Below are positions 1-48,284 of a DNA stretch of 48,284 nucleotides, piece by piece. Within the stretch, counting starts at the first letter, position 1. Each line of letters begins with the position of its first letter. The stretch is from Solobacterium sp. (lineage in GTDB: Bacteria > Bacillota_I > Bacilli_A > Erysipelotrichales > Erysipelotrichaceae), in the NCBI GenBank assembly GCA_017536885.1, contig JAFWCM010000103.1, forward strand, positions 1 to 48,284, read 5' to 3'. A model generated the notes under the pieces. That model was not told where the DNA came from and made no database searches. It saw only the letters and a program-made list of their open reading frames with translations. The position numbers and the translations under genes were made by a program.

Positions 1-1
1 A

Positions 2-2062
2 CCTGTAAAGACACCCGAAAGTACAGCCGCTTCAGAAACAGTCTCCGTCCCGTCGCAGGAACCTGAGATGACCGATGAGACAGACATCAGCACACCGGAG
101 GATATCGAGAAAGCCAAGGGCGGAAAGCCATGGCCGGATTCCCAGATGAAGGAGAATATCACCGAAGGGATGGAGCGCTCGCCGAAGGATAATTATTATC
201 TGTATGTCAACTATGACTTCCATATGGATATGAAGAACGGCGGGAAAAAGAAAAATACCTCCAAGGAGATTGCGGACGAAATGCTGGAAGTGATGCAGGA
301 TGATCATTCCGACAACCATGCCCAGCAGCTTGTCCAGCAGTATTACCGTGCCTTTACCGACTGGGATACCAGAAACAAAGCAGGTCTGGAGCCGCTCCGG
401 GCCGTCGTGGAAGATATCCGCGACATCTCGACGCTCGATGAACTGACCGAATTCCTGTCGGATCCTTCCCGCAGCATCAATGTTCCTCTGCTGCTGAGAT
501 ATGTAAACTATCAGGAATACGGCCGCTCGCATAATTACACCGCTGCAGTCTATTTCCGCGGATATGTAGAGCTTCTGCTTCAGGATCCGCATGAGTATGA
601 TGCCGAAACGAGGAGTGAGGACACTCAGCTGAAATACGATAAGTTTAAAGCGGAGTCCGTGTACTATCTGACCGGACTCGGCTGGAGTGAAGCAGATGCC
701 GTACAGGCATTCGAAAACTGCATCGCAGCGGAGACGGCCATGTGTCCGGAACTGGAATCGCTGATGGATCTGAGTCTGCATACTTATGAAGAGGATGCCG
801 TCAGTCTGTATGCTTCAGCGAATCAGATTCAGGAATGGATGAAGAATTATCCGTTCAAAAGGATTGCCGAAGCCCGCGGGTACGGAAATGCGGAAGAATA
901 CTACTATACCAGTGAAGCATATATGCGGCTGCTCGGCGATTATTATACCGAAGAACACCTGGAACAGCTGAAAGCCTATCATCTGATCACCTATCTGCTC
1001 GCGTTCGGCTGGACATGTGACGAGGAATCCTACCTCACATCCGAAAATGCTCTGAAAGATCCGGATTTCGAACGCCCGGAGGATCACCACGTTGTATTCG
1101 ATAAACTGAAGTTTCATCTGCCCGAAGCGGTTGACAATGCATATCTTGCCCGGTATGACCAGACGAAACTCAGGGATGCCATGCTGGATTTCTTCCGTGA
1201 ATTCAAAGCGATTTACCATGACATGATTTCCGAAGCGGAATGGATGAGCGATGAAACAAAAGTACAGGTGCTCGATAAAGTCGACGCAATGCAGCTGTTT
1301 ACCGTCTGCCCGGAACATCTGAAAGAATATGAAGATCTGAGCTTTGACGGCATGAATTTTGCCGAAATCGCTCTGGAAACGGACCGATACCAGCAGCTGA
1401 ATGCTGCCTCACTGGTCGGAAAGGAAATCATACCGGATGAATATGCATGGTCTGTCATGTCAACGCTGGAGGATAATGCCAGAGCATTCCCGGAATTTGA
1501 CGGTCTGATGTTCACGCTGGGAATTCTGAAAGACGGCGGATATTCTCCGGATATGAGCACGGAAGAGCTGTACGGAGTCGTCGGAACCGTGCTTGCCCAT
1601 GAAATCAGCCATTGCTTCGATGAAAACGGAGCCCGCATTACAAAAGAAGGCGAAGTGAAAGACTGGTGGAAGGAAGAAGACCTTGAAGAATTCCGGAAGA
1701 GGGTTCAGAAGGTCGTGGACTTCTATGACGGAATCACAATCTGCGAAGGCGTACAGGCCAACGGTTCGATGATTTCGGCTGAAGCCACCGCGGATATCAC
1801 CGGCATGCAGGCAACGCTGAAACTCGCGGAAAAACAGGAAAACTTCGATTATGATGAGTTCTTCCGTTCCTATGCATGGATGTCGCGGATCGATTCCAGC
1901 TATAAGCGGGATATGATGATCCTGAAGAATGACCCGCATCCGCTTGCCTATCTCAGAGTCAACACGGTCGTCCAGCAGTTTGACGAATTCTATGAGACCT
2001 ATGATGTTAAGGAAGGAGACGGAATGTATCTTGCGCCGGAAGACAGAATTGTCGTCTGGTAA
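2..2062 (+). CDS. M13 family zinc endopeptidase (neprilysin/PepO-like), 5' end outside window
   Basis: Zinc metallopeptidase of family M13, which cleaves oligopeptides, often outside the cell. The HEISH zinc motif lies at about 1598-1612 and is followed by CFDENGA. A later EATAD stretch (about 1780-1795) takes the place of the usual ENIAD motif, with its Glu as the third zinc ligand and its Asp supporting it. The chain ends in Trp, as M13 enzymes usually do. An ATG at 68 gives 664 residues, but the frame is open to the first base and reads as a Pro/Ser/Thr/Glu-rich linker. I therefore infer that the gene starts upstream, probably with a signal peptide or lipoprotein signal. A strong terminator follows, so it ends its transcript. 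Family assignment is firm; location in the cell is inferred. Confidence 0.9.
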   Translation, partial: PVKTPESTAASETVSVPSQEPEMTDETDISTPEDIEKAKGGKPWPDSQMKENITEGMERSPKDNYYLYVNYDFHMDMKNGGKKKNTSKEIADEMLEVMQDDHSDNHAQQLVQQYYRAFTDWDTRNKAGLEPLRAVVEDIRDISTLDELTEFLSDPSRSINVPLLLRYVNYQEYGRSHNYTAAVYFRGYVELLLQDPHEYDAETRSEDTQLKYDKFKAESVYYLTGLGWSEADAVQAFENCIAAETAMCPELESLMDLSLHTYEEDAVSLYASANQIQEWMKNYPFKRIAEARGYGNAEEYYYTSEAYMRLLGDYYTEEHLEQLKAYHLITYLLAFGWTCDEESYLTSENALKDPDFERPEDHHVVFDKLKFHLPEAVDNAYLARYDQTKLRDAMLDFFREFKAIYHDMISEAEWMSDETKVQVLDKVDAMQLFTVCPEHLKEYEDLSFDGMNFAEIALETDRYQQLNAASLVGKEIIPDEYAWSVMSTLEDNARAFPEFDGLMFTLGILKDGGYSPDMSTEELYGVVGTVLAHEISHCFDENGARITKEGEVKDWWKEEDLEEFRKRVQKVVDFYDGITICEGVQANGSMISAEATADITGMQATLKLAEKQENFDYDEFFRSYAWMSRIDSSYKRDMMILKNDPHPLAYLRVNTVVQQFDEFYETYDVKEGDGMYLAPEDRIVVW

Positions 2063-2080
2063 TAACTGAAGAACCCATGA

Positions 2081-2113
2081 GAATCAGCCTGAATTAAGGC
2101 TGATTCTTTTTTT
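2081..2113 (+). terminator. Rho-independent terminator after the M13 peptidase
   Basis: A perfect 9-bp stem (GAATCAGCC with GGCTGATTC) has an 8-base loop and is followed by seven T residues. It lies 18 bases after the peptidase stop codon. Confidence 0.9.
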
Positions 2114-2196
2114 CTGATATGTTTTTCTTAAGGAACAGATCAAATAATGTACTGCGAGTATGATGTGAATGAAAGAAGTTCATTTAAGATAAAGAT

Positions 2197-2784
2197 GTGA
2201 ACGCCGCCCAGCAGGAAACTGCACCACAGCAGGAATTTATACAGGACAGCCTTCCGCCGCATATACATCTGCGGGAAGACGGTTGTTTTGAGTGGGCCTG
2301 TGAACTGAATACCAGCAGAAGTCAGCATCTGATGTTTACAATCATGGCTATGATTCTGATTCCTTCCATAATGGTATTTGTTGGAATCCTGTTTTATACA
2401 GGCAGCTATGGCATTCCGATTTCGAATTTGTTAAGTGTTCTGCGGATGCTTGTCGCAATACTAAGGCTGGTTGCATTGATTATTGTATTCAGTTATCTGC
2501 TTACCGAAAAAGCAGTCGAAAGCCCACCTGTATACACGTATGAAATGAATGACTACGGGATCCGGCTGAAGCCGGGTGGTAGAAACCCGATTGACATGCG
2601 CCAAAGTGCAGATACTTCAGTCTTTCGCACGGTCAGAACAATTCGGATTGACCGGCAGCACCATATGATTGCGCTGAATTCCTGGTTTCTGTACAACCTG
2701 ATTTACTGCAACCCGGAGGATTTTGACTTTGTGGTGAACTATATTACGAAGCGGTGTGTCAGGGCAATTATCCTGAAACATTAA
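2197..2784 (+). CDS. Hypothetical two-segment membrane protein
   Basis: A 195-residue protein of unknown function. It has a hydrophilic Gln-rich N-terminus, two strongly hydrophobic stretches at about residues 46-68 and 80-106, and a soluble C-terminal half. That half (pattern VRTIRIDRQHHMIALN, then YCNPEDFDFVVNYI) could be a small PH-like or YcxB-like beta domain, but this is only a resemblance. The start is the GTG at 2197; an in-frame TAA at 2185 leaves little room upstream, and the ribosome binding site is weak. It lies between two terminators or promoter gaps and may be monocistronic. Confidence 0.6.
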   Translation: MNAAQQETAPQQEFIQDSLPPHIHLREDGCFEWACELNTSRSQHLMFTIMAMILIPSIMVFVGILFYTGSYGIPISNLLSVLRMLVAILRLVALIIVFSYLLTEKAVESPPVYTYEMNDYGIRLKPGGRNPIDMRQSADTSVFRTVRTIRIDRQHHMIALNSWFLYNLIYCNPEDFDFVVNYITKRCVRAIILKH

Positions 2785-2883
2785 ACAGATCATCTCTTTA
2801 ATTGAGACCTGCAGGGTAATGTTTGTTCATACAGTGATTGTAAATATTGCATAATACAGATGGAGAAACAGGAGGAATTTGAA

Positions 2884-3333
2884 TTGTTTGATTTTCTGAA
2901 AAAACTCTTTTCAAACCGTGACACGATCACGGAACCTGATACAGCGATTGTACCTTCCGGCAAGGCGGAAGATAACCAATCCGGCACAAGGCTTTGTAAA
3001 ACCTGTGGAAAACCAATTTCGTACAATCCTGCGTGGAGAAATATTCCAAAGTATTGTGCAGACTGCAGAGCGAACTATAAAGCTTCCAGGCAGTCCAGAC
3101 AAGGTATGATTACCATTACCTGTAAAAACTGTGGAAAAACAGAAACCATTCCAGAGAATGTTCAGCACTGGCCGGATCTCTGCCAGGAGTGCAGAAGAAA
3201 ACTGCCAGCGCAGCAGATAACCAGAACCTGCAGAGGATGCGGGAAAGAGTTTACCTTTCCTTCTACGGTAAGACACTGGCCGAATTACTGCCGGCAGTGC
3301 CAGGCAAAACACCGCAAGAGAAAAATGAAGTAA
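2884..3333 (+). CDS. Small protein with three treble-CxxC zinc-ribbon repeats
   Basis: About 149 residues. After a short amphipathic N-terminus come three successive modules of about 30-40 residues, each with a CxxCGK pair and a second CxxC pair (CKTCGK/CADC, CKNCGK/CQEC, CRGCGK/CRQC). Each would bind one zinc ion. Aromatic spacer motifs such as HWPDLC and HWPNYC recur, so the modules arose by internal duplication. The tail is basic. I prefer the TTG start at 2884 because AGGAGGA lies at 2870-2876 at ideal spacing and gives MFDFLKKLF. An ATG at 2860 would place that Shine-Dalgarno inside the gene. The role is unknown; nucleic-acid or protein binding is plausible. Confidence 0.7.
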   Translation: MFDFLKKLFSNRDTITEPDTAIVPSGKAEDNQSGTRLCKTCGKPISYNPAWRNIPKYCADCRANYKASRQSRQGMITITCKNCGKTETIPENVQHWPDLCQECRRKLPAQQITRTCRGCGKEFTFPSTVRHWPNYCRQCQAKHRKRKMK

Positions 3334-3383
3334 GTTTCTCAGCCTGAATAAAGGCTGTTCCGGCACTTTTGAAAGTACAGAAA

Positions 3384-3437
3384 AAGCAGAGGTCTGCGTA
3401 TCAGATTTTATCTGAATCGACCTCTGCTTCTTTTTTT
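3384..3437 (+). terminator. Rho-independent terminator after the zinc-ribbon gene
   Basis: An 11-bp stem (AAGCAGAGGTC with GACCTCTGCTT) encloses a second small stem (TCAGA/TCTGA) and is followed by TC and seven T residues. The rest of the gap to 3681 shows no gene that I can support. Confidence 0.85.
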
Positions 3438-3681
3438 CCATAAGAATCATTCCTGCCGGAAGGATGCCTGTTTCAGAACCGTGCACAATGATTCTGGCAG
3501 AACGCAAAGTCTTCCTGAGACTTGTCAGTAGAATGTAGAATACAGAAAGCCGCTCTGGAACCATATCTGTCTGAACCGCATCAGGATTTCCTTCTTTGAT
3601 TCCTTCGATTTGTTCTAAGCATCAACTTTCTTATTCCATTCAATACCAGGATTTTTAATAGTCTTCTGGCGGGAAAGCAGA

Positions 3682-3960
3682 TTAGTCAGGGAAACGTTCC
3701 CTGAGCATCTTCATAAGCTCTTCATGAGAGAGATCTCTTCCGTCAGAAAGCTCATATTCGTTGCACCAGTAATCACCCGCAGAAATGCCCTTGAAGCTGA
3801 TACCGGATTTTTCCATCAGCCACTTGCTGATATCGAAATTATTCCAGATTTTATAGTTTGGGTCATGTCTCTGGATAAACTCCTTGAGTTCTTTCATCTG
3901 TGCTGGATTTCCACCGCCTACGTTTTCCAGGTCCTGCTGTGAAATATTGTTATCTGTCAT
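3682..3960 (-). CDS. Small protein with double-glycine (bacteriocin-type) leader
   Basis: A 92-residue protein. The N-terminus has the acidic pattern SQQDLENVGGG, which resembles the double-glycine leaders processed by C39-peptidase ABC exporters: hydrophobic residues at -4 and -7 and a Gly-Gly cleavage pair near residues 16-17. The remaining 75 residues are hydrophilic with one Cys and several Trp/Tyr, and they match no core peptide I know. The start is well supported by AAGGAGA seven bases upstream and a TATAAA-like box about 20 bases further. A hairpin (TCAGGGAA/TTCCCTGA, 3686-3704) overlaps the last codons. No exporter or modifying enzyme lies next to it. It could instead be an ordinary small protein that happens to have a GG pair. 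Confidence 0.6.
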   Translation of the reverse strand: MTDNNISQQDLENVGGGNPAQMKELKEFIQRHDPNYKIWNNFDISKWLMEKSGISFKGISAGDYWCNEYELSDGRDLSHEELMKMLRERFPD

Positions 3961-4201
3961 AGTAATCTTCTCCTTACTCTATTTATACGATAAGTTGGAG
4001 AGATACTCCATGGACAATTGTTCTCTGCAGGTTTTCCCTTTAGGGAACAGTCTGTAAGAAACTGTGGAAGACAGTGGAAATATTTGCATGCGATATGCGA
4101 GGCCTGCGATGATAATACTGACGAAAGTATAAAAGTGGTAAAACAATCAACAGCCGACTGAGGCTGCGACCAAGCTGTATTATGCAAGGGAGATAAACGA
4201 T

Positions 4202-4315
4202 ATGGGGAATAACATTATCTGGCTGGTAATAATGATACCTGTCAGTCTGATATTTACAGGCCTTGGCATCTACGCATGGAGACGAAAACAGCCAATAGCC
4301 GAAGCGTTTTTCTGA
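4202..4315 (+). pseudogene. Possible truncated small membrane protein
   Basis: A 37-codon frame begins after GGGAG and encodes a single hydrophobic helix ending in YAWRRK. This resembles the first part of longer clostridial membrane proteins that continue for about 100 more residues. Here it stops at TGA (4313-4315), and I find no continuation in other frames, so it may be a remnant. The surrounding gap (3961-4413) shows nothing else that I can support. Confidence 0.25.
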
Positions 4316-4413
4316 TGAAAACTCTGAAATAAATTTTTCAAAAACTCTGAACTCGAACGGTGCGGAGTTTATAATTGGCAAAACTGAACAGAGCACAGAT
4401 ACGCAAATAATGA

Positions 4414-4452
4414 ACCGCATGACGCTTTCGGTGAAGCTAAGCGTCATGCGGT
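4414..4452 (-). terminator. Strong hairpin at the 3' end of the acyltransferase gene
   Basis: A perfect 14-bp stem (ACCGCATGACGCTT with AAGCGTCATGCGGT) with an 11-base loop lies 14 bases beyond the stop at 4467. The U-tract on the minus strand is weak (TCATTATTT), so it may end transcription inefficiently or only protect the 3' end. Confidence 0.6.
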
Positions 4453-4466
4453 CTGCACTTCATTGG

Positions 4467-5775
4467 TTACTTTGCGGTGGCAGCGGAATCGGGATAAATT
4501 CCGTCATAAGTCATGATTCCAAGATCTGTAATTCTGCTGGAAACACCTTGTTCTTTCATGACCGCCTGAATATTCTCTGCAATCGCAGGATTATCGAAAC
4601 ACATAGTCGCTCCGATCGTCAAAAGATCTCCGGTGGTAAGCGTGGAGAAATTCACGGGGGTTTCAAAGGAGGGCAGGGAAAGATCAACGGTAATCAGGTG
4701 CGCGTAAATATCCTTCGGAAGCTTCAGCACACCGACATTGGTAAGAAGGAACGCCATTGCCTGACGGTTCTTTTTTTTTCTCGGCCATCTTTCTTTCCTC
4801 AGAATCAAATACCTCTTCAAAGGACATCTTCCGATACTCCTGTACTTCACGCCTTTTTTTACGGATCGTTTTTACCGCGGCTTCCGGTGTATTTCCGTTT
4901 CTCAACTGTGCCTCAATCTGCTGTGCTTCCACCGCAAAAGGGGCAGCTCTCAGCTGAGAAGGAATGCCGAGCGTAACATATCCGGAAAAATTGAACATCG
5001 TATCCGACTGCGCGAACGGTCTGATATTTGCAGTAACGACCGCGAGCATCAGTTTGTCTGCGGTATCATAGGTTTTCTCAAGCGCTTTGGCAACCACTGC
5101 CGTAAGCCATGCGCTGACCGCGGTACCGGCACGCTGCGCCGCCGCCTTCGCATCTTTGGAAGAACAGGATACCTTGAAGCTGCGGCAGGAGTAATTTCCC
5201 GCTTCATCCCAGCAGGTTTCCGGAAGGGCAAAAGGAACAATCTTTCCGATGTCGCCCGCCGGTTCTTCAGGAATGGAACAGTCCGCAAACCGCTCTGCGG
5301 TTTCCTCCAGTTCCGCTTCCGCATCATATGGAATCTCATTGGTGCGGACAATTCCTTCCGGATCCACCGTCACACCGGTTTCCTTCAGATAGTAATACAG
5401 CAGTGTCTTAACAAATTCCATCACTCCCCGGCCATCGGTAATCGAGTGATGCAGGGAAAGAACAATCGCATTGTCACGGAAGGAAATCCGGAACAGATAT
5501 CCGTTGGTTTCCTCACTGCCAAGATGATACTGATTCCCTTCCTGCAGACTGAATACCGGCGCCGGACGTTTGTTTTCTTCGTATTCAAATCCATCACTCG
5601 TCCAGACTAACCGCATTGCAAATGCAGGATACCGCTTCATCGTCTGTTCTGCTGCGCGGATCAGAGCGATTTCTTCTATCGGTTCCTTCATTTCCATCTG
5701 TACATGCAGGATCGTGGAGTTCTCCTTATTCCCGTGTACAAAATGGGAGTAATTGGTTAATGTGATATGTTTCAT
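4467..5775 (-). pseudogene. Condensation-like acyltransferase, frameshifted at an A9 tract
   Basis: Belongs to the CoA-dependent acyltransferase/condensation-domain superfamily (alcohol acetyltransferase-like, COG4908 type). A canonical HHSITDG motif (HHxxxDG) sits at about residues 109-115, with a typical N-terminal half. The frame breaks in a run of nine A on the coding strand (plus-strand T run 4771-4779). Removing one A joins the N-terminal part (5775 to about 4779) to the C-terminal part (about 4770 to 4467) and gives exactly 435 residues. The two paralogues in the nearby operon have 434 and 435. The start at 5775 follows AGGAGGAAGT. Possible explanations are a recent mutation, a slippage or phase-variable tract, or a sequencing error. 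It lies about 2.8 kb past the end of the operon holding its paralogues, in a separate transcript on the same strand. Confidence 0.8.
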
Positions 5776-6257
5776 ACTTCCTCCTGGCATTTTCGGCTAA
5801 TTCTACCATATTCATGCATGCATTTCCCAGCTTTTCTTTCCGAAGCAATGTTTACGCATGCATCTCAGAGTGTTTTGAGCTCTGCGTTTTCCCGTATACA
5901 AATATGGTGTTTACGTGCATACTTTGGCCATGAAGCGCACAGATGCTGATCCGGAACGGTCAAAGAAGGATCGGGAAAAAGGAAGAACTCTCGAAAGGTC
6001 CGTGTCATCTATGGCCTGTATGGGAAGAAACAGACCTGTACCGATCACAGTGACTGGACTGCAGTACCTATCCGGTCTGAATACAGCCAGCAGGAATACA
6101 TAAAAAATGAACTCGGATTCCACCTTCTGCAATAGGGCAGGGGCTGTGTTCTCTTCGTCTGACGAGAACATAATCCGCAATTGTTTTTGTGGATGTGTTT
6201 TTACAGATTGGGTATTTCCAGAACACAATCTTTGGTAAAATCTTTTTAGCTATAAAA
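5776..6257. other. Gene-free gap with decayed minus-strand coding traces
   Basis: No intact gene is supported. The left edge carries the acyltransferase promoter region and two copies of a GCATGCAT-type palindrome (near 5814 and 5855). From about 6105 to 6180 the sequence resembles 16290-16370, the coding body of the minus-strand gene beside the second repeat. This stretch is therefore probably the dead remainder of its paralogue. Confidence 0.5.
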
Positions 6258-6478
6258 TCGTAATTTGCACAGGAGACCTAAACTTTCTTATTTTTTGCGC
6301 TGTTATTTGATGTGAGCACGTCATTTTGCACCCGCTGCATGATAGAAACAACAAATATTAAGATGATATTAACGTAATTCAAACCACGCAATTATTCGCA
6401 AAAAACGTCAGCAATCCTGTTAGCACTGTCCTCCGACGAGAGGGGTTATTGAGGACTCGTATGCAAATGAATACTTTT
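6258..6478. repeat. 221-bp duplicated segment, copy 1
   Basis: This segment aligns without gaps to 16386-16606, with about 20 mismatches by my count (roughly 91% identity). It lies 53 bases upstream of CPBP gene 1. On the minus strand it holds a promoter-like region and the first 20 codons of a small gene (start at 6340) that begins MQRVQNDVL. In this copy a TAG at 6278-6280 stops the frame, where the other copy has CAG. A 48-base stretch inside that N-terminal region is identical in both copies. Confidence 0.85.
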
Positions 6479-6531
6479 AGCTGTTATACATATCGAGCAG
6501 GGGAAATCCCTGCTGGCTAAAGGAGGTAGAA

Positions 6532-7392
6532 ATGAAAGAGAAAAAACAACGAAGCCACATAATAACAGAGAAAGTTCCTGTTCTCGCCATTGCGTTCTGG
6601 ATCCTTTTTGCTTTTGTGCTGGAAATAATCATGGGGGAGCTGTTCAAATCAATCTTTCCGTCCGACGGAACGAAAATGGGAATCGAAATGATCAGTAATA
6701 CTTCCTCGCTCTGCATGTCGATCCTGCTAATGATTCTTATGAAAGTCTGGTATTCGCCGCAGTATCAGGGAACGCTGAAATCCGGTTTGCCGCTTAAGCT
6801 GACCCTTTTGGTCATGGTGCCGATGGTCATCAAGAGTGTTGTTGTCCTGGTTATTCAGCTGTTCCAGTACAGCTTCTGGTTCGATCCGTCTTTTTTCAAT
6901 ATCATAAAGGCGCTGGCTGCTGGATTCTGGGAAGAATGCGTATTTCGTCTGACTGTAATTCCGATCGCGATGGGATTCATCAAAACGGAAAAGAAGATCT
7001 GGCTTGTGCCCGTCATCTCCGGACTGATATTCGGAATTATGCATATGGTGAATATCAAAGGCGGCGCATCCGTATCCAACACCCTGATCCAGGCGCTTGT
7101 GACCTCCCTGGACGGCTTCTTCTACGGCGCATTGTTTGTCGTTACGGGTTCGGCTTTTCCTGGCATCATTCTGCATTCGGCTTATGATTTCATCTGCTTT
7201 GCCGGAGACAAAAGCCTTACGAACGGAATCATGACCACGAACCTTCAGACATGGGAAATCATCTTCAACATTGTGCTTTCCCTGATTGTCTGCGCAGGCG
7301 GTGTCCGGATTATCAGGAAAGTCGGCAATAACAAAATCCTCTCGGTGTGGAGGAAAAAATGGAGTCAGAAAGCAGACGCCATTCAGGGTTAA
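6532..7392 (+). CDS. CPBP family intramembrane metalloprotease (copy 1)
   Basis: A 286-residue multi-pass membrane protein of the CPBP (CAAX protease / bacteriocin-processing) family. All three signature motifs are present: EECVFR (Glu134, Glu135, Arg139), FGIMH (Phe167, His171) and HSAYD (His215, Asp219). About seven or eight hydrophobic segments are visible. The start follows a perfect AAAGGAGGT. A small hairpin (AGCAGGG/CCCTGCT, 6496-6514) ends six bases before that site and might influence translation. Members in Firmicutes often give immunity to, or process, small peptides; such peptides occur in this window, but a link is only inferred. A close paralogue of equal length lies at 17910-18770. 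Confidence 0.92.
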   Translation: MKEKKQRSHIITEKVPVLAIAFWILFAFVLEIIMGELFKSIFPSDGTKMGIEMISNTSSLCMSILLMILMKVWYSPQYQGTLKSGLPLKLTLLVMVPMVIKSVVVLVIQLFQYSFWFDPSFFNIIKALAAGFWEECVFRLTVIPIAMGFIKTEKKIWLVPVISGLIFGIMHMVNIKGGASVSNTLIQALVTSLDGFFYGALFVVTGSAFPGIILHSAYDFICFAGDKSLTNGIMTTNLQTWEIIFNIVLSLIVCAGGVRIIRKVGNNKILSVWRKKWSQKADAIQG

Positions 7393-7507
7393 ATGTGAGG
7401 TTCTGCCGGTTCTCTCATTAAACGTGAAAACAGCGCCCATAACGGATCCGTCGTTTCTTGATTGCATGGCACTGTGATGCTATTATTCTGACAGGGGATT
7501 TAACTAT

Positions 7508-8257
7508 ATGGATTATCTTGTAGCTGTATTAACACTTCTGATTCTTGCGTATCTTTACTGGCGTATGATCAAACGGGAGATTCCCGATCCGATCAAACCG
7601 TTCCAGGCTATCCTGCCGTTTGCGTTCGGCATTCTTTCGATGATTATTTACGGCCCGTTTATGATCTGGTTCATAAAGAACATCGCGCCGAAAATCGCCT
7701 CTATGGAAAGCGTTCCTCCCTTTTTCCGCGGCATGTTCAGAGCCTTCCTTATGGCTGGTTTCCCGGAAGAAGTGCTGAAACTGATCTTCATTCTCATTAC
7801 CCTTGCTGTGCTGCGCTCAAAGGTTCGGAATGTTTATGAATATATCCTGATCGGTGCGGCGGTCGGCGCTGGCTTTACTGTTGCGGAAGAGTGGCTGTAT
7901 GCAGACAAATTCCAGATAGCCACCTTTGTCATGCGCACTCTGAGCGTGGCGGCGCATATGTCATTCAATATGGTCATGGCCGAATATCTGGGACGTGCCC
8001 GTGTGGCTGAACTGACGGGGAAAGGATCTCCTGTAAAACTGACAATTCTTGCTTTTGTGATTCCCTGCCTCATCCATACGCTCTATGATACCTGCACAAC
8101 CGGAAACGCTCTCCTTATGGAGAAGTCAACGCAGGTCGTCGGTGCAATTCTCGGCTTCTGTGCTTATATTTTTCTGATTGTTTTCCAGATTTATGTTCTC
8201 ATTCGCTTCAAAAAGAAAACCAGAGAATTCTGTGAGATGAGCGTGCAGCCGAAATAA
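7508..8257 (+). CDS. PrsW-family intramembrane protease homologue
   Basis: A 249-residue membrane protein. It has PEEVLK (Glu87, Glu88, Lys91), AEEW (Glu127, Glu128), His150 in a following helix and HTLYD near the C-terminus, the arrangement of PrsW-like glutamic/metallo intramembrane proteases. PrsW of Bacillus subtilis cleaves the anti-sigma factor RsiW; the substrate here is unknown. It lies 115 bases after the CPBP gene on the same strand with only a GGGGAT site, so it could be co-transcribed or have its own promoter. A terminator follows. Confidence 0.85.
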   Translation: MDYLVAVLTLLILAYLYWRMIKREIPDPIKPFQAILPFAFGILSMIIYGPFMIWFIKNIAPKIASMESVPPFFRGMFRAFLMAGFPEEVLKLIFILITLAVLRSKVRNVYEYILIGAAVGAGFTVAEEWLYADKFQIATFVMRTLSVAAHMSFNMVMAEYLGRARVAELTGKGSPVKLTILAFVIPCLIHTLYDTCTTGNALLMEKSTQVVGAILGFCAYIFLIVFQIYVLIRFKKKTREFCEMSVQPK

Positions 8258-8266
8258 GTCAGAAAC

Positions 8267-8305
8267 AGCCCGGTTTATCAGGTTCGGAAACTCCGGGTTT
8301 TTTTT
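8267..8305 (+). terminator. Rho-independent terminator after the PrsW-like gene
   Basis: A CCCGG...CCGGG stem, extended by weaker pairs, is followed by eight T residues about ten bases past the stop codon. Confidence 0.7.
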
Positions 8306-8452
8306 AACCGGTTCTGACAGGCAGATGAGTAATTGTCATCCGCTCGGAAATCATCCTTGTCCGATCAGCCGGCTGTTCCGGATGAAATCGTGATGCATTG
8401 CAAAGATTCAATCAAAAGGGGAAGTGAGAATAAAATGCATTCTCGGGGCATG

Positions 8453-8483
8453 AAAAAATGCGGGATCAGTATAATCTCCCGCA
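8453..8483 (-). terminator. Terminator of the partner-switching/acyltransferase operon
   Basis: On the minus strand TGCGGGA pairs with TCCCGCA around an 11-base loop, followed by TTTTTT. Between it and the STAS stop codon lie two more hairpins: TCTCTGTTC/GAACAGAGA near 8546-8572, and a GC-rich stem near 8517-8534. The transcript therefore has a heavily structured 3' end. The rest of 8306-8575 shows no gene. Confidence 0.85.
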
Positions 8484-8575
8484 GAATCAAACCCGTTCAG
8501 AAAAGGGGTCTCCTTTGTCCCCGGCTGCCGGGACGGTGTTTCCTGTCTCTCTGTTCAAAGAGGAACAGAGAACCC

Positions 8576-8872
8576 TTACGAAATATCCATGGAATCGGCG
8601 AATCCGGTCGCTTCAAATACCTCCATGACCATTTCATTGACATTGATTACCTTCATACCGCCTTTTTTGATCATCACCTTATAGGCGGAGAGGATGACAC
8701 GCAGACCTGCGGAAGAAATATAGTCAAGGTCCTTGAAATCAAAGGTCAGCGTTTCCGCTTCGTCATAGACGCTTTTCACTGCATCTTCCAGCTGTTTTGC
8801 GGTAGAGGTATCGACCTTGCCCTCCACGGCAAGGGTGATGTTTTTTCCATCCTTGATTATGTTGATCTTCAT
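8576..8872 (-). CDS. STAS-domain anti-sigma factor antagonist
   Basis: A 98-residue single STAS domain, like SpoIIAA/RsbV. In partner switching the unphosphorylated antagonist binds the kinase-type anti-sigma factor and releases its target. The phosphorylation loop reads YISSAGL; Ser54 aligns with the phosphorylated Ser of RsbV and SpoIIAA. The start follows AAGGAGA. It is the last gene of the minus-strand operon, 84 bases after the SpoIIE-type phosphatase, which is the expected enzyme to dephosphorylate it. The likely kinase partner is the HATPase domain fused to the adenylating enzyme at the head of the operon. Confidence 0.93.
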   Translation of the reverse strand: MKINIIKDGKNITLAVEGKVDTSTAKQLEDAVKSVYDEAETLTFDFKDLDYISSAGLRVILSAYKVMIKKGGMKVINVNEMVMEVFEATGFADSMDIS

Positions 8873-8956
8873 CGACTCTTCTCCTTATCTGTCTTTATTA
8901 TAATCGGTGCATTGCCCTTTCTGTTCTTTCATTTGTCAGCGGGAAGGGCAGATCGT

Positions 8957-10453
8957 TCAGCTTTGCTTCTGGATTTCTTCCACCGGACCGCGATAGCATA
9001 CGGCAAGCATCGTCGTATCATCGAACTGCGGTGCGTCTTTGACAAATTCCGCAATCGCCTGGCTGACATTGTCTATGAGTTCCTTTGCGGAACCGTCCGG
9101 ATTTCGATTCAGAGCTTCCACCAGCCGCTCTGTTCCGAACTGCTCTTCCTCGACATTATTCGCTTCGAGAACTCCGTCGGTATAGACATAGACCGCATCT
9201 CCCGGGTTCAGCGGGATGTCATAGGTGCGGTAACGGCTTCCGTACAGCCCGCCCAGCACCATTCCGTGCCTGTCCTTCATCCGCGTAAATCCGGAGCCCT
9301 TATGCATGACGCAGGGCCACTCATGACCGGCATTGGCGGCTTTGATCAGTCCGGTGCGGACATCCAGAATCCCGAGCCATACCGTCACAAACATCTCGGC
9401 CGGGTTGTTGGAGACAATCTGGTTGTTGGAGACCTCGAGGATCTTCCCAGGCTCTTCATACCCGAGCTTTGAAACATTGTTGATGATGATTTTGGAAGCC
9501 ATCATGAACATTGCGGCGGGAATGCCCTTGTCAGAGACATCCGCTACCAGCATCGCCAGATGATCCTCATCGATCATGAAGAAATCATAGAAGTCACCGC
9601 CCACTTCCTTGGCCGGAGACATGCTTGCATAGATATCGAATTCCTCCCGTTCGGGAAATGCCGGAAACAGGTTCGGCAGGACATTCGCCTGAATATCCCG
9701 GGCGAGGTCGAGCTCCGTCGAAAGGCGTTCCGTCTTTGCGGTCTCTGCCTTCTGATCCAGTATGGCCTGTCTTCCCCGGCGGGCGATTTCCGTACAGATA
9801 ATGGCAATCATGACAAAGAGAATCGTCCGGGGCAGAAAATCATGGCGCAGGGTATGGAGCCAGAGCTGGTTATAGTCAATCGCATCGAGCGGAACCGCAT
9901 CTCTTAACAGCATATCTCCCGGAAAGGTAAGCACCGTTCCGCCCGGCAGAGAAACCATGTTGAGGTTCAGCCGGCCAAGACCTCTCGCAACGCCGAAATA
10001 CTCCGCAAAGCCTGAAAGAAACAGGGTCAGAGCAGCGGTCATTGAAGTCAGATACCGGGAATAATAGCGGATGGAAAGCACCACAGGGAAAGCCAGGCAA
10101 AGAACGACATTATGGCCGAGCGTCATTTCAATCCTGGCTAACACGATGGTGTAACAGGCTATCAGAAGGATCTTGAGCCACTTTTTCTTTCCCTTGAAGT
10201 GATAGCAAAGCAGAGCGGGAATCACCAGTTCCAGAAATGCCATCCCCAGAGTCATAATCATGGTATTTTTGCGGATCGTAAACACCCCAAACACTGACAG
10301 CACCAGAAACAGGAGATCCAGCACTGCGGTGTACATCATTATTTTTGCGACATAGAGGTTGGAACTGACTTCGTTGTTCCAAAGCGTCTCCGTTGTATCG
10401 AGAAATTCTTCCCGGAGCCGCTGCGCCCAGGTAACTCTCTTCTTTTTTGTCAT
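8957..10453 (-). CDS. Membrane SpoIIE-family (PP2C) serine phosphatase
   Basis: A 498-residue protein. The N-terminal half has about six hydrophobic segments (residues 35-220), followed by a short helical linker (about 225-258) and a PP2C/SpoIIE catalytic domain. Metal-binding motifs are EVGGDFYD (283-290), DVSDKG (305-310), YTDGVLEA and QFDDTTM near the end. Such enzymes dephosphorylate STAS antagonists; a membrane sensor half suggests control by an external or membrane signal. It lies 24 bases after an acyltransferase gene and 84 before the STAS gene. The N-terminal membrane region matches no named sensor domain that I recognise. Confidence 0.92.
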   Translation of the reverse strand: MTKKKRVTWAQRLREEFLDTTETLWNNEVSSNLYVAKIMMYTAVLDLLFLVLSVFGVFTIRKNTMIMTLGMAFLELVIPALLCYHFKGKKKWLKILLIACYTIVLARIEMTLGHNVVLCLAFPVVLSIRYYSRYLTSMTAALTLFLSGFAEYFGVARGLGRLNLNMVSLPGGTVLTFPGDMLLRDAVPLDAIDYNQLWLHTLRHDFLPRTILFVMIAIICTEIARRGRQAILDQKAETAKTERLSTELDLARDIQANVLPNLFPAFPEREEFDIYASMSPAKEVGGDFYDFFMIDEDHLAMLVADVSDKGIPAAMFMMASKIIINNVSKLGYEEPGKILEVSNNQIVSNNPAEMFVTVWLGILDVRTGLIKAANAGHEWPCVMHKGSGFTRMKDRHGMVLGGLYGSRYRTYDIPLNPGDAVYVYTDGVLEANNVEEEQFGTERLVEALNRNPDGSAKELIDNVSQAIAEFVKDAPQFDDTTMLAVCYRGPVEEIQKQS

Positions 10454-10477
10454 ATCCTTCCTTTCCGGCTGTTCTTT

Positions 10478-11782
10478 TTACTTCTGCTCTTTCGGCAGTT
10501 CTACCTGCGGATTCAGGTAGGTATCCCTGGGAAGCGTTTCATAGGGGATTTTGTTGTCATCGAGAACCTGCAGGAAATTCCGGAAGTAGCAGTCCGAGTC
10601 GAAGGTCTGGTTGAAATTGATATGGAAATACCCGGCGGTTTCCGACAACACGACAAACATTGCTCCATGGGAGGGATCCGGGTTGAGATAGCGAACTTCC
10701 GTGATCTGATCGGAATAGTCATTGGTGCGAAGACTGCCCACATAGTCAATGAAGAAGGTATCCTGGGGCCGGTTCTCCGGCATTGCCATGAGTTTGTTCT
10801 TCAGGAAGAAAAACGGAAGCTTCTTTCCGAGATGAACAACCATATTGATCGAAGAGGAAAGAAGCAGTGCCATTTCCTCATTCATCTGTTTCTTCATGTC
10901 ACCGCGCAGTTTTGCGGAAAGCTCTCCGATCGTTAATTCCGCGCATTCTCTGGGGAATACCGGGAGGTAAATCGCCGCCGCGGTGTTCTTGAAGGTGTTG
11001 TCCGCATGAAGATATTTGCGGAGGGAGAAGGGAAGCACCGCCATGATGACTCCCTCTTTCACATGGTTCTGCTTTTCGACGGCAGCGGCGGTCATTGCGG
11101 AAATCGCCGCCGCGGGAGAGGCACCCTGTTCCTTGCACCAGGAGAGGAAATCCGAGGTTTTGATCTTCAGCGGGATCCGGTAGATCAGCGGTCCTTTCCC
11201 GGTTGTAAGCTCGGGAAGCCGGAAGCGTTTCTCGCTGTTGGCCAGCTTCCTCAGTTCTTTGGTATCAACATTGGTCTTTACCTCAAATGCGTCAGCGGTT
11301 TCCGTGGGGTCATACGGGGTTTCCAGAGTATAAATGCCTTCTGAATTGTAGGTTTTCCCATCCTTGAAACAGCAGTAGTAATACAGCGTTGTTTCGATGA
11401 AGCGGTTCAGCCCGAGGCCGTCGCAGAGCCCGTGAAACATCGCAAAGCTGATCTTGTTGCCGGTGTATGTCACATCCAGCATGTGATAGTTAGTGGTTTC
11501 GCCGCCGATCGTGCGGGGATTCTCTGACTCTGCCGCAAGAAGGGGAAGATCATTGTCCGCATAGTAATAAAGTCCCTTCTTCCTGACAAAGGTGGATTTG
11601 TAATACGGCATTCTCTGTACCGCGTTGTCCATGGCTTTCTGAAGCAGATCTCCTCTTACAGGTTCACTCATAAAGACTTCTACGATAAAGGTGCGTGGTT
11701 TTTCTGATCCATAGAACTGAAATGCACCTCCGGCATTCCATTCTTTTGCTGTGAACCTGGGGGTGTTTCTGTTTCCTGTCAT
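10478..11782 (-). CDS. Condensation-like acyltransferase (paralogue A)
   Basis: A 434-residue protein of the CoA-dependent acyltransferase/condensation superfamily. The active-site motif reads FHGLCDG (His117, Asp121). The general-base His and the Asp-Gly are kept, while the first His of HHxxxDG is Phe. A GGETTNYHMLDVT stretch just upstream is shared with the next paralogue, and the C-terminal half has the second lobe (DYVGSLRTNDYSDQIT). Family members transfer acyl groups from CoA or a carrier to an alcohol or amine; no carrier protein is encoded nearby. It sits 19 bases after paralogue B and 24 before the phosphatase, so it is clearly in the operon. The substrate is unknown. Confidence 0.85.
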   Translation of the reverse strand: MTGNRNTPRFTAKEWNAGGAFQFYGSEKPRTFIVEVFMSEPVRGDLLQKAMDNAVQRMPYYKSTFVRKKGLYYYADNDLPLLAAESENPRTIGGETTNYHMLDVTYTGNKISFAMFHGLCDGLGLNRFIETTLYYYCCFKDGKTYNSEGIYTLETPYDPTETADAFEVKTNVDTKELRKLANSEKRFRLPELTTGKGPLIYRIPLKIKTSDFLSWCKEQGASPAAAISAMTAAAVEKQNHVKEGVIMAVLPFSLRKYLHADNTFKNTAAAIYLPVFPRECAELTIGELSAKLRGDMKKQMNEEMALLLSSSINMVVHLGKKLPFFFLKNKLMAMPENRPQDTFFIDYVGSLRTNDYSDQITEVRYLNPDPSHGAMFVVLSETAGYFHINFNQTFDSDCYFRNFLQVLDDNKIPYETLPRDTYLNPQVELPKEQK

Positions 11783-11801
11783 GTTTTTCTCCTTTTATAT
11801 T

Positions 11802-13109
11802 TTAAAGATCCATCGAATCCCGCCACTCTGTCATCGGCAGTGAGAACTGCCGAATGGGACCGCGTTCACTCTTCAGGCCGTGCTCTTCCATCACGGCAGG
11901 GATCGCATCTGCATAGACGCTCACATCGTCACAGGCAAGGCAGTGAATCTGGAACATGCCGTTGTTTTCGATGAGATTCAGCTGCAGGGTTTTCCCAAGC
12001 GGCGGCTTGCAGAGAAAGTGAATGCCGGTGATCTGATCGGAATAGCCGGTTTTATGGAAGGAACCGATATAGTCGGTATAGAACGTATCGTGATTCATGG
12101 TCATCATACCGCTGCCGGCTCTGGCAATCTGCCAGTAATCTCCGGGGCCCTGAAAGCGCTCAATTGATTTCGGCGTGACCACGTAGTTGTACGCCGTCCG
12201 CAGGATATTCGGATTCAGATGCAGTTTCAGCACATTCCGCAAGGCGGCGGCTTTCTGTTCAAAGGGCATCGCATCCATCGGGGTTCCGGTAAGGGGAAGC
12301 ACCACCCGGCTGGAACAGTTCTTGAAGGTTTCCTCACAATCCAGCATTCTGCGGCCGGAGAGGGGGATAATCGCCTCAATCGGAGCATCGGCTTCCGGAT
12401 GAACCCGCAGGATTGCTTCTGAGACGAACAGTGAAATCAGAACGGCGGGAGAAGTGTGCAGGCTCTTGGCAAACGGAATCAGATCCTGTGAGCGGATGTT
12501 GATACCGTAGTCAAAGATGATATCCGCGTTTTTGCCGGTGCACTCGGGAAGATGGTACGGCAGTGTTTCGCTGCGTTTCGGCATCTTAAACTCCGGGTCG
12601 ATCTCATAGGGGATCCCGATGGGGTCCTTCTCCTCCTCCGGTTTCATCTCTTCCTGATCGGTGCGGATGCCGTTTGGTTCATAGTCAATGCCGTCTTTCA
12701 GGCAGTAATAGTGATACAGAACGGATTCGATAAAGAAGTTGAGTCCCTGGCCGTCGCAGAAGCCATGGAACATCGCAAACCAGGTCGTATGGTCAGACCA
12801 TGTGACATCAAGCATATGGTAATTGGTGGTTTCGCCGCCGATCCGGCGCAGACCGGGATAATGTGCAGCTTCCATCGGCAGCGGGTTTTCCGCATACCAG
12901 AATTGTTTTCCCTCCGCCTCAAAGGTATCGCTCATGTAGGGCATGCGCTTCAGGGTTCTGTTGACTGCCTGCTGAAGCAGTTCGCCGTTTACGGGATCGC
13001 GGTGGGTCACCTCGACCGCATAGGAACAAATCTGCCCGGGGAGAAAGAGATAAGGGGAAGCAGAGTATGCCAGTTCTTTCTTTCTGAACTGAGGCCGTTT
13101 TTCTTTCAT
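11802..13109 (-). CDS. Condensation-like acyltransferase (paralogue B)
   Basis: A 435-residue paralogue of the next gene. The motif is FHGFCDG (His115, Asp119), again with Phe in place of the first His. GGETTNYHMLDVT and the second-lobe DYIGSFHKTGYSDQIT are shared. Its ATG overlaps the stop of the adenylating enzyme by four bases (ATGA), so translation is probably coupled and the two proteins are made in similar amounts. This supports a two-step route in which the ligase activates an acid and the acyltransferase passes it on. The presence of two diverged copies suggests a heterodimer or two acceptors; both ideas are inference. Confidence 0.85.
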   Translation of the reverse strand: MKEKRPQFRKKELAYSASPYLFLPGQICSYAVEVTHRDPVNGELLQQAVNRTLKRMPYMSDTFEAEGKQFWYAENPLPMEAAHYPGLRRIGGETTNYHMLDVTWSDHTTWFAMFHGFCDGQGLNFFIESVLYHYYCLKDGIDYEPNGIRTDQEEMKPEEEKDPIGIPYEIDPEFKMPKRSETLPYHLPECTGKNADIIFDYGINIRSQDLIPFAKSLHTSPAVLISLFVSEAILRVHPEADAPIEAIIPLSGRRMLDCEETFKNCSSRVVLPLTGTPMDAMPFEQKAAALRNVLKLHLNPNILRTAYNYVVTPKSIERFQGPGDYWQIARAGSGMMTMNHDTFYTDYIGSFHKTGYSDQITGIHFLCKPPLGKTLQLNLIENNGMFQIHCLACDDVSVYADAIPAVMEEHGLKSERGPIRQFSLPMTEWRDSMDL

Positions 13110-15106
13110 GCGAGATCCTCCCTGTTGGTAAAAAGAAATTCTTCAATACTGAAATCATTGTCGTACAGGAAATCCATACAGTAGACCGGCTTGCCTTCCG
13201 GATAGTCGGTATGGAAATCGCTGACCGCCTTTAAGATGATCCTTGCGCTCATCGAGGTATCGCGGCGTTTGTCGATGAAATACTCTGTGCCGTGATCGCT
13301 GAAGGAAATCCGCAGCCATTCCGGCATCAGGGTGATCTTCATCCGAATCTCGCCGGAGGCGGAATAGGCATCCATGATCCGCTCGGTTAACATCTCCTCC
13401 ACCGCCAGCTGCATCTGCATTGCCCGCTTGGGGCTGAAGCCCACCGTATCGGCAAGATTGTTTACCATGGTGGTGACGGGGACAATCGCATAGCTGCTGT
13501 TCTTGACCTTCACATCGAACACGGTGACACCGCCCGAAAGCTCTTCACTGACGGCAATCCGCTTCAGCCTGCTAAGCATGTCTACTCTCAGCGTGCGCTG
13601 ATCGAGCTTTCCGTTCACATTCAGGGGAAAGCTGTCATAGAGAAAAATGTGGGAGGGAATCTTGAACCTTGCGACAAGACTCCGAAGACTCTCCTTCATG
13701 GCCGATGGATCAAAGGGGGCGTTTTTGTTGTGCAGGGTGACGCAGGCTTCTACACTCTCTCCGTAAATCGGATGCGGAGCTCCCATGACTTTCACCTGGT
13801 TCACATTCTCCAGCTGGGAGAGGGCATTTTCGATCTCGGAAGGAGAGATGTTCTCGCCGCCGCGGATGATCACATCCTTGATCCGTCCGGAAAGATGGAG
13901 GTAATTGTCTTCATCAAAGTAGCCGAGATCGCCGGTATGAAGCCAGCCTTGCTCATCAATCGGCTGTTTCTCCCGGGGAAGGGCATAGTAGCCGTTCATG
14001 AGGTTGCCGCCTTTTGCGATGACCTCACCGATCTCATTGACCGGAAGGAAGCCGCCTTTTCCGTCAGAGATGCGGATGTCGAGACCGGAGACCGCCCGGC
14101 CTACCGTCTGGGCTCTTTTTTCGACAAGATCGGAAGGCCGCACCATGGTAAGCGGTGCAGCTTCACTCTGACCGTACATGTTGATAAATGTCGCATTGGC
14201 ATATTCCAGCTCCAGCCGCATCATCTGTACCGGGGTCGACATACCGCCGGCAATCATGCAGAGATGCAGGTAGGGAACCACACATTTCCTGAACTCCTTC
14301 GCTTCCGCAAGGGAGAGGTAGACCGCTCCGACCGCGGTCATATCCGAGATCCGGTACGCATCGATCTCGCGGATCAGAGTTTCCGGTTTGTAGTTGGCGG
14401 GCAGGCATACCGTGCATCCCCGGCAGAGCCATGTATAGCTCATCAGAAGACCGAGGATATGAAACAGCGGTACGGCTGTGCACAGACTGCGGCCGGCCTG
14501 CTCACCGAGGTTTTCAATCATCGCATCGGCGTCAAACGACAGCGCTTTCTGGGAGATCTCTACTGCCTTGGGCATGGATGTGGTGCCGGAGGTAAAGATG
14601 ATAAAAGCGGTTTCCCCGGCTTCTTCCTCGGTACGCATCTCGTTTTCCGAATGGAAGGAGCCATACTGACGGAAGAGATTGACCCGGTCGGAATGAATGC
14701 TCAGACAGTGCTCTTGTTCAATGCCGGCAAGTTCAGCCAGGTGTTCCATGGCCCTGGGATCTTTCTTTTCCACCGCAGTTTCGCCAGAAAGGAGAAATCT
14801 GGTATCTGACATCTTCAGCAGTTCGGCTGCCTCTTCCACACCGCTGCTGTAGTTCAGAAGCACGGCTACACCGCCGGCTCTTACAATCGAAAAAAAAGCG
14901 ATCAGCCAGTTGGCAGAGTTATAACCGAACAGTGCTACCCGGGTGCCTTTCTGCACACCGAGTTCCGAGAGCTTTCCGCTGAGTCCGGCAATCCCTTTAT
15001 GCATCTCTTCATAGGTGCATTGTCTGCCGTTTCCGACAACCGCCATTCTTCCCGGATATTCCCGGCTGAGACGATTTGAGAAAAGATAATTCCGACTTGT
15101 TTCCAT
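13106..15106 (-). CDS. ANL-superfamily acid:CoA/AMP ligase fused to an anti-sigma-type HATPase domain
   Basis: A 666-residue two-part protein. Residues 1-510 form an adenylating enzyme: TSGTTSMPK (172-180), YGQSE (311-315), TGDLG (391-395) and the A10 Lys in NVNGKLDQ (Lys500). Residues about 528-650 look like an RsbW/SpoIIAB HATPase. Its catalytic Glu is kept (Glu571), but the Mg-binding Asn of the N-box is Glu575. The G1 box reads DHGTEY (Asp604, Gly606). It may thus bind the STAS partner yet phosphorylate poorly. I choose the ATG at 15106; an upstream in-frame ATG at 15208 would add 34 residues that overlap an integrase relic and lack family similarity. It is the first gene of the operon. 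Confidence 0.88.
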   Translation of the reverse strand: METSRNYLFSNRLSREYPGRMAVVGNGRQCTYEEMHKGIAGLSGKLSELGVQKGTRVALFGYNSANWLIAFFSIVRAGGVAVLLNYSSGVEEAAELLKMSDTRFLLSGETAVEKKDPRAMEHLAELAGIEQEHCLSIHSDRVNLFRQYGSFHSENEMRTEEEAGETAFIIFTSGTTSMPKAVEISQKALSFDADAMIENLGEQAGRSLCTAVPLFHILGLLMSYTWLCRGCTVCLPANYKPETLIREIDAYRISDMTAVGAVYLSLAEAKEFRKCVVPYLHLCMIAGGMSTPVQMMRLELEYANATFINMYGQSEAAPLTMVRPSDLVEKRAQTVGRAVSGLDIRISDGKGGFLPVNEIGEVIAKGGNLMNGYYALPREKQPIDEQGWLHTGDLGYFDEDNYLHLSGRIKDVIIRGGENISPSEIENALSQLENVNQVKVMGAPHPIYGESVEACVTLHNKNAPFDPSAMKESLRSLVARFKIPSHIFLYDSFPLNVNGKLDQRTLRVDMLSRLKRIAVSEELSGGVTVFDVKVKNSSYAIVPVTTMVNNLADTVGFSPKRAMQMQLAVEEMLTERIMDAYSASGEIRMKITLMPEWLRISFSDHGTEYFIDKRRDTSMSARIILKAVSDFHTDYPEGKPVYCMDFLYDNDFSIEEFLFTNREDLA

Positions 15107-15183
15107 GTTCTTTTTTCCCCGTAAAGTGACTTTTTTTATAACACTTATACTACTTGAGAATTTAAAGCTTTCGACTATTTTAT

Positions 15184-15417
15184 GTGCATATTGTAACCCA
15201 TGACGCAAAAGAACGTACTTATTTTACACATGAAGAATTGAAAAAATTTCTTGATCTTCCAACACCCAAATCACCTATGGGTTATCGAGATCATGTTCTT
15301 TTGAATGTCATGTATCTCTTTGCGATGCGGAGCAAGAATCAGCAATTTACCTCCAAGCACATTTTCAAATTATCTGAAAAAGTATTTAAGGGAAACAGAA
15401 GAAAAGACAATGGATAA
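15184..15417 (+). pseudogene. Tyrosine recombinase fragment
   Basis: About 45 codons from 15184 resemble the start of the catalytic region of phage-type integrases (pattern YFTHEELKKFLDLP, then GYRDHVLLNVMY). The similarity fades where the first catalytic Arg should lie (the sequence reads FAMRSKN), and the frame soon ends. The rest of the enzyme is absent, so this is a relic of a mobile element. It abuts the promoter region of the divergent minus-strand operon. Confidence 0.6.
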
Positions 15418-15545
15418 CAAGAATCAGGATGACTCGTTGTGCATCCTATAAAAATCAAAGAAGACCGGTGGTGAATTCGGCCGGCAGACAGCGAAACGAT
15501 CCCGCTGTCTGATACAGACCAGGCTTGCAAAAGGATAAAACGATC

Positions 15546-15921
15546 ATGACTGAAAACACGAAGAAGTTTTTGGAAGCTCTCAGCAAGCAGGACAAAGCAT
15601 TTTCGGAAAAAAGTGAAGAAAGCTGACAAGGCCGGCGTCATTGCCTTGGCAAAAGAACTCGGCATCACGCTCTTAGATGAGGATTTTGCAAAGCCGGAAG
15701 ATGAGGGTGAACTCTCTCTGAAGCAAGCGGATTCGGCTTCCGGCAGAAAGAAATGTTACTGTGCCGTCGGCGGCGGTGAATCGGGTCCCAATGACGAAAC
15801 CTGCTGGTGTGTTGCGGTTGGAACCGGCGATGGGTTCCCGCGCTGGCACGGCTGGTGCGACGCGACGGAAATCGAGCGCTGCATCTGTGTCGGCGGGGGT
15901 TATGGCGAATCATACGATTAA
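15546..15921 (+). pseudogene. Nif11-type Cys-rich natural product precursor, frameshifted at an A6 tract
   Basis: Removing one A from the run at 15607-15612 joins two frames into one 124-residue peptide. Residues 1-58 match the Nif11-like leader pattern (FLEALSKQDKAF, then VIALAKELGITL, then GELSL). The rest is a Gly/Cys-rich core with seven Cys: CYC (70, 72), CWC (86, 88), WC (104) and CIC (112, 114), separated by GGG-containing stretches. Nif11-leader peptides are substrates for ribosomal peptide modification and export. The usual GG before the core is replaced by SG here. No modifying enzyme or exporter is visible nearby. As sequenced, translation from 15546 stops after 26 codons. The break could be a mutation, slippage or a base-call error. 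Confidence 0.7.
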
Positions 15922-16111
15922 TCGTTTCCTGACTGAAAAAAGAGGATCGGAAAACCGCTGCGCTGAGATTAATCTGCCTGGCGTTAAAAAGGATTTTCAT
16001 AACAGCTGTTCTCTGGGAAAATAAATCCGGCATTTGACAGCCGTCTTAGCATCGGGCAGACAATGAGATCATTGAACCGGGCATATTCCTGATCTCTTTT
16101 TTCGAGGATAA

Positions 16112-16468
16112 TCAGGAATTGCAGGTCCGCTGTGCAGACGACTTTACCGGAGATAACACCCTGAGTAAAAAAGAGAACGCGGATACTGGTCTGGCTGTTG
16201 GTGTCCTGCCTTTTTCTGCAGCGTTAAAAAACAGGTCAGACTGACCCGCAGAATTGAAGCAGGCATAGGATCCCACTGAGCTCTCAAAAGAAAACATGTC
16301 TTTGATTCCGGCTTTTGCAATATGGGCAGGGGGGATGACCTCTTCGTCAAGCGAGAACGATATCTCCGGTCTTTTTTGAGAAAAGTCGTAATTTGCACAG
16401 GAGACCTGAACTTTCTTATTTTTTGCGCTGTTATTTGATGTGAGCACGTCATTTTGCACCTGTTGCAT
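16112..16468 (-). CDS. Hypothetical protein, 118 residues, beside repeat copy 2
   Basis: An open frame beginning MQQVQNDVL and containing VSCANYDF and ISFSLDEEVIPPAH. I do not recognise it. A coding role is supported by a decayed paralogue beside copy 1 (about 6105-6340), which keeps the first 20 codons and a VSCANYDF segment but has TAG at codon 21. A good promoter lies just upstream (16491-16519), but no ribosome binding site is visible. The transcript would start only about 15 bases before the ATG. The C-terminal third is Ser/Arg-rich and may be frameshifted. The segment could instead be mainly regulatory. Confidence 0.35.
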   Translation of the reverse strand: MQQVQNDVLTSNNSAKNKKVQVSCANYDFSQKRPEISFSLDEEVIPPAHIAKAGIKDMFSFESSVGSYACFNSAGQSDLFFNAAEKGRTPTARPVSAFSFLLRVLSPVKSSAQRTCNS

Positions 16469-16606
16469 GGCATAAATAACAAGTGTTAAGATAATATTAA
16501 CGCAATTCAAACCATGCAATTATTTGCAAAAAACGTCAACAATCCTTTTATCACTGTACTCCGACGAGAGGAGTTATTCAGGTCTCGTATGCAAATGAAT
16601 ACTTTT
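16386..16606. repeat. 221-bp duplicated segment, copy 2
   Basis: Gap-free partner of 6258-6478, with about 20 mismatches. It covers the upstream region and first codons of the minus-strand hypothetical gene. Here the matching CPBP gene begins about 1.3 kb downstream, because an APH-like kinase gene lies in between; in copy 1 the gap is only 53 bases. The rest of the gap up to 16793 holds no gene that I can support. Confidence 0.85.
16491..16519 (-). promoter_or_regulatory. Promoter for the minus-strand hypothetical gene
   Basis: On the minus strand TTGCAT (16519-16514) and TATTAT (16496-16491) are separated by 17 bases, close to the sigma-A consensus. The equivalent site in copy 1 reads TTGCGT and TATCAT and would be weaker. 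Confidence 0.55.
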
Positions 16607-16793
16607 TTGAGAAAGAATACTATGAAGGCGGCAATGATGCAGAATAAGACAACTGCAGAGTCTGAATCACCTTAAGGGTTTTTGGCATTGCTTTGATTGC
16701 TTTTCCTGCAGATTCCAAAGCATTTTCTGATGCAGGGAAAAGGAAAGGTTCGCTGAAACAGATATTTTCAGGTAAATAGTTGGAGCACAAGAT

Positions 16794-17684
16794 ATGATAG
16801 TAAGAAACTGGGATATGAAAAAGTTACGGGAGATAAGCATAGAAGGATGCCCTGAGATAGGACGAGGCGCACATGGAATCGTGTATCAGACCGCCCCGGA
16901 TATGCTGGTCAAGGTTTATAACGAAAATGCTTCCATTGATTCCATACAGAAGGAAAGAGAACTGGCGCGCTGGGCGTTTGTGAAAGGAATACCTACGGCA
17001 ATTCCCTTTGATATCGTGCGGGTCAATGATCGGTACGGAATTGTGTTTGAACTTCTGGAATCAAAATCCTCGGCTGATTATATCAGGGAATCACCGGAAC
17101 ATTTTGAGAGTTTCCTCAGAAAATCTGTAGATTTAATGAAGCAGATCCATGCGGTTACGGCAGAACCGGGTGATCTTCCGGATATGAAACAGCAGACATT
17201 GAGCTGGCTGCCGAAGGTTCATAAGTTCCTGCCTGACAATCTTTGTTCAAAACTGGATGCTTTCGTGAATACGATAAAGGATACGCAGACGATCATACAT
17301 GCGGATTTTCATATGAAGAATGTATTGATATGCGGTGATGAACTGATGCTCATTGACATGGATACACTGAGTACGGGCGATCCGATTTTTGAACTTGCGA
17401 CAGTGTTTGTATCCTATCGCGAGTTTCCTTCCATAGAGCCGAAAGCTGCGTATATGCTGGGAATCGACGTCGAAACAGCCGCAAAAATCTGCGATCGGAT
17501 TTTTGAACTGTATCTTGATGAGGCGGATGAGGAGACGCTTCGTGAGACAAAGGATAATGCACAGCTGCTGGGCTGTATCAGAATCATTGATTTTATGGAC
17601 CGGCATTCGGAACTTCCGGATCGAGAGAGGTGTGTTGACCGCTGTGTACAGGATATTACGGAACTCCTGCAGAAAAGAGCGTAG
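16794..17684 (+). CDS. APH/choline-kinase-like phosphotransferase (TIGR02172-type)
   Basis: A 296-residue protein with the aminoglycoside phosphotransferase kinase fold. It shows a Gly-rich loop GRGAHGIVY (near residue 24), an ATP-binding Lys in MLVKVY, the catalytic loop HADFHMKNVL (near residue 168) and LIDMDT as the metal-binding DFG equivalent. This resembles an uncharacterised Firmicute/Fibrobacter kinase family rather than true resistance enzymes, so the substrate is unknown. ATG 16794 follows a GGAG; a second ATG at 16815 is possible. It stands between the duplicated 221-bp element and the second CPBP gene and so may have been inserted there. Confidence 0.8.
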   Translation: MIVRNWDMKKLREISIEGCPEIGRGAHGIVYQTAPDMLVKVYNENASIDSIQKERELARWAFVKGIPTAIPFDIVRVNDRYGIVFELLESKSSADYIRESPEHFESFLRKSVDLMKQIHAVTAEPGDLPDMKQQTLSWLPKVHKFLPDNLCSKLDAFVNTIKDTQTIIHADFHMKNVLICGDELMLIDMDTLSTGDPIFELATVFVSYREFPSIEPKAAYMLGIDVETAAKICDRIFELYLDEADEETLRETKDNAQLLGCIRIIDFMDRHSELPDRERCVDRCVQDITELLQKRA

Positions 17685-17836
17685 GAATATACCCGGAGAT
17701 TCTGTCAGGATATACAGGCACAATCAGGCGTTTCCCGACAATCTCAGCTATATCTGCAGCCGCCGCACCTGATGGGGGTATATACCTAATTTGCAAAACG
17801 CCCGGAATTGTGCTCTTTCTCAGGCGTTAAAAGGTT

Positions 17837-17864
17837 TTGATGAATAATTCTGGTCAGATATAAT
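17837..17864 (+). promoter_or_regulatory. Sigma-A type promoter for CPBP copy 2
   Basis: TTGATG (17837-17842), a 16-base spacer and a perfect TATAAT (17859-17864) lie 45 bases before the start of the second CPBP gene. Confidence 0.75.
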
Positions 17865-17909
17865 TGTAGAAAGCAGCCGGGTATCACGTCTGCATGAAAG
17901 GATGTTGAA

Positions 17910-18770
17910 ATGAAAGAGAAAAAGCAACGAAGCCATACGATTACAGAGAAAGCTCCTGTTCTCGCCATTGCGTTCTGGATTGTTTTTGCCTTTGTGCTGG
18001 AAATTGTCCTGGATGGTCTTTTTAAATCATTCTTTCCGTCCGACGGAACCAAAACGGGAATCGACATGATCGGTAATATTTCCTCGATCTCCATGGCGAT
18101 CCTGCTTATGATTCTTATGAAAGTCTGGTATTCGCCGCAGTATAAGGGAACACTGAAATCTGGTTTGACGCTTAAGCTGACCCTGCTGGTCATGGTACCG
18201 ATGATCATTAAGAGTGTTGTTGTTCTGGTTATTCAGCTGTTCCAGTTCAACTTCTGGTTTGATCCGTCTTTTTACAATATCGTAAAGGCGCTGGCCGCCG
18301 GATTCTGGGAAGAATGCGTATTTCGTGTGACTGTAATTCCGATCGCGATGGGATTCTTCAAAACGGAAAAGAAGATCTGGATTCTGCCCGCCGTCTCCGG
18401 ACTGATCTTCGGAATTATGCATATGGTGAATATCAAAGGCGGCGCCACCATAACTAACACCCTTACCCAGGCACTTGTGACCTCGCTGGACGGATTCTTC
18501 TACGGCGCACTGTTTGTCGTTACGGGTTCGGCCTTTCCCGGCATCATCATGCATTCGGTGTATGATTTCATCTGCTTTGCCGGAGACAAGAGCCTTACCG
18601 ACGGAATCATGACCACTTCTCTGCAGACATGGGAAATCATCTTCAACATTGTGCTTTCCCTGATCGTCTTTGCGGGCGGTGTCATGATAATAAAGAAAGT
18701 CGGCGATACCAGAATCCTCTCGGTGTGGAGGAAAAAATGGAGTCAGAAAGCAGCCGCGATTCAGGGGTAA
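17910..18770 (+). CDS. CPBP family intramembrane metalloprotease (copy 2)
   Basis: A 286-residue paralogue of 6532-7392 with the same length and no internal gaps. EECVFR, FGIMH and HSVYD are all kept. Differences are scattered and mostly conservative, mainly in the first membrane segments and the loop near GGATITNT, so both copies seem to be under selection. The start follows AAGGATG. It has its own strong promoter at 17837-17864. Substrate and role are unknown; family members can protect against or process small peptides. Confidence 0.92.
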   Translation: MKEKKQRSHTITEKAPVLAIAFWIVFAFVLEIVLDGLFKSFFPSDGTKTGIDMIGNISSISMAILLMILMKVWYSPQYKGTLKSGLTLKLTLLVMVPMIIKSVVVLVIQLFQFNFWFDPSFYNIVKALAAGFWEECVFRVTVIPIAMGFFKTEKKIWILPAVSGLIFGIMHMVNIKGGATITNTLTQALVTSLDGFFYGALFVVTGSAFPGIIMHSVYDFICFAGDKSLTDGIMTTSLQTWEIIFNIVLSLIVFAGGVMIIKKVGDTRILSVWRKKWSQKAAAIQG

Positions 18771-19076
18771 ATGTAACTTTCTGCCGGTTAAGACAAAACG
18801 GAAAAATGGTCCCGCAGCGAATCAGTCTGCCGGGATTAAACGTTTCGGTATAACAGATTGATGAAGTCATGATAGTTCTTTTCGAAAAGACGAAAAAAAG
18901 GGATGCATGCTTCAGAATTGTTCAGCAAAGCTGAAATCAGTACAGCAGCCAGCCGCTTCCACAGCGTCTGGCTCCATTCGTTCAGACGCTCTGTAAATGG
19001 GGAAACCAGCGTTCAGGAGATTACTGCACTGACAGATCCGGACACAGCTTTCTCTTGGTGTGAAAAGAGGTTATTT

Positions 19077-21119
19077 ATGAAAAGACACGTTGCATTGATT
19101 CTGATCTTTCTGCTGCTCACCACGGCGCTTTCGGCCTGCGCGGGCAGAGCGGAAAAGCCATCGCTTCCGCAATTCCGCTATGCGGGCGAGGGAAGCGCTT
19201 CAAAACAGCTTGAGGATCTGTTCACCACCATCGATCTGCCTGACGCCACGATCGCCAAGCTTACGGCAGAGATGGAGGATGGGCACGTCACGTCGGCGGA
19301 GCTTACGCAGATGTATCTTGACCGCATTGCGGCCTACGACGACAAGCTGAACCTGAACTCGATCACGAACATCAATCCCAACGCTCTGGAAGAGGCACAG
19401 ACGATGGACAGGGAACGGGCGGCGGGAAAGATCCGCGGTCCGCTCCACGGCATTCCCGTGATTGTCAAGGACAATATCGATGTCGCGGGAATGGCCACGA
19501 CAGCGGGCTCCGCAGCCTTTGCGGGAAACATTGCCCCACAGGACGCATTTGTCGTGAAACGTCTGCGGGAGGCAGGGGCGGTGATCCTTGCGAAGGCCAA
19601 CATGTCGGAATTCGCCAGAAGCGCCATTGATTCGCACTCCACCTTCGGCGGAAACGTGCACAATGCGTACGATCCCTCAAAGACTGCGGGCGGCTCCTCT
19701 GGCGGAACGGCGGTAGCGGTCACTTCGAACTTCGCCGCTGCGGGTCTTGGAACGGATACCGGCGGCTCGATCCGCTATCCTTCCGCCTTTGCGAATATTT
19801 ACGGCCTGCGTCCCTCAAAGGGTCTGACCTCCACAAACGGGGTGTTCCCGCTGCGTGCGGCTAACGACACGGTCGGCCCCATGGCCAGGACCGCGGAGGA
19901 CCTTGCCGTTATGCTGGATGTCATCGCCGGGACGGATGAGAAGGATAACTTCACTTTGGAGGCGGACGCGGATGCCCTGAAAGGGGACGGATATCTCGAC
20001 GACTGCGCCGTGAACGGGCTGCAGGGCATGCGCATAGGCATACTCACGAATTCATTCACCTACCATCCCAGTGAGGAGTTTCAGAAAGAGCTTCGGGAGT
20101 ATATGGCAGAAACGGGTCTGTCCCAGGAGGAAGCGGTCGTTTTAACAGCCAGGGAGAACGTCCGGGATATGGTGAACCGGACCAGGGAAAACCTCATGAA
20201 GGCAGGCGCGACAATCGTCGATCTGTCGAAGGAGCTTCCCGACGAAATGTTGGAAAAGCTCTATGAAGATATGGAATTAACGGACACGATGGTCTATGAC
20301 ATGGACGCTTACCTGTCAGAAAGACCGGATGCGGCCTACGCCAGCATCCGCGAACTTCTGGAATCAGGAAATCCGGAAGCTTCGGAAAACATCATTTATT
20401 CCAACCTGGACGACTCCTTATTGCCGAAAGAGGAGGAAAGCACCCAGGACTCCGAAAGCGGTGGAAAGGAAAAGCCGGAAAATCCTTACAGCTATGTCAC
20501 CGAAAAGGGATATGCACGGCCTCCGCACTGGAAGACGTACCTTGAGAGCAGGGAGACGGTTCAGAAGATCCTCGAGGATAACAACATTGACGCCGTAATG
20601 TACCTTCAGTTTTTCGACGTACCTCCGGATGATGCGACAGCGGATGAGGATATCCTGATGAATTACGCAAGCTATTCCCTCTGGTTTTCGGTCTATATGG
20701 GCTTCCCCGAGATCATGATCCCCATGGGCTTTTCCGAAGCGACGGAGAAGGAGCCCTCCGGGTTCCCGCTGGGGCTCTCGCTCTTTGCAGGCTTCGGGAA
20801 GGACGACACGCTGGTGCAGATCGCCAATGCTTACCAGCATCAGGCGGGAAGCCTGATCCGCCGCATGCCCGAAAACACACCCGCGCTCAGGGATGAAAAG
20901 CTCAACGGTTTTCTTGAGGCGCTTATGGAAACGGCTTATTCCATAGATACTTCCCGCTTTTCCGGCACTCTTGCGGGGAAGGCGGAAATGATGAAAACCG
21001 CGCTGAAAAAGGCGGCAGATGCGGACAGGAATGATCCCTATGCCGTTTATGAAGCATCAGCGGCGCTGGCGAAAGCTTATGACGGACTATTGGAGGAGCT
21101 TGAAGGTGCTGTGAAATAG
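19077..21119 (+). CDS. Amidase-signature lipoprotein
   Basis: A 680-residue secreted lipoprotein: MKRH start, hydrophobic stretch and lipobox LSAC with Cys21. The amidase-signature core follows, with catalytic Lys131 in VIVKDN, the GGSSGG motif and the nucleophile Ser in TDTGGSIRYP. Amidases hydrolyse a C-N amide bond in small amides, peptides or wall material; the substrate is unknown. About 90 acidic residues with SGGKEKPENPY form a loop before the C-terminal part, which makes it longer than the usual 450-520. I choose the start at 19077 because AAGAGG and the signal peptide fit it; the open frame further upstream does not look coding. A terminator follows. Confidence 0.9.
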   Translation: MKRHVALILIFLLLTTALSACAGRAEKPSLPQFRYAGEGSASKQLEDLFTTIDLPDATIAKLTAEMEDGHVTSAELTQMYLDRIAAYDDKLNLNSITNINPNALEEAQTMDRERAAGKIRGPLHGIPVIVKDNIDVAGMATTAGSAAFAGNIAPQDAFVVKRLREAGAVILAKANMSEFARSAIDSHSTFGGNVHNAYDPSKTAGGSSGGTAVAVTSNFAAAGLGTDTGGSIRYPSAFANIYGLRPSKGLTSTNGVFPLRAANDTVGPMARTAEDLAVMLDVIAGTDEKDNFTLEADADALKGDGYLDDCAVNGLQGMRIGILTNSFTYHPSEEFQKELREYMAETGLSQEEAVVLTARENVRDMVNRTRENLMKAGATIVDLSKELPDEMLEKLYEDMELTDTMVYDMDAYLSERPDAAYASIRELLESGNPEASENIIYSNLDDSLLPKEEESTQDSESGGKEKPENPYSYVTEKGYARPPHWKTYLESRETVQKILEDNNIDAVMYLQFFDVPPDDATADEDILMNYASYSLWFSVYMGFPEIMIPMGFSEATEKEPSGFPLGLSLFAGFGKDDTLVQIANAYQHQAGSLIRRMPENTPALRDEKLNGFLEALMETAYSIDTSRFSGTLAGKAEMMKTALKKAADADRNDPYAVYEASAALAKAYDGLLEELEGAVK

Positions 21120-21180
21120 GCCTGACTTCCTGATGGGATTTTCCGTGCACCGTATGCCTGCAGATTCAATCTGCTTATGA

Positions 21181-21208
21181 AAAGCCTTGAAATCAAAGGC
21201 TTTTTTTG
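21181..21208 (+). terminator. Rho-independent terminator after the amidase
   Basis: AAAGCCTT pairs with AAGGCTTT around a 7-base loop, and the T tract runs on from the stem. Confidence 0.85.
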
Positions 21209-21229
21209 AATCATTAAATTACAGGCCGA

Positions 21230-21347
21230 CAGTTCTGAAGAGTGAAAAATATTCGCGCTAAATCCTGGCATAATGTAGCTGGTCCGGAGAATTATTGAGA
21301 ATTGCACAAAATAAAAATCTTCCCAAAGGGAAGAAAAGAGAACTCAG
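21230..21347. repeat. 118-bp near-identical repeat, copy 1
   Basis: Identical to 25898-26015 except for one base (CATAATG against CATCATG). Near its right end CTTCCC/GGGAAG forms a hairpin which, read on the minus strand, is followed by ATTTTTATTTT, so it would act as a terminator in that direction. Here it lies between the amidase terminator and the GNAT start, with no minus-strand gene to end. Confidence 0.9.
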
Positions 21348-21376
21348 GATGGAAGGGTATACCTGAGGACTGGGTG

Positions 21377-21805
21377 ATGATCTGTTATGCAAAACGATTT
21401 GAGGAGTTAAGCAGGGATGAGCTCTTTGCGATTTTGAAAGCGCGCCAGGAGGTGTTCATCCTGGAACAGCAGTGTCTGTACCGCGACATCGACGAAACCG
21501 ACAGGAAATGCATGCATGTATTCGGCAAGGATGGTGATGAACTCATTACCTGTCTCAGATATTTTCCCTGCCCGTCGGATCCGGAAGAAATCCAGATCGA
21601 ACGGGTGCTCACCGCCGTACGGGGACGCGGATACGGAAGAGAGATCATGGAATTCGCGCTGCGCCGCATCAGAGAAAAGCGCCCCTGTCTCGAGGCGCAG
21701 GTCTATGCGATCGGATTTTACGAGCGCTTCGGATTCCGGGTGGTTTCCGAACCGTTCGATGAGGACGGCATCCCGCATGTGAAGATGCGTCTTCAGCGGG
21801 ATTAA
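21377..21805 (+). CDS. GNAT acetyltransferase, ElaA-like
   Basis: A 142-residue GCN5-related N-acetyltransferase. The order ELSRDELFAILKARQEVF, EQQCLYRDIDETD, RVLTAVRGRGYG (acetyl-CoA loop) and YERFGFRVV is typical of the ElaA group, whose substrates are unknown. Start: GAGGA at 21365-21369 is well spaced for the ATG at 21377, and ElaA proteins begin at this point. A longer frame from a TTG inside the 118-bp repeat is rejected. Its TAA overlaps the TAA of the convergent papain-like protease gene (shared TTAA, 21802-21805), and there is no terminator between them. Confidence 0.88.
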   Translation: MICYAKRFEELSRDELFAILKARQEVFILEQQCLYRDIDETDRKCMHVFGKDGDELITCLRYFPCPSDPEEIQIERVLTAVRGRGYGREIMEFALRRIREKRPCLEAQVYAIGFYERFGFRVVSEPFDEDGIPHVKMRLQRD

Positions 21806-23880
21806 TCGCGGCAGAGGAAGAACCAGACCAGGAAGGCCGAAACTCCCGCGAGCACCAGAACCAGCGGCGCTGCCGCGGAAGAGGAAGTGAGTCCGGCCGG
21901 GGCGGTATCCGCTGCGGGTGTCTGGACAGTCGGTGCGGCGCTCGGTGCCTGCGAGGTGATCACCGGTGTTCCTTCCTGAGGGGTATCTGTTGTATAGGCC
22001 TTGATTCGCGCATTGCCGAATTCAAATACTTTGCCTTCGTCCTGCCCGTTGAGAACCGACGGGCTGTTCCATGTTCTGCCGCCGTCAAGGCTGTACAGGC
22101 TCTCACCTTCATTGCATACCATGTGCAGCTTCTGGCTGTTGACGTTGTCGTGGGTCTGAAGATCTTCCCGGATGCCGGTCTCCAGCGTCATCCAGCTGTA
22201 GGCTTCATTGCTTTCCTTCGCGTGCGAAACGACAGAGGAGACAATCATGAATTTCTGCCCCGGCTGAAGTTCGATGCGATCGTCGAGATTCAGCGTGTGG
22301 AGTCCCGTGTCCAGGGTCGTTTTCATGGTTGAAACGGGAGAGCCGCCCGGAACAGTTTCGTTCGCTTCGGGCAGATAGACTTCAAGCGTTACATCACTCT
22401 GATTGGCCGGGACATATACGGATACCGCCGTCAGGGTTTCATTGCCTTTGCTTTCGAAGAGATTGGCGGTCTTTGCGCCGGTGTCCTTCACCGGGAAAGC
22501 AAGCGGTATGAATTCCGGACCATGATAATAGTCATACTGGTAGATATGGTCATAGGAGTAGCCGGCATTCCGCGTTTCTGCGTCCAGTGCGGCTGCGCTC
22601 AGCAACGTGTGATCATAGTAGCTGAGCCAGAAATAACCGGTTCCATGGCCCTCTTCATCGGGGAGGCCGTAGTTTACGCTGATATTCATGCTGATTTCAT
22701 CTTCGGTGCCTTTGGCATCTGCCAGAGTTTCATCTATACGGTCCCCGATGAGTTCTTTCATGAGTCTGTAATCGCCCCAGCTGTTTTTGATCAGCCAGGC
22801 GCCGTCTGCGGGAGGCAGTTCACCGGAATTGTTCGCAAAATTCTCCTTCGGATAATGGTCGTTCCATCCCACGGCCGTAATCGCATGGTTCATCCCGATG
22901 ACAGAGGCATTGCTGTATTGGCACCAGTTCTGATAGTTGAAGAATGCGCCGTTTCCTGTCTCGCCGGGCAGCGAGATATCCGCATCATAAGCGAATACAA
23001 GCGCTCCGTTCTTAACCATGGCATCCTTGATTCTCTGAATCGCATCTTCATCGATGCTGTCAAAAATATATGCTTTTTTCTCAAGATCCGCATGATAAAC
23101 GGCGGGAGAATCAAGATAGTACATATTCTGAAGATGGAAGGCAGCCGGTTCGCTGAAATCCTTTTCTTCATTGTGATAGCCGTACAGACCTGCACCTTCC
23201 TCATCCGCAATCAGCGGTTCATAGGGCTCGTCCTGTTCCGTTACGGCGCCGTTCCAGGAAGAGAGGACAATCTCTGAAGTGCTGAAGAATCCGCCGTGAA
23301 TGAGCGGGGCATTCTCGGTGTCGGGATCAGAGGTGTTTCCTTCGCCTTTCTGCACACCGTCTCTCACCGGATGCATGTTTTCCAGAGCAAGAAACAGTTC
23401 GGAATAGTCATAGGTGTCATCTTCCTTATGGAAGGTCAGGGAAGCGTCGGCAAGCGCCGGAATTCCCTTGGATTTCAGCAGGGCATTGCTTTCCAGCGAA
23501 GCCATGGTAGAGAATGCCCAGCAGGTGGTGAAGGGATTCTGGCTTTTGATCGAAGAGGAGTATCCGTTGATGAGATAGAATTCCTCTGCCTCCGATAATT
23601 CGTTCGCATCCGATTTTCCCGGCATGGGATCCGTCATTTCGCGAATCAGGAGATTGAGGGTTGCGGGCGCTTCCTGGTTTCCGTAAAAGGACTGAGTGCC
23701 GTCCATGATTTTGTAATCCCTGATCCAGTCGTTAACTTCGCTCCAGTCGGAGCTGTCGGTGATTCCGTCGTTGTTGAAATCAAAATAGAGACCGTTGTCT
23801 CCTGTCTCTTCCGCAGAGACGGTGTTTCCGAAAAGTAGCAGTGCGGAAACAGCACTTAACAGTAATTTATTTTTTTTCAT
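21802..23880 (-). CDS. Surface-anchored papain-like (C1) cysteine protease with dockerin-like segment
   Basis: A 692-residue secreted protease. It has a signal peptide (MKKNKLLLSA to VSAEE). Next is a short dockerin/EF-hand-like stretch, DFNNDGITDSSDW, at about 34-46. The C1 core has the oxyanion Gln114 and nucleophile Cys120 (TTCWAFS), a His in NHAITAVGW and an Asn in IKNSWG. A beta-rich region follows, then a Pro/Ala/Thr-rich stalk, a hydrophobic anchor (LVLVLAGVSAFLVWF) and a basic end, without an LPxTG motif. It is probably tethered outside the cell for peptide acquisition or host-protein cleavage. I take the ATG at 23880, which gives a classical signal peptide though the ribosome site is weak; a start 13 codons upstream is possible. 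Confidence 0.88.
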   Translation of the reverse strand: MKKNKLLLSAVSALLLFGNTVSAEETGDNGLYFDFNNDGITDSSDWSEVNDWIRDYKIMDGTQSFYGNQEAPATLNLLIREMTDPMPGKSDANELSEAEEFYLINGYSSSIKSQNPFTTCWAFSTMASLESNALLKSKGIPALADASLTFHKEDDTYDYSELFLALENMHPVRDGVQKGEGNTSDPDTENAPLIHGGFFSTSEIVLSSWNGAVTEQDEPYEPLIADEEGAGLYGYHNEEKDFSEPAAFHLQNMYYLDSPAVYHADLEKKAYIFDSIDEDAIQRIKDAMVKNGALVFAYDADISLPGETGNGAFFNYQNWCQYSNASVIGMNHAITAVGWNDHYPKENFANNSGELPPADGAWLIKNSWGDYRLMKELIGDRIDETLADAKGTEDEISMNISVNYGLPDEEGHGTGYFWLSYYDHTLLSAAALDAETRNAGYSYDHIYQYDYYHGPEFIPLAFPVKDTGAKTANLFESKGNETLTAVSVYVPANQSDVTLEVYLPEANETVPGGSPVSTMKTTLDTGLHTLNLDDRIELQPGQKFMIVSSVVSHAKESNEAYSWMTLETGIREDLQTHDNVNSQKLHMVCNEGESLYSLDGGRTWNSPSVLNGQDEGKVFEFGNARIKAYTTDTPQEGTPVITSQAPSAAPTVQTPAADTAPAGLTSSSAAAPLVLVLAGVSAFLVWFFLCRD

Positions 23881-23984
23881 GAATCCATTGTATGGGAAAA
23901 GAAGGAAAGTGATAGCCATATTCTGACAAAAAACAAAACCGCGCGAAATTTGGTATGCTTTGTTCAGAGAAAGGGGGGCTTGCC

Positions 23985-25328
23985 ATGAAACGATGGAAAT
24001 CTGCCTTGACGGGAGTCCTGACGGGCATTCTTCTCACTGCCTGTACCGGATATGACAAAGATGCGGAAGGAAACGGAATCACCTACCATATCACCGCCAG
24101 CGGAAGAAAAGCCTTTGTCTCGGAAGTGAAGGCGGATTTCAGCCTGGAGGCGCCGGAAAAGACGATTCCCGAAACGATTGACAAAGCGGCTGTGAAAAAA
24201 CTCGGCGGTTTCTTCGGAACCGGCGTGCCCGCGCCCTTTGAGGTCATTGCGGAAAACGAATATTCGTTTATCGCCTATGATCCGTATGCGTCAGATTTCG
24301 GTTCACCTGTCACCGTAAAGGATGTTCCGGTGACGGTGCATCTTCCCAAAAGCATTGATGAGACAAGCCATTTCCAGGTGTCCGGCTGTTATGGAAACCG
24401 GAATGCACTCGGCGAACTGGAATTTGTCCGCCCCCTGGTGGCTCTGGACTGCGATCCTGCCAATCCCGACTTTTATTCCGAAAACGGAATACTGTATTCC
24501 CGCAAAGACAATTCGGAAAAGATCAATCTTACCGCCCGGGAACCTCTGGCACCGACGCTGGCACAGCGGATCAACGGCCGCTATGTGAAAGAAAATGAAT
24601 ACGATACGGAAGTGATCGAGTTCTTCACGGTATTCGATACCGTGTTCTCCCATTCCAACTGGTATATGGAGGGCGATGAGTATATGTATTCCGCCGGCGA
24701 ATACACACCCTGCGATCCGGCGGATCTGTATAAAACGGATGCGGCGTATCTGGATGTGAGCGGAAGGATTTTCTCTTCCTTCGCGATGGCCGGCCAGTAT
24801 ACGGAAGCGGACTGCCCGTATTACCGCCTGGAGCCGAAAGAGAACAGTATTGTGATCACCGCGCTCGATGAAAACCGACAGCCGTATGTGGATTCCGGCG
24901 TGGAACTTGAGCGGGATATGAATACGCCGAGCCAGTTCCCGTATGACTTCAGCGACTGGGGCATTCTCTTTGAGGAAGGCGAATCGCCGCTTCAGAGCTA
25001 TCATACCGGTCCCGGCAGACTTGCGGACGGCGTGCGCGAAAGCGATGCGTCGATTCTGAAGCTTCATCGGGACGGGATTATTACCGTGCATGTCAAAAAT
25101 GAATCACCGCTGTTTTTCCGCGGCATTGCGGCGGTGATCCGCAATGCACAGAACAGTAAGAGCGATCTCTGCTTTGTGATGCGGCAGGTCGGCGGAACCC
25201 TGGAGCCGTACTTCGGCCGGGTCGGCGTCGAGCTCAAAGACGGGGATGTCATCGTGCTTCACCGGAAGGAAGGGTATGAAGCGGGGCCGCTGATCCCGGA
25301 AGGAGAGGCGTCATGCGAATACCGTTAA
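23985..25328 (+). CDS. Hypothetical lipoprotein
   Basis: About 447 residues with a clear lipoprotein signal: MKRWKSALTG, then lipobox LLTAC. The mature part is acidic and beta-rich with no catalytic motif that I recognise. The start follows AAGGGGGG. It diverges from the papain-like protease gene across a 104-base gap, so the two could share regulation. Its end overlaps the following frameshifted acetyltransferase by 16 bases, which indicates an operon. Confidence 0.8.
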   Translation: MKRWKSALTGVLTGILLTACTGYDKDAEGNGITYHITASGRKAFVSEVKADFSLEAPEKTIPETIDKAAVKKLGGFFGTGVPAPFEVIAENEYSFIAYDPYASDFGSPVTVKDVPVTVHLPKSIDETSHFQVSGCYGNRNALGELEFVRPLVALDCDPANPDFYSENGILYSRKDNSEKINLTAREPLAPTLAQRINGRYVKENEYDTEVIEFFTVFDTVFSHSNWYMEGDEYMYSAGEYTPCDPADLYKTDAAYLDVSGRIFSSFAMAGQYTEADCPYYRLEPKENSIVITALDENRQPYVDSGVELERDMNTPSQFPYDFSDWGILFEEGESPLQSYHTGPGRLADGVRESDASILKLHRDGIITVHVKNESPLFFRGIAAVIRNAQNSKSDLCFVMRQVGGTLEPYFGRVGVELKDGDVIVLHRKEGYEAGPLIPEGEASCEYR

Positions 25329-25884
25329 ACCGCGGGGAAGGAACCGGGATTCTCGTGCGTCCGGCTCCGGAACACGCAGAGGAGATCCGTGCGTTCCGCA
25401 GGGAGCTGCTCGAAAGCGGCAGTGCGGCCGACGGCACCGGCGGCTTCCCGGCTTTGAAGATCCCCTGGAGTACATCGAATACTGCGCCCGGGCAGAAATG
25501 CGGGAAACGCAGATGCCGGGGCTTGTGCCGGCAAGCCAGTTTCTGTATATGAACGGGGATGACGGCCGGATCATCGGAATGATTCAGGTGCGCCATGAGC
25601 TGAACGATGTTCTGGCAAAACTCGGCGGCCATATCGGCTACTGCGTGCGGCCCTCCTGCCGGGGCAGGAAAGAGGCGGCGAAGATGCTTAAGCTTGCGCT
25701 TGAATACTGCGATGAAGCACTGCATCTGCCCTGGGTCATGATCTCCTGCCGAAGGGACAACCCGGCCAGCGAACATACCATTCTTGCATGCGGGGGAAAA
25801 CGCGACCGCATTGTGATTGATCCGGAAACAGGAAAGGAAGCGTGCATTTATATCATCACACGCGCAGGGAAAAACTATGAGTGA
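25313..25884 (+). pseudogene. GNAT acetyltransferase with a single frameshift
   Basis: The first frame covers the N-terminal third (to GTGGFP) and a second frame covers the rest (FEDPLEYIEYCARAEM, then PGLVPASQFLYM, IIGMIQVRHELND, GGHIGYCVRPSCRG). Adding one base near 25446-25450 (CCCGG to CCCGGG) restores one 190-residue protein typical of this acetyltransferase group. It overlaps the end of the lipoprotein gene. The acetyl-CoA loop reads RPSCRGRKEAAKML, where RRKG.A is usual. A sequencing error and a real mutation are equally possible. Confidence 0.75.
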
Positions 25885-25897
25885 TCTTATTCAGCAG

Positions 25898-26015
25898 CAG
25901 TTCTGAAGAGTGAAAAATATTCGCGCTAAATCCTGGCATCATGTAGCTGGTCCGGAGAATTATTGAGAATTGCACAAAATAAAAATCTTCCCAAAGGGAA
26001 GAAAAGAGAACTCAG
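25898..26015. repeat. 118-bp near-identical repeat, copy 2
   Basis: Matches 21230-21347 at 117 of 118 positions. On the minus strand it directly follows the XRE regulator; the stop codon of that gene (26012-26014) lies inside the repeat, and the internal CTTCCC/GGGAAG hairpin plus T-rich tail would end its transcript. Confidence 0.9.
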
Positions 26016-26365
26016 ATGGTTGGCTTGATATGCCAAAGCTGTTTAAAGAATGCCTGTGCATCAGGTGAAAGTGAGCGATACCAGTCAATCATCTCCTGTT
26101 CTTCAGAAGATCTTCGTTTAGAAGTTTTCTTTACGTCTGATGGATCAACAAGATCAGAATACATAGGGTCATCAGAAATAAGGTCGCTAAAAGGAATACT
26201 TAAAGCATCTGCCAGCTTATGAAGTGTTTCATTAGAAATTCTCTTGATCGTTCCATTCTCATATCTGTTAACAGTACCTTTATGCAGGCCTGCAAGCTGT
26301 GCAAGCTGCGCGCAGCTGAGGCCTTGCTTTTTTCTTTCGTGCAATATCCGATCCTTCACTAACAT
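26012..26365 (-). CDS. XRE-family (helix-turn-helix) regulator
   Basis: A 117-residue protein with an N-terminal HTH_3 domain (about residues 6-60; LSCAQLAQLAGLHKGTVNRY contains the recognition helix). The acidic/basic tail includes KKTSKRRSSEEQEMIDWYRS, a short region found in phage-type repressors. The start at ATG 26365 has GGAG at good spacing; a TTG 12 bases upstream is less likely. It faces mobile-element remnants across a gap containing an 18-base palindrome. Its 3' end lies in the 118-bp repeat. It was probably acquired with a mobile element; what it controls is unknown. Confidence 0.85.
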   Translation of the reverse strand: MLVKDRILHERKKQGLSCAQLAQLAGLHKGTVNRYENGTIKRISNETLHKLADALSIPFSDLISDDPMYSDLVDPSDVKKTSKRRSSEEQEMIDWYRSLSPDAQAFFKQLWHIKPTI

Positions 26366-26423
26366 AAATGGCTCCAAGTACTTGAATACATTCTAAAATC
26401 CGTATATTCTTAAGTCAACAAAG

Positions 26424-26441
26424 ACGCGCGACGTTGCGCGT
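26424..26441. promoter_or_regulatory. Candidate operator palindrome for the XRE regulator
   Basis: ACGCGCGACGTTGCGCGT is an 18-base inverted repeat centred on ACGT with one mismatched pair. It lies in the divergent gap about 60 bases upstream of the XRE start, where autoregulatory operators usually sit. Confidence 0.5.
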
Positions 26442-26443
26442 AT

Positions 26444-26807
26444 ATGCAGATTATGAGCTATGGATTAACACAAAAACAAAGAAGGACAATGAAGAATGAC
26501 CATTCTCCCTTTGCGGGTATGATGCGGGTCATGAATCACTTTTTTCCACACCTTGCCGATATGTTCAATCAAATGGAAGATCCACGACATCCAGCTTACA
26601 TTCGTGACTTTGAAGATTCATCAGTGGGAAATGGAGGAAAAGGAAGTAAATATCCTGTTGCCTTATTTATCCCGTCATCTCGGTCATCACTCGCTCGATG
26701 AGACCTATTACTACTATCAGAGAATCAGAGAATCGTTAATTCATATCAAGCAGAAAGATACTGCTTGGCATCAGATCTGTGTGTTTCATTCAGAACACAT
26801 GCACTGA
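26444..26807 (+). pseudogene. Mobile-element debris: transposase N-terminus joined to integrase C-terminus
   Basis: Two relics overlap in different frames. From about 26490 a frame reads MMRVMNHFFPHLADMFNQ followed by DPRHPAYI, like the N-terminus of an H-repeat type DDE transposase. From about 26630 another frame reads LLPYLSRHLGHHSLDETY, the C-terminal box of a tyrosine recombinase (LGH motif and a Tyr cluster). Neither is complete, so this is decayed DNA from at least one element. Confidence 0.6.
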
Positions 26808-26841
26808 ATGAAGCGGATCGGAATTACATTGAAAGCAGAAC

Positions 26842-26880
26842 TGCACTGCATTTGTGCAGTGCACTGGTCGGCTGACCAGT
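26842..26880. other. Two stacked perfect hairpins
   Basis: TGCACTGCA/TGCAGTGCA (9 bp, TTTG loop) is followed at once by ACTGGTC/GACCAGT (7 bp, GGCT loop), with one base shared. A T5 tract comes ten bases later. They could form a terminator or an end structure of the decayed mobile element; both stems read equally on either strand. Confidence 0.6.
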
Positions 26881-26924
26881 CTATAGGGCCTTTTTGCCTT
26901 CTTACACTGAAAAACGAATGATAT

Positions 26925-26959
26925 CAGCCATTGCACAAGGATTATTGGCTGCTTTTTTT
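26925..26959 (+). terminator. Possible terminator upstream of the surface-protein gene
   Basis: CAGCCA pairs with TGGCTG around a 15-base loop and is followed by C and seven T residues. The rest of 26960-27067 shows no gene. Confidence 0.6.
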
Positions 26960-27067
26960 GATTTCATCATAATTTTCGAGGAAGGGTCGACTTTTGATAA
27001 TGTGTGTCAGGATTTTAATCTTCAGAACTGACAAGCCGATTACTTATAAAGTATTTCTGCATTGATA

Positions 27068-27076
27068 TGATATAAT
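27068..27076 (+). promoter_or_regulatory. Extended -10 promoter for the surface-protein gene
   Basis: TGATATAAT is a perfect extended -10 box; no good -35 hexamer is seen at normal spacing. It lies 38 bases before the ATG at 27115, which has GGAGG in between. Confidence 0.55.
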
Positions 27077-27114
27077 GATGTACAGTTTTTCAGATTCGGA
27101 GGATTTTATATCTT

Positions 27115-30100
27115 ATGAAGAAAGTTTTATCTTGTCTTTTTGCATTGTGAACGGCAGCTGCTTTAACGACCGGTTTTATCTCTGTCTCAGCAGAAGAGGC
27201 GGACCTTTCAGAAGACAGCACGACTGAACCTGTACAGGAAACTGAGAACAAGGAAAACAGTTCTGACCCTTCTTCGGAAAATGAGAACTCTGTTCAGGAA
27301 GACTCTCTTCCCGAACCCGGTGAACCAGATACCCCGGAAGATGCGGATCAGACCGGGGAAGTTCCGTTCAGCACCGAAAATGATGAAACTGTCAATGATC
27401 CCGAAGAAAATGAAGAAAAAGAAGAATCTCTTGCCATGCAGTCCGAGGCATTGGATTCCCCTGAGCCGCTGACATTCACCGTACAGCCGCAGCCGCAGAC
27501 CGTAAACTATCCGGATCCTGTGACATTTCACGTTGAAGTATCCGATCCTGACCGGGTCGCTTCCTGGCAGTGGTATGTAACAGATATGGCCGAAAAGGAT
27601 CATCTTCTGGACGGTGTAACGGCCGCAACCGATACGCTGAAGTATCTTGCCACCACAAAATATGATAACGGACAGAGGTTCTACTGTCAGGTTACCGATA
27701 CAGACGGCAATGTCATCAGCTCTGACAAAGCTGCTGTCACCATCGCAAACTCCGATGAAGTCCTGAGTCTGTTATATGTAGGGGAATATGCCCTGTCCCC
27801 GGGGGATTCCATCGATCTTTCCGAAACAAACTACGGAACGGGAGTCATTTCCTTTGATCAGAACGGCAGAGATTTCACCTTTGATCATGTTGCCATGAAA
27901 AATGACTGGGTTTCCTCCGGATCCATTCTGACCCTGGCAACCAATGTTGCACTGTTCGGTGAGGCACATACAGGAGACGTCAGTACTCTCACACTCATCG
28001 GAGAGAATGATCTTGACAATTACTACTATTCCGAAAAAACGAACACCAGCGGAGTTCCCCTGGAGTACTATATCCTCGGCGCGCAGGAAAATCAGATGAC
28101 GTGTGTGATCGATGGTCCCGGTACACTGGCGATTCACGGCTGAACAAATGCAATCTATTCTTTGGCGGATCTCACAGTGAACACAGGTATCACCGTAACT
28201 CCGAAACACCTTTACAACGATGGAATCTGGGCAAAGAATATTACGATCAGTCCGAATGTCGAATTGAATCTCGATGTATTGGGAACAGCGATTATGACGG
28301 AAAAATCTCTTACGCTCGGTGAGGGTTCAAAACTTAATATAACCACCCTTGCGCCGCATTACGCAGGGGCAGAGACGGAAGCGGGAGTGATCTATGTAAA
28401 AGACGGCAACGCTTCGATCAGGAACGCGGAGATCAATATCGATGCCGGAGCGGATCCGGAATTCTTTGAACCTTACGGCAAGTATATCGGTGCGTTTCAC
28501 GGAATCCGGGTCGAGGGCGGTTTATTCGCTGAAAACAGCCATATTAATATCAATATGTGGGCGAAGAAAGGCGATAAACCTTACGCTTCAACCTTTACCG
28601 GTATGGTAACTGAACTTCATAATCCTATTGAACTCACCAGCACGGAAGTGAATGTCACGATTCATTCGGAAGATATCTATAATGCCAACGGTCTCTACAC
28701 TTCCGGAGCCCTGACGATGAAAGACAGCACCGTATCCGTCGATCTTCAGGCAAATGACCGAATCAGAGGCATTTTCTGCGGTGGTGAATTCACCGTGACC
28801 GATTCCGATGTTGAAGTGATTGCGGAAGAACTGAGCGGTGCGAAAACCTACGGTATTATTGCCGGAGAAAGTTATTTCTCGCTCTCAGGCAGTCACAGAA
28901 TTCACAGTGCCGCCGCAAACGGCATTGGCTTCTGTGCCGATACGCTGGAGAACGGCGCAGCGGACAGAGAATATGAGGAAGGCTATCAGTCTGCTCATAT
29001 CTTCCTGAATGACAAAACAGAGTGCCTGGTTCCGGATAATTATCTGATCAGTCTGACCAGTATTGAGGATCCGTTCGTGTATTATGAATATTACGAAACC
29101 TATTATGAACCGGAGGATACTTCCGCTCCCGCTGCCGAAGTTCTCATTGCAGCGAATGAGCCGGAGTATACCTACACCGACGGTACAGAACACTTCTGGA
29201 AGACGGGAAGCAGTGACGGTCTTGACGCTGTTGTAAAACGCGGAAACAATGATTCACATGCATTTGAGAAATTTACCGGAATTCAGGTGGATGGAACGGA
29301 TGTCTCCGCTTCCGATTACACAGCGGAAGAAGGAAGCGTGAGAATGATGCTGAAACCGGAGTATCTCAGCACCCTGGACTTCGGAAGCCATACGCTCACC
29401 TCACTGTTTGAGGACGGATCGGCAGATACGCAGTTCACGATCGGATCAGAAACCCCGGAAATCACCATATTCATCACCGGTAATTCCGTTTCTTCCGTGT
29501 ATAACGGGAACGAACAGACAGCGGAGGGATTTGAAGTTTCCTGTGCGAGCAGTCTGTTTGATGAGAACGATCTGTCTCTTAAAGACGGTGTCATCTATGA
29601 AGCCTCCGGCAGGGATGCCGGGATCTATTACATGGGCCTGAGCCCCGACTCCTTTGTTTACAGTGATAAGACAGTCGGCGCAGTCCTGGTCGTAGAAGAC
29701 GGAACACTTATGATTTCTCCTGCACCGCTCACGGTAAGAACGGGATCCGCATCGAAATACTATGACGGCAAACCGCTTTATAATTCACAGGCGAAGCTTT
29801 CCGGGCTGGTAAACGGGGAAACCGCGGAAGTAAAGGCGACCGGTTCGCAGACAGCCGTCGGTTCCAGTAAAAACACCTATGCCATCTCCTGGGATACCGC
29901 GAAGAAAACCAACTACATCATTATCGAAAAGCTCGGAATTCTGACCGTCAGAGAAAAGGGAAGTTCGTCTGATTCCGGAAGCAGTCCGTCCTCCGCCGGC
30001 GGGCAGTATTCTTATTCTCCGCAGGTGATCAATACTGCCGATTCGCATGAGATATCCCATTGGGCAAGGACGCTTGTCATTTCGATCTGCACCGCAATCC

Positions 30101-30135
30101 TTTCGGCATGGATGATGAAACAGAACAGGCTCTGA
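27115..30135 (+). pseudogene. Large surface protein gene interrupted by two in-frame TGA codons
   Basis: One frame of 1,007 codons runs from the ATG at 27115 to the TGA at 30133, broken only by TGA at 27148-27150 (codon 12, inside the signal peptide) and at 28141-28143. With both read through, the protein has a signal peptide (MKKVLSCLFAL, then TAAALTTGFISVSAEE), a Glu/Pro-rich linker, an Ig-like domain (SWQWYVTDM and QRFYCQVTD, about residues 122-215), a long beta-rich region resembling parallel beta-helix or carbohydrate-binding modules, an MBG/YDG-like domain (LTVRTGSASKYYDGKPL, about residues 870-945), a Ser/Gly linker and a C-terminal hydrophobic segment. Both stops become GGA (Gly) by one change. 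There is a recent pseudogene or readthrough; the code is otherwise standard. Confidence 0.75.
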
Positions 30136-30286
30136 TCTTCGGGAAACCATATCTGCGGTTGACAACACCATTGATGCATCTCTTGCACAGGGAAAAGGAG
30201 TTCGGCATGGCATGCATGCCCTGCACTCCGTATGGAGGGGGCATTGCTCATACGTATAAGAATTTGAGAACAAGGAGGATGCAGTT

Positions 30287-30667
30287 ATGCATGAAAAAAC
30301 ATTACTGACTGATGATGAAATAGATCGCGTTTCCGGCGGTGTGCTTCAGTCTACGGAACATACTGTTATGATCAGCAGTTCCAATTTCGATTCGTTTATC
30401 CATTCGGCCGAAAATGTCGCCGTGATGTTCGGGGCTTGCTGGTGCGGTCCCTGTCATATGATGTCCGAGACATCCGAGCGTTTTGCGGCGAAGAATCAGC
30501 ACGCTTCCGTCGGCTTCGTTGATGTGGATGAGCCCTCAAACCAGAAACTGACAGATGCGCTGGGAATCAATGCAATTCCTGCCATCTTTTATTACAAGAA
30601 CGGAGTACTCAGCGACCGGACAGCCGGCGTTGTTCCGCTCGAGCGCATGGAGCGCGCATTCCAGTAA
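30287..30667 (+). CDS. Thioredoxin-fold protein with a double-glycine secretion leader
   Basis: A 126-residue protein. Residues 1-18 (with LTDDEIDRVSGG) match bacteriocin-type double-glycine leaders: acidic, with hydrophobic residues at -4, -7 and -12 before Gly17-Gly18. The rest is a complete thioredoxin domain with CWCGPC (active-site Cys53 and Cys56) and the cis-Pro in NAIPAIF. Family knowledge implies that a C39-type ABC exporter would cleave after GG and export a redox protein; no such exporter is in the window. The start is firm: AAGGAGG lies eight bases before the ATG. It lies 151 bases after the broken surface-protein gene. A non-exported thioredoxin with a chance GG extension is the alternative. 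Confidence 0.85.
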   Translation: MHEKTLLTDDEIDRVSGGVLQSTEHTVMISSSNFDSFIHSAENVAVMFGACWCGPCHMMSETSERFAAKNQHASVGFVDVDEPSNQKLTDALGINAIPAIFYYKNGVLSDRTAGVVPLERMERAFQ

Positions 30668-30717
30668 TTGTTCCTTTGATTCTGAACCGGAAACTCTCAG
30701 CTGGTGAAATACATATG

Positions 30718-30765
30718 GGTCTTTCCTCCCTCGTCTCTAAGACAAAGATGGGAAGACCTTTTCTT
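30718..30765 (+). terminator. Probable terminator after the thioredoxin gene
   Basis: GGTCTTTCC and GGAAGACC pair with one bulge and are followed by TTTTCTT. The remaining gap up to 30977 shows no gene. It does have a perfect 8-bp hairpin, ATTCCCGG/CCGGGAAT (30927-30956), before the next gene, without a T tract and of unknown role. Confidence 0.5.
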
Positions 30766-30977
30766 ATTGTCTGTATTTAAAGTCTCCGCAAAGCTTCAAA
30801 GACCAGACCGGGAAATCCAGACAATGAATTCCATCGTTTTCTCATTCGCTTCTCTGCGTTACAAAGCATGCATGATTTCATGTTTCATCAGAGGAAAATA
30901 ATGATTATCATAAAAGACAGTAAGAAATTCCCGGTCAGAACAAAGGAGCCGGGAATCATCCGTTCCGGGAGGCAGCC

Positions 30978-32072
30978 ATGAAGAATTTCACCCATTGCAT
31001 GCTCAGCTCTTTGCTTGTCATCACGCTTTCCGCCTGCGTCAGCCATGCGGAATCCAATGCGAAAACGGAACTGCACAAGGAGAATATGAAAATCGCATAT
31101 CTTGTTGGACATCTTGGCGACAAGTCCTACTGCGACAGCGGAGAGCGCGGCGCCAGCCAGCTGCGACAGGAAGGCTATCAGGTAACTACCTACGAAATCG
31201 GCGATGATCCCTCAAGATACACCGATCTCATCCTCGATGCGATCGAGCAGGGAGACAATCTCATTCTCGGCATCTCCAACTTTCTGGAGCCGATGGATGA
31301 TCTTTCGAAGGACTATCCCGATGTGAAATTTGTTCTGATCGATGTATACAGAGAACCCGAGGAGCTCCTCGCAAATCAGGCAGCCATCTACTATGCCGAG
31401 AATGAAGGCTCCTATCTGATCGGTGAGCTTTCTGCGGCCCTTACAAAAACCGGAACGGTTGCGATCGACGTCGGCCTCGATGTGCCGGTAGTCCAGGATT
31501 TCGTGACCGGCTATGTCAACGGCGTCAAAGACTGGAATGCCGCCAACGGAACGAACGTGAAGATCGTCAAGGGAAGTGTGGGCTCCTGGAACGATCCGGC
31601 AACGATGAAGATGATCGTGCTCGATCAGGAAAGAAACAGCCATGCGGATCTGTTTTACCAGGTTGCCGGCACATCCGGTGACGGGCTGTTTGAAGCATGC
31701 CGGGAAACGAATACCTGGGCGATCGGGGTCGACTCCGACCAGTATCAGGCGTTTATCGACTCCAAAAACCCGGAGAAGGCGGAAGTGATTCTCACCAGCA
31801 TGATCAAAGAGGTCGGCAACTCTCTGGTTTCAACCGTGCATGCGATCGATCAGGGAGAGGATATCTGGAAAAAAACAAAGATCCTCGGCCTTGCGGAAAA
31901 TGCCGTCGGCTATGTGAACAACGAACACTTTCAGAAAAATGTGCCTGCAGAGATCAGAGATGCGCTGGAAAAATCGGCGGAGGATATCATTGCAAAACGG
32001 ATCACTGTCAGATCCTATTACGGGTTCAATGACGAGTCCGAATATGAGGCCTATGTCGATTCCGCCCGCTGA
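30978..32072 (+). CDS. BMP-family (Med/PnrA-like) substrate-binding lipoprotein
   Basis: A 364-residue lipoprotein with a signal and lipobox LSAC near residue 20. The mature part follows the BMP pattern: KIAYLVGHLGDKSYCDSGERG at the start, a DVYREPEE strand, YAENEGSYLIGELSA and an IGVDSDQY hinge motif. Family members bind purine nucleosides or related small molecules for ABC importers. No permease or ATPase is encoded alongside, so it may serve a transporter elsewhere or the ATPase-permease pair at 37-39 kb; the latter has its own binding protein, so this is unlikely. The start follows GGGAGG. Confidence 0.9.
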   Translation: MKNFTHCMLSSLLVITLSACVSHAESNAKTELHKENMKIAYLVGHLGDKSYCDSGERGASQLRQEGYQVTTYEIGDDPSRYTDLILDAIEQGDNLILGISNFLEPMDDLSKDYPDVKFVLIDVYREPEELLANQAAIYYAENEGSYLIGELSAALTKTGTVAIDVGLDVPVVQDFVTGYVNGVKDWNAANGTNVKIVKGSVGSWNDPATMKMIVLDQERNSHADLFYQVAGTSGDGLFEACRETNTWAIGVDSDQYQAFIDSKNPEKAEVILTSMIKEVGNSLVSTVHAIDQGEDIWKKTKILGLAENAVGYVNNEHFQKNVPAEIRDALEKSAEDIIAKRITVRSYYGFNDESEYEAYVDSAR

Positions 32073-32271
32073 GATAATTCAGCTGGTGCCTGACAAATGG
32101 GGGATGCGTCTTCCCGGGCGATTCTGCGCGTTCAATGCAGAGAGGCCGGTATAACGCAGTTCCTGCGGTTTCAGTGACTGCAGAAGACAATCCAGTCCCC
32201 GGGTTTTACAGAGTGAAAGAGCTTGATCAGTGAAAATAAGAAAAGGATGAACGACATATGAAGAGGTACTC

Positions 32272-32931
32272 ATGAATCTGCTGGAAGCGATAGAAGCACG
32301 TCATGCGGTGCGTTCGTATCTCGACAAAAAAGATCACGCTTGACATCCCGGAGAAACCGGACCGGTGTGCCCTGGATTGCAGCAGGGATGGTGATGTGCA
32401 CATTTTCATTCAGTATGATGATCCGGAAGGATTCAATTCCGGACTGGCCCGCTACGGCAGTTTCAGAAATGTTCAGAACTACATCGTTCTGGCGGGAAAG
32501 AAAGGCGGCGATTTCAGTGAGCGGTGCGGGTACTGGGGAGAGAAACTGGTTCTTTATGCACAGCAGCTCGGTCTCAATACCTGATGGACTGCACTGACCT
32601 TCAACAGGAGCCGGGTAAAAAACCCGCTTCGAAGCGGTGAAAGTCTCTGCATGGTCATTGCGCTCGGCTGTGGGGAAACACAAGGGATTCCTCATAAAGG
32701 CAAAAGTTGCAGCCAGGTCTCTGACTCTGTCAATGCGCCGGACTGGTTTGTTTCCGGCGTCCATGCGGCCTGCGCCGACTGCGGCCAGCCGGCAGAAGTT
32801 CCGCTTTTTACTGCCGGGATGATACGGCAAGTGTGAAGATTGCGGGACTCGGCATTGAGACAAAGACGGATCCCGGCATAGTGAAATACCATTTTGAAGC
32901 ACTCAGCGGCCATGAGGCAAAAATCGGATAA
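32272..32931 (+). pseudogene. Nitroreductase-like (TM nitroreductase) pseudogene
   Basis: The N-terminus (LLEAIEARHAVRSYLDK) starts at 32272 and stops after 23 codons. Later parts of the same family appear in other frames: YGSFRNVQNYIVLAGKKG and YAQQLGLNT (32303-32584), MVIALGCGETQGIPHKGK (from about 32651), APTAASRQKF (about 32725), and a GIVKYHFE end near 32880. At least three frameshifts plus stops are needed to connect them, so the gene is dead. It directly precedes an intact nitroreductase of a different subgroup. Confidence 0.8.
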
Positions 32932-32946
32932 AGGAGAAAAACAACT

Positions 32947-33534
32947 ATGGATGCGATGGAAGCGATTCTGACAAGACACAGCACCCGGAAAATGAAGCCG
33001 GAGATTCCGGACAGGAAGCTCATCGAACAGGTCATCGAAGCCGGCCGGGCCGCGCCAAGCGGCTCCAACAGCCGGCAGACCCGGCTGATCGTCATCACAA
33101 ATCCCTGCTGTCTCGATGATCTCAGAGAAATCGTGCAGGCAGAATTTGCGGCAATGGAACTGAAGGAAGATCTGTATGTCTCTCTGCGCAATTCCATTTA
33201 CCTTGCGAAAACGGGAAACTATGCATTCCACTACAATGCACCGGTCCTGATCGTAACAGCAAACAAGATCGGATACGGCAACGCCATGGCAGACAGTGCC
33301 TGTGCCCTGGAAAACATGATGATCGCGGCGAATGCCCTGGACCTCGGCGCCTGCTGGATCAACCAGCTTCACTGGCTCAGTGATCACAGAAAGGTGCGCG
33401 AATACATCGAAGGGCTTGGAATGGAACAGGATGAATTCATCACCGGCGGACTGATTCTCGGCTATGGGGCTGAGGGAATGCCGGTCCGGGGCGCAAGGCC
33501 GGATACGGGCAATCCCGTGAACTGGATGGAATAG
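32947..33534 (+). CDS. Nitroreductase family FMN-dependent oxidoreductase
   Basis: A 195-residue protein. The N-terminal RHSTRKMK motif and RAAPSGSNSRQT bind FMN phosphate in this family. LGACWINQLHWLSD and GLILGYG at the C-terminus complete the pattern. It reduces nitro compounds, quinones or flavins with NAD(P)H; the substrate is unknown. AAAGGAG lies ten bases upstream. It follows the dead nitroreductase by 15 bases and may once have formed an operon with it. Confidence 0.9.
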   Translation: MDAMEAILTRHSTRKMKPEIPDRKLIEQVIEAGRAAPSGSNSRQTRLIVITNPCCLDDLREIVQAEFAAMELKEDLYVSLRNSIYLAKTGNYAFHYNAPVLIVTANKIGYGNAMADSACALENMMIAANALDLGACWINQLHWLSDHRKVREYIEGLGMEQDEFITGGLILGYGAEGMPVRGARPDTGNPVNWME

Positions 33535-34557
33535 GAAAATGATGAAAGAGCAGAGATTCAAAAATACCGTCCGGCTATGATTCTTCTCCGCTGCCCGCCA
33601 GCCCCGCTCTTTGATAGAGATGACATCTTTGCAGAACCGGAACGTCAGAAAGAGATGGGAAAGATCTCCGGCTGCGGCGCCAGGATCGAAACGGCCGGGG
33701 AAGGGCTTCTGGCAATGAAGTAAAGCATCGCGGCCATTAAGGTGGGTTTCAGCATGTTTCCCCCCGCAGCCTGATGGAGGAACTGTCTGCCGGGACAAAA
33801 GGAAAAGGAGATTGCATTAATCGCAATAGTCACGCCAGCCAGCGCTCTTCTTCCGGCAAGTACGCAAAGACCACCGCTTCTTTCACCGGTAAGGTGCCTT
33901 GTTTGCCAGGGGAGACCTTCTTTGGTGTTTCCTGTGAGAGCAGGCTTACGGCAGTGAAAGCACTCATGGAAGTGTCCTGGACCAAAGCGCCTGCACCGAT
34001 TGCGATCCGCTGGATTTTCATGCACGATACCGTTTTGAATCTCATTTGCAGAGACGCCGGACTTCCCAGGTGGTTTCCAATATAATAGCGGCAGAAATCG
34101 AGCCGCTGAGTGCAGCCTTGATAAAGGTTGCGGAAGAACTCTCTGACCGCTGTCTCAGGGACATCATTCATCCCCGGCGGCAGCTGAACCCTGTATGCAT
34201 GTTCAAGAGGGAGAGGTCCCCGAAGCCGGCAGAAGAATTCACCCCGGACCGTTCTCTGCCATGGGCTGCCCGGAAGAAAAGCGGAACATGCATACATGAA
34301 TGCGGTTCTTCCGCAGGAGAACAGGATCATGAAAGTGCCCTGTACTCTCTGAGATCAAAGCCGCAGGGGTTACAGCCCGTCAGTTATGCCCGCGAATGGC
34401 GGCGTTTCTCCGGGGAAAAGAAAAACCATGCTATGATAGCGGTAAATGATGGAGGGCAGCTTTTTGCCTGAATCGGTTATTCAGAAGTTTCATGAACCGG
34501 TCAGTCATTGAGGCTTCCGTTCATAAGGATCGAAACGAAAGAGAGAAATCATCAGGT
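33535..34557. other. About 1 kb with no supported gene
   Basis: Both strands hold only short or composition-poor frames. On the plus strand a 48-codon frame from about 33577 looks protein-like for a short distance (FDRDDIFAEPERQKEMGK), and longer frames on either strand from 33774 to 34471 match nothing that I recognise. GC content stays high, so this is probably a decayed gene rather than a regulatory gap. Confidence 0.4.
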
Positions 34558-35121
34558 ATGACGAATGAAAAGGAATTTCTTGAGAACGCATTCCGAAATG
34601 TGCGGGAGCTGGTTCCGGAGTACTGGCAGAAAACCCTGAAACAGCGGCTGGCGGAAGGCGGAGCCGGATCGGTTTATCATGGCTTCTCCTCGCCGGAGGA
34701 GCTTGAACAGGCACTGCTTCAGGCGGAATGGACCCTGGAAGATGAGTCTCTGCCGAATCCCTATTATTCGGAGTATCATGACGTTCTGTTTGTCACTCAG
34801 GATATCCCGGACGGCACCTACGGAATGGCCCGCATCGATGATCTTCCCGAGGGAACCCTCATCTATGCAAGGAATCCCAAGCACATCAATAAGGTCACCC
34901 TGATGGTAAAGGGAAATCCCGAACAACCGGCGGCGGAGTCGCGTCTGATCTGCGGGGTCCGCAACGGCATCATGCGGGTGGTTACTTTCTTCCCGGGGCC
35001 GATGATTCCGCTGATCGGCAAGGAGGTTCCGCCGATCAAAATCGGTGAAGTACTGACCAGAGAAGAAGCTCTGAAACTCGGATATGGTTTAGCAAAGCTG
35101 GCCGCAGCCATACCGGATTAA
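34558..35121 (+). CDS. Hypothetical protein
   Basis: A 187-residue soluble protein that I do not recognise. It has a helical start (KEFLENAFRNVRELVPEYW) followed by a mixed alpha/beta part with YARNPKHINKVTLMVKGN and a Pro/Gly-rich stretch (FPGPMIPLIGKEVPP). The RNPKHINKVT segment recalls small ribonuclease or toxin folds only loosely. I choose the ATG at 34558; an upstream in-frame ATG at 34492 adds a charged stretch that looks non-coding. It lies 62 bases upstream of the DJ-1/PfpI gene, probably in the same transcript. Confidence 0.6.
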   Translation: MTNEKEFLENAFRNVRELVPEYWQKTLKQRLAEGGAGSVYHGFSSPEELEQALLQAEWTLEDESLPNPYYSEYHDVLFVTQDIPDGTYGMARIDDLPEGTLIYARNPKHINKVTLMVKGNPEQPAAESRLICGVRNGIMRVVTFFPGPMIPLIGKEVPPIKIGEVLTREEALKLGYGLAKLAAAIPD

Positions 35122-35183
35122 GAAAAAGCATTATAATGGAATTACATGCATGCACAGTTACAGAAAAGAGAAAGGAGAAGACC

Positions 35184-35699
35184 ATGCAGAAAAGAATTCT
35201 TGCCCTGGTAAGCGATGATTTCGAAGATCTTGAACTGTGGTATCCGGTTCATCGTCTTCGCGAAGAGGGATGTCAGGTAGATCTTGCGGCGGAGAAAAAA
35301 GATCATCTGTACCACGGCAAATACGGCGTACCGTGCACTTCCGAGGTTTCCTTTTATGATGTGAATCCCGATGATTATGACGGGATTCTCGTACCGGGCG
35401 GCTGGGCTCCGGACAAGCTTCGCCGGTTCCCGGAAGTCATTGCCATCGTTCAGAAGATGAATGCGGACGGCAAGGTGATCGGTGAAATCTGCCATGCGGG
35501 ATGGGTACTCATTTCCGCGAAGATCCTGAAGGGGAAAAATGTCACGAGCACTCCGGGCATCCGTGATGACATGGAAAATGCCGGGGCGATCTGGCATGAT
35601 CAGCCTTCGGTTGTCGACGGAAATCTCGTCAGCGCCCGCCGGCCGCCCGATCTTCCTGCCTACATGAAGGACTACATCAAAGTATTGAACGGAAAATAA
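35184..35699 (+). CDS. DJ-1/PfpI family protein
   Basis: A 171-residue DJ-1/PfpI (class I glutamine-amidotransferase-like) protein. A conserved Glu follows SDDFED near residue 14, and the nucleophile elbow reads GEICHAGW with Cys about 100 and the next His. Relatives act as glyoxalases, deglycases or stress chaperones; the precise activity is unknown. The start at 35184 has AAGGAG well placed; an ATG at 35136 is in frame but lacks a good site. Confidence 0.88.
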   Translation: MQKRILALVSDDFEDLELWYPVHRLREEGCQVDLAAEKKDHLYHGKYGVPCTSEVSFYDVNPDDYDGILVPGGWAPDKLRRFPEVIAIVQKMNADGKVIGEICHAGWVLISAKILKGKNVTSTPGIRDDMENAGAIWHDQPSVVDGNLVSARRPPDLPAYMKDYIKVLNGK

Positions 35700-35730
35700 T
35701 TCCGCGCAGTGATCATTGAATCCCAATGAA

Positions 35731-35769
35731 AAAACAGACAGTTCCGGAGTACGGAGAGCTGTCTGTTTT
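35731..35769. terminator. Bidirectional terminator between convergent genes
   Basis: AAAACAGACAG pairs with CTGTCTGTTTT around a 17-base loop. A/T runs at both ends let it serve the DJ-1 gene on the plus strand and the zinc-ribbon gene on the minus strand. Confidence 0.85.
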
Positions 35770-35774
35770 ACTGC

Positions 35775-36578
35775 TTACCAGTCGGAACCCCAGTCGGTAT
35801 CGCCGGCATCCCAGGAATCGTAATCGGAAGAGGAGGACTCACTGGAATTCAGTTCCTCATAGATCGCGGAGTCCTTGAAGTCACTGACCTCCCAGTCGGT
35901 GTCGTAATCCTCGCCGAGGAAGTATTGAGAGATATCGCCGCCCTGGCTTTCCGATGGGGGATCGGTTTCGATCCAGCCGAAGTCGGTGTCGTCATGGTAC
36001 CAGTCATCTCCGTAGTGATAGTAGATATCGCCGTTGTTGAACTGGTAATAGCCGTCGCTGCGGTGTGTGATCACAGAATACCCGCAGGTGCCGAACATCA
36101 CGACCAAAAAGACGGCAGCGGCCGCAAAGAAGGATTTCAGCGTCTTGTTTCGCTTCTTTGCGACAACGGCGCCTTTTTCCTCTTCGCCATCGGGGTAGAT
36201 GCCGCGGTTGTGGCATTCGTCGAGCAGCTTTTCAAAGAGCTCGTTGACCGCATATTCTTCATCCTTTCCCTGATAGCGGACCGCCCGTTCGCCGGTGTCC
36301 TTGTTTTTGTATACGATGTAGGTTCCGTTGTCTTCATAGATGCCGAAGGCTCTCGGTTCCCGGAAATCCTGACCGATGAAAAACCGCATCCTGAGCAAAG
36401 GCATGTTGCGCTCTTCGCAGTACTGTTTCAGCTCCTCGATGGTTTTCGGATGAAAGATATGATGCGCCTCTGCTTCCTCTGGGCGGTAGTTGGGGTTGGG
36501 GGCACCGCATTGCGGACAGTCCTTGTCCGTGGAAAGCAGTGTGGCGCCGCAGTATTCGCATTTTCCAGTTGTTGCCAT
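35775..36578 (-). CDS. Zinc-ribbon membrane protein with acidic aromatic tail
   Basis: A 267-residue protein. The N-terminal zinc ribbon has CEYC and CPQC (residues about 7-25). A small domain follows (EELKQYCEERNMPL, then YIVYKNKDTGERAVRYQG) that is shared with the upstream neighbour. Then come a basic linker, one transmembrane helix (SFFAAAAVFLVVMFGTCGY, about 149-167) and a C-terminal tail very rich in Tyr, Asp, Trp and Ser. The tail ends in repeated acidic/Trp pairs and would face outward if the zinc ribbon is cytoplasmic. Function unknown. It lies 15 bases after its shorter paralogue. Confidence 0.75.
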   Translation of the reverse strand: MATTGKCEYCGATLLSTDKDCPQCGAPNPNYRPEEAEAHHIFHPKTIEELKQYCEERNMPLLRMRFFIGQDFREPRAFGIYEDNGTYIVYKNKDTGERAVRYQGKDEEYAVNELFEKLLDECHNRGIYPDGEEEKGAVVAKKRNKTLKSFFAAAAVFLVVMFGTCGYSVITHRSDGYYQFNNGDIYYHYGDDWYHDDTDFGWIETDPPSESQGGDISQYFLGEDYDTDWEVSDFKDSAIYEELNSSESSSSDYDSWDAGDTDWGSDW

Positions 36579-36593
36579 AGCTCGCTCCTTTTC

Positions 36594-36968
36594 TTAAGAG
36601 GCTTCGAAGCGATGAAGGACTTCCTTCAGCTTCAGCGTGATCTCTCTGACCGCATAGGCTTCATCACTTCCCTGATAGCGGATGAATCGCGACCCATCCG
36701 ATTTGTTTTTGTAGACAATGACATTTTCGCCGTCGCGATAGATTCCGATCGCCCTGGCGCCGCGGTAATTCTCGCCGATGTGGAAGTGAATGGCTTTCAG
36801 GGGGATCTTCTTCATTTCGCAGTATTCTTTGAGCTCCGCGATCGTCTCCGGCATCGGATTGCTTTTTCCGGGCAGGACATAAGCATGGTTGGCGGCTCCG
36901 CAGTTGGGACAGAACCGGTTTTCCGACAGGATCATCGCGCCGCAGTACGGGCATTTTACACTTGTCAT
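36594..36968 (-). CDS. Zinc-ribbon protein, short paralogue
   Basis: A 124-residue protein with CPYC/CPNC zinc ribbon and the same middle domain as the gene downstream (AELKEYCEMKKIPLKAIHF, then VIVYKNKSDGSRFIRYQG). It lacks the membrane helix and acidic tail, so it would be cytoplasmic. The two arose by tandem duplication and form an operon (15-base gap). Function unknown. Confidence 0.75.
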   Translation of the reverse strand: MTSVKCPYCGAMILSENRFCPNCGAANHAYVLPGKSNPMPETIAELKEYCEMKKIPLKAIHFHIGENYRGARAIGIYRDGENVIVYKNKSDGSRFIRYQGSDEAYAVREITLKLKEVLHRFEAS

Positions 36969-37033
36969 GGGTTCTCCTTTTTTTCTGATCCTATTCTACC
37001 AAAGAGAAGGGGATGCGGTTCCTCTTTGCATGC

Positions 37034-37055
37034 AAAAAACGCACCGAAGTGCGTT
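37034..37055 (-). terminator. Terminator of the ABC importer operon
   Basis: On the minus strand AACGCAC pairs with GTGCGTT around a stable TTCG loop and is followed by more T residues. It starts right at the ATPase stop codon. Confidence 0.85.
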
Positions 37056-37868
37056 TTATCTTGAAAGCAGAGCTTCATCGCTGGCGAAGGTTTCGCCGCT
37101 TGCCTCTTCGAATTTGCGGAGAAGATCTTCCACCGTGAGGTTTTTCTTCTCTTCGCCGCGGACATCGTAGAGCACATGTCCTTCATCCATCATGATGAGA
37201 CGGTTGCCTACCGCGATCGCATCACGCATGTTGTGGGTGACCATCAGAGTGGTGAGATGATCTCTCTCGACGATCTGCTGGGTGAGATCGAGCACCTTGC
37301 GTGCGGTCTTGGGATCCAGCGCCGCCGTATGTTCATCGAGAAGCAGAAGCTTCGGTTTCTGCAGGCTTGCCATCAGAAGGGTGAGGGCCTGTCTCTGACC
37401 GCCCGAGAGCAGTCCGACCTTGGAGGTAAGACGGTCCTCGAGACCGAGATCAAGGGATTTGAGACGTTCCCGGAACATCGATCTCTCTTCCGGTTTTACA
37501 TTCCAGCTGAGGCCTCTCTTCTTGCCGCGCTTGTACGCCAGGGCAAGATTCTCTTCAATCTGCATGTCGGCAGCGGTGCCGGTCATCGGATCCTGGAATA
37601 CGCGGCCGATCAGATACGCGCGTCTGAAGTCGGGAAGACCCGTGACATCAATGCCGTCGATCACGATTGACCCTCCGTCTACCGGCCAGACGCCTGCGAC
37701 CGCATTGAGCATCGTGCTCTTGCCGGCGCCGTTTCCGCCGATCACGGTGACGAAATCATTTTCTTCCAGTTCCAGTGACACATGGTCCAGAGCGACCTTT
37801 TCGTTGATTGTGCCGGGATTGAATGTCTTGCATACATTCGTGAGCTTTAACATCGCCGTCATGTTCAT
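37056..37868 (-). CDS. ABC transporter ATP-binding protein (TrpXYZ-type importer)
   Basis: A 270-residue ATPase with Walker A GGNGAGKST, signature LSGGQRQA, Walker B LLLLDE and the switch His in MVTHN. It powers the importer made by the two preceding genes. Its ATG overlaps the permease stop by four bases (ATGA), so translation is coupled. The family (COG1101) works with the PF04392 binding proteins; known members take up tryptophan or other aromatic compounds. The substrate here is not certain. Confidence 0.93.
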   Translation of the reverse strand: MNMTAMLKLTNVCKTFNPGTINEKVALDHVSLELEENDFVTVIGGNGAGKSTMLNAVAGVWPVDGGSIVIDGIDVTGLPDFRRAYLIGRVFQDPMTGTAADMQIEENLALAYKRGKKRGLSWNVKPEERSMFRERLKSLDLGLEDRLTSKVGLLSGGQRQALTLLMASLQKPKLLLLDEHTAALDPKTARKVLDLTQQIVERDHLTTLMVTHNMRDAIAVGNRLIMMDEGHVLYDVRGEEKKNLTVEDLLRKFEEASGETFASDEALLSR

Positions 37869-38806
37869 CCCTCCTTAGCGGACTTTGCCGCAAGCTTGCC
37901 GGCTCTTGAGAAGGAGGACTTCGCATGCGCCTGCATGTTGGGAACGGAGAGGAAGATCGCAACGATCACCGCTGTAAACAGCTTCAGATAGTTGGAGTCT
38001 AGCTTCAGCCAGAGGACAATAACGATGACGAGATAGTAGATGATTCCGCCCACGACCACAAAGAGCAGTCTGCCGGCGAAGTTCAGATGCTTGCCGAGAA
38101 GGGCGTTGCCGAGGACTTCACCGATGATGACAGCCGCAAGGCCGATGACGATCGCACCGCGGCCCATATTGATATCCGCAAATCCCTGATATTGTGAGAG
38201 CAGTCCGCCGGACAGCGCGACAAGCCCATTGGCAAGTGCCAGTCCGATCACCTTCATGACGTTGATGTTGATGCCCTGGGCCTTTGCCATCTCGGGGTTC
38301 GAGCCGGTCGCACGCATCGCACTTCCGTGTTCGGTTCCGAAATACCAGTAGAGCAGGAGGATGATCAGCGCCGCGATCAGAAATCCGGTCAGAATCGCCT
38401 GCGGGACGTGGCGGCTGGTGATCGAGAGGACATACTTGTCAACCGGCAGACCCTTGTTGGCAGACATGCCCATGATCGCAAGGTTGATCGAATACAGGGC
38501 AAACTGCGTCAGGATTCCCGACAGGATCGCCGGTATGGAAAACAGCGTATGCAGGATTCCCGTCGCAAAGCCCGCCGCCATGCCGGCCGCACATGCGATC
38601 AGAAGCGCAAGCCAGGGATTGACGCCGCTCAGAATCATCATGACAGTCACCGCACCGCCGGTGGTAAACGATCCGTCTACGGTAAGATCAGACACGCCGA
38701 GAAGGCGGAAGGTAATGTAGACGCCGAGCGCCATGATTCCCCATACTATGCCCTGAGCCACGCCGGCGGGAAGGGCACCGATCAGATTTCCAAAATTGAG
38801 ACTCAT
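37865..38806 (-). CDS. ABC transporter permease (TrpXYZ-type importer)
   Basis: A 313-residue membrane protein with about eight or nine hydrophobic segments. Conserved stretches include LLGVSDLTVDGSF, RATGSNPEMAKAQGINI and GAIVIGLAAVIIGE, as in the branched-chain-type permease group COG4120. It forms the membrane channel with the downstream ATPase. A hairpin (38847-38869) separates it from the binding-protein gene. Confidence 0.92.
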   Translation of the reverse strand: MSLNFGNLIGALPAGVAQGIVWGIMALGVYITFRLLGVSDLTVDGSFTTGGAVTVMMILSGVNPWLALLIACAAGMAAGFATGILHTLFSIPAILSGILTQFALYSINLAIMGMSANKGLPVDKYVLSITSRHVPQAILTGFLIAALIILLLYWYFGTEHGSAMRATGSNPEMAKAQGININVMKVIGLALANGLVALSGGLLSQYQGFADINMGRGAIVIGLAAVIIGEVLGNALLGKHLNFAGRLLFVVVGGIIYYLVIVIVLWLKLDSNYLKLFTAVIVAIFLSVPNMQAHAKSSFSRAGKLAAKSAKEG

Positions 38807-38846
38807 AGTTGTTCATTCTCCCAGTAATATTCAAAGATACAAATGA

Positions 38847-38869
38847 AGGGGTGCAGATGATGCACCCCT
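38847..38869 (-). other. Intercistronic hairpin between binding protein and permease
   Basis: AGGGGTGCA pairs perfectly with TGCACCCCT around GATGA, without a T tract. Hairpins in this position usually protect the upstream message end, giving more binding protein than permease. That role is inferred here. Confidence 0.6.
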
Positions 38870-38894
38870 GGTTAGGTTGGTTTCCGTAAGGTGA

Positions 38895-39935
38895 TTATTC
38901 CGCGCGGGGAGCGGCCTGATAATCGGACGGTACGGTGATGTTGAGTGCAGCACAGCGGGCCTCATCATATTTCTTGACAGGGTTCTGGTAGTACTCAATC
39001 GGCATTTCGCTGACATTCGCTTCGCCCTTGAGGATCTTGGCAGCCATCGCACCGGTGGTCTTGCCGAGCTCATAGTAGTCAATGGAGAGAGTAGCGATAC
39101 CGCAGCCGGCCATGATGCCTTCTTCGCCACAGATGATCGGAACACCAGCCTGGGAAGCGACCGGGTCGATGAGACCGGTATTGCTTGCGCAGGTGTTGTC
39201 GGTCGGGATGTAGAGCGCATCGCACTCACTGACGGCACTGCTGGTCACTGCCTGAACATCGTTGGAATCCGTGAAAGTATAAACGTTGACGGTCTTGCCT
39301 GTTTTTTCAAGAGCTTCCTTGACGACTTCGGCCTGATACTTGGAGTTGGCCTCGGCAGAGCAGTAGATGATGCCGATCGTCTTTGCGTTCGGGACCAGTT
39401 CATCGAACATCGCAGCCTGCTGATCCAGGGGAGCGAGGTCGGAGGTGCCGGAAACGTTGGTTCCTACGGTGCCGGTGAAGTTATCGATGGAAAGCGCTGT
39501 TCCGTATTCGGTAATCGCTGTGCCGAGGACCGGAATGGTAGCGGTGCCGTTGGCAGCTGCCTGAAGGGCAGGGGTAGCGATCGCAAGAATCAGATCTGCT
39601 TTTTCGGTAACAAAGCTCGAAACGATGGAAGAACAGGTAGCGGAATCACCGCTGGCGTTCTGGAGGTCAAACTTGACCGCGTCGGCTCCGAGCTGGGCGA
39701 CCAGTTCATCCTGGAATCCCTTGGCGCTGGCGTCGAGGGCGACATGCTGGACAAGCTGGACGATACCGACGGTATAAACCTTATCCGAAGTACCGGTATT
39801 CTCCGTGCTGCTGGGTGCAGGGGCAGATGTCTCCGTGGGAGCTGCGGCAGGTGTGCCGGCGCTGGTATCTGTTCCGCAGGCGGACATCGCGAGAGTCATT
39901 GCCGCAGACAGAAGCAAGGTTACAAACTTTTTCAT
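38895..39935 (-). CDS. ABC transporter substrate-binding lipoprotein (PF04392, TrpX-like)
   Basis: About 346 residues. A lipoprotein signal with lipobox MSAC is followed by a Thr/Ala/Pro-rich tether. The binding domain follows the PF04392 pattern (VGIVQLVQHVALDASAKGF, then KTIGIIYCSAEANSKYQ, then LYIPTDNTCASN and AGVPIICGEEGI). I prefer the ATG at 39935 because the AAGGAG lies too close to the ATG three codons upstream. It captures the substrate for the permease and ATPase that follow in the operon. Confidence 0.9.
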   Translation of the reverse strand: MKKFVTLLLSAAMTLAMSACGTDTSAGTPAAAPTETSAPAPSSTENTGTSDKVYTVGIVQLVQHVALDASAKGFQDELVAQLGADAVKFDLQNASGDSATCSSIVSSFVTEKADLILAIATPALQAAANGTATIPVLGTAITEYGTALSIDNFTGTVGTNVSGTSDLAPLDQQAAMFDELVPNAKTIGIIYCSAEANSKYQAEVVKEALEKTGKTVNVYTFTDSNDVQAVTSSAVSECDALYIPTDNTCASNTGLIDPVASQAGVPIICGEEGIMAGCGIATLSIDYYELGKTTGAMAAKILKGEANVSEMPIEYYQNPVKKYDEARCAALNITVPSDYQAAPRAE

Positions 39936-40095
39936 TCTTTTCATTCTCCTTGAAAGTTTTACAACACTCCGAAATTTTATTACATGAATACATCCCCGTC
40001 AACATCATTAGGCATTTAACATGATCAATCAGGAAAAAGTTTCGTCAATCTCTGAAAAATTTTCATGTATGATTTTATGGAAAGGAAACAGCACG

Positions 40096-40956
40096 ATGAG
40101 ACCAGGACAGGGATGTATTGAATGCATGCTCAGAAAAGAGCGGAAGAGAAGCAATGATCCGGCGTATCTTGCGGAAGTGGAGAAGATTCTTTCCGATGAA
40201 AGCAATCTTATATCCGCGCCGTATCTTTCCTGGCTGTTTTCACAGGCCGCAAAGAAGAGGATCGGCGAAGAAACCGATTACACCGAAATCAAAAAACAGT
40301 ACAACGATCTCGTGCTTTCCCGCAGTGAGGAATTCAGAACAAGGATCGAAGCATCCGATGATCCTTTCCGGCGTGCCCTGGAATTCTCCCGCGTGGGCAA
40401 CTACATCGATTTTGCGGTCATGGATACCGTCGACCCCGATACCTTTCTCTCCCTGTTTGAAAACAGTTCGCTGCGGGAAGAGGAGACGGAGGTCTACCGG
40501 CAGTTTCGAAAGGAATGCACGGAAGCCGAATCCTTTCTTCTCTGCGCTGATAACTGCGGCGAGATTGTTCTCGATCTCTTTCTGATCGAACAGCTGAAGA
40601 AACTCAATCCAGAGGTCAGAGTATCGGTGATGGTCCGCTCGGGTCATCCGGTCAATGATGCGACAGGAGAAGATGCGGAACAGATCGGTCTCGACCGGAT
40701 TGCGGAGATCCTGACGCCGGTGATCGAAAGCCCCGGGGTCGTCAGGGAAAAACTCAGCGGCCGGGCAAAAGAAGTCTTTGATTCGGCTGCTGTCGTTCTT
40801 GCCAAGGGACAGGGAAATTACGAAGGGATCAGCGGCGCCGAGCGTCCGGTCTACTTCACCTTTCTCTGCAAGTGCGATGTCTTCGCCGACCGCTTCAAGG
40901 TACCGAAGCTCACGGGGATGATCATAAGGGAAACCGGCGGTGTGAGGGATCTCTGA
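40096..40956 (+). CDS. DUF89 (ARMT1-like) damage-control phosphatase
   Basis: A 286-residue DUF89 protein. The N-terminus has CIECMLRKE, and the phosphatase core has CADNCGEIVLDLFLIEQL (metal-binding Asp/Asn), NDATGED and KGQGNYEGI. Family members remove phosphate from damaged or toxic sugar-phosphate and cofactor metabolites, with Mn or other metals; the substrate is unknown. I choose the ATG at 40096, after AAAGGA, because family members start here; an ATG at 40021 is in frame. It is divergent from the ABC importer and has no clear terminator. Confidence 0.85.
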   Translation: MRPGQGCIECMLRKERKRSNDPAYLAEVEKILSDESNLISAPYLSWLFSQAAKKRIGEETDYTEIKKQYNDLVLSRSEEFRTRIEASDDPFRRALEFSRVGNYIDFAVMDTVDPDTFLSLFENSSLREEETEVYRQFRKECTEAESFLLCADNCGEIVLDLFLIEQLKKLNPEVRVSVMVRSGHPVNDATGEDAEQIGLDRIAEILTPVIESPGVVREKLSGRAKEVFDSAAVVLAKGQGNYEGISGAERPVYFTFLCKCDVFADRFKVPKLTGMIIRETGGVRDL

Positions 40957-41138
40957 TCCGACTGGAAAGGGATGCGCTTTCCCGCGTCGCCGTTCGCTGA
41001 AGCGTCTTTGTATAAATCAGAATAAAACTACGCTGTCAATCGGCGGAGTCATTTTCATGATGCGGGAAAAGGGAAGCTGCCGGAGCGTTTTCTCATAGTT
41101 TTTCAAAGCCATATTCTTTGGATTGGAATGATGCGGGG

Positions 41139-42947
41139 CTATTGCTGGCCGATCACAAACAGGCGGTCTTCGTGATCAAATACGATCTTATCCTTGTTGG
41201 AGGGATTCGCTGTGACTTCTTCCTCATGCCGGTATCCGAGCAGGGTATAGCCATAGGAGCGGATGATGCGCTTCAGGGTGCCGACCGTATATTCCTGGCC
41301 GACATTGAGATTGAAGGTGCGGATCGGTCTTGAAAGGACTTCGTTTCCTTCCCGGGAAAGAAGCTCATCAAAGATCTCTTCAAGCCGCGGGTCGGATGAC
41401 ATCTGAGCGAGCAGCAGCGCTGCGATATCGGAACTTACGATATAGTCGATCCGGCTGTCGCGCACTGCCACCTTGTGGGAGCTTTCGAGGTTGAGCTCAG
41501 CCGCGATGTTGTAGGTATAGCCTTTTTCTTCCTGAAGCTGACGCAGTCTCAGCAACAGCAGAATCACATCGGTATCCGCATCTTCCCGGTCCGTGACACG
41601 GTCGGCGAGAATGATGATATGTGAAGCCCCGGATACGATTTCATCGAGCTCTGAGATGAACTCTCCGAAATGGAAGGTGAAGTGATACCGCGGATAGTTT
41701 GCCGGAATGTCTCTGACATCCTTGTTCTGGTCCCCGACAATCACAATGTTTACGATGTCTTCCGAAAGGACATCCAGAATCGGATTCAGCAGGATATTGT
41801 TTCCGAAGATGACAAGGGCCCCGTTCTCTTCTTCCTTCACCGGGGTAAGACGCAGGTTTTTGATTTTCCTGCGGGATCCTTCCACAAGTCTTGAGGCGCC
41901 TTTGTTTTTCTCAAACAGGATCAGCTCATCGCCGTCCTGTACTTTCAGCACCGGGGACGGATTCAGTATGTTTCTGCCTTCATGCCTTACACCCGCAAGG
42001 ACTGCACCTTCGAGCTGGCCGGTCAGTTCCATGACGGTTTTGGAACTGTATGCGGGGTCCGATTCGAAATAGAATTCATTCCGCTCAAAGTTCAGCAGTT
42101 CCTTGAATATGACCGAAAGACCGGGTCCGGTTGAAGTAAGGGCAATGATTCTTGCCATGAAGTCATCCGTCTGAAACATCGTGATGTTGTTTTCCTTCAG
42201 GGTGCCTTTTGGAATCATGTATTTATCGCTGGTGACACAAGCCACAACTCTTGCCCTGCATTCGGGAAATGTCATCTTCAGCGACAAGACCGCGAGAATC
42301 GCCTTGATCCGGAAATTGTCATTCAATGCGTTGATGATTACGATATCGGATTTTTCCACCGCGCAGCTGTGCAGATCATTGAAGTTGGTGATATCCCCGT
42401 TGCGGCAGAGAACTTCCATGTTTTCCGGAATGTCCACATTGTTTCTGAGATCCTGTTCCAGGGCGGTCTTTCCGGTATTGGTAAAGATGACGATGACCCG
42501 CTTGCGCTTTCCGGTTTCAAGAATCAGCTGATTCAGAAGTCCGTGTTCACCGAGGTTGTATCCCAGTATGACGGTATGTCCTTCTTCGATGACGGTGGTA
42601 TTGCCTTCTCTTAGATCCTGGAGTTTCGATTCGATCGCGGAACTGATGACACCGATCAGAATGCTGGTGAAAAGAAGGCCGGTGATTGCCGTGACCGTAT
42701 TCAGTATGATATAGCCGATCGAGCCGTCCCCGCTCGAAGGCATCCAGGCATTGATCACCGTCGCAAGGGAATCCCAGAATGCCTCAAAGGGGGTATCTCG
42801 CAGATGAAAGATCAGAATCAGTACGGCGACAAGCGTTACAACGCAGACAACGGAGACGGTAAGCAGCCGGATCATTCCGGCAGTGCCTTTTGACATCTTT
42901 TTGTCCAGCCAGTAGCGGAACCGTTCGGACAGAGTGTATTCCTTCAT
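41139..42947 (-). CDS. CASTOR/POLLUX-like putative ion channel with RCK/TrkA-N domains
   Basis: A 602-residue protein. There are two or three hydrophobic segments at the N-terminus (around residues 25-46 and 75-100) with an intervening pore-like loop. The nucleotide-binding domain starts VILGYNLGEHG. A second RCK-like unit (ALVIFGNNILLNPILDVL) follows. Bacterial relatives resemble the plant CASTOR and POLLUX cation channels and MthK-type K+ channels; ion and ligand are unknown. The start at 42947 has GAGG seven bases upstream; an ATG seven codons further upstream is less likely. It stands alone. Confidence 0.85.
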   Translation of the reverse strand: MKEYTLSERFRYWLDKKMSKGTAGMIRLLTVSVVCVVTLVAVLILIFHLRDTPFEAFWDSLATVINAWMPSSGDGSIGYIILNTVTAITGLLFTSILIGVISSAIESKLQDLREGNTTVIEEGHTVILGYNLGEHGLLNQLILETGKRKRVIVIFTNTGKTALEQDLRNNVDIPENMEVLCRNGDITNFNDLHSCAVEKSDIVIINALNDNFRIKAILAVLSLKMTFPECRARVVACVTSDKYMIPKGTLKENNITMFQTDDFMARIIALTSTGPGLSVIFKELLNFERNEFYFESDPAYSSKTVMELTGQLEGAVLAGVRHEGRNILNPSPVLKVQDGDELILFEKNKGASRLVEGSRRKIKNLRLTPVKEEENGALVIFGNNILLNPILDVLSEDIVNIVIVGDQNKDVRDIPANYPRYHFTFHFGEFISELDEIVSGASHIIILADRVTDREDADTDVILLLLRLRQLQEEKGYTYNIAAELNLESSHKVAVRDSRIDYIVSSDIAALLLAQMSSDPRLEEIFDELLSREGNEVLSRPIRTFNLNVGQEYTVGTLKRIIRSYGYTLLGYRHEEEVTANPSNKDKIVFDHEDRLFVIGQQ

Positions 42948-43101
42948 GATCAAACCTCGCTGAATCACAATACTGTCTTAACAATACCGCAACGGATCAG
43001 AATTAGGAAAGAGTGCGTGCAGAATCCGGATCCGGGCATGCATCAGTGCCGATTCACTATTTGAAGGCACATGCCGCGTCTTCAAAATAAAGAAAAAATC
43101 C

Positions 43102-43130
43102 TTTTCATCGGAATAGGGAAATGATAAGAT
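43102..43130 (+). promoter_or_regulatory. Promoter for the alaS T-box leader
   Basis: TTTTCA and TAAGAT are separated by exactly 17 bases, a moderate sigma-A match, just upstream of the T-box leader. No other gene is seen between 42948 and this point. Confidence 0.55.
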
Positions 43131-43136
43131 ATGCAG

Positions 43137-43355
43137 GAAATCGCTGAAGAAGACAAGTAGTGTTCCGAGGGCTCTGGAAAAGAGAGCAGAGAAACGGTGA
43201 AATCTCTGCAGAGCTGCGGTTCATGAAGCTGCTTTGAAGAGCGCCCAATCCGCGCCGCATGCCTGCGTTATCGGCTGAATTAAGTGCGCATCTTTCGGAT
43301 GCGAAACAGGATGGTACCGCGTGAAGAACGTTCCTGCATGAGTGCAGGTTTTTTT
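43137..43355 (+). promoter_or_regulatory. T-box riboswitch controlling alaS
   Basis: The T-box sequence AGGATGGTACCGCG (43308-43321) is unmistakable (consensus AGGGTGGNACCGCG). It is followed by the terminator CCTGCA/TGCAGG with seven T (43333-43355). The upstream ~170 bases contain long paired stems and an AGUAG-type bulge near 43155. A GCU alanine codon near 43226 could be the specifier. Uncharged tRNA-Ala would stabilise the antiterminator and turn on alaS. Confidence 0.9.
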
Positions 43356-43370
43356 ATGGGAGGGTAAAAC

Positions 43371-46013
43371 ATGAGCACAAGAAAAGACCTTACTGGAAAT
43401 CAGGTACGGCAGATGTTTCTGGACTTCTTTCAGTCCAAGGGATCCATGGTCGAACCGGGCGCAAGCCTGATTCCCCACAATGATCCGACACTGCTCTGGA
43501 TCAATGCCGGCGTATCGGCGCTGAAGAAGTATTTTGACGGCACCGAGAAACCCAAGTGCAACCGCATCTGCAATGCACAGAAGAGCATCCGCACCAACGA
43601 TATCGAAAACGTCGGAAAGACGGCGAGACACCACACCTTCTTCGAGATGCTCGGCAATTTCTCGATCGGAGATTACTTCAAAAAGGAAGCCATTCCCTGG
43701 GCCTGGGAATTTCTGACGAGCCCCGAGTGGGTCGGCTTTGAAAAAGAACGCATGTATGTCACGGTCTATCCCGATGATGAAGAGGCCTACAACCTCTGGG
43801 TTCAGGTCGGCATGGATCCGAGCCATATCCGCAAAACCTATGACAACTTCTGGGAGATCGGAAGAGGACCGGGCGGCCCGGACACCGAACTCTACTATGA
43901 CCGGGGCCCTGCCTATGATCCGCAGGGACTGGGCGAGAAGCTGTTCTTTGACGATATCGAAAACGACCGCTACATCGAAGTTTGGAATATCGTCTTCTCG
44001 CAGTATGACTGCCGCCCGGGCGAAGTCGACCGCAGTGAATACAAGGAACTGCCGCACAAGAACATCGATACCGGCATGGGACTCGAGCGTCTTGTCGCAT
44101 TGATTCAGGAAGGCGAGACCAACTTCGATACCGACCTGTTCCTGCCGATCATCCGCGAAACCGAAACCTATGCAAAGCATCCGTATTCCGATCCCGCATA
44201 CAAGATGGCTTACCGGGTCATCGCCGACCACATCCGCACCGTGACCTTTGCGATCGCCGACGGGGCGATGTTCTCCAATGAGGGAAGGGGCTACGTGCTT
44301 CGCCGGGTGCTGCGCAGAGCGGTGCGCTATGGCATCAAGCTCGGCATCCAGGGCGCCTTCATGTACCGCCTGGTGCCGGTCGTTGCCGAAAACATGAAGG
44401 ATTACTATCCGTATCTCCCCGGAAAAGTCGAACTGGTCAGCCGGCTCGTCAAGCAGGAGGAAGAAAGCTTCCACAGAACCCTCGCCAACGGCGAGAATCT
44501 GCTCAATACCGAACTCAGAAAGCATGAGAAGGAAAAGAGACTCCCGGGCGAAGTGGTGTTCCGTCTCTATGATACCTATGGCTTTCCGAAAGAGCTCACT
44601 GCCGAAATCGCGGAGGATGCCGGCTATACGGTGGACTTCGAAGGCTTTGACAGAGAGATGGCAGCCCAGGTGAAGCGCGCCAAGGAAGCCCGCGGCAACG
44701 AGCAGTCGATGCACGGACAGTCCGCGGATCTCATGGACTTTGAGACCCCGTCCGAATTCACCGGCTATACCGACAATGAATGCGTAGGAAAGGTGATCGG
44801 CCTGTTTATGGACGGCGTGCTCACCGATGAGCTCACCGACAGCGGTGAAGTCATTCTCGACCGCACCTGCTTCTATGCCGAGTCGGGCGGACAGTGTGCC
44901 GATACCGGCGTATTGTTCGCAGATGGCTTTAAGGCAAAGGTCACCGATGTCAAGAAGGCACCGCACAACCAGGCCCTGCATCACATCGAGATCGAAGAGG
45001 GCACATTGAAGGTCGGTGATACCGTAACCGGCATCTATGACTACGAGAAGCGTCAGAAGACAAGAGCCAACCACAGCTCCCTGCATCTTCTGCAGAGCGC
45101 GCTCAGAAAAGTGCTGGGCGATCATGTGGCCCAGGCCGGCTCCTACAACTGCCCGGAGTATGCCCGCTTTGACTTCAACCATTTTGAAAAGGTCAGCGAT
45201 GAGCAGCTGCGTGAGATTGAGCGTCTTGTCAATGAGATGATCGAAGCCGATGCGGATGTCGTAACCGAAGTCCTTCCGGTGGAAGAGGCGAAGAAGACCG
45301 GCGCGATCGCGCTGTTCGATGAGAAATACGGCGACAGCGTCAGAGTTGTCACAATGGGTGATTTCTCCAAGGAATTCTGCGGCGGCACCCATGTCTCCAA
45401 TACCGGCAGCCTCGGTGTATTCCGGATTCAGAGCGAAGAGTCGATCGGTTCCGGCGTGCGGCGAATCACCAGCGTCACCAAAATGGACGCTTATGATTCC
45501 TTCAAGAAAGAGGAGATCTATCTCAAAGAGACGGCTGCGCTTCTTAAGATGAAGAACTACAGCGGTCTCAAGGAGAAGATCGAAGCGCTGATTTCAGAGA
45601 ATGCGGCACTGCGCAAAGAGGTAGCGGATTCCAAGCAGAAAGCCATGGCAGCCGATGCGGACGCCAAGCTTGCAAAAGCAATCGAGATCGGCGGTCTCAA
45701 GGTGCTTCTGCTGGAAGAAAACGGCATGGACACCGGAGCGATGAAGGGCTATGCGGAAACGCTGAGAAACAAGCTCGGCGATTCCCTGGTCTTTGTCTCC
45801 AACGTCAACGACGGAAAGATCACATTTGTCTGCGCTTCCAGCAAGGCAGCGATCGCCAAAGGCCTCAGGGCCGGAGATCTCGTCAAAGCTGCGGCACTGA
45901 TCGCCAACGGCAACGGCGGCGGCCGTCCCGATATGGCACAGGCCGGCGGCAAGGATGTCTCCAAGGCAAAGGAAGCCATCGCTGCCGTAAAGGCGAAGAT
46001 TCAGGAAGCCTGA
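43371..46013 (+). CDS. alaS: Alanyl-tRNA synthetase
   Basis: An 880-residue enzyme that charges tRNA-Ala and edits misacylated Ser/Gly. The class II catalytic core includes TARHHTFFEMLGNFSIGDYF, the editing domain shows HSSLHLLQSAL and FCGGTHVSNTG, and the C-terminal C-Ala domain has the GGRPDMAQAGG signature. The start follows GGGAGGG. It lies 15 bases after the T-box terminator and ends before a terminator at 46027-46057. Length and all motifs match bacterial AlaRS. Confidence 0.98.
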   Translation: MSTRKDLTGNQVRQMFLDFFQSKGSMVEPGASLIPHNDPTLLWINAGVSALKKYFDGTEKPKCNRICNAQKSIRTNDIENVGKTARHHTFFEMLGNFSIGDYFKKEAIPWAWEFLTSPEWVGFEKERMYVTVYPDDEEAYNLWVQVGMDPSHIRKTYDNFWEIGRGPGGPDTELYYDRGPAYDPQGLGEKLFFDDIENDRYIEVWNIVFSQYDCRPGEVDRSEYKELPHKNIDTGMGLERLVALIQEGETNFDTDLFLPIIRETETYAKHPYSDPAYKMAYRVIADHIRTVTFAIADGAMFSNEGRGYVLRRVLRRAVRYGIKLGIQGAFMYRLVPVVAENMKDYYPYLPGKVELVSRLVKQEEESFHRTLANGENLLNTELRKHEKEKRLPGEVVFRLYDTYGFPKELTAEIAEDAGYTVDFEGFDREMAAQVKRAKEARGNEQSMHGQSADLMDFETPSEFTGYTDNECVGKVIGLFMDGVLTDELTDSGEVILDRTCFYAESGGQCADTGVLFADGFKAKVTDVKKAPHNQALHHIEIEEGTLKVGDTVTGIYDYEKRQKTRANHSSLHLLQSALRKVLGDHVAQAGSYNCPEYARFDFNHFEKVSDEQLREIERLVNEMIEADADVVTEVLPVEEAKKTGAIALFDEKYGDSVRVVTMGDFSKEFCGGTHVSNTGSLGVFRIQSEESIGSGVRRITSVTKMDAYDSFKKEEIYLKETAALLKMKNYSGLKEKIEALISENAALRKEVADSKQKAMAADADAKLAKAIEIGGLKVLLLEENGMDTGAMKGYAETLRNKLGDSLVFVSNVNDGKITFVCASSKAAIAKGLRAGDLVKAAALIANGNGGGRPDMAQAGGKDVSKAKEAIAAVKAKIQEA

Positions 46014-46026
46014 ACCGAAACTCAGG

Positions 46027-46057
46027 AAAGAGGGAAGTCTCTGATTTCTCTCTTTTT
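46027..46057 (+). terminator. Terminator after alaS
   Basis: AAAGAG and CTCTTT, extended by a mismatch and GAA/TTC, form the stem, followed by more T residues. It overlaps a GCATGCAT palindrome. The rest of the gap up to 46241 shows no gene. Confidence 0.75.
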
Positions 46058-46241
46058 GCATGCATGAAAAAGAAGTGTCCGTGACGTGATCGCTCCGCCG
46101 ATCGGATGAAGCCGGCGGTTCTTCCGTGAAAGCGATGATTTCAATGGCGTCTGTATATTTTTTATAAAAAGAAGAGGAATGCATTCTATACTTTTCCGGT
46201 TTCGTGAACTAAAATAGGATTCAGGAAAAGGAGGTATTCCT

Positions 46242-46508
46242 ATGAGTAATATCGATATTTCTCCGACCGTGAGTTTTGATGCGGATCAGGTGAGACGGGA
46301 AAACATCCGTCAGGTGCTGATGCTGGTGGAATCTGCCCTGAAAGAGAGAGGGTACAATGCGATCAATCAGCTGGCCGGCTATCTGATTTCGAATGACCCG
46401 GCGTATATTTCTTCACATAAGAATGCCCGTTCCATCATCCAGTCCGTGGAACGTCATGAGATCATCGAAGAACTCGTGCGCTTTTATCTTGAAGAAAACC
46501 ACAGCTGA
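46242..46508 (+). CDS. ireB: IreB family regulatory phosphoprotein (UPF0297)
   Basis: An 88-residue protein with the family pattern YNAINQLAGYLISNDPAYIS and LVRFYLEEN. In Enterococcus faecalis IreB is phosphorylated by the kinase IreK near its N-terminus and affects cephalosporin tolerance; Thr9 here could be the target. AGGAGG lies just upstream. Its TGA overlaps the ruvX ATG by one base (TGATG), so translation is coupled. Confidence 0.93.
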   Translation: MSNIDISPTVSFDADQVRRENIRQVLMLVESALKERGYNAINQLAGYLISNDPAYISSHKNARSIIQSVERHEIIEELVRFYLEENHS

Positions 46509-46933
46509 TGATTTATCTCGGTCTCGATCTTGGTTCCGTTACCTGCGGCGTAGCCCGCTCTGAGTCGGGATTTATTGCGAGCCCGCTGACAACCATCCGG
46601 TTTCATCCGGATGATTATGACACGGCGATGGACCGTCTTCTGGAACTGGTGCAGAAGGAACATCCGGATAAGATCATTCTCGGATGGCCGCTGCTGGAGA
46701 ACGGAGACCGCGGTGAGCGTGCTCAGATCTGCGAACAGTTCGGAAGAGTTCTCGAAAATGAGAGCGGGGTTCCGGTAATCCTTCAGGATGAGCGCAATAC
46801 CACAAAGGAATCGGAACGGATTCTGATCGAAGCAGATGTATCACGAAAAAAACGGAAAAAGGTGATCGACCGCATGGCGGCAGTCAGAATTCTGCAGTAT
46901 TATCTTGATGCAGAAATGAACAAAGGCGGTTGA
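46508..46933 (+). CDS. ruvX: RuvX/YqgF family Holliday-junction resolvase-like nuclease
   Basis: A 141-residue RNase-H-fold protein. It starts YLGLDLGSVTCGVARS (first catalytic Asp), then has GWPLLENGDRG and DERNTTKESE, and ends DRMAAVRILQYYL (last catalytic Asp). Family members process Holliday junctions or pre-16S rRNA ends. It sits between ireB and the DUF1292 gene as in most Firmicutes. Confidence 0.95.
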   Translation: MIYLGLDLGSVTCGVARSESGFIASPLTTIRFHPDDYDTAMDRLLELVQKEHPDKIILGWPLLENGDRGERAQICEQFGRVLENESGVPVILQDERNTTKESERILIEADVSRKKRKKVIDRMAAVRILQYYLDAEMNKGG

Positions 46934-46964
46934 GCACCTTTCTTCATGCTGAAAGGAGTTAGTT

Positions 46965-47222
46965 ATGGATGATACGATTGTACTGGTAAGCGATGACGGC
47001 CAGGAATATGAAATGCGGATTCTTCTCACATTCGAGAATGAGGAAACCGGCAGGCACTATGTATTTGTCACAGACCTTGAACCTCCCGAGGACGAGGAGG
47101 AACAGAATGTTCTTGTCTATACCTATGATGAAGACGGCAATCTCGATCCGGTAACCGATCCGGAGGAGTTTGAGATGTGCGAAGAAGTCCTGCTTGCCTT
47201 TACCGAGGAAAACGATGGCTAA
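46965..47222 (+). CDS. DUF1292 small acidic protein
   Basis: An 85-residue acidic protein (YVFVTDLEPPEDEEEQNVL, then EDGNLDPVTDPEEFEMCEEV) of the widespread Firmicute DUF1292 family, role unknown. The start has AAAGGAG. Its end overlaps mltG by eight bases. Confidence 0.93.
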   Translation: MDDTIVLVSDDGQEYEMRILLTFENEETGRHYVFVTDLEPPEDEEEQNVLVYTYDEDGNLDPVTDPEEFEMCEEVLLAFTEENDG

Positions 47223-48284
47223 GAGAAAAACAAGTACAAGTACAAAATCGAAAACACGAACCAGAAAAAAGAGAAAGCTGAAGCTCGGACGGCTGCTCAT
47301 CGTCATTCTGATCCCCGCGCTTCTTCTCGGCGGTTTTGTCATTTATTCCAGCTATAAGAATGCCCTGAAGCCGGTGCAGGAAAAAAGCGAAGAAGTCTCT
47401 TTTGTCGTCCAGCCGGGAAGCGGAGCGAGGTCTGTCGCCAACGATCTCGAAAAGGCAGGGCTGATCCGCAATGCGAACTATGTGTATTTTCATATCAGGA
47501 ATGAAAATCTCACCGACGTCAAATCCGGCACCTATACGCTGAATAAGAACTGGGCGCCGGACAAGATCTTCGAAGTGCTCACCGACCCGGCAGCGGCGGA
47601 GGTGGATGCGGCAAGAGTCACGATCATCGAAGGCGACTGGGCGAAACACGCAGCCGCAAAGATCGCCGAAGAGACCAACGTCTCCGCCGGTGAACTCCTG
47701 GCACTCTGGAATGATGAATCCTACATCCGCTCTTTGATGGAGAAGTATCCGTTCCTTACGGATGCGCTCTTCAATGAGAACATCCGCTATAAGCTCGAGG
47801 GATACCTTGCCCCGAACACCTACATGTTCTACCGGGAAACCGACGCGAAGACGGTGACCGAGAAGATTCTCGATCAGCAGCTGGCGGTATACAACATGTA
47901 CAGGGAAGCGATCGAAACGAGCGAATACTCGGTTCATGATCTTTATACCCTGGCATCCATCGTCCAGTATGAGTCGGGCAAGCCCGATGACATGAAGATG
48001 ATTGCCGGCGTCTTCTACAACCGTCTGAAGAACGAATGGCCGCTGCAGTCGAGTGTCACCGTCTGCTATGCGATGGATGAGGACAACGGTGAAAACTGGC
48101 TGGCATGCGAAGCCAACGCCGACTTCGACAGCCCGTACAACACCTACATGTATCCCGGACTTCCCCCCGGACCGATCGTCAATCCGGGACCGGAGGCGAT
48201 CGATGCCGTACTGCATCCCACCGAAAATGATTACTTCTTCTTCATGGCCGATGTGGATACGGGAACGGTCTACTATGCAAAGAC
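47215..48284 (+). CDS. mltG: Endolytic murein transglycosylase MltG, 3' end outside window
   Basis: Starts at ATG 47215 inside the end of the DUF1292 gene and is open to the window end (356 codons). It has a basic N-terminus (KRKTSTSTKSKTRTRKKRK), one membrane helix (GRLLIVILIPALLLGGFVIY), a LysM-like domain (VVQPGSGARSVANDLEKAG) and the YceG core with the ASIVQYESG helix, FYNRLKNEWPLQSSVT and YPGLPPGPIVNPG. It cuts nascent glycan strands. The first Glu of the usual IVEKE pattern is Gln here, as seen in some Firmicutes; the later Glu, likely the catalytic one, is present. Confidence 0.93.
   Translation, partial: MAKRKTSTSTKSKTRTRKKRKLKLGRLLIVILIPALLLGGFVIYSSYKNALKPVQEKSEEVSFVVQPGSGARSVANDLEKAGLIRNANYVYFHIRNENLTDVKSGTYTLNKNWAPDKIFEVLTDPAAAEVDAARVTIIEGDWAKHAAAKIAEETNVSAGELLALWNDESYIRSLMEKYPFLTDALFNENIRYKLEGYLAPNTYMFYRETDAKTVTEKILDQQLAVYNMYREAIETSEYSVHDLYTLASIVQYESGKPDDMKMIAGVFYNRLKNEWPLQSSVTVCYAMDEDNGENWLACEANADFDSPYNTYMYPGLPPGPIVNPGPEAIDAVLHPTENDYFFFMADVDTGTVYYAK

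Follow-up and report, generated by a model that had tools for sequence, protein, structure and literature searches.

A Solobacterium operon suggestive of partner switching with an adenylate-forming ligase as output

Partner switching is best known for releasing sigma factors. Switches that act on an enzyme have also been described, and in the portions of the reports consulted this enzyme is a diguanylate cyclase: it is the output of SiaABCD of Pseudomonas aeruginosa (PMC7278518, PMC8457831) and is controlled by a STAS protein in both HsbA-HsbD (PMC6482189) and BgrV-BgrR (PMC8457831). The same sources, as far as consulted, have HsbA acting on FlgM/FliA and RpoS as well (PMC6482189, PMC8457831). 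Since enzyme-output switching is already known, with diguanylate cyclases as the outputs in the literature found, the operon discussed here is a variant and not a new kind of system; the proposed ANL-ligase output would be the new part.

Like RsbU/RsbV/RsbW and SpoIIE/SpoIIAA/SpoIIAB, the operon combines a STAS protein carrying a conserved Ser, a PP2C/SpoIIE phosphatase, and an RsbW-like partner domain; unlike in those systems, the latter domain is degenerate and fused to an enzyme, and the genome contains no SigB/F/G-type sigma factor above cut-off. With SiaABCD the operon shares a membrane PP2C phosphatase and a one-operon layout, and the NCBIfam model nearest to its phosphatase is SiaA. In SiaABCD the phosphorylation of a STAS-like protein gates an enzyme, as is proposed here, but the Sia output is a diguanylate cyclase, SiaC is a DUF1987 protein, and SiaB is a separate active kinase. 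HsbR/HsbA/HsbD and BgrV/BgrR resemble the proposed arrangement in that a STAS protein controls an enzyme, but the consulted parts of their descriptions contain no fusion of a STAS or RsbW-like domain to an enzyme (PMC6482189, PMC8457831). By gene content and layout, the operon likewise encodes a phosphatase and a STAS-like protein together with an enzyme, which is an ANL ligase and not a diguanylate cyclase.

The operon lies within a 48,284-nt stretch of Solobacterium sp. DNA (the window). An ORF check places five minus-strand genes at positions 8576-15106, with the coordinates and strand originally predicted, and all five are real (Table 1). They form a tight co-directional cluster, with spacings from the ligase to the STAS gene of −4, 19, 24, and 84 nt and a purine-rich, SD-like stretch 5′ of every ATG (5/5). 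An Rfam search of the window returned no RNA element, and scans for promoter-like and terminator-like signals gave approximately the number expected from shuffled sequence and were left unused.

Table 1. Genes of the operon and the fusion proteins of its relatives
Feature	Coordinates	Strand	Evidence
ANL adenylate-forming ligase (residues ~1-515) with C-terminal degenerate RsbW-like HATPase (~516-666)	13106..15106, ATG at 15106	-	Pfam, motifs, PDB
C1, condensation-like HxxxDG acyltransferase	11802..13109	-	HGFCDG; 4-nt overlap of its start with the end of the ligase gene
C2, condensation-like HxxxDG acyltransferase	10478..11782	-	HGLCDG; weak model matches to condensation/BAHD folds
Membrane SpoIIE/PP2C-type phosphatase	8957..10453	-	Pfam SpoIIE 2.9e-44; hydrophobic segments; relative in L086
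Stand-alone STAS antagonist	8576..8872	-	Pfam STAS 2e-15; RsbV match; phospho-acceptor Ser in YISSAGLR
STAS-ANL fusion proteins: L069, L074, L086, L087, L098, L106, L110, L111, L289			

The ligase matches AMP-binding (7e-66) and AMP-binding_C (2e-10) and carries the ANL hallmarks, namely the P-loop TSGTT, YGxSE, GENIxP, and the C-terminal catalytic Lys; T172, G174, E315, G417-N419, and K500 are among the invariant columns of the ANL alignment. Its C-terminal region provides the weakest domain call, a HATPase_c_2 match of 24.1 bits (3.9e-5) against a cut-off of 27.4, which rises to 27.6 bits when the domain is taken together with its in-frame neighbours. The best PDB sequence match is RsbW of the RsbV/RsbW complex 6m36 (E 0.028), and a low-confidence model (mean pLDDT 47.6) retrieves RsbW first and SpoIIAB among the leading matches. 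The stand-alone STAS protein finds its best PDB match in RsbV of the same complex (6m36_B, 2e-10) and, with its phospho-acceptor Ser, is typical of a STAS antagonist.

C1 and C2 are 32-33% identical and share HGxCDG, with H117, D121, and G122 invariant among six relatives, and neither has a family match in Pfam, NCBIfam, PADLOC, or PHROGs. With regard to a chloramphenicol-acetyltransferase-like two-lobe fold, Foldseek comparison of a C2 model (mean pLDDT 51.6) with the PDB retrieves NRPS condensation domains and BAHD/TRI101 acyltransferases at an E of 4e-5 and a TM of ~0.3; this model and that of the HATPase are too weak to stand alone and were counted only for their consistent direction. The phosphatase, of the PP2C-type SpoIIE/RsbU group by its Pfam match, has a hydrophobic N-terminal half with segments within residues 42-224 and a catalytic domain at ~295-487, and a full-length relative (41%) occurs in L086.

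Among 316 genomes of the order and 395 of the class, only the Solobacterium sp. window genome has all five genes in this arrangement or an ANL ligase fused to a HATPase. Uniqueness to this genome, originally named as an outcome that would refute the proposal, thus applies to the exact gene set in the genomes searched, but not to the underlying coupling of STAS to ANL, which recurs. Nine genomes from five families encode related ANL ligases with an N-terminal STAS domain, and eight of these nine proteins group in a single clade (100/98) next to the one containing the operon ligase. Related ligases thus carry one or the other partner of a single switch, either STAS or an RsbW-like domain. The phospho-acceptor Ser is kept in every copy read. 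A SpoIIE relative adjoins the fusion gene in L069 and lies ~5 kb off in L086. These proteins differ from the operon ligase in carrying STAS at the N-terminus and in their usual neighbour, which, where the flank is readable, is a membrane Acyl_transf_3 and not a soluble condensation-like enzyme. Family f20, searched in the hope of further support, yielded counter-evidence: two STAS-ANL genomes, both drafts of 82-89% completeness, lack SpoIIE, and one of them also lacks a HATPase_c_2 match, while SpoIIE is present in four of five relatives that have no STAS-ANL. These two genomes count against a universal rule.

The congener G023 (~98% complete) carries a complete, self-contained STAS-ANL/SpoIIE/RsbW module. 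The genome has no STAS, SpoIIE, or intact RsbW other than those of this module, which are grouped on the same strand, with the STAS fused to the ANL ligase. Its SpoIIE is 57.5% identical to that of the operon over 252 aa. With a single copy each of STAS, SpoIIE, intact RsbW, and STAS-fused ligase, G023 offers a clean test case.

The operon could be a complete switch by itself, as originally predicted, if the ligase HATPase were a working kinase that phosphorylates STAS. The domain does retain the catalytic Glu and the G1 Asp, and the operon encodes no other kinase. Its ATP-binding positions, however, are degenerate, a feature the original prediction overlooked: the N-box has Glu in place of Asn, and the G2 box has lost its glycine-rich motif (GGLG). 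All stand-alone kinases compared retain the Asn and the glycines, and the operon encodes no RsbW/SpoIIAB-type kinase whose N, G1, and G2 boxes are all intact. An RsbW-like part is thus indeed attached to the enzyme, but its role as a working kinase is not supported and appears very unlikely. Judging from these motif losses, the domain is probably a pseudokinase that serves for docking. A second reading keeps the conventional logic: by way of a kinase encoded elsewhere in the genome, the operon STAS and SpoIIE would control a sigma factor or another transcription regulator, with ligase and acyltransferases merely co-transcribed. Intact RsbW-like kinases do exist elsewhere in the genome, the operon STAS is a stand-alone protein and resembles STAS genes that stand alone in other modules, and it sits 84 nt from SpoIIE. 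The resolution of a STAS tree was too weak to place the operon STAS. Against this reading, the five-gene cluster contains no sigma factor, as originally noted, and no SigB/F/G-type sigma factor, the one class searched, scores above the TIGR02980 cut-off in any of nine genomes scanned, the window genome included; that of B. subtilis, the positive control, was detected, and the strong sigma matches read in G000 and G023 are RpoD-type. Statements about the whole window genome rest on family searches. With the RsbW-like domain on the ligase itself, STAS-ANL fusions in relatives, and a ligase-fused STAS as the sole STAS of G023, control of a regulator elsewhere is rather improbable.

The added domains might instead be non-regulatory. 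The HATPase would then be a remnant or a structural/oligomerisation tail, as would STAS on the relatives' ANL, and the SpoIIE and STAS encoded near the ligase would serve other targets. The degeneracy of the HATPase, its single occurrence on an ANL ligase, and the f20 genomes that have STAS-ANL but no SpoIIE favour such a view; so severe a degeneracy may have cost STAS binding as well. This option is nonetheless unlikely in light of the retained phospho-acceptor Ser, the maintenance of STAS-ANL across five families (largely in one clade), and the complete adjacent module of G023. Given the recurrence of STAS-ANL in several families, the G023 module, and the absence of a SigB/F/G-type sigma factor above cut-off in the genomes scanned, the ligase is a more likely output than a sigma factor. 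The original proposal of an enzyme output is to that extent upheld, although it would probably not operate through an intact kinase on the ligase.

The preferred reading, with a probability of about 0.5, is a partner-switching module with an enzyme output that runs from SpoIIE through STAS to the RsbW-like domain of the ligase, with the kinase in trans. On a signal, the membrane phosphatase would dephosphorylate STAS at the Ser of YISSAGLR, and the dephosphorylated protein would dock on the C-terminal domain and alter, by activation or inhibition, either ligase activity or ligase assembly with C1 and C2. The ligase would produce an acyl-adenylate or acyl-CoA, and C1 and C2 would pass the putative acyl group to an alcohol or amine. 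Because the RsbW-like domain seems unable to bind ATP, re-phosphorylation of STAS would fall to an intact RsbW-type kinase elsewhere, for which C57 and C225 are the candidates. Counting against this reading, the window genome matches STAS seven times and SpoIIE eleven times, so that cross-talk or other targets are possible.

Other STAS fusions in the genomes examined involve APH-type, HAD, and methyltransferase enzymes. A broader and more tentative reading is an undescribed, widespread metabolic partner switching in uncultured Clostridia-like bacteria, in which STAS-enzyme fusions (ANL ligase, APH-type kinase, HAD phosphatase, methyltransferase) would replace the sigma outputs of SpoIIE/RsbW switches and the window variant would carry a pseudokinase RsbW docking site on the ligase. 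If true, the phosphorylation logic of partner switching would be re-used to gate metabolism directly, with no recognisable SigB/F/G sigma factor, and a degenerate RsbW domain would be kept in a pseudokinase role.

Across the phylum, the search was run at an extremely stringent threshold (1e-90) and does not measure STAS-ANL frequency. A contig profile search with an 11-sequence ANL alignment was dominated by generic ANL enzymes, with STAS at 0 of 80 loci among the matches listed. ANL proteins of 823-870 aa in the genus were set aside as switch-linked candidates, the loci read containing no STAS, SpoIIE, or C1/C2 relative. At one locus among the matches listed, a SpoIIE gene converges on an unrelated ANL gene, an arrangement treated as coincidence.

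The five minus-strand genes exist with the predicted makeup: an ANL ligase whose C-terminus carries a HATPase-like domain, followed by two HxxxDG acyltransferases (C1 and C2), a SpoIIE phosphatase, and STAS. The intergenic gaps are −4, 19, 24, and 84 nt, and each ATG is preceded by an SD-like sequence. Pfam matches are strong for the ligase (7e-66), SpoIIE (3e-44), and STAS (2e-15) and weak for the HATPase (3.9e-5, 24.1 bits vs a cut-off of 27.4). The catalytic motifs of the ligase are intact, down to the C-terminal Lys (K500). The contig (C284, 48 kb) belongs to a 3.4 Mb draft genome of 316 contigs (~95% complete) with seven STAS and eleven SpoIIE matches, and specificity of the switch is therefore not to be assumed.

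The original prediction treated the HATPase as the kinase-like part of a partner switch. The RsbW-type relationship holds, the nearest solved structures being RsbW and SpoIIAB (by sequence and a weak model), but the ATP-binding set does not. The domain was aligned with five stand-alone RsbW-type kinases, one SpoIIE-fused kinase domain, and two MatE-fused HATPases. The catalytic Glu and the G1 Asp are still present in it, but it carries Glu in place of the N-box Asn and is devoid of the kinases' IGGLG motif. The best reading from sequence is that of a degenerate RsbW domain, possibly able to bind STAS but probably not ATP. Intact RsbW-like kinases occur elsewhere in the window genome, on contigs C57 and C225. 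The genome also encodes a MATE-type transporter whose C-terminal HATPase_c_2 domain has Asp at the N-box Asn; a related fusion is present at locus L200.

A search for conserved co-occurrence of the five genes had been proposed as a check; the exact set was not found elsewhere, whereas a ligase with N-terminal STAS (STAS-ANL) recurs. A ligase search returned no second HATPase-ANL protein among 60 genus genomes, 316 from the order, and a sample of 395 from the class; the window version occurs once, and the genome that carries it is a draft. STAS-ANL occurs within the family in G023, of the window's genus, and in G313, G299, and G314, of another genus, as well as in other families of the class (G566, G536, G594, G490, and G788). 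A tree built from 34 ANL cores places all eight STAS-ANL proteins included in a single clade (100/98); the adjoining clade joins the window ligase and its C212 paralogue to unfused ligases of another family, and the two clades are jointly separated from other ANL cores (100/99), with finer branching order unsure because of long branches. The usual neighbour of STAS-ANL and of its unfused relatives is an Acyl_transf_3 membrane acyltransferase. This suggests a role for these ligases in supplying acyl transfer, the step that C1 and C2 would carry out in the window.

Features in the window and at related loci
Feature	Location	Coordinates	Strand
Third HxxxDG acyltransferase	window	4684-5790	minus
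Paralogue of the third acyltransferase	window genome, L068	2849-4153	
Rce1-like (CAAX protease) gene	window	6532-7392	plus
Five-gene cluster	window	8576-15106	minus
APH-type phosphotransferase, divergent from the operon	window	16794-17684	plus
Rce1-like (CAAX protease) gene	window	17910-18770	plus
MATE-type transporter with HATPase_c_2	window genome, contig C1 (L096)	4218-6005	
STAS-HAD hydrolase fusion, SpoIIE, and intact RsbW, adjoining	window genome, contig C57 (L094)	5527-8773	
STAS-APH fusion	window genome, contig C53 (L236)	1468-2658	
Methyltransferase-STAS fusion	window genome, contig C261 (L237)	523-1770	
823-aa ANL protein, one of a common type in the genus, beside an HMGL-like/LeuA_dimer gene	L091	8219-12135	

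The best supported reading runs from the phosphatase through STAS to the ligase via its degenerate RsbW domain, with a kinase in trans. SpoIIE would set the phosphorylation state of STAS, which would act on the ligase by predicted docking to this domain, activating or inhibiting it, and so gate how much activated acid reaches C1 and C2 for a putative acyl product; a putative kinase in trans would reset STAS. The main argument is comparative: related ligases are fused to STAS in relatives and to an RsbW-like domain in the window. All STAS-ANL copies read retain the [STA]SxG serine. G023 (~98% complete) is the clearest case, with an Acyl_transf_3-like gene, STAS-ANL, a LytS-like histidine kinase, a SpoIIE phosphatase, and an intact RsbW on one strand of contig C38. 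The catalytic part of this SpoIIE is 57.5% identical to that of the window, and the RsbW start overlaps the phosphatase stop. Whole-genome family searches of G023 gave a single match each for STAS, SpoIIE, and intact RsbW-type kinase, all on C38, the remaining HATPase_c_2 matches being weak and within longer frames. At L086, a phosphatase ~5 kb from STAS-ANL is 41% identical to the window SpoIIE over 479 residues, including the membrane part. Counter-evidence comes from family f20, where SpoIIE matches are absent from both genomes with STAS-ANL (loci L111 and L289), which are 82% and 89% complete drafts, and one of the two, G594, also lacks any HATPase_c_2 match; four of five f20 relatives devoid of STAS-ANL have SpoIIE. 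Either genes are missing from the drafts, or another phosphatase serves, or STAS on ANL can function independently of a SpoIIE/RsbW switch.

The proposal that the output is the ligase rather than a sigma factor agrees with the sigma scan, which was confined to the SigBFG model (other classes may be present): none of nine genomes, the window's included, exceeded the cut-off, while one control genome passed. The two strong matches read in each of the window genome and G023 are RpoD-type. STAS is also joined to other enzymes in these genomes, 19 of 28 matches lying in longer frames and nine standing alone. The longer frames comprise eight ANL, six APH-type kinase, three HAD phosphatase, one methyltransferase, and one similar 416-aa (putative) frame, some of these assignments resting on sequence similarity and not on Pfam. 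The ANL count is biased, eight of the nine genomes having been picked for holding STAS-ANL; excluding ANL, 11 of 20 lie in longer frames. The STAS-HAD, SpoIIE, and RsbW trio on C57 is apparently another enzyme-output switch.

Partner switches with enzyme outputs, as proposed here, are already known: dephosphorylated SiaC activates the diguanylate cyclase SiaD (PMC7278518), HsbA acts on HsbD (PMC6482189), and BgrV acts on BgrR (PMC8457831). A review names several STAS proteins whose non-canonical targets are yet to be identified (PMC8256260). Searches of open-licence papers yielded no described system that links STAS or RsbW to an adenylate-forming, acyl-CoA, or HAD enzyme, which is weak evidence that an acyl-activating switch of this kind is novel.

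C1 and C2 matched no curated family (Pfam, NCBIfam, PADLOC, and PHROGs). HxxxDG is common to both, to three paralogues in the window genome, and to one protein from a different genus. The PDB matches of a low-confidence C2 model include NRPS condensation domains and TRI101/BAHD acyltransferases. Apart from paralogues in the window genome, a C1 search gave only weak relatives in the family. Compared with its L068 paralogue, the third acyltransferase gene of the window has a reading frame that is interrupted near the 3′ end; the remainder matches the paralogue in another frame, reflecting either gene decay or an assembly error.

The window APH shares 34-40% identity with the APH portion of STAS-APH fusions from the window genome and relatives. 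A recurrent layout in relatives places a single protein with SpoIIE and RsbW domains beside a STAS-APH gene (L198 in G299:C23, L194 in G490:C17, and L197 in G536:C104), with a stand-alone STAS gene there too in G299 and G536. The two Rce1-like genes flank the operon ~11 kb apart; their products are 85% identical, and the pair is a local duplication.

Follow-up and report, generated by a model that had tools for sequence, protein, structure and literature searches.

Precursor peptides with a Nif11-type leader (TIGR03798/PF07862) are the closest described relatives of the gene analysed here, and the sections of the literature that bear on them (PMC2887384; Haft, Basu and Mitchell 2010) already record that such precursors can lie at a distance from their enzymes. 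Likewise, Nif11 leaders served by a radical SAM enzyme as sole maturase are already documented in the part of PMC3023750 drawn upon here. The window, by which we mean the whole stretch of 48,284 nucleotides that was analysed (contig C284 of genome G000; 3.41 Mb in 316 contigs, 95.01% complete), holds a genuine precursor gene that is probably an orphan in decay; it belongs to a RiPP family with Nif11 leaders, the core of which consists of three CxC...GxG units.

With the Nif11-derived precursors, as the pertinent parts of PMC2887384 describe them, this family shares a Nif11-like leader ending in Gly-Gly in the relatives, an NHLM exporter (in locus L012, a cluster discussed below) and precursors that possibly lie far from their enzymes. 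It differs from that description in its three CxC...GxG units and in having a radical SAM enzyme rather than a cyclodehydratase or LanM, and the window copy differs further in falling below both curated cut-offs, in its broken frame and in carrying Gly-Arg for Gly-Gly. In that a radical SAM enzyme appears to mature a Nif11-leader peptide unaided, the family recalls the radical SAM maturases for Nif11/NHLP peptides in the relevant sections of PMC3023750, but the L012 enzyme reaches only 77.1 bits with TIGR04103 (rSAM_nif11_3; cut-off 725). A Cys-rich core combined with a SPASM-type radical SAM enzyme also characterizes the sactipeptides and ranthipeptides, at least in the excerpted account of PMC11002830; unlike these, the present family has a CxC...GxG core, thioethers that are at most putative, and an L012 enzyme that scores 53.5 bits with the PapB model (cut-off 340). 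Finally, the prochlorosins, in those portions of PMC10783134 that concern us, have Nif11 leaders and could likewise have a single enzyme serving precursors whose genes lie elsewhere, but they combine LanM chemistry with many variable cores, in contrast to the few precursors and single conserved core pattern seen here. We did not recognise the three-unit core or its enzyme clade in the open-licence papers searched, and the family is apparently an undescribed, small branch of the Nif11/radical-SAM RiPPs.

The precursor gene starts with the ATG at 15546-15548 of the plus strand, just where the sequence-only reading had placed it (Table 1). Its frame changes on or near the A6 run; if AAAA is taken as a single codon, the leader in frame 0 and the core in the +1 frame are joined into one protein of 124 aa, which upholds the one-base frameshift claimed earlier. 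In this assembly the gene is observed not to form a single open reading frame, being interrupted by the stop at 15624-15626, and there is no further stop after the A6 run. The core contains seven Cys (CYC, CWC, WC and CIC) and five Ser/Thr. An Rfam scan of 15000-17000 returned 0 matches, and promoter and terminator scans gave signals not clearly above those of shuffled sequence. The TIGR02225 match of the short upstream ORF is far below its cut-off, with a TIGR-type repressor model scoring alike, and a Pfam search found no match for this ORF.

Table 1. Features of the precursor gene and its upstream flank in the window.
Feature	Position	Strand	Basis
Short ORF preceding the peptide gene, weakly XerD-like, perhaps a relic of a recombinase	15184..15417	+	TIGR02225, E=0.0017
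AAAGGA, Shine-Dalgarno-like	15530..15535	+	10 nt upstream of the ATG; read from sequence
Leader fragment, frame 0, 26 aa	15546..15626	+	TGA at 15624-15626; weak profile match, E=7
A6 run, presumed frame-change site	15607..15612	+	Read from sequence
Remaining leader and core, +1 frame, GTG 15613 to TAA 15919-15921	15613..15921	+	Independent HMM, E=2.7e-16
Gly-Arg replacing Gly-Gly, presumed leader cleavage site	15742..15747	+	Alignment with 10 other members
Core, CYC..GGG..CWC..GTG..WC..CIC..GGG	15748..15918	+	Read-through protein and alignment

Membership of the family was judged with a precursor HMM to which four other genomes supplied eight sequences (one from G066, five from G272, one from G429 and one from G352). 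This profile matched the +1-frame segment over profile positions 19-115 with E=2.7e-16, the top score among 1,612 six-frame segments of the window, and since the window's own genome had contributed nothing to the HMM, chance similarity could be rejected. The leader fragment aligned to positions 2-14, which is the adjoining part that would be expected, and was not significant when taken alone (E=7). The read-through leader scored 22.6 bits with TIGR03798 (cut-off 32.3) and 21.4 bits with PF07862 (cut-off 23.8), and among four intact relatives scanned in the same way, three reached the TIGR03798 cut-off and one that of PF07862. The identification of a seven-Cys Nif11-type precursor is thus sustained by the HMM match and by a leader that is Nif11-like though below the curated cut-offs; the lack of any homologous Nif11 leader in profile searches, named beforehand as evidence against it, was only half borne out, in that profile matches exist but stay under those cut-offs. 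The second-best match of the precursor HMM in the window was a thioredoxin (30287-30667, plus strand; PF00085, E=5.1e-16), which was not significant (E=1.4) and whose N-terminal part, closing with VSGG, resembles a double-glycine leader for export.

Like the intact relatives, whose cores are built of three CxC...GxG units, the window copy shows three such units after the leader, with all six pattern Cys retained, and it keeps 23 of the 30 columns in which seven foreign members do not vary (a count from which G352 was excluded). The start of one of the L012 precursors differs by 3 bases between two predictions. At the presumed leader cleavage site, by contrast with the GG found in 10/10 other aligned members, the window copy has GR and hence no Gly-Gly site.

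The search for related precursors that the sequence-only reading had suggested yielded two paralogues in G000 itself, on contigs C173 and C257, as well as the precursors in G066, G272, G429 and G352. The precursor occurs in 2/70 genomes of the genus (G000 and G066), and the same two genomes account for the 2/272 found in the family. A pattern scan of 84,980 species genomes confirmed two loci, L012 in a Eubacterium MAG (G272) and L013, the latter being, by its peptide sequence, the G066 contig. Among genomes around that of L012, 8/397 matched, of which G272, G429 and G352 were counted as the CxC-GxG precursor type; G372 was set aside for its different core, and so were the weak matches (E 4.8e-6 to 3.8e-5) in G382, G609, G451 and G284. 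Plasmids gave no match, and none of 44 pattern stretches in viral contigs was confirmed.

The candidate enzyme that accompanies clustered precursors is a radical SAM one, and in both G272 and G429 the maturase, exporters and precursor(s) share one cluster, which supports the assignment of the window gene to a RiPP family. At L012, an HlyD-like gene, an NHLM ABC1 with C39 (TIGR03796; 955 bits, cut-off 853.3), an ABC2 (TIGR03797; 725.7 bits, cut-off 709.4), the radical SAM enzyme and four tandem precursors stand together, and a fifth copy of the precursor lies on another G272 contig. The G429 cluster comprises the maturase, a C39-type ABC transporter, a second ABC transporter, an HlyD-like protein and one precursor, these genes having been named by similarity of sequence start and by size rather than by NCBIfam; it also holds a PAS-Rce1-like fusion. 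In G352 a divergent precursor is located directly upstream of a maturase, and in G066 precursor and maturase occupy separate contigs, with an HlyD-ABC1-ABC2-STAS locus elsewhere.

The relatives' maturase exceeds the Radical_SAM cut-off and has no match to SPASM Pfam models at E 0.1. Its CxxxCxxC motif (C106, C110, C113) is invariant in 11/11 aligned maturases, as are seven further Cys (C345, C363, C410, C413, C419, C423, C443), the spacing of which we take to be a SPASM-like layout. The L012 maturase remained below the cut-off of all 25 NCBIfam models among the matches listed (83 matched). In those genomes where the family seems to be functional, the leader would presumably direct to the core a maturase of the radical SAM/SPASM type that is dedicated to it, and this enzyme would cross-link the cysteines by radical chemistry. 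Cleavage after Gly-Gly and export of the product would then, judging from the gene content, fall to a C39 transporter of the NHLM type.

What is the situation in G000? The earlier statement that no maturation gene lies in the window proved correct, as neither modification nor export genes were found there and no match on C284 came from searching the genome with the maturase of the relatives or with Peptidase_C39, LANC_like and YcaO. Carried out over the whole genome as had been proposed, these searches for maturases and a C39 exporter found, among the 11 matches listed for the L012 maturase, seven strong radical SAM ones, the best of full length being 37% identical (C181), together with four Peptidase_C39 matches over the cut-off, three to LANC_like and one to YcaO. 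Export genes of the C39/NHLM kind are therefore present in the genome, as identified by C39 and not by an NCBIfam NHLM assignment.

The maturases of all four other precursor-bearing genomes (G272 with L012, G429, G352 and G066) form one clade (100/99), and no G000 enzyme falls into it in either of two trees, so that a maturase of the matching clade was not found in this 95.01% complete genome. The partial C144 enzyme, at a contig end, is 47% identical to the L012 maturase over 252 residues; it groups with C279 (100/100) and adjoins another kind of precursor. C181, tried as the cognate maturase on account of being the best full-length match, had to be dismissed because of the tree and because its relatives have neighbouring precursors of their own: it groups with enzymes adjoining other precursors in G066, G055 and G046, and a tree constraining it with the L012, G066 and G429 maturases was rejected (p-AU 1.6e-6; the constraint group was picked after inspection of the first tree and excluded G352). 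The precursors beside the C181-type maturases in G066 and G055 are of the type DRDW...CAATVEP...NDACW (loci L048, L049 and L054), the one in G046 being different. At E<=1e-120, a threshold at which partial genes could be missed, the maturase matched 2/266 family genomes, namely G066 (the query, 100%) and G000 through C181 only (42%), so the cognate clade was seen in G066 alone. Each maturase tree had 29 rows; both left out G066:C99 and G066:C47, the matches in G058, G067, G013:C10, G027:C21 and G046:C567, and the weak G000 matches C126, C81, C306 and C4, and the second (constraint) tree also dropped the long branches G000:C184, G010:C267 and G027:C43. Related maturases of sister species are split or carry an in-frame TAG (G058 C17; G013 C18 and C1), and maturases may thus decay in these species too. 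On G000 contig C9 (L030, 5183-5602), a short ORF with a tandemly repeated GG-leader-like and core-like unit is separated by some 2.4 kb from a radical SAM maturase.

With a frameshifted leader and a lost Gly-Gly, and in a genome where the matching maturase clade was not found, the window copy would most likely yield no mature product. The earlier proposal had left two ways out, enzymes from elsewhere in the genome or a gene that is being lost. The former stands insofar as maturases and exporters exist in G000 and fails insofar as the matching clade was not found; loss is the most likely reading, being favoured by the change of GG to GR in the window copy, by the paralogue on C257, which lacks both leader and Shine-Dalgarno sequence (two kinds of damage that the earlier proposal had not reported), and by the missing clade. 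In the paralogue on C173, leader, GG, Shine-Dalgarno sequence and core all appear intact, which suggests that the precursor family is perhaps still used in G000. A recent duplication of the three copies together with their flanks was considered and rejected, the DNA matches being short and confined to the gene. G000 also has, on C279, a Nif11 precursor of another type, whose leader is interrupted by a TGA and whose core contains a second stop codon; this precursor (L032, about 3100-3640) adjoins an intact maturase.

That the window gene is a decayed orphan is, however, not free of counter-evidence. The intact C173 copy sits in the same genome, the window copy retains its six pattern Cys and has acquired no later stop, so that its decay is either recent or not real, and both G272 and G066 keep orphan copies far from a maturase that they do possess. 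In addition, a genome that is 95.01% complete in 316 contigs could hold the cognate maturase in a gap, C181 or another of the seven enzymes could be used promiscuously, and the trees include neither the four weak matches of G000 nor several fragments belonging to other genomes. We put forward only tentatively, and with some doubt, the broader proposal that the CxC-GxG peptides form a RiPP class in its own right, with its own clade of SPASM enzymes, and that G000 has been caught losing it, with the enzyme gone and the precursors left as one intact copy, one frameshifted with an altered cleavage site and one leaderless; the order of these losses, like the function of the family, we infer.

It is conceivable, if rather unlikely, that the A6 frameshift is a sequencing or assembly error and that an intact orphan precursor is modified in trans by a G000 radical SAM enzyme and exported by a C39 transporter. 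Core and leader otherwise fit the CxC-GxG family, orphan copies in trans are known in G066 and G272, and G000 offers seven candidate maturases and four C39 matches; moreover, the third acyltransferase paralogue of the same window (4467-5790, minus strand) is also frameshifted near a run of A (A9, 4771-4779), which makes errors or mutations in such runs possible on this contig. The GR is, however, independent of the A run, the matching clade was not found in G000, and of the 24 A/T runs of >=6 in 32 ORFs of >=150 aa only the A9 meets a known break, a count biased by the short ORFs that broken genes give and by the perhaps spurious nature of some of the 32. Nor is it probable that the gene works despite its frame change, with translation restarting at GTG 15613 or slipping on the A run to give a shortened leader or a little of the full precursor. 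The GTG begins 11 bases before the frame-0 TGA with a GGA 6 nt upstream, and the downstream frame is stop-free; on the other hand, a +1 skip would be required, an A6 run is, in general terms, short for slippage, no other aligned leader-bearing member starts in this way, and the GG site is lost regardless. A lanthipeptide or azole precursor served by LanM-like or YcaO enzymes of G000 is very improbable, even though the genome has three LANC_like and one YcaO match and prochlorosins are, in the section of PMC10783134 that treats them, Nif11-leader lanthipeptides made by one promiscuous enzyme. Seven Cys face only five Ser/Thr in the core, clustered precursors sit with radical SAM enzymes, inspection of L012 and L100 by eye brought up nothing resembling LanM, and the contigs with LanC and YcaO hold other GG-leader-like peptides. 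None of the three LANC_like matches was seen paired with the CxC-GxG family.

The broken gene is in itself of little weight; its value is to have pointed to a small family of precursors, with a Cys pattern that is unusual and regular, and to a matching enzyme clade that no NCBIfam model listed for the enzyme of L012 covers at cut-off. With the clusters of G272 and G429, new peptide chemistry by radical SAM enzymes could be tested on short sets of genes, and the contrast between genomes offers a case for how RiPP precursors decay after enzyme loss.

Elsewhere in the window, two ORFs in the same frame at 27436-30135 (plus strand), split by a single stop at 28141-28143, may represent a single surface protein gene that has acquired a nonsense codon. 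Two intergenic regions share a 238-base repeat that is 89.5% identical (16370-16606 and 6241-6478), and closely similar proteins are encoded at 6532-7392 and 17910-18770 (plus strand), the second of which is CAAX protease-like (Rce1-like).

Follow-up and report, generated by a model that had tools for sequence, protein, structure and literature searches.

A thioredoxin with a double-glycine leader as a probable cargo of C39-peptidase exporters in Solobacterium sp.

In a window of 48,284 nucleotides from Solobacterium sp. (i.e., the whole stretch of contig JAFWCM010000103.1 that was analyzed), we found an open reading frame (ORF) in which a double-glycine (GG) leader directly precedes a thioredoxin domain (Table 1). 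Both the leader and the C39-peptidase ABC transporters (PCATs) that could recognize it are genuinely present in this genome. We consider that the encoded protein is probably an extracytoplasmic thiol-disulfide oxidoreductase that is exported by a PCAT instead of the Sec route. The more specific proposal that this thioredoxin-derived oxidoreductase tends the thiols of Cys-rich proteins sharing its GG leader and exporter is put forward tentatively, as a possibility with less in its favor.

Table 1. Features of the window that bear on the GG-leader thioredoxin
Feature	Position	Strand	Details
Thioredoxin ORF with GG leader	30287-30667	+	126 aa; ATG start
Shine-Dalgarno sequence AGGAGG	30273-30278	+	Eight bases 5' of the ATG of the thioredoxin ORF
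Double-glycine leader MHEKTLLTDDEIDRVSGG	30287-30340	+	Residues 1-18; L-12, E-8, I-7, V-4, G-2, G-1
Mature cargo (108-aa thioredoxin domain and stop codon)	30341-30667	+	Pfam PF00085, E 5.1e-16
Met47 at the buried Asp26 position	30425-30427	+	Asp kept in 54/54 relatives
CGPC active site	30443-30454	+	
Second GG-leader ORF (MTDNNISQQDLENVGGG and 75-aa cargo)	3682-3960	-	No known domain
Cys-rich peptide (KKCYCAVGGGE...CWCVAVG...CICVGGG)	15613-15921	+	Core also on contig C257 (GG leader) and in congener G484
MBG-domain surface protein	27436-30135	+	Two ORFs, each in its own frame

A previous interpretation based on the nucleotide sequence alone (here, the sequence-only reading) had described a leader ending in SGG in front of a CGPC thioredoxin, and our analysis confirmed the ORF, its start, the leader, and the domain. 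The position of the Shine-Dalgarno sequence supports the start codon that takes in the leader. The leader agrees at all positions with the consensus of PCAT substrates, L(-12)xxxE(-8)L(-7)xxxxG(-2)G(-1), which was defined experimentally with structures and mutants (PMC6959990, PMC6363468), and it carries each of the residues used to assign such substrates (i.e., L-12, E-8, L/I-7, and GG at -2 and -1). In residue-shuffled proteins of the window, the strict form of this motif arose at a rate of 1.7e-6 per residue (approximately 7e-5 per N terminus), so that a genome of 3,200 genes would be expected to contain 0.2 by chance. The thioredoxin ORF is the only ORF of the window with the strict form.

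The mature cargo is a member of the thioredoxin family by profile score (PF00085, residues 27 to 122; 59 bits versus a cutoff of 23.5), with the CxxC and cis-Pro residues in place, and the nearest solved structures by sequence in the PDB are thioredoxins and protein disulfide isomerase (PDI) domains. A comparison with 54 thioredoxins from relatives indicated that CGPC, Trp31, cis-Pro76, Gly84, and Gly92 are kept, while three residues that are invariant in 54/54 cytosolic relatives are replaced (Asp26 by Met, Lys57 by Phe, and Pro40 by Glu). An additional Cys lies two residues ahead of the first Cys of CGPC. The earlier description of the thioredoxin as complete therefore holds for the domain, its CGPC center, and its cis-Pro, but the protein is divergent at these three positions. 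Asp26 and Lys57 are important for the reduction chemistry of thioredoxin. Their loss makes it unlikely that the protein acts in the cytosol as a thioredoxin that thioredoxin reductase recycles, and it also scores below the cutoffs of the canonical TrxA families (60.7 versus 96.8 bits for TIGR01068; 32.3 versus 138 bits for NF006898). Pfam and NCBIfam profile searches with the ORF yielded no match to a bacteriocin precursor family.

The other thioredoxin-like proteins of the genome place this divergence in context. The canonical thioredoxin, encoded on contig C122, has Asp at position 26, while five proteins that, as judged by eye, carry a membrane anchor, a lipoprotein signal, or fused membrane domains have V, F, N, S, and N at this position; a sixth protein, whose location is unclear, has N. 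Loss of Asp26 thus tracks an outside location in this genome. The genome also encodes a CcdA-TlpA fusion and hence has a means of thiol traffic across the membrane; VKOR was not found in the genome.

These observations bear on one alternative, i.e., that the protein is an ordinary cytosolic thioredoxin that resembles a leader-bearing precursor by chance or acquired a leader by fusion but stays in the cell. Such a reading would fit a singleton gene with no adjacent exporter and a fast-folding product. We nevertheless regard it as unlikely, given the chance of the full consensus (approximately 7e-5 per protein), the Shine-Dalgarno sequence placed at the start of the leader, the loss of Asp26, Lys57, and Pro40 against 54/54 relatives that keep them, and the canonical thioredoxin already encoded on C122. 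An even less probable alternative is that the thioredoxin fold serves as a secreted protein without redox function (e.g., a signal, a bacteriocin, or a surface building block) and retains CGPC by descent only. The loss of several residues of thioredoxin catalysis and the lack of recognizable enzymes among the other GG cargos (see below) are consistent with that idea; however, all of CGPC, Trp31, cis-Pro76, Gly84, and Gly92 are kept, and the exported TlpA-like proteins likewise lack Asp26.

Four C39 ABC proteins (PF03412; designated C21, C242, C277, and C26 by contig) are encoded in the genome (3.4 Mb in 316 contigs). Their best NCBIfam match is in each case NHLM_micro_ABC1 (NHLP/Nif11 export), with only C21 and C242 above the cutoff. 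ABC2 partner genes adjoin the C39 genes (three by family matches below the cutoff, and that of C242 by position), and a precursor resembling those with NHLP leaders is encoded beside the C242 exporter genes. The catalytic Cys, His, and Asp are intact in C21 and C242, which provides the genome with C39 exporters competent in these residues. In the C39 domains of the other two proteins, C277 lacks Cys and His and C26 lacks His; both are still paired with ABC2 partners and are perhaps non-cleaving exporters.

The sequence-only reading had proposed export by a C39 ABC transporter and had named the absence of any such exporter from the genome as evidence to the contrary. The fit of the leader, the four exporters, and a large set of GG cargos give this proposal good, though indirect, support. 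Its expectation of an adjacent exporter was not borne out, since a PF03412 profile search detected no C39 exporter gene on the window contig (C284; 48 kb), nor was the leader conserved in any homologue that we found. Adjacency of exporter and substrate genes is usual but not obligatory.

We propose that the leader would dock on the C39 domain of an NHLP-type PCAT, probably C21 or C242, since only these two keep the catalytic Cys and His. Cleavage of the leader after GG would then release the 108-aa cargo for passage out of the cell, where the CGPC center may exchange disulfides in a redox direction that we can only infer. The likeliest clients, at a guess, would be either further Cys-rich members of the exported GG set or else proteins of the cell surface. 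Thioredoxin folds fast, and its export may be hindered. In the microcin V system of Escherichia coli, export falls sharply at a cargo of 116 aa (PMC10231218), which by analogy is a real caution for the export of a 108-aa cargo. The sequence-only reading is correct that small peptides are the normal load of GG leaders, yet proteins of comparable size have already been proposed as PCAT cargo (i.e., Faecalibacterium MAM, with a 135-aa precursor; PMC12184118).

The genome contains many other candidate cargos. A leader pattern (Shine-Dalgarno sequence, D/E followed by a hydrophobic residue, V/I, and GG) gave 38 matches, some of which overlap or are not leaders, versus 0 for a reversed-pattern control. 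Together with a bacteriocin-signal search, this led to a collection of 26 GG-leader ORFs, including the thioredoxin ORF and approximately 25 other plausible ones, a second of which lies in the window (Table 1). The other 25 cargos are 33 to 99 aa long, so that the 108-aa thioredoxin exceeds them all; they contain 5.4% Cys in their mature parts, and 13/25 have CxxC. Many resemble zinc ribbons, some are Nif11-led, and none is a recognizable enzyme. Three paralogous Cys-rich cargos with long leaders (L046, L052, and L060, on C256, C33, and C162, respectively) have FPNCAxTVxxxSWCxxxDACxxxxVxY in common, which also occurs in congeners (L155, L159, and L164); L046 was without a family-library match.

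Similar sets of Cys-rich GG cargos are carried by congeners (22 cargos listed, including one or two doubtful cases). Among 70 congeners, the median raw count of leader-pattern matches, which includes background such as the GGG motifs of Rossmann folds, was 9 in the 19 genomes with a full-length PCAT versus 4 in those without (P = 1.3e-5 with the present genome left out; the species are related, and this value is only a guide). The present genome has the highest count in this set of species.

The composition of this cargo set raises the possibility of a disulfide helper, i.e., an exported protein whose job is to form, rearrange, or reduce disulfides in Cys-rich GG cargos that leave by the same exporter, in the manner of PedC/BrcD or BdbA/GccCD. 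Cargos rich in Cys and CxxC occur both in this genome and in congeners, thiol-disulfide oxidoreductases are known from glycocin clusters (PMC12457901), and the PedC/BrcD family acts in the maturation of class II bacteriocins (NCBIfam). Set against this, the thioredoxin gene is unlinked to any cargo gene, congeners with similar cargos lack a GG-leader thioredoxin, the cysteines of the many zinc-ribbon-like CxxC cargos would be metal ligands and not disulfide partners, and the score of the protein for the PedC/BrcD isomerase family (TIGR01295) is far below the cutoff (15.4 versus 120 bits). We therefore think this role possible but doubtful.

One potential partner, pointed out by the sequence-only reading, is the Cys-rich peptide encoded in the window (Table 1). 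The peptide itself is genuine, but it lies approximately 14 kb from the thioredoxin ORF, shares no operon with it, and has a leader ending in SASG rather than GG. Its core belongs to a family (C-x-C-x-V-G-G-G-(G)...C-x-C...C-x-C/C-C-C...GGGG) found behind different leaders, i.e., SASG in the window, GG in a paralogue on C257 (L057), and a Nif11-like leader in congener G484 (L160); neither of the two members scanned (from the window and C257) had a library family match above the cutoff. A partnership between this peptide and the thioredoxin is a possible inference. The flanks of the thioredoxin ORF, with an MBG-domain surface protein upstream and a Bmp lipoprotein downstream, give no functional hint. 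The two ORFs into which the surface protein gene is split may reflect a frameshift or a sequencing error.

The GG-leader thioredoxin is a singleton within the sampled species. Neither approximately 100 relatives, in which some matches were not followed back as far as their start, nor 395 genomes sampled from the class, with matches listed at E 1e-14, yielded a homologue carrying a GG leader. A strict pattern (Shine-Dalgarno sequence, leader, and WCGPC) applied to 84,980 species revealed no genuine second GG-leader thioredoxin, none was found in plasmids, phages, and viral contigs, and a search of about 1,000 whole genomes returned no other one. The pattern scans required AGGA and a fixed spacing range and had the gene of the window as their sole positive control; their sensitivity is limited, and rarity is an upper-end statement. 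The strict pattern matched four times among the 84,980 species, each time by chance, and in none of these cases did the thioredoxin frame carry a GG leader. A single outside match to a looser WCxxC pattern (392 genomes; in another genome from the family of the present one) was likewise due to chance, its visible part being amidase-like, and in a fecal "phage" match (H16), the SGG before Met was a Shine-Dalgarno sequence read through. The gene context of the ORF is not shared by the flanks of the relatives' thioredoxins examined. Accordingly, the search for homologues with a conserved leader came back empty, and a leaderless homologue in the same context, which would have weakened the proposal, was not encountered either.

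In its leader, the protein is like the CtA peptide of Clostridium thermocellum, the LahA peptides of Lachnospiraceae, and the similar-sized MAM of Faecalibacterium, which have L-12, E-8, L/I-7, V/M-4, and GG and a C39 exporter in the genome (PMC6959990, PMC6363468, PMC12184118). Unlike these, its cargo is a recognizable enzyme of a universal family, and its exporter is not adjacent. PedC/BrcD, BdbAB, GccCD, and ThgCD are likewise redox proteins of the thioredoxin fold tied to Cys-containing exported peptides; however, they sit in bacteriocin or glycocin clusters, while the GG-leader thioredoxin bears a PCAT leader and lies outside any such cluster. These proteins are membrane- or Sec-targeted. 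With thioredoxins of the TlpA/ResA type, the protein shares a non-Asp residue at position 26 and, by our reading, an outside location, but that type uses Sec, lipoprotein, or membrane anchors (five such proteins in this genome), and the GG-leader thioredoxin is closer to classical thioredoxin by profile. It resembles cytosolic TrxA in its domain, CGPC, and cis-Pro (35% identity to the TrxA-like protein of the same genome) and differs from it in lacking Asp26, Lys57, and Pro40, in its GG leader, and in scoring under the equivalog cutoff. GG-leader substrates of PCATs are already known; on the basis of its predicted features, a redox enzyme as PCAT cargo would be new.

If the leader works, the bacteriocin exporters of gut-type Bacilli would carry enzymes besides peptides. 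The thioredoxin would then join approximately 25 diverse GG-tagged proteins, one could test whether PCATs have a secretome served by a redox helper of its own, and the case would serve as a warning against calling bacteriocins from GG leaders alone. Additionally, should the protein prove to be a PCAT cargo that tends thiols, PCATs would offer small enzymes a general way out of the cell that is independent of Sec.
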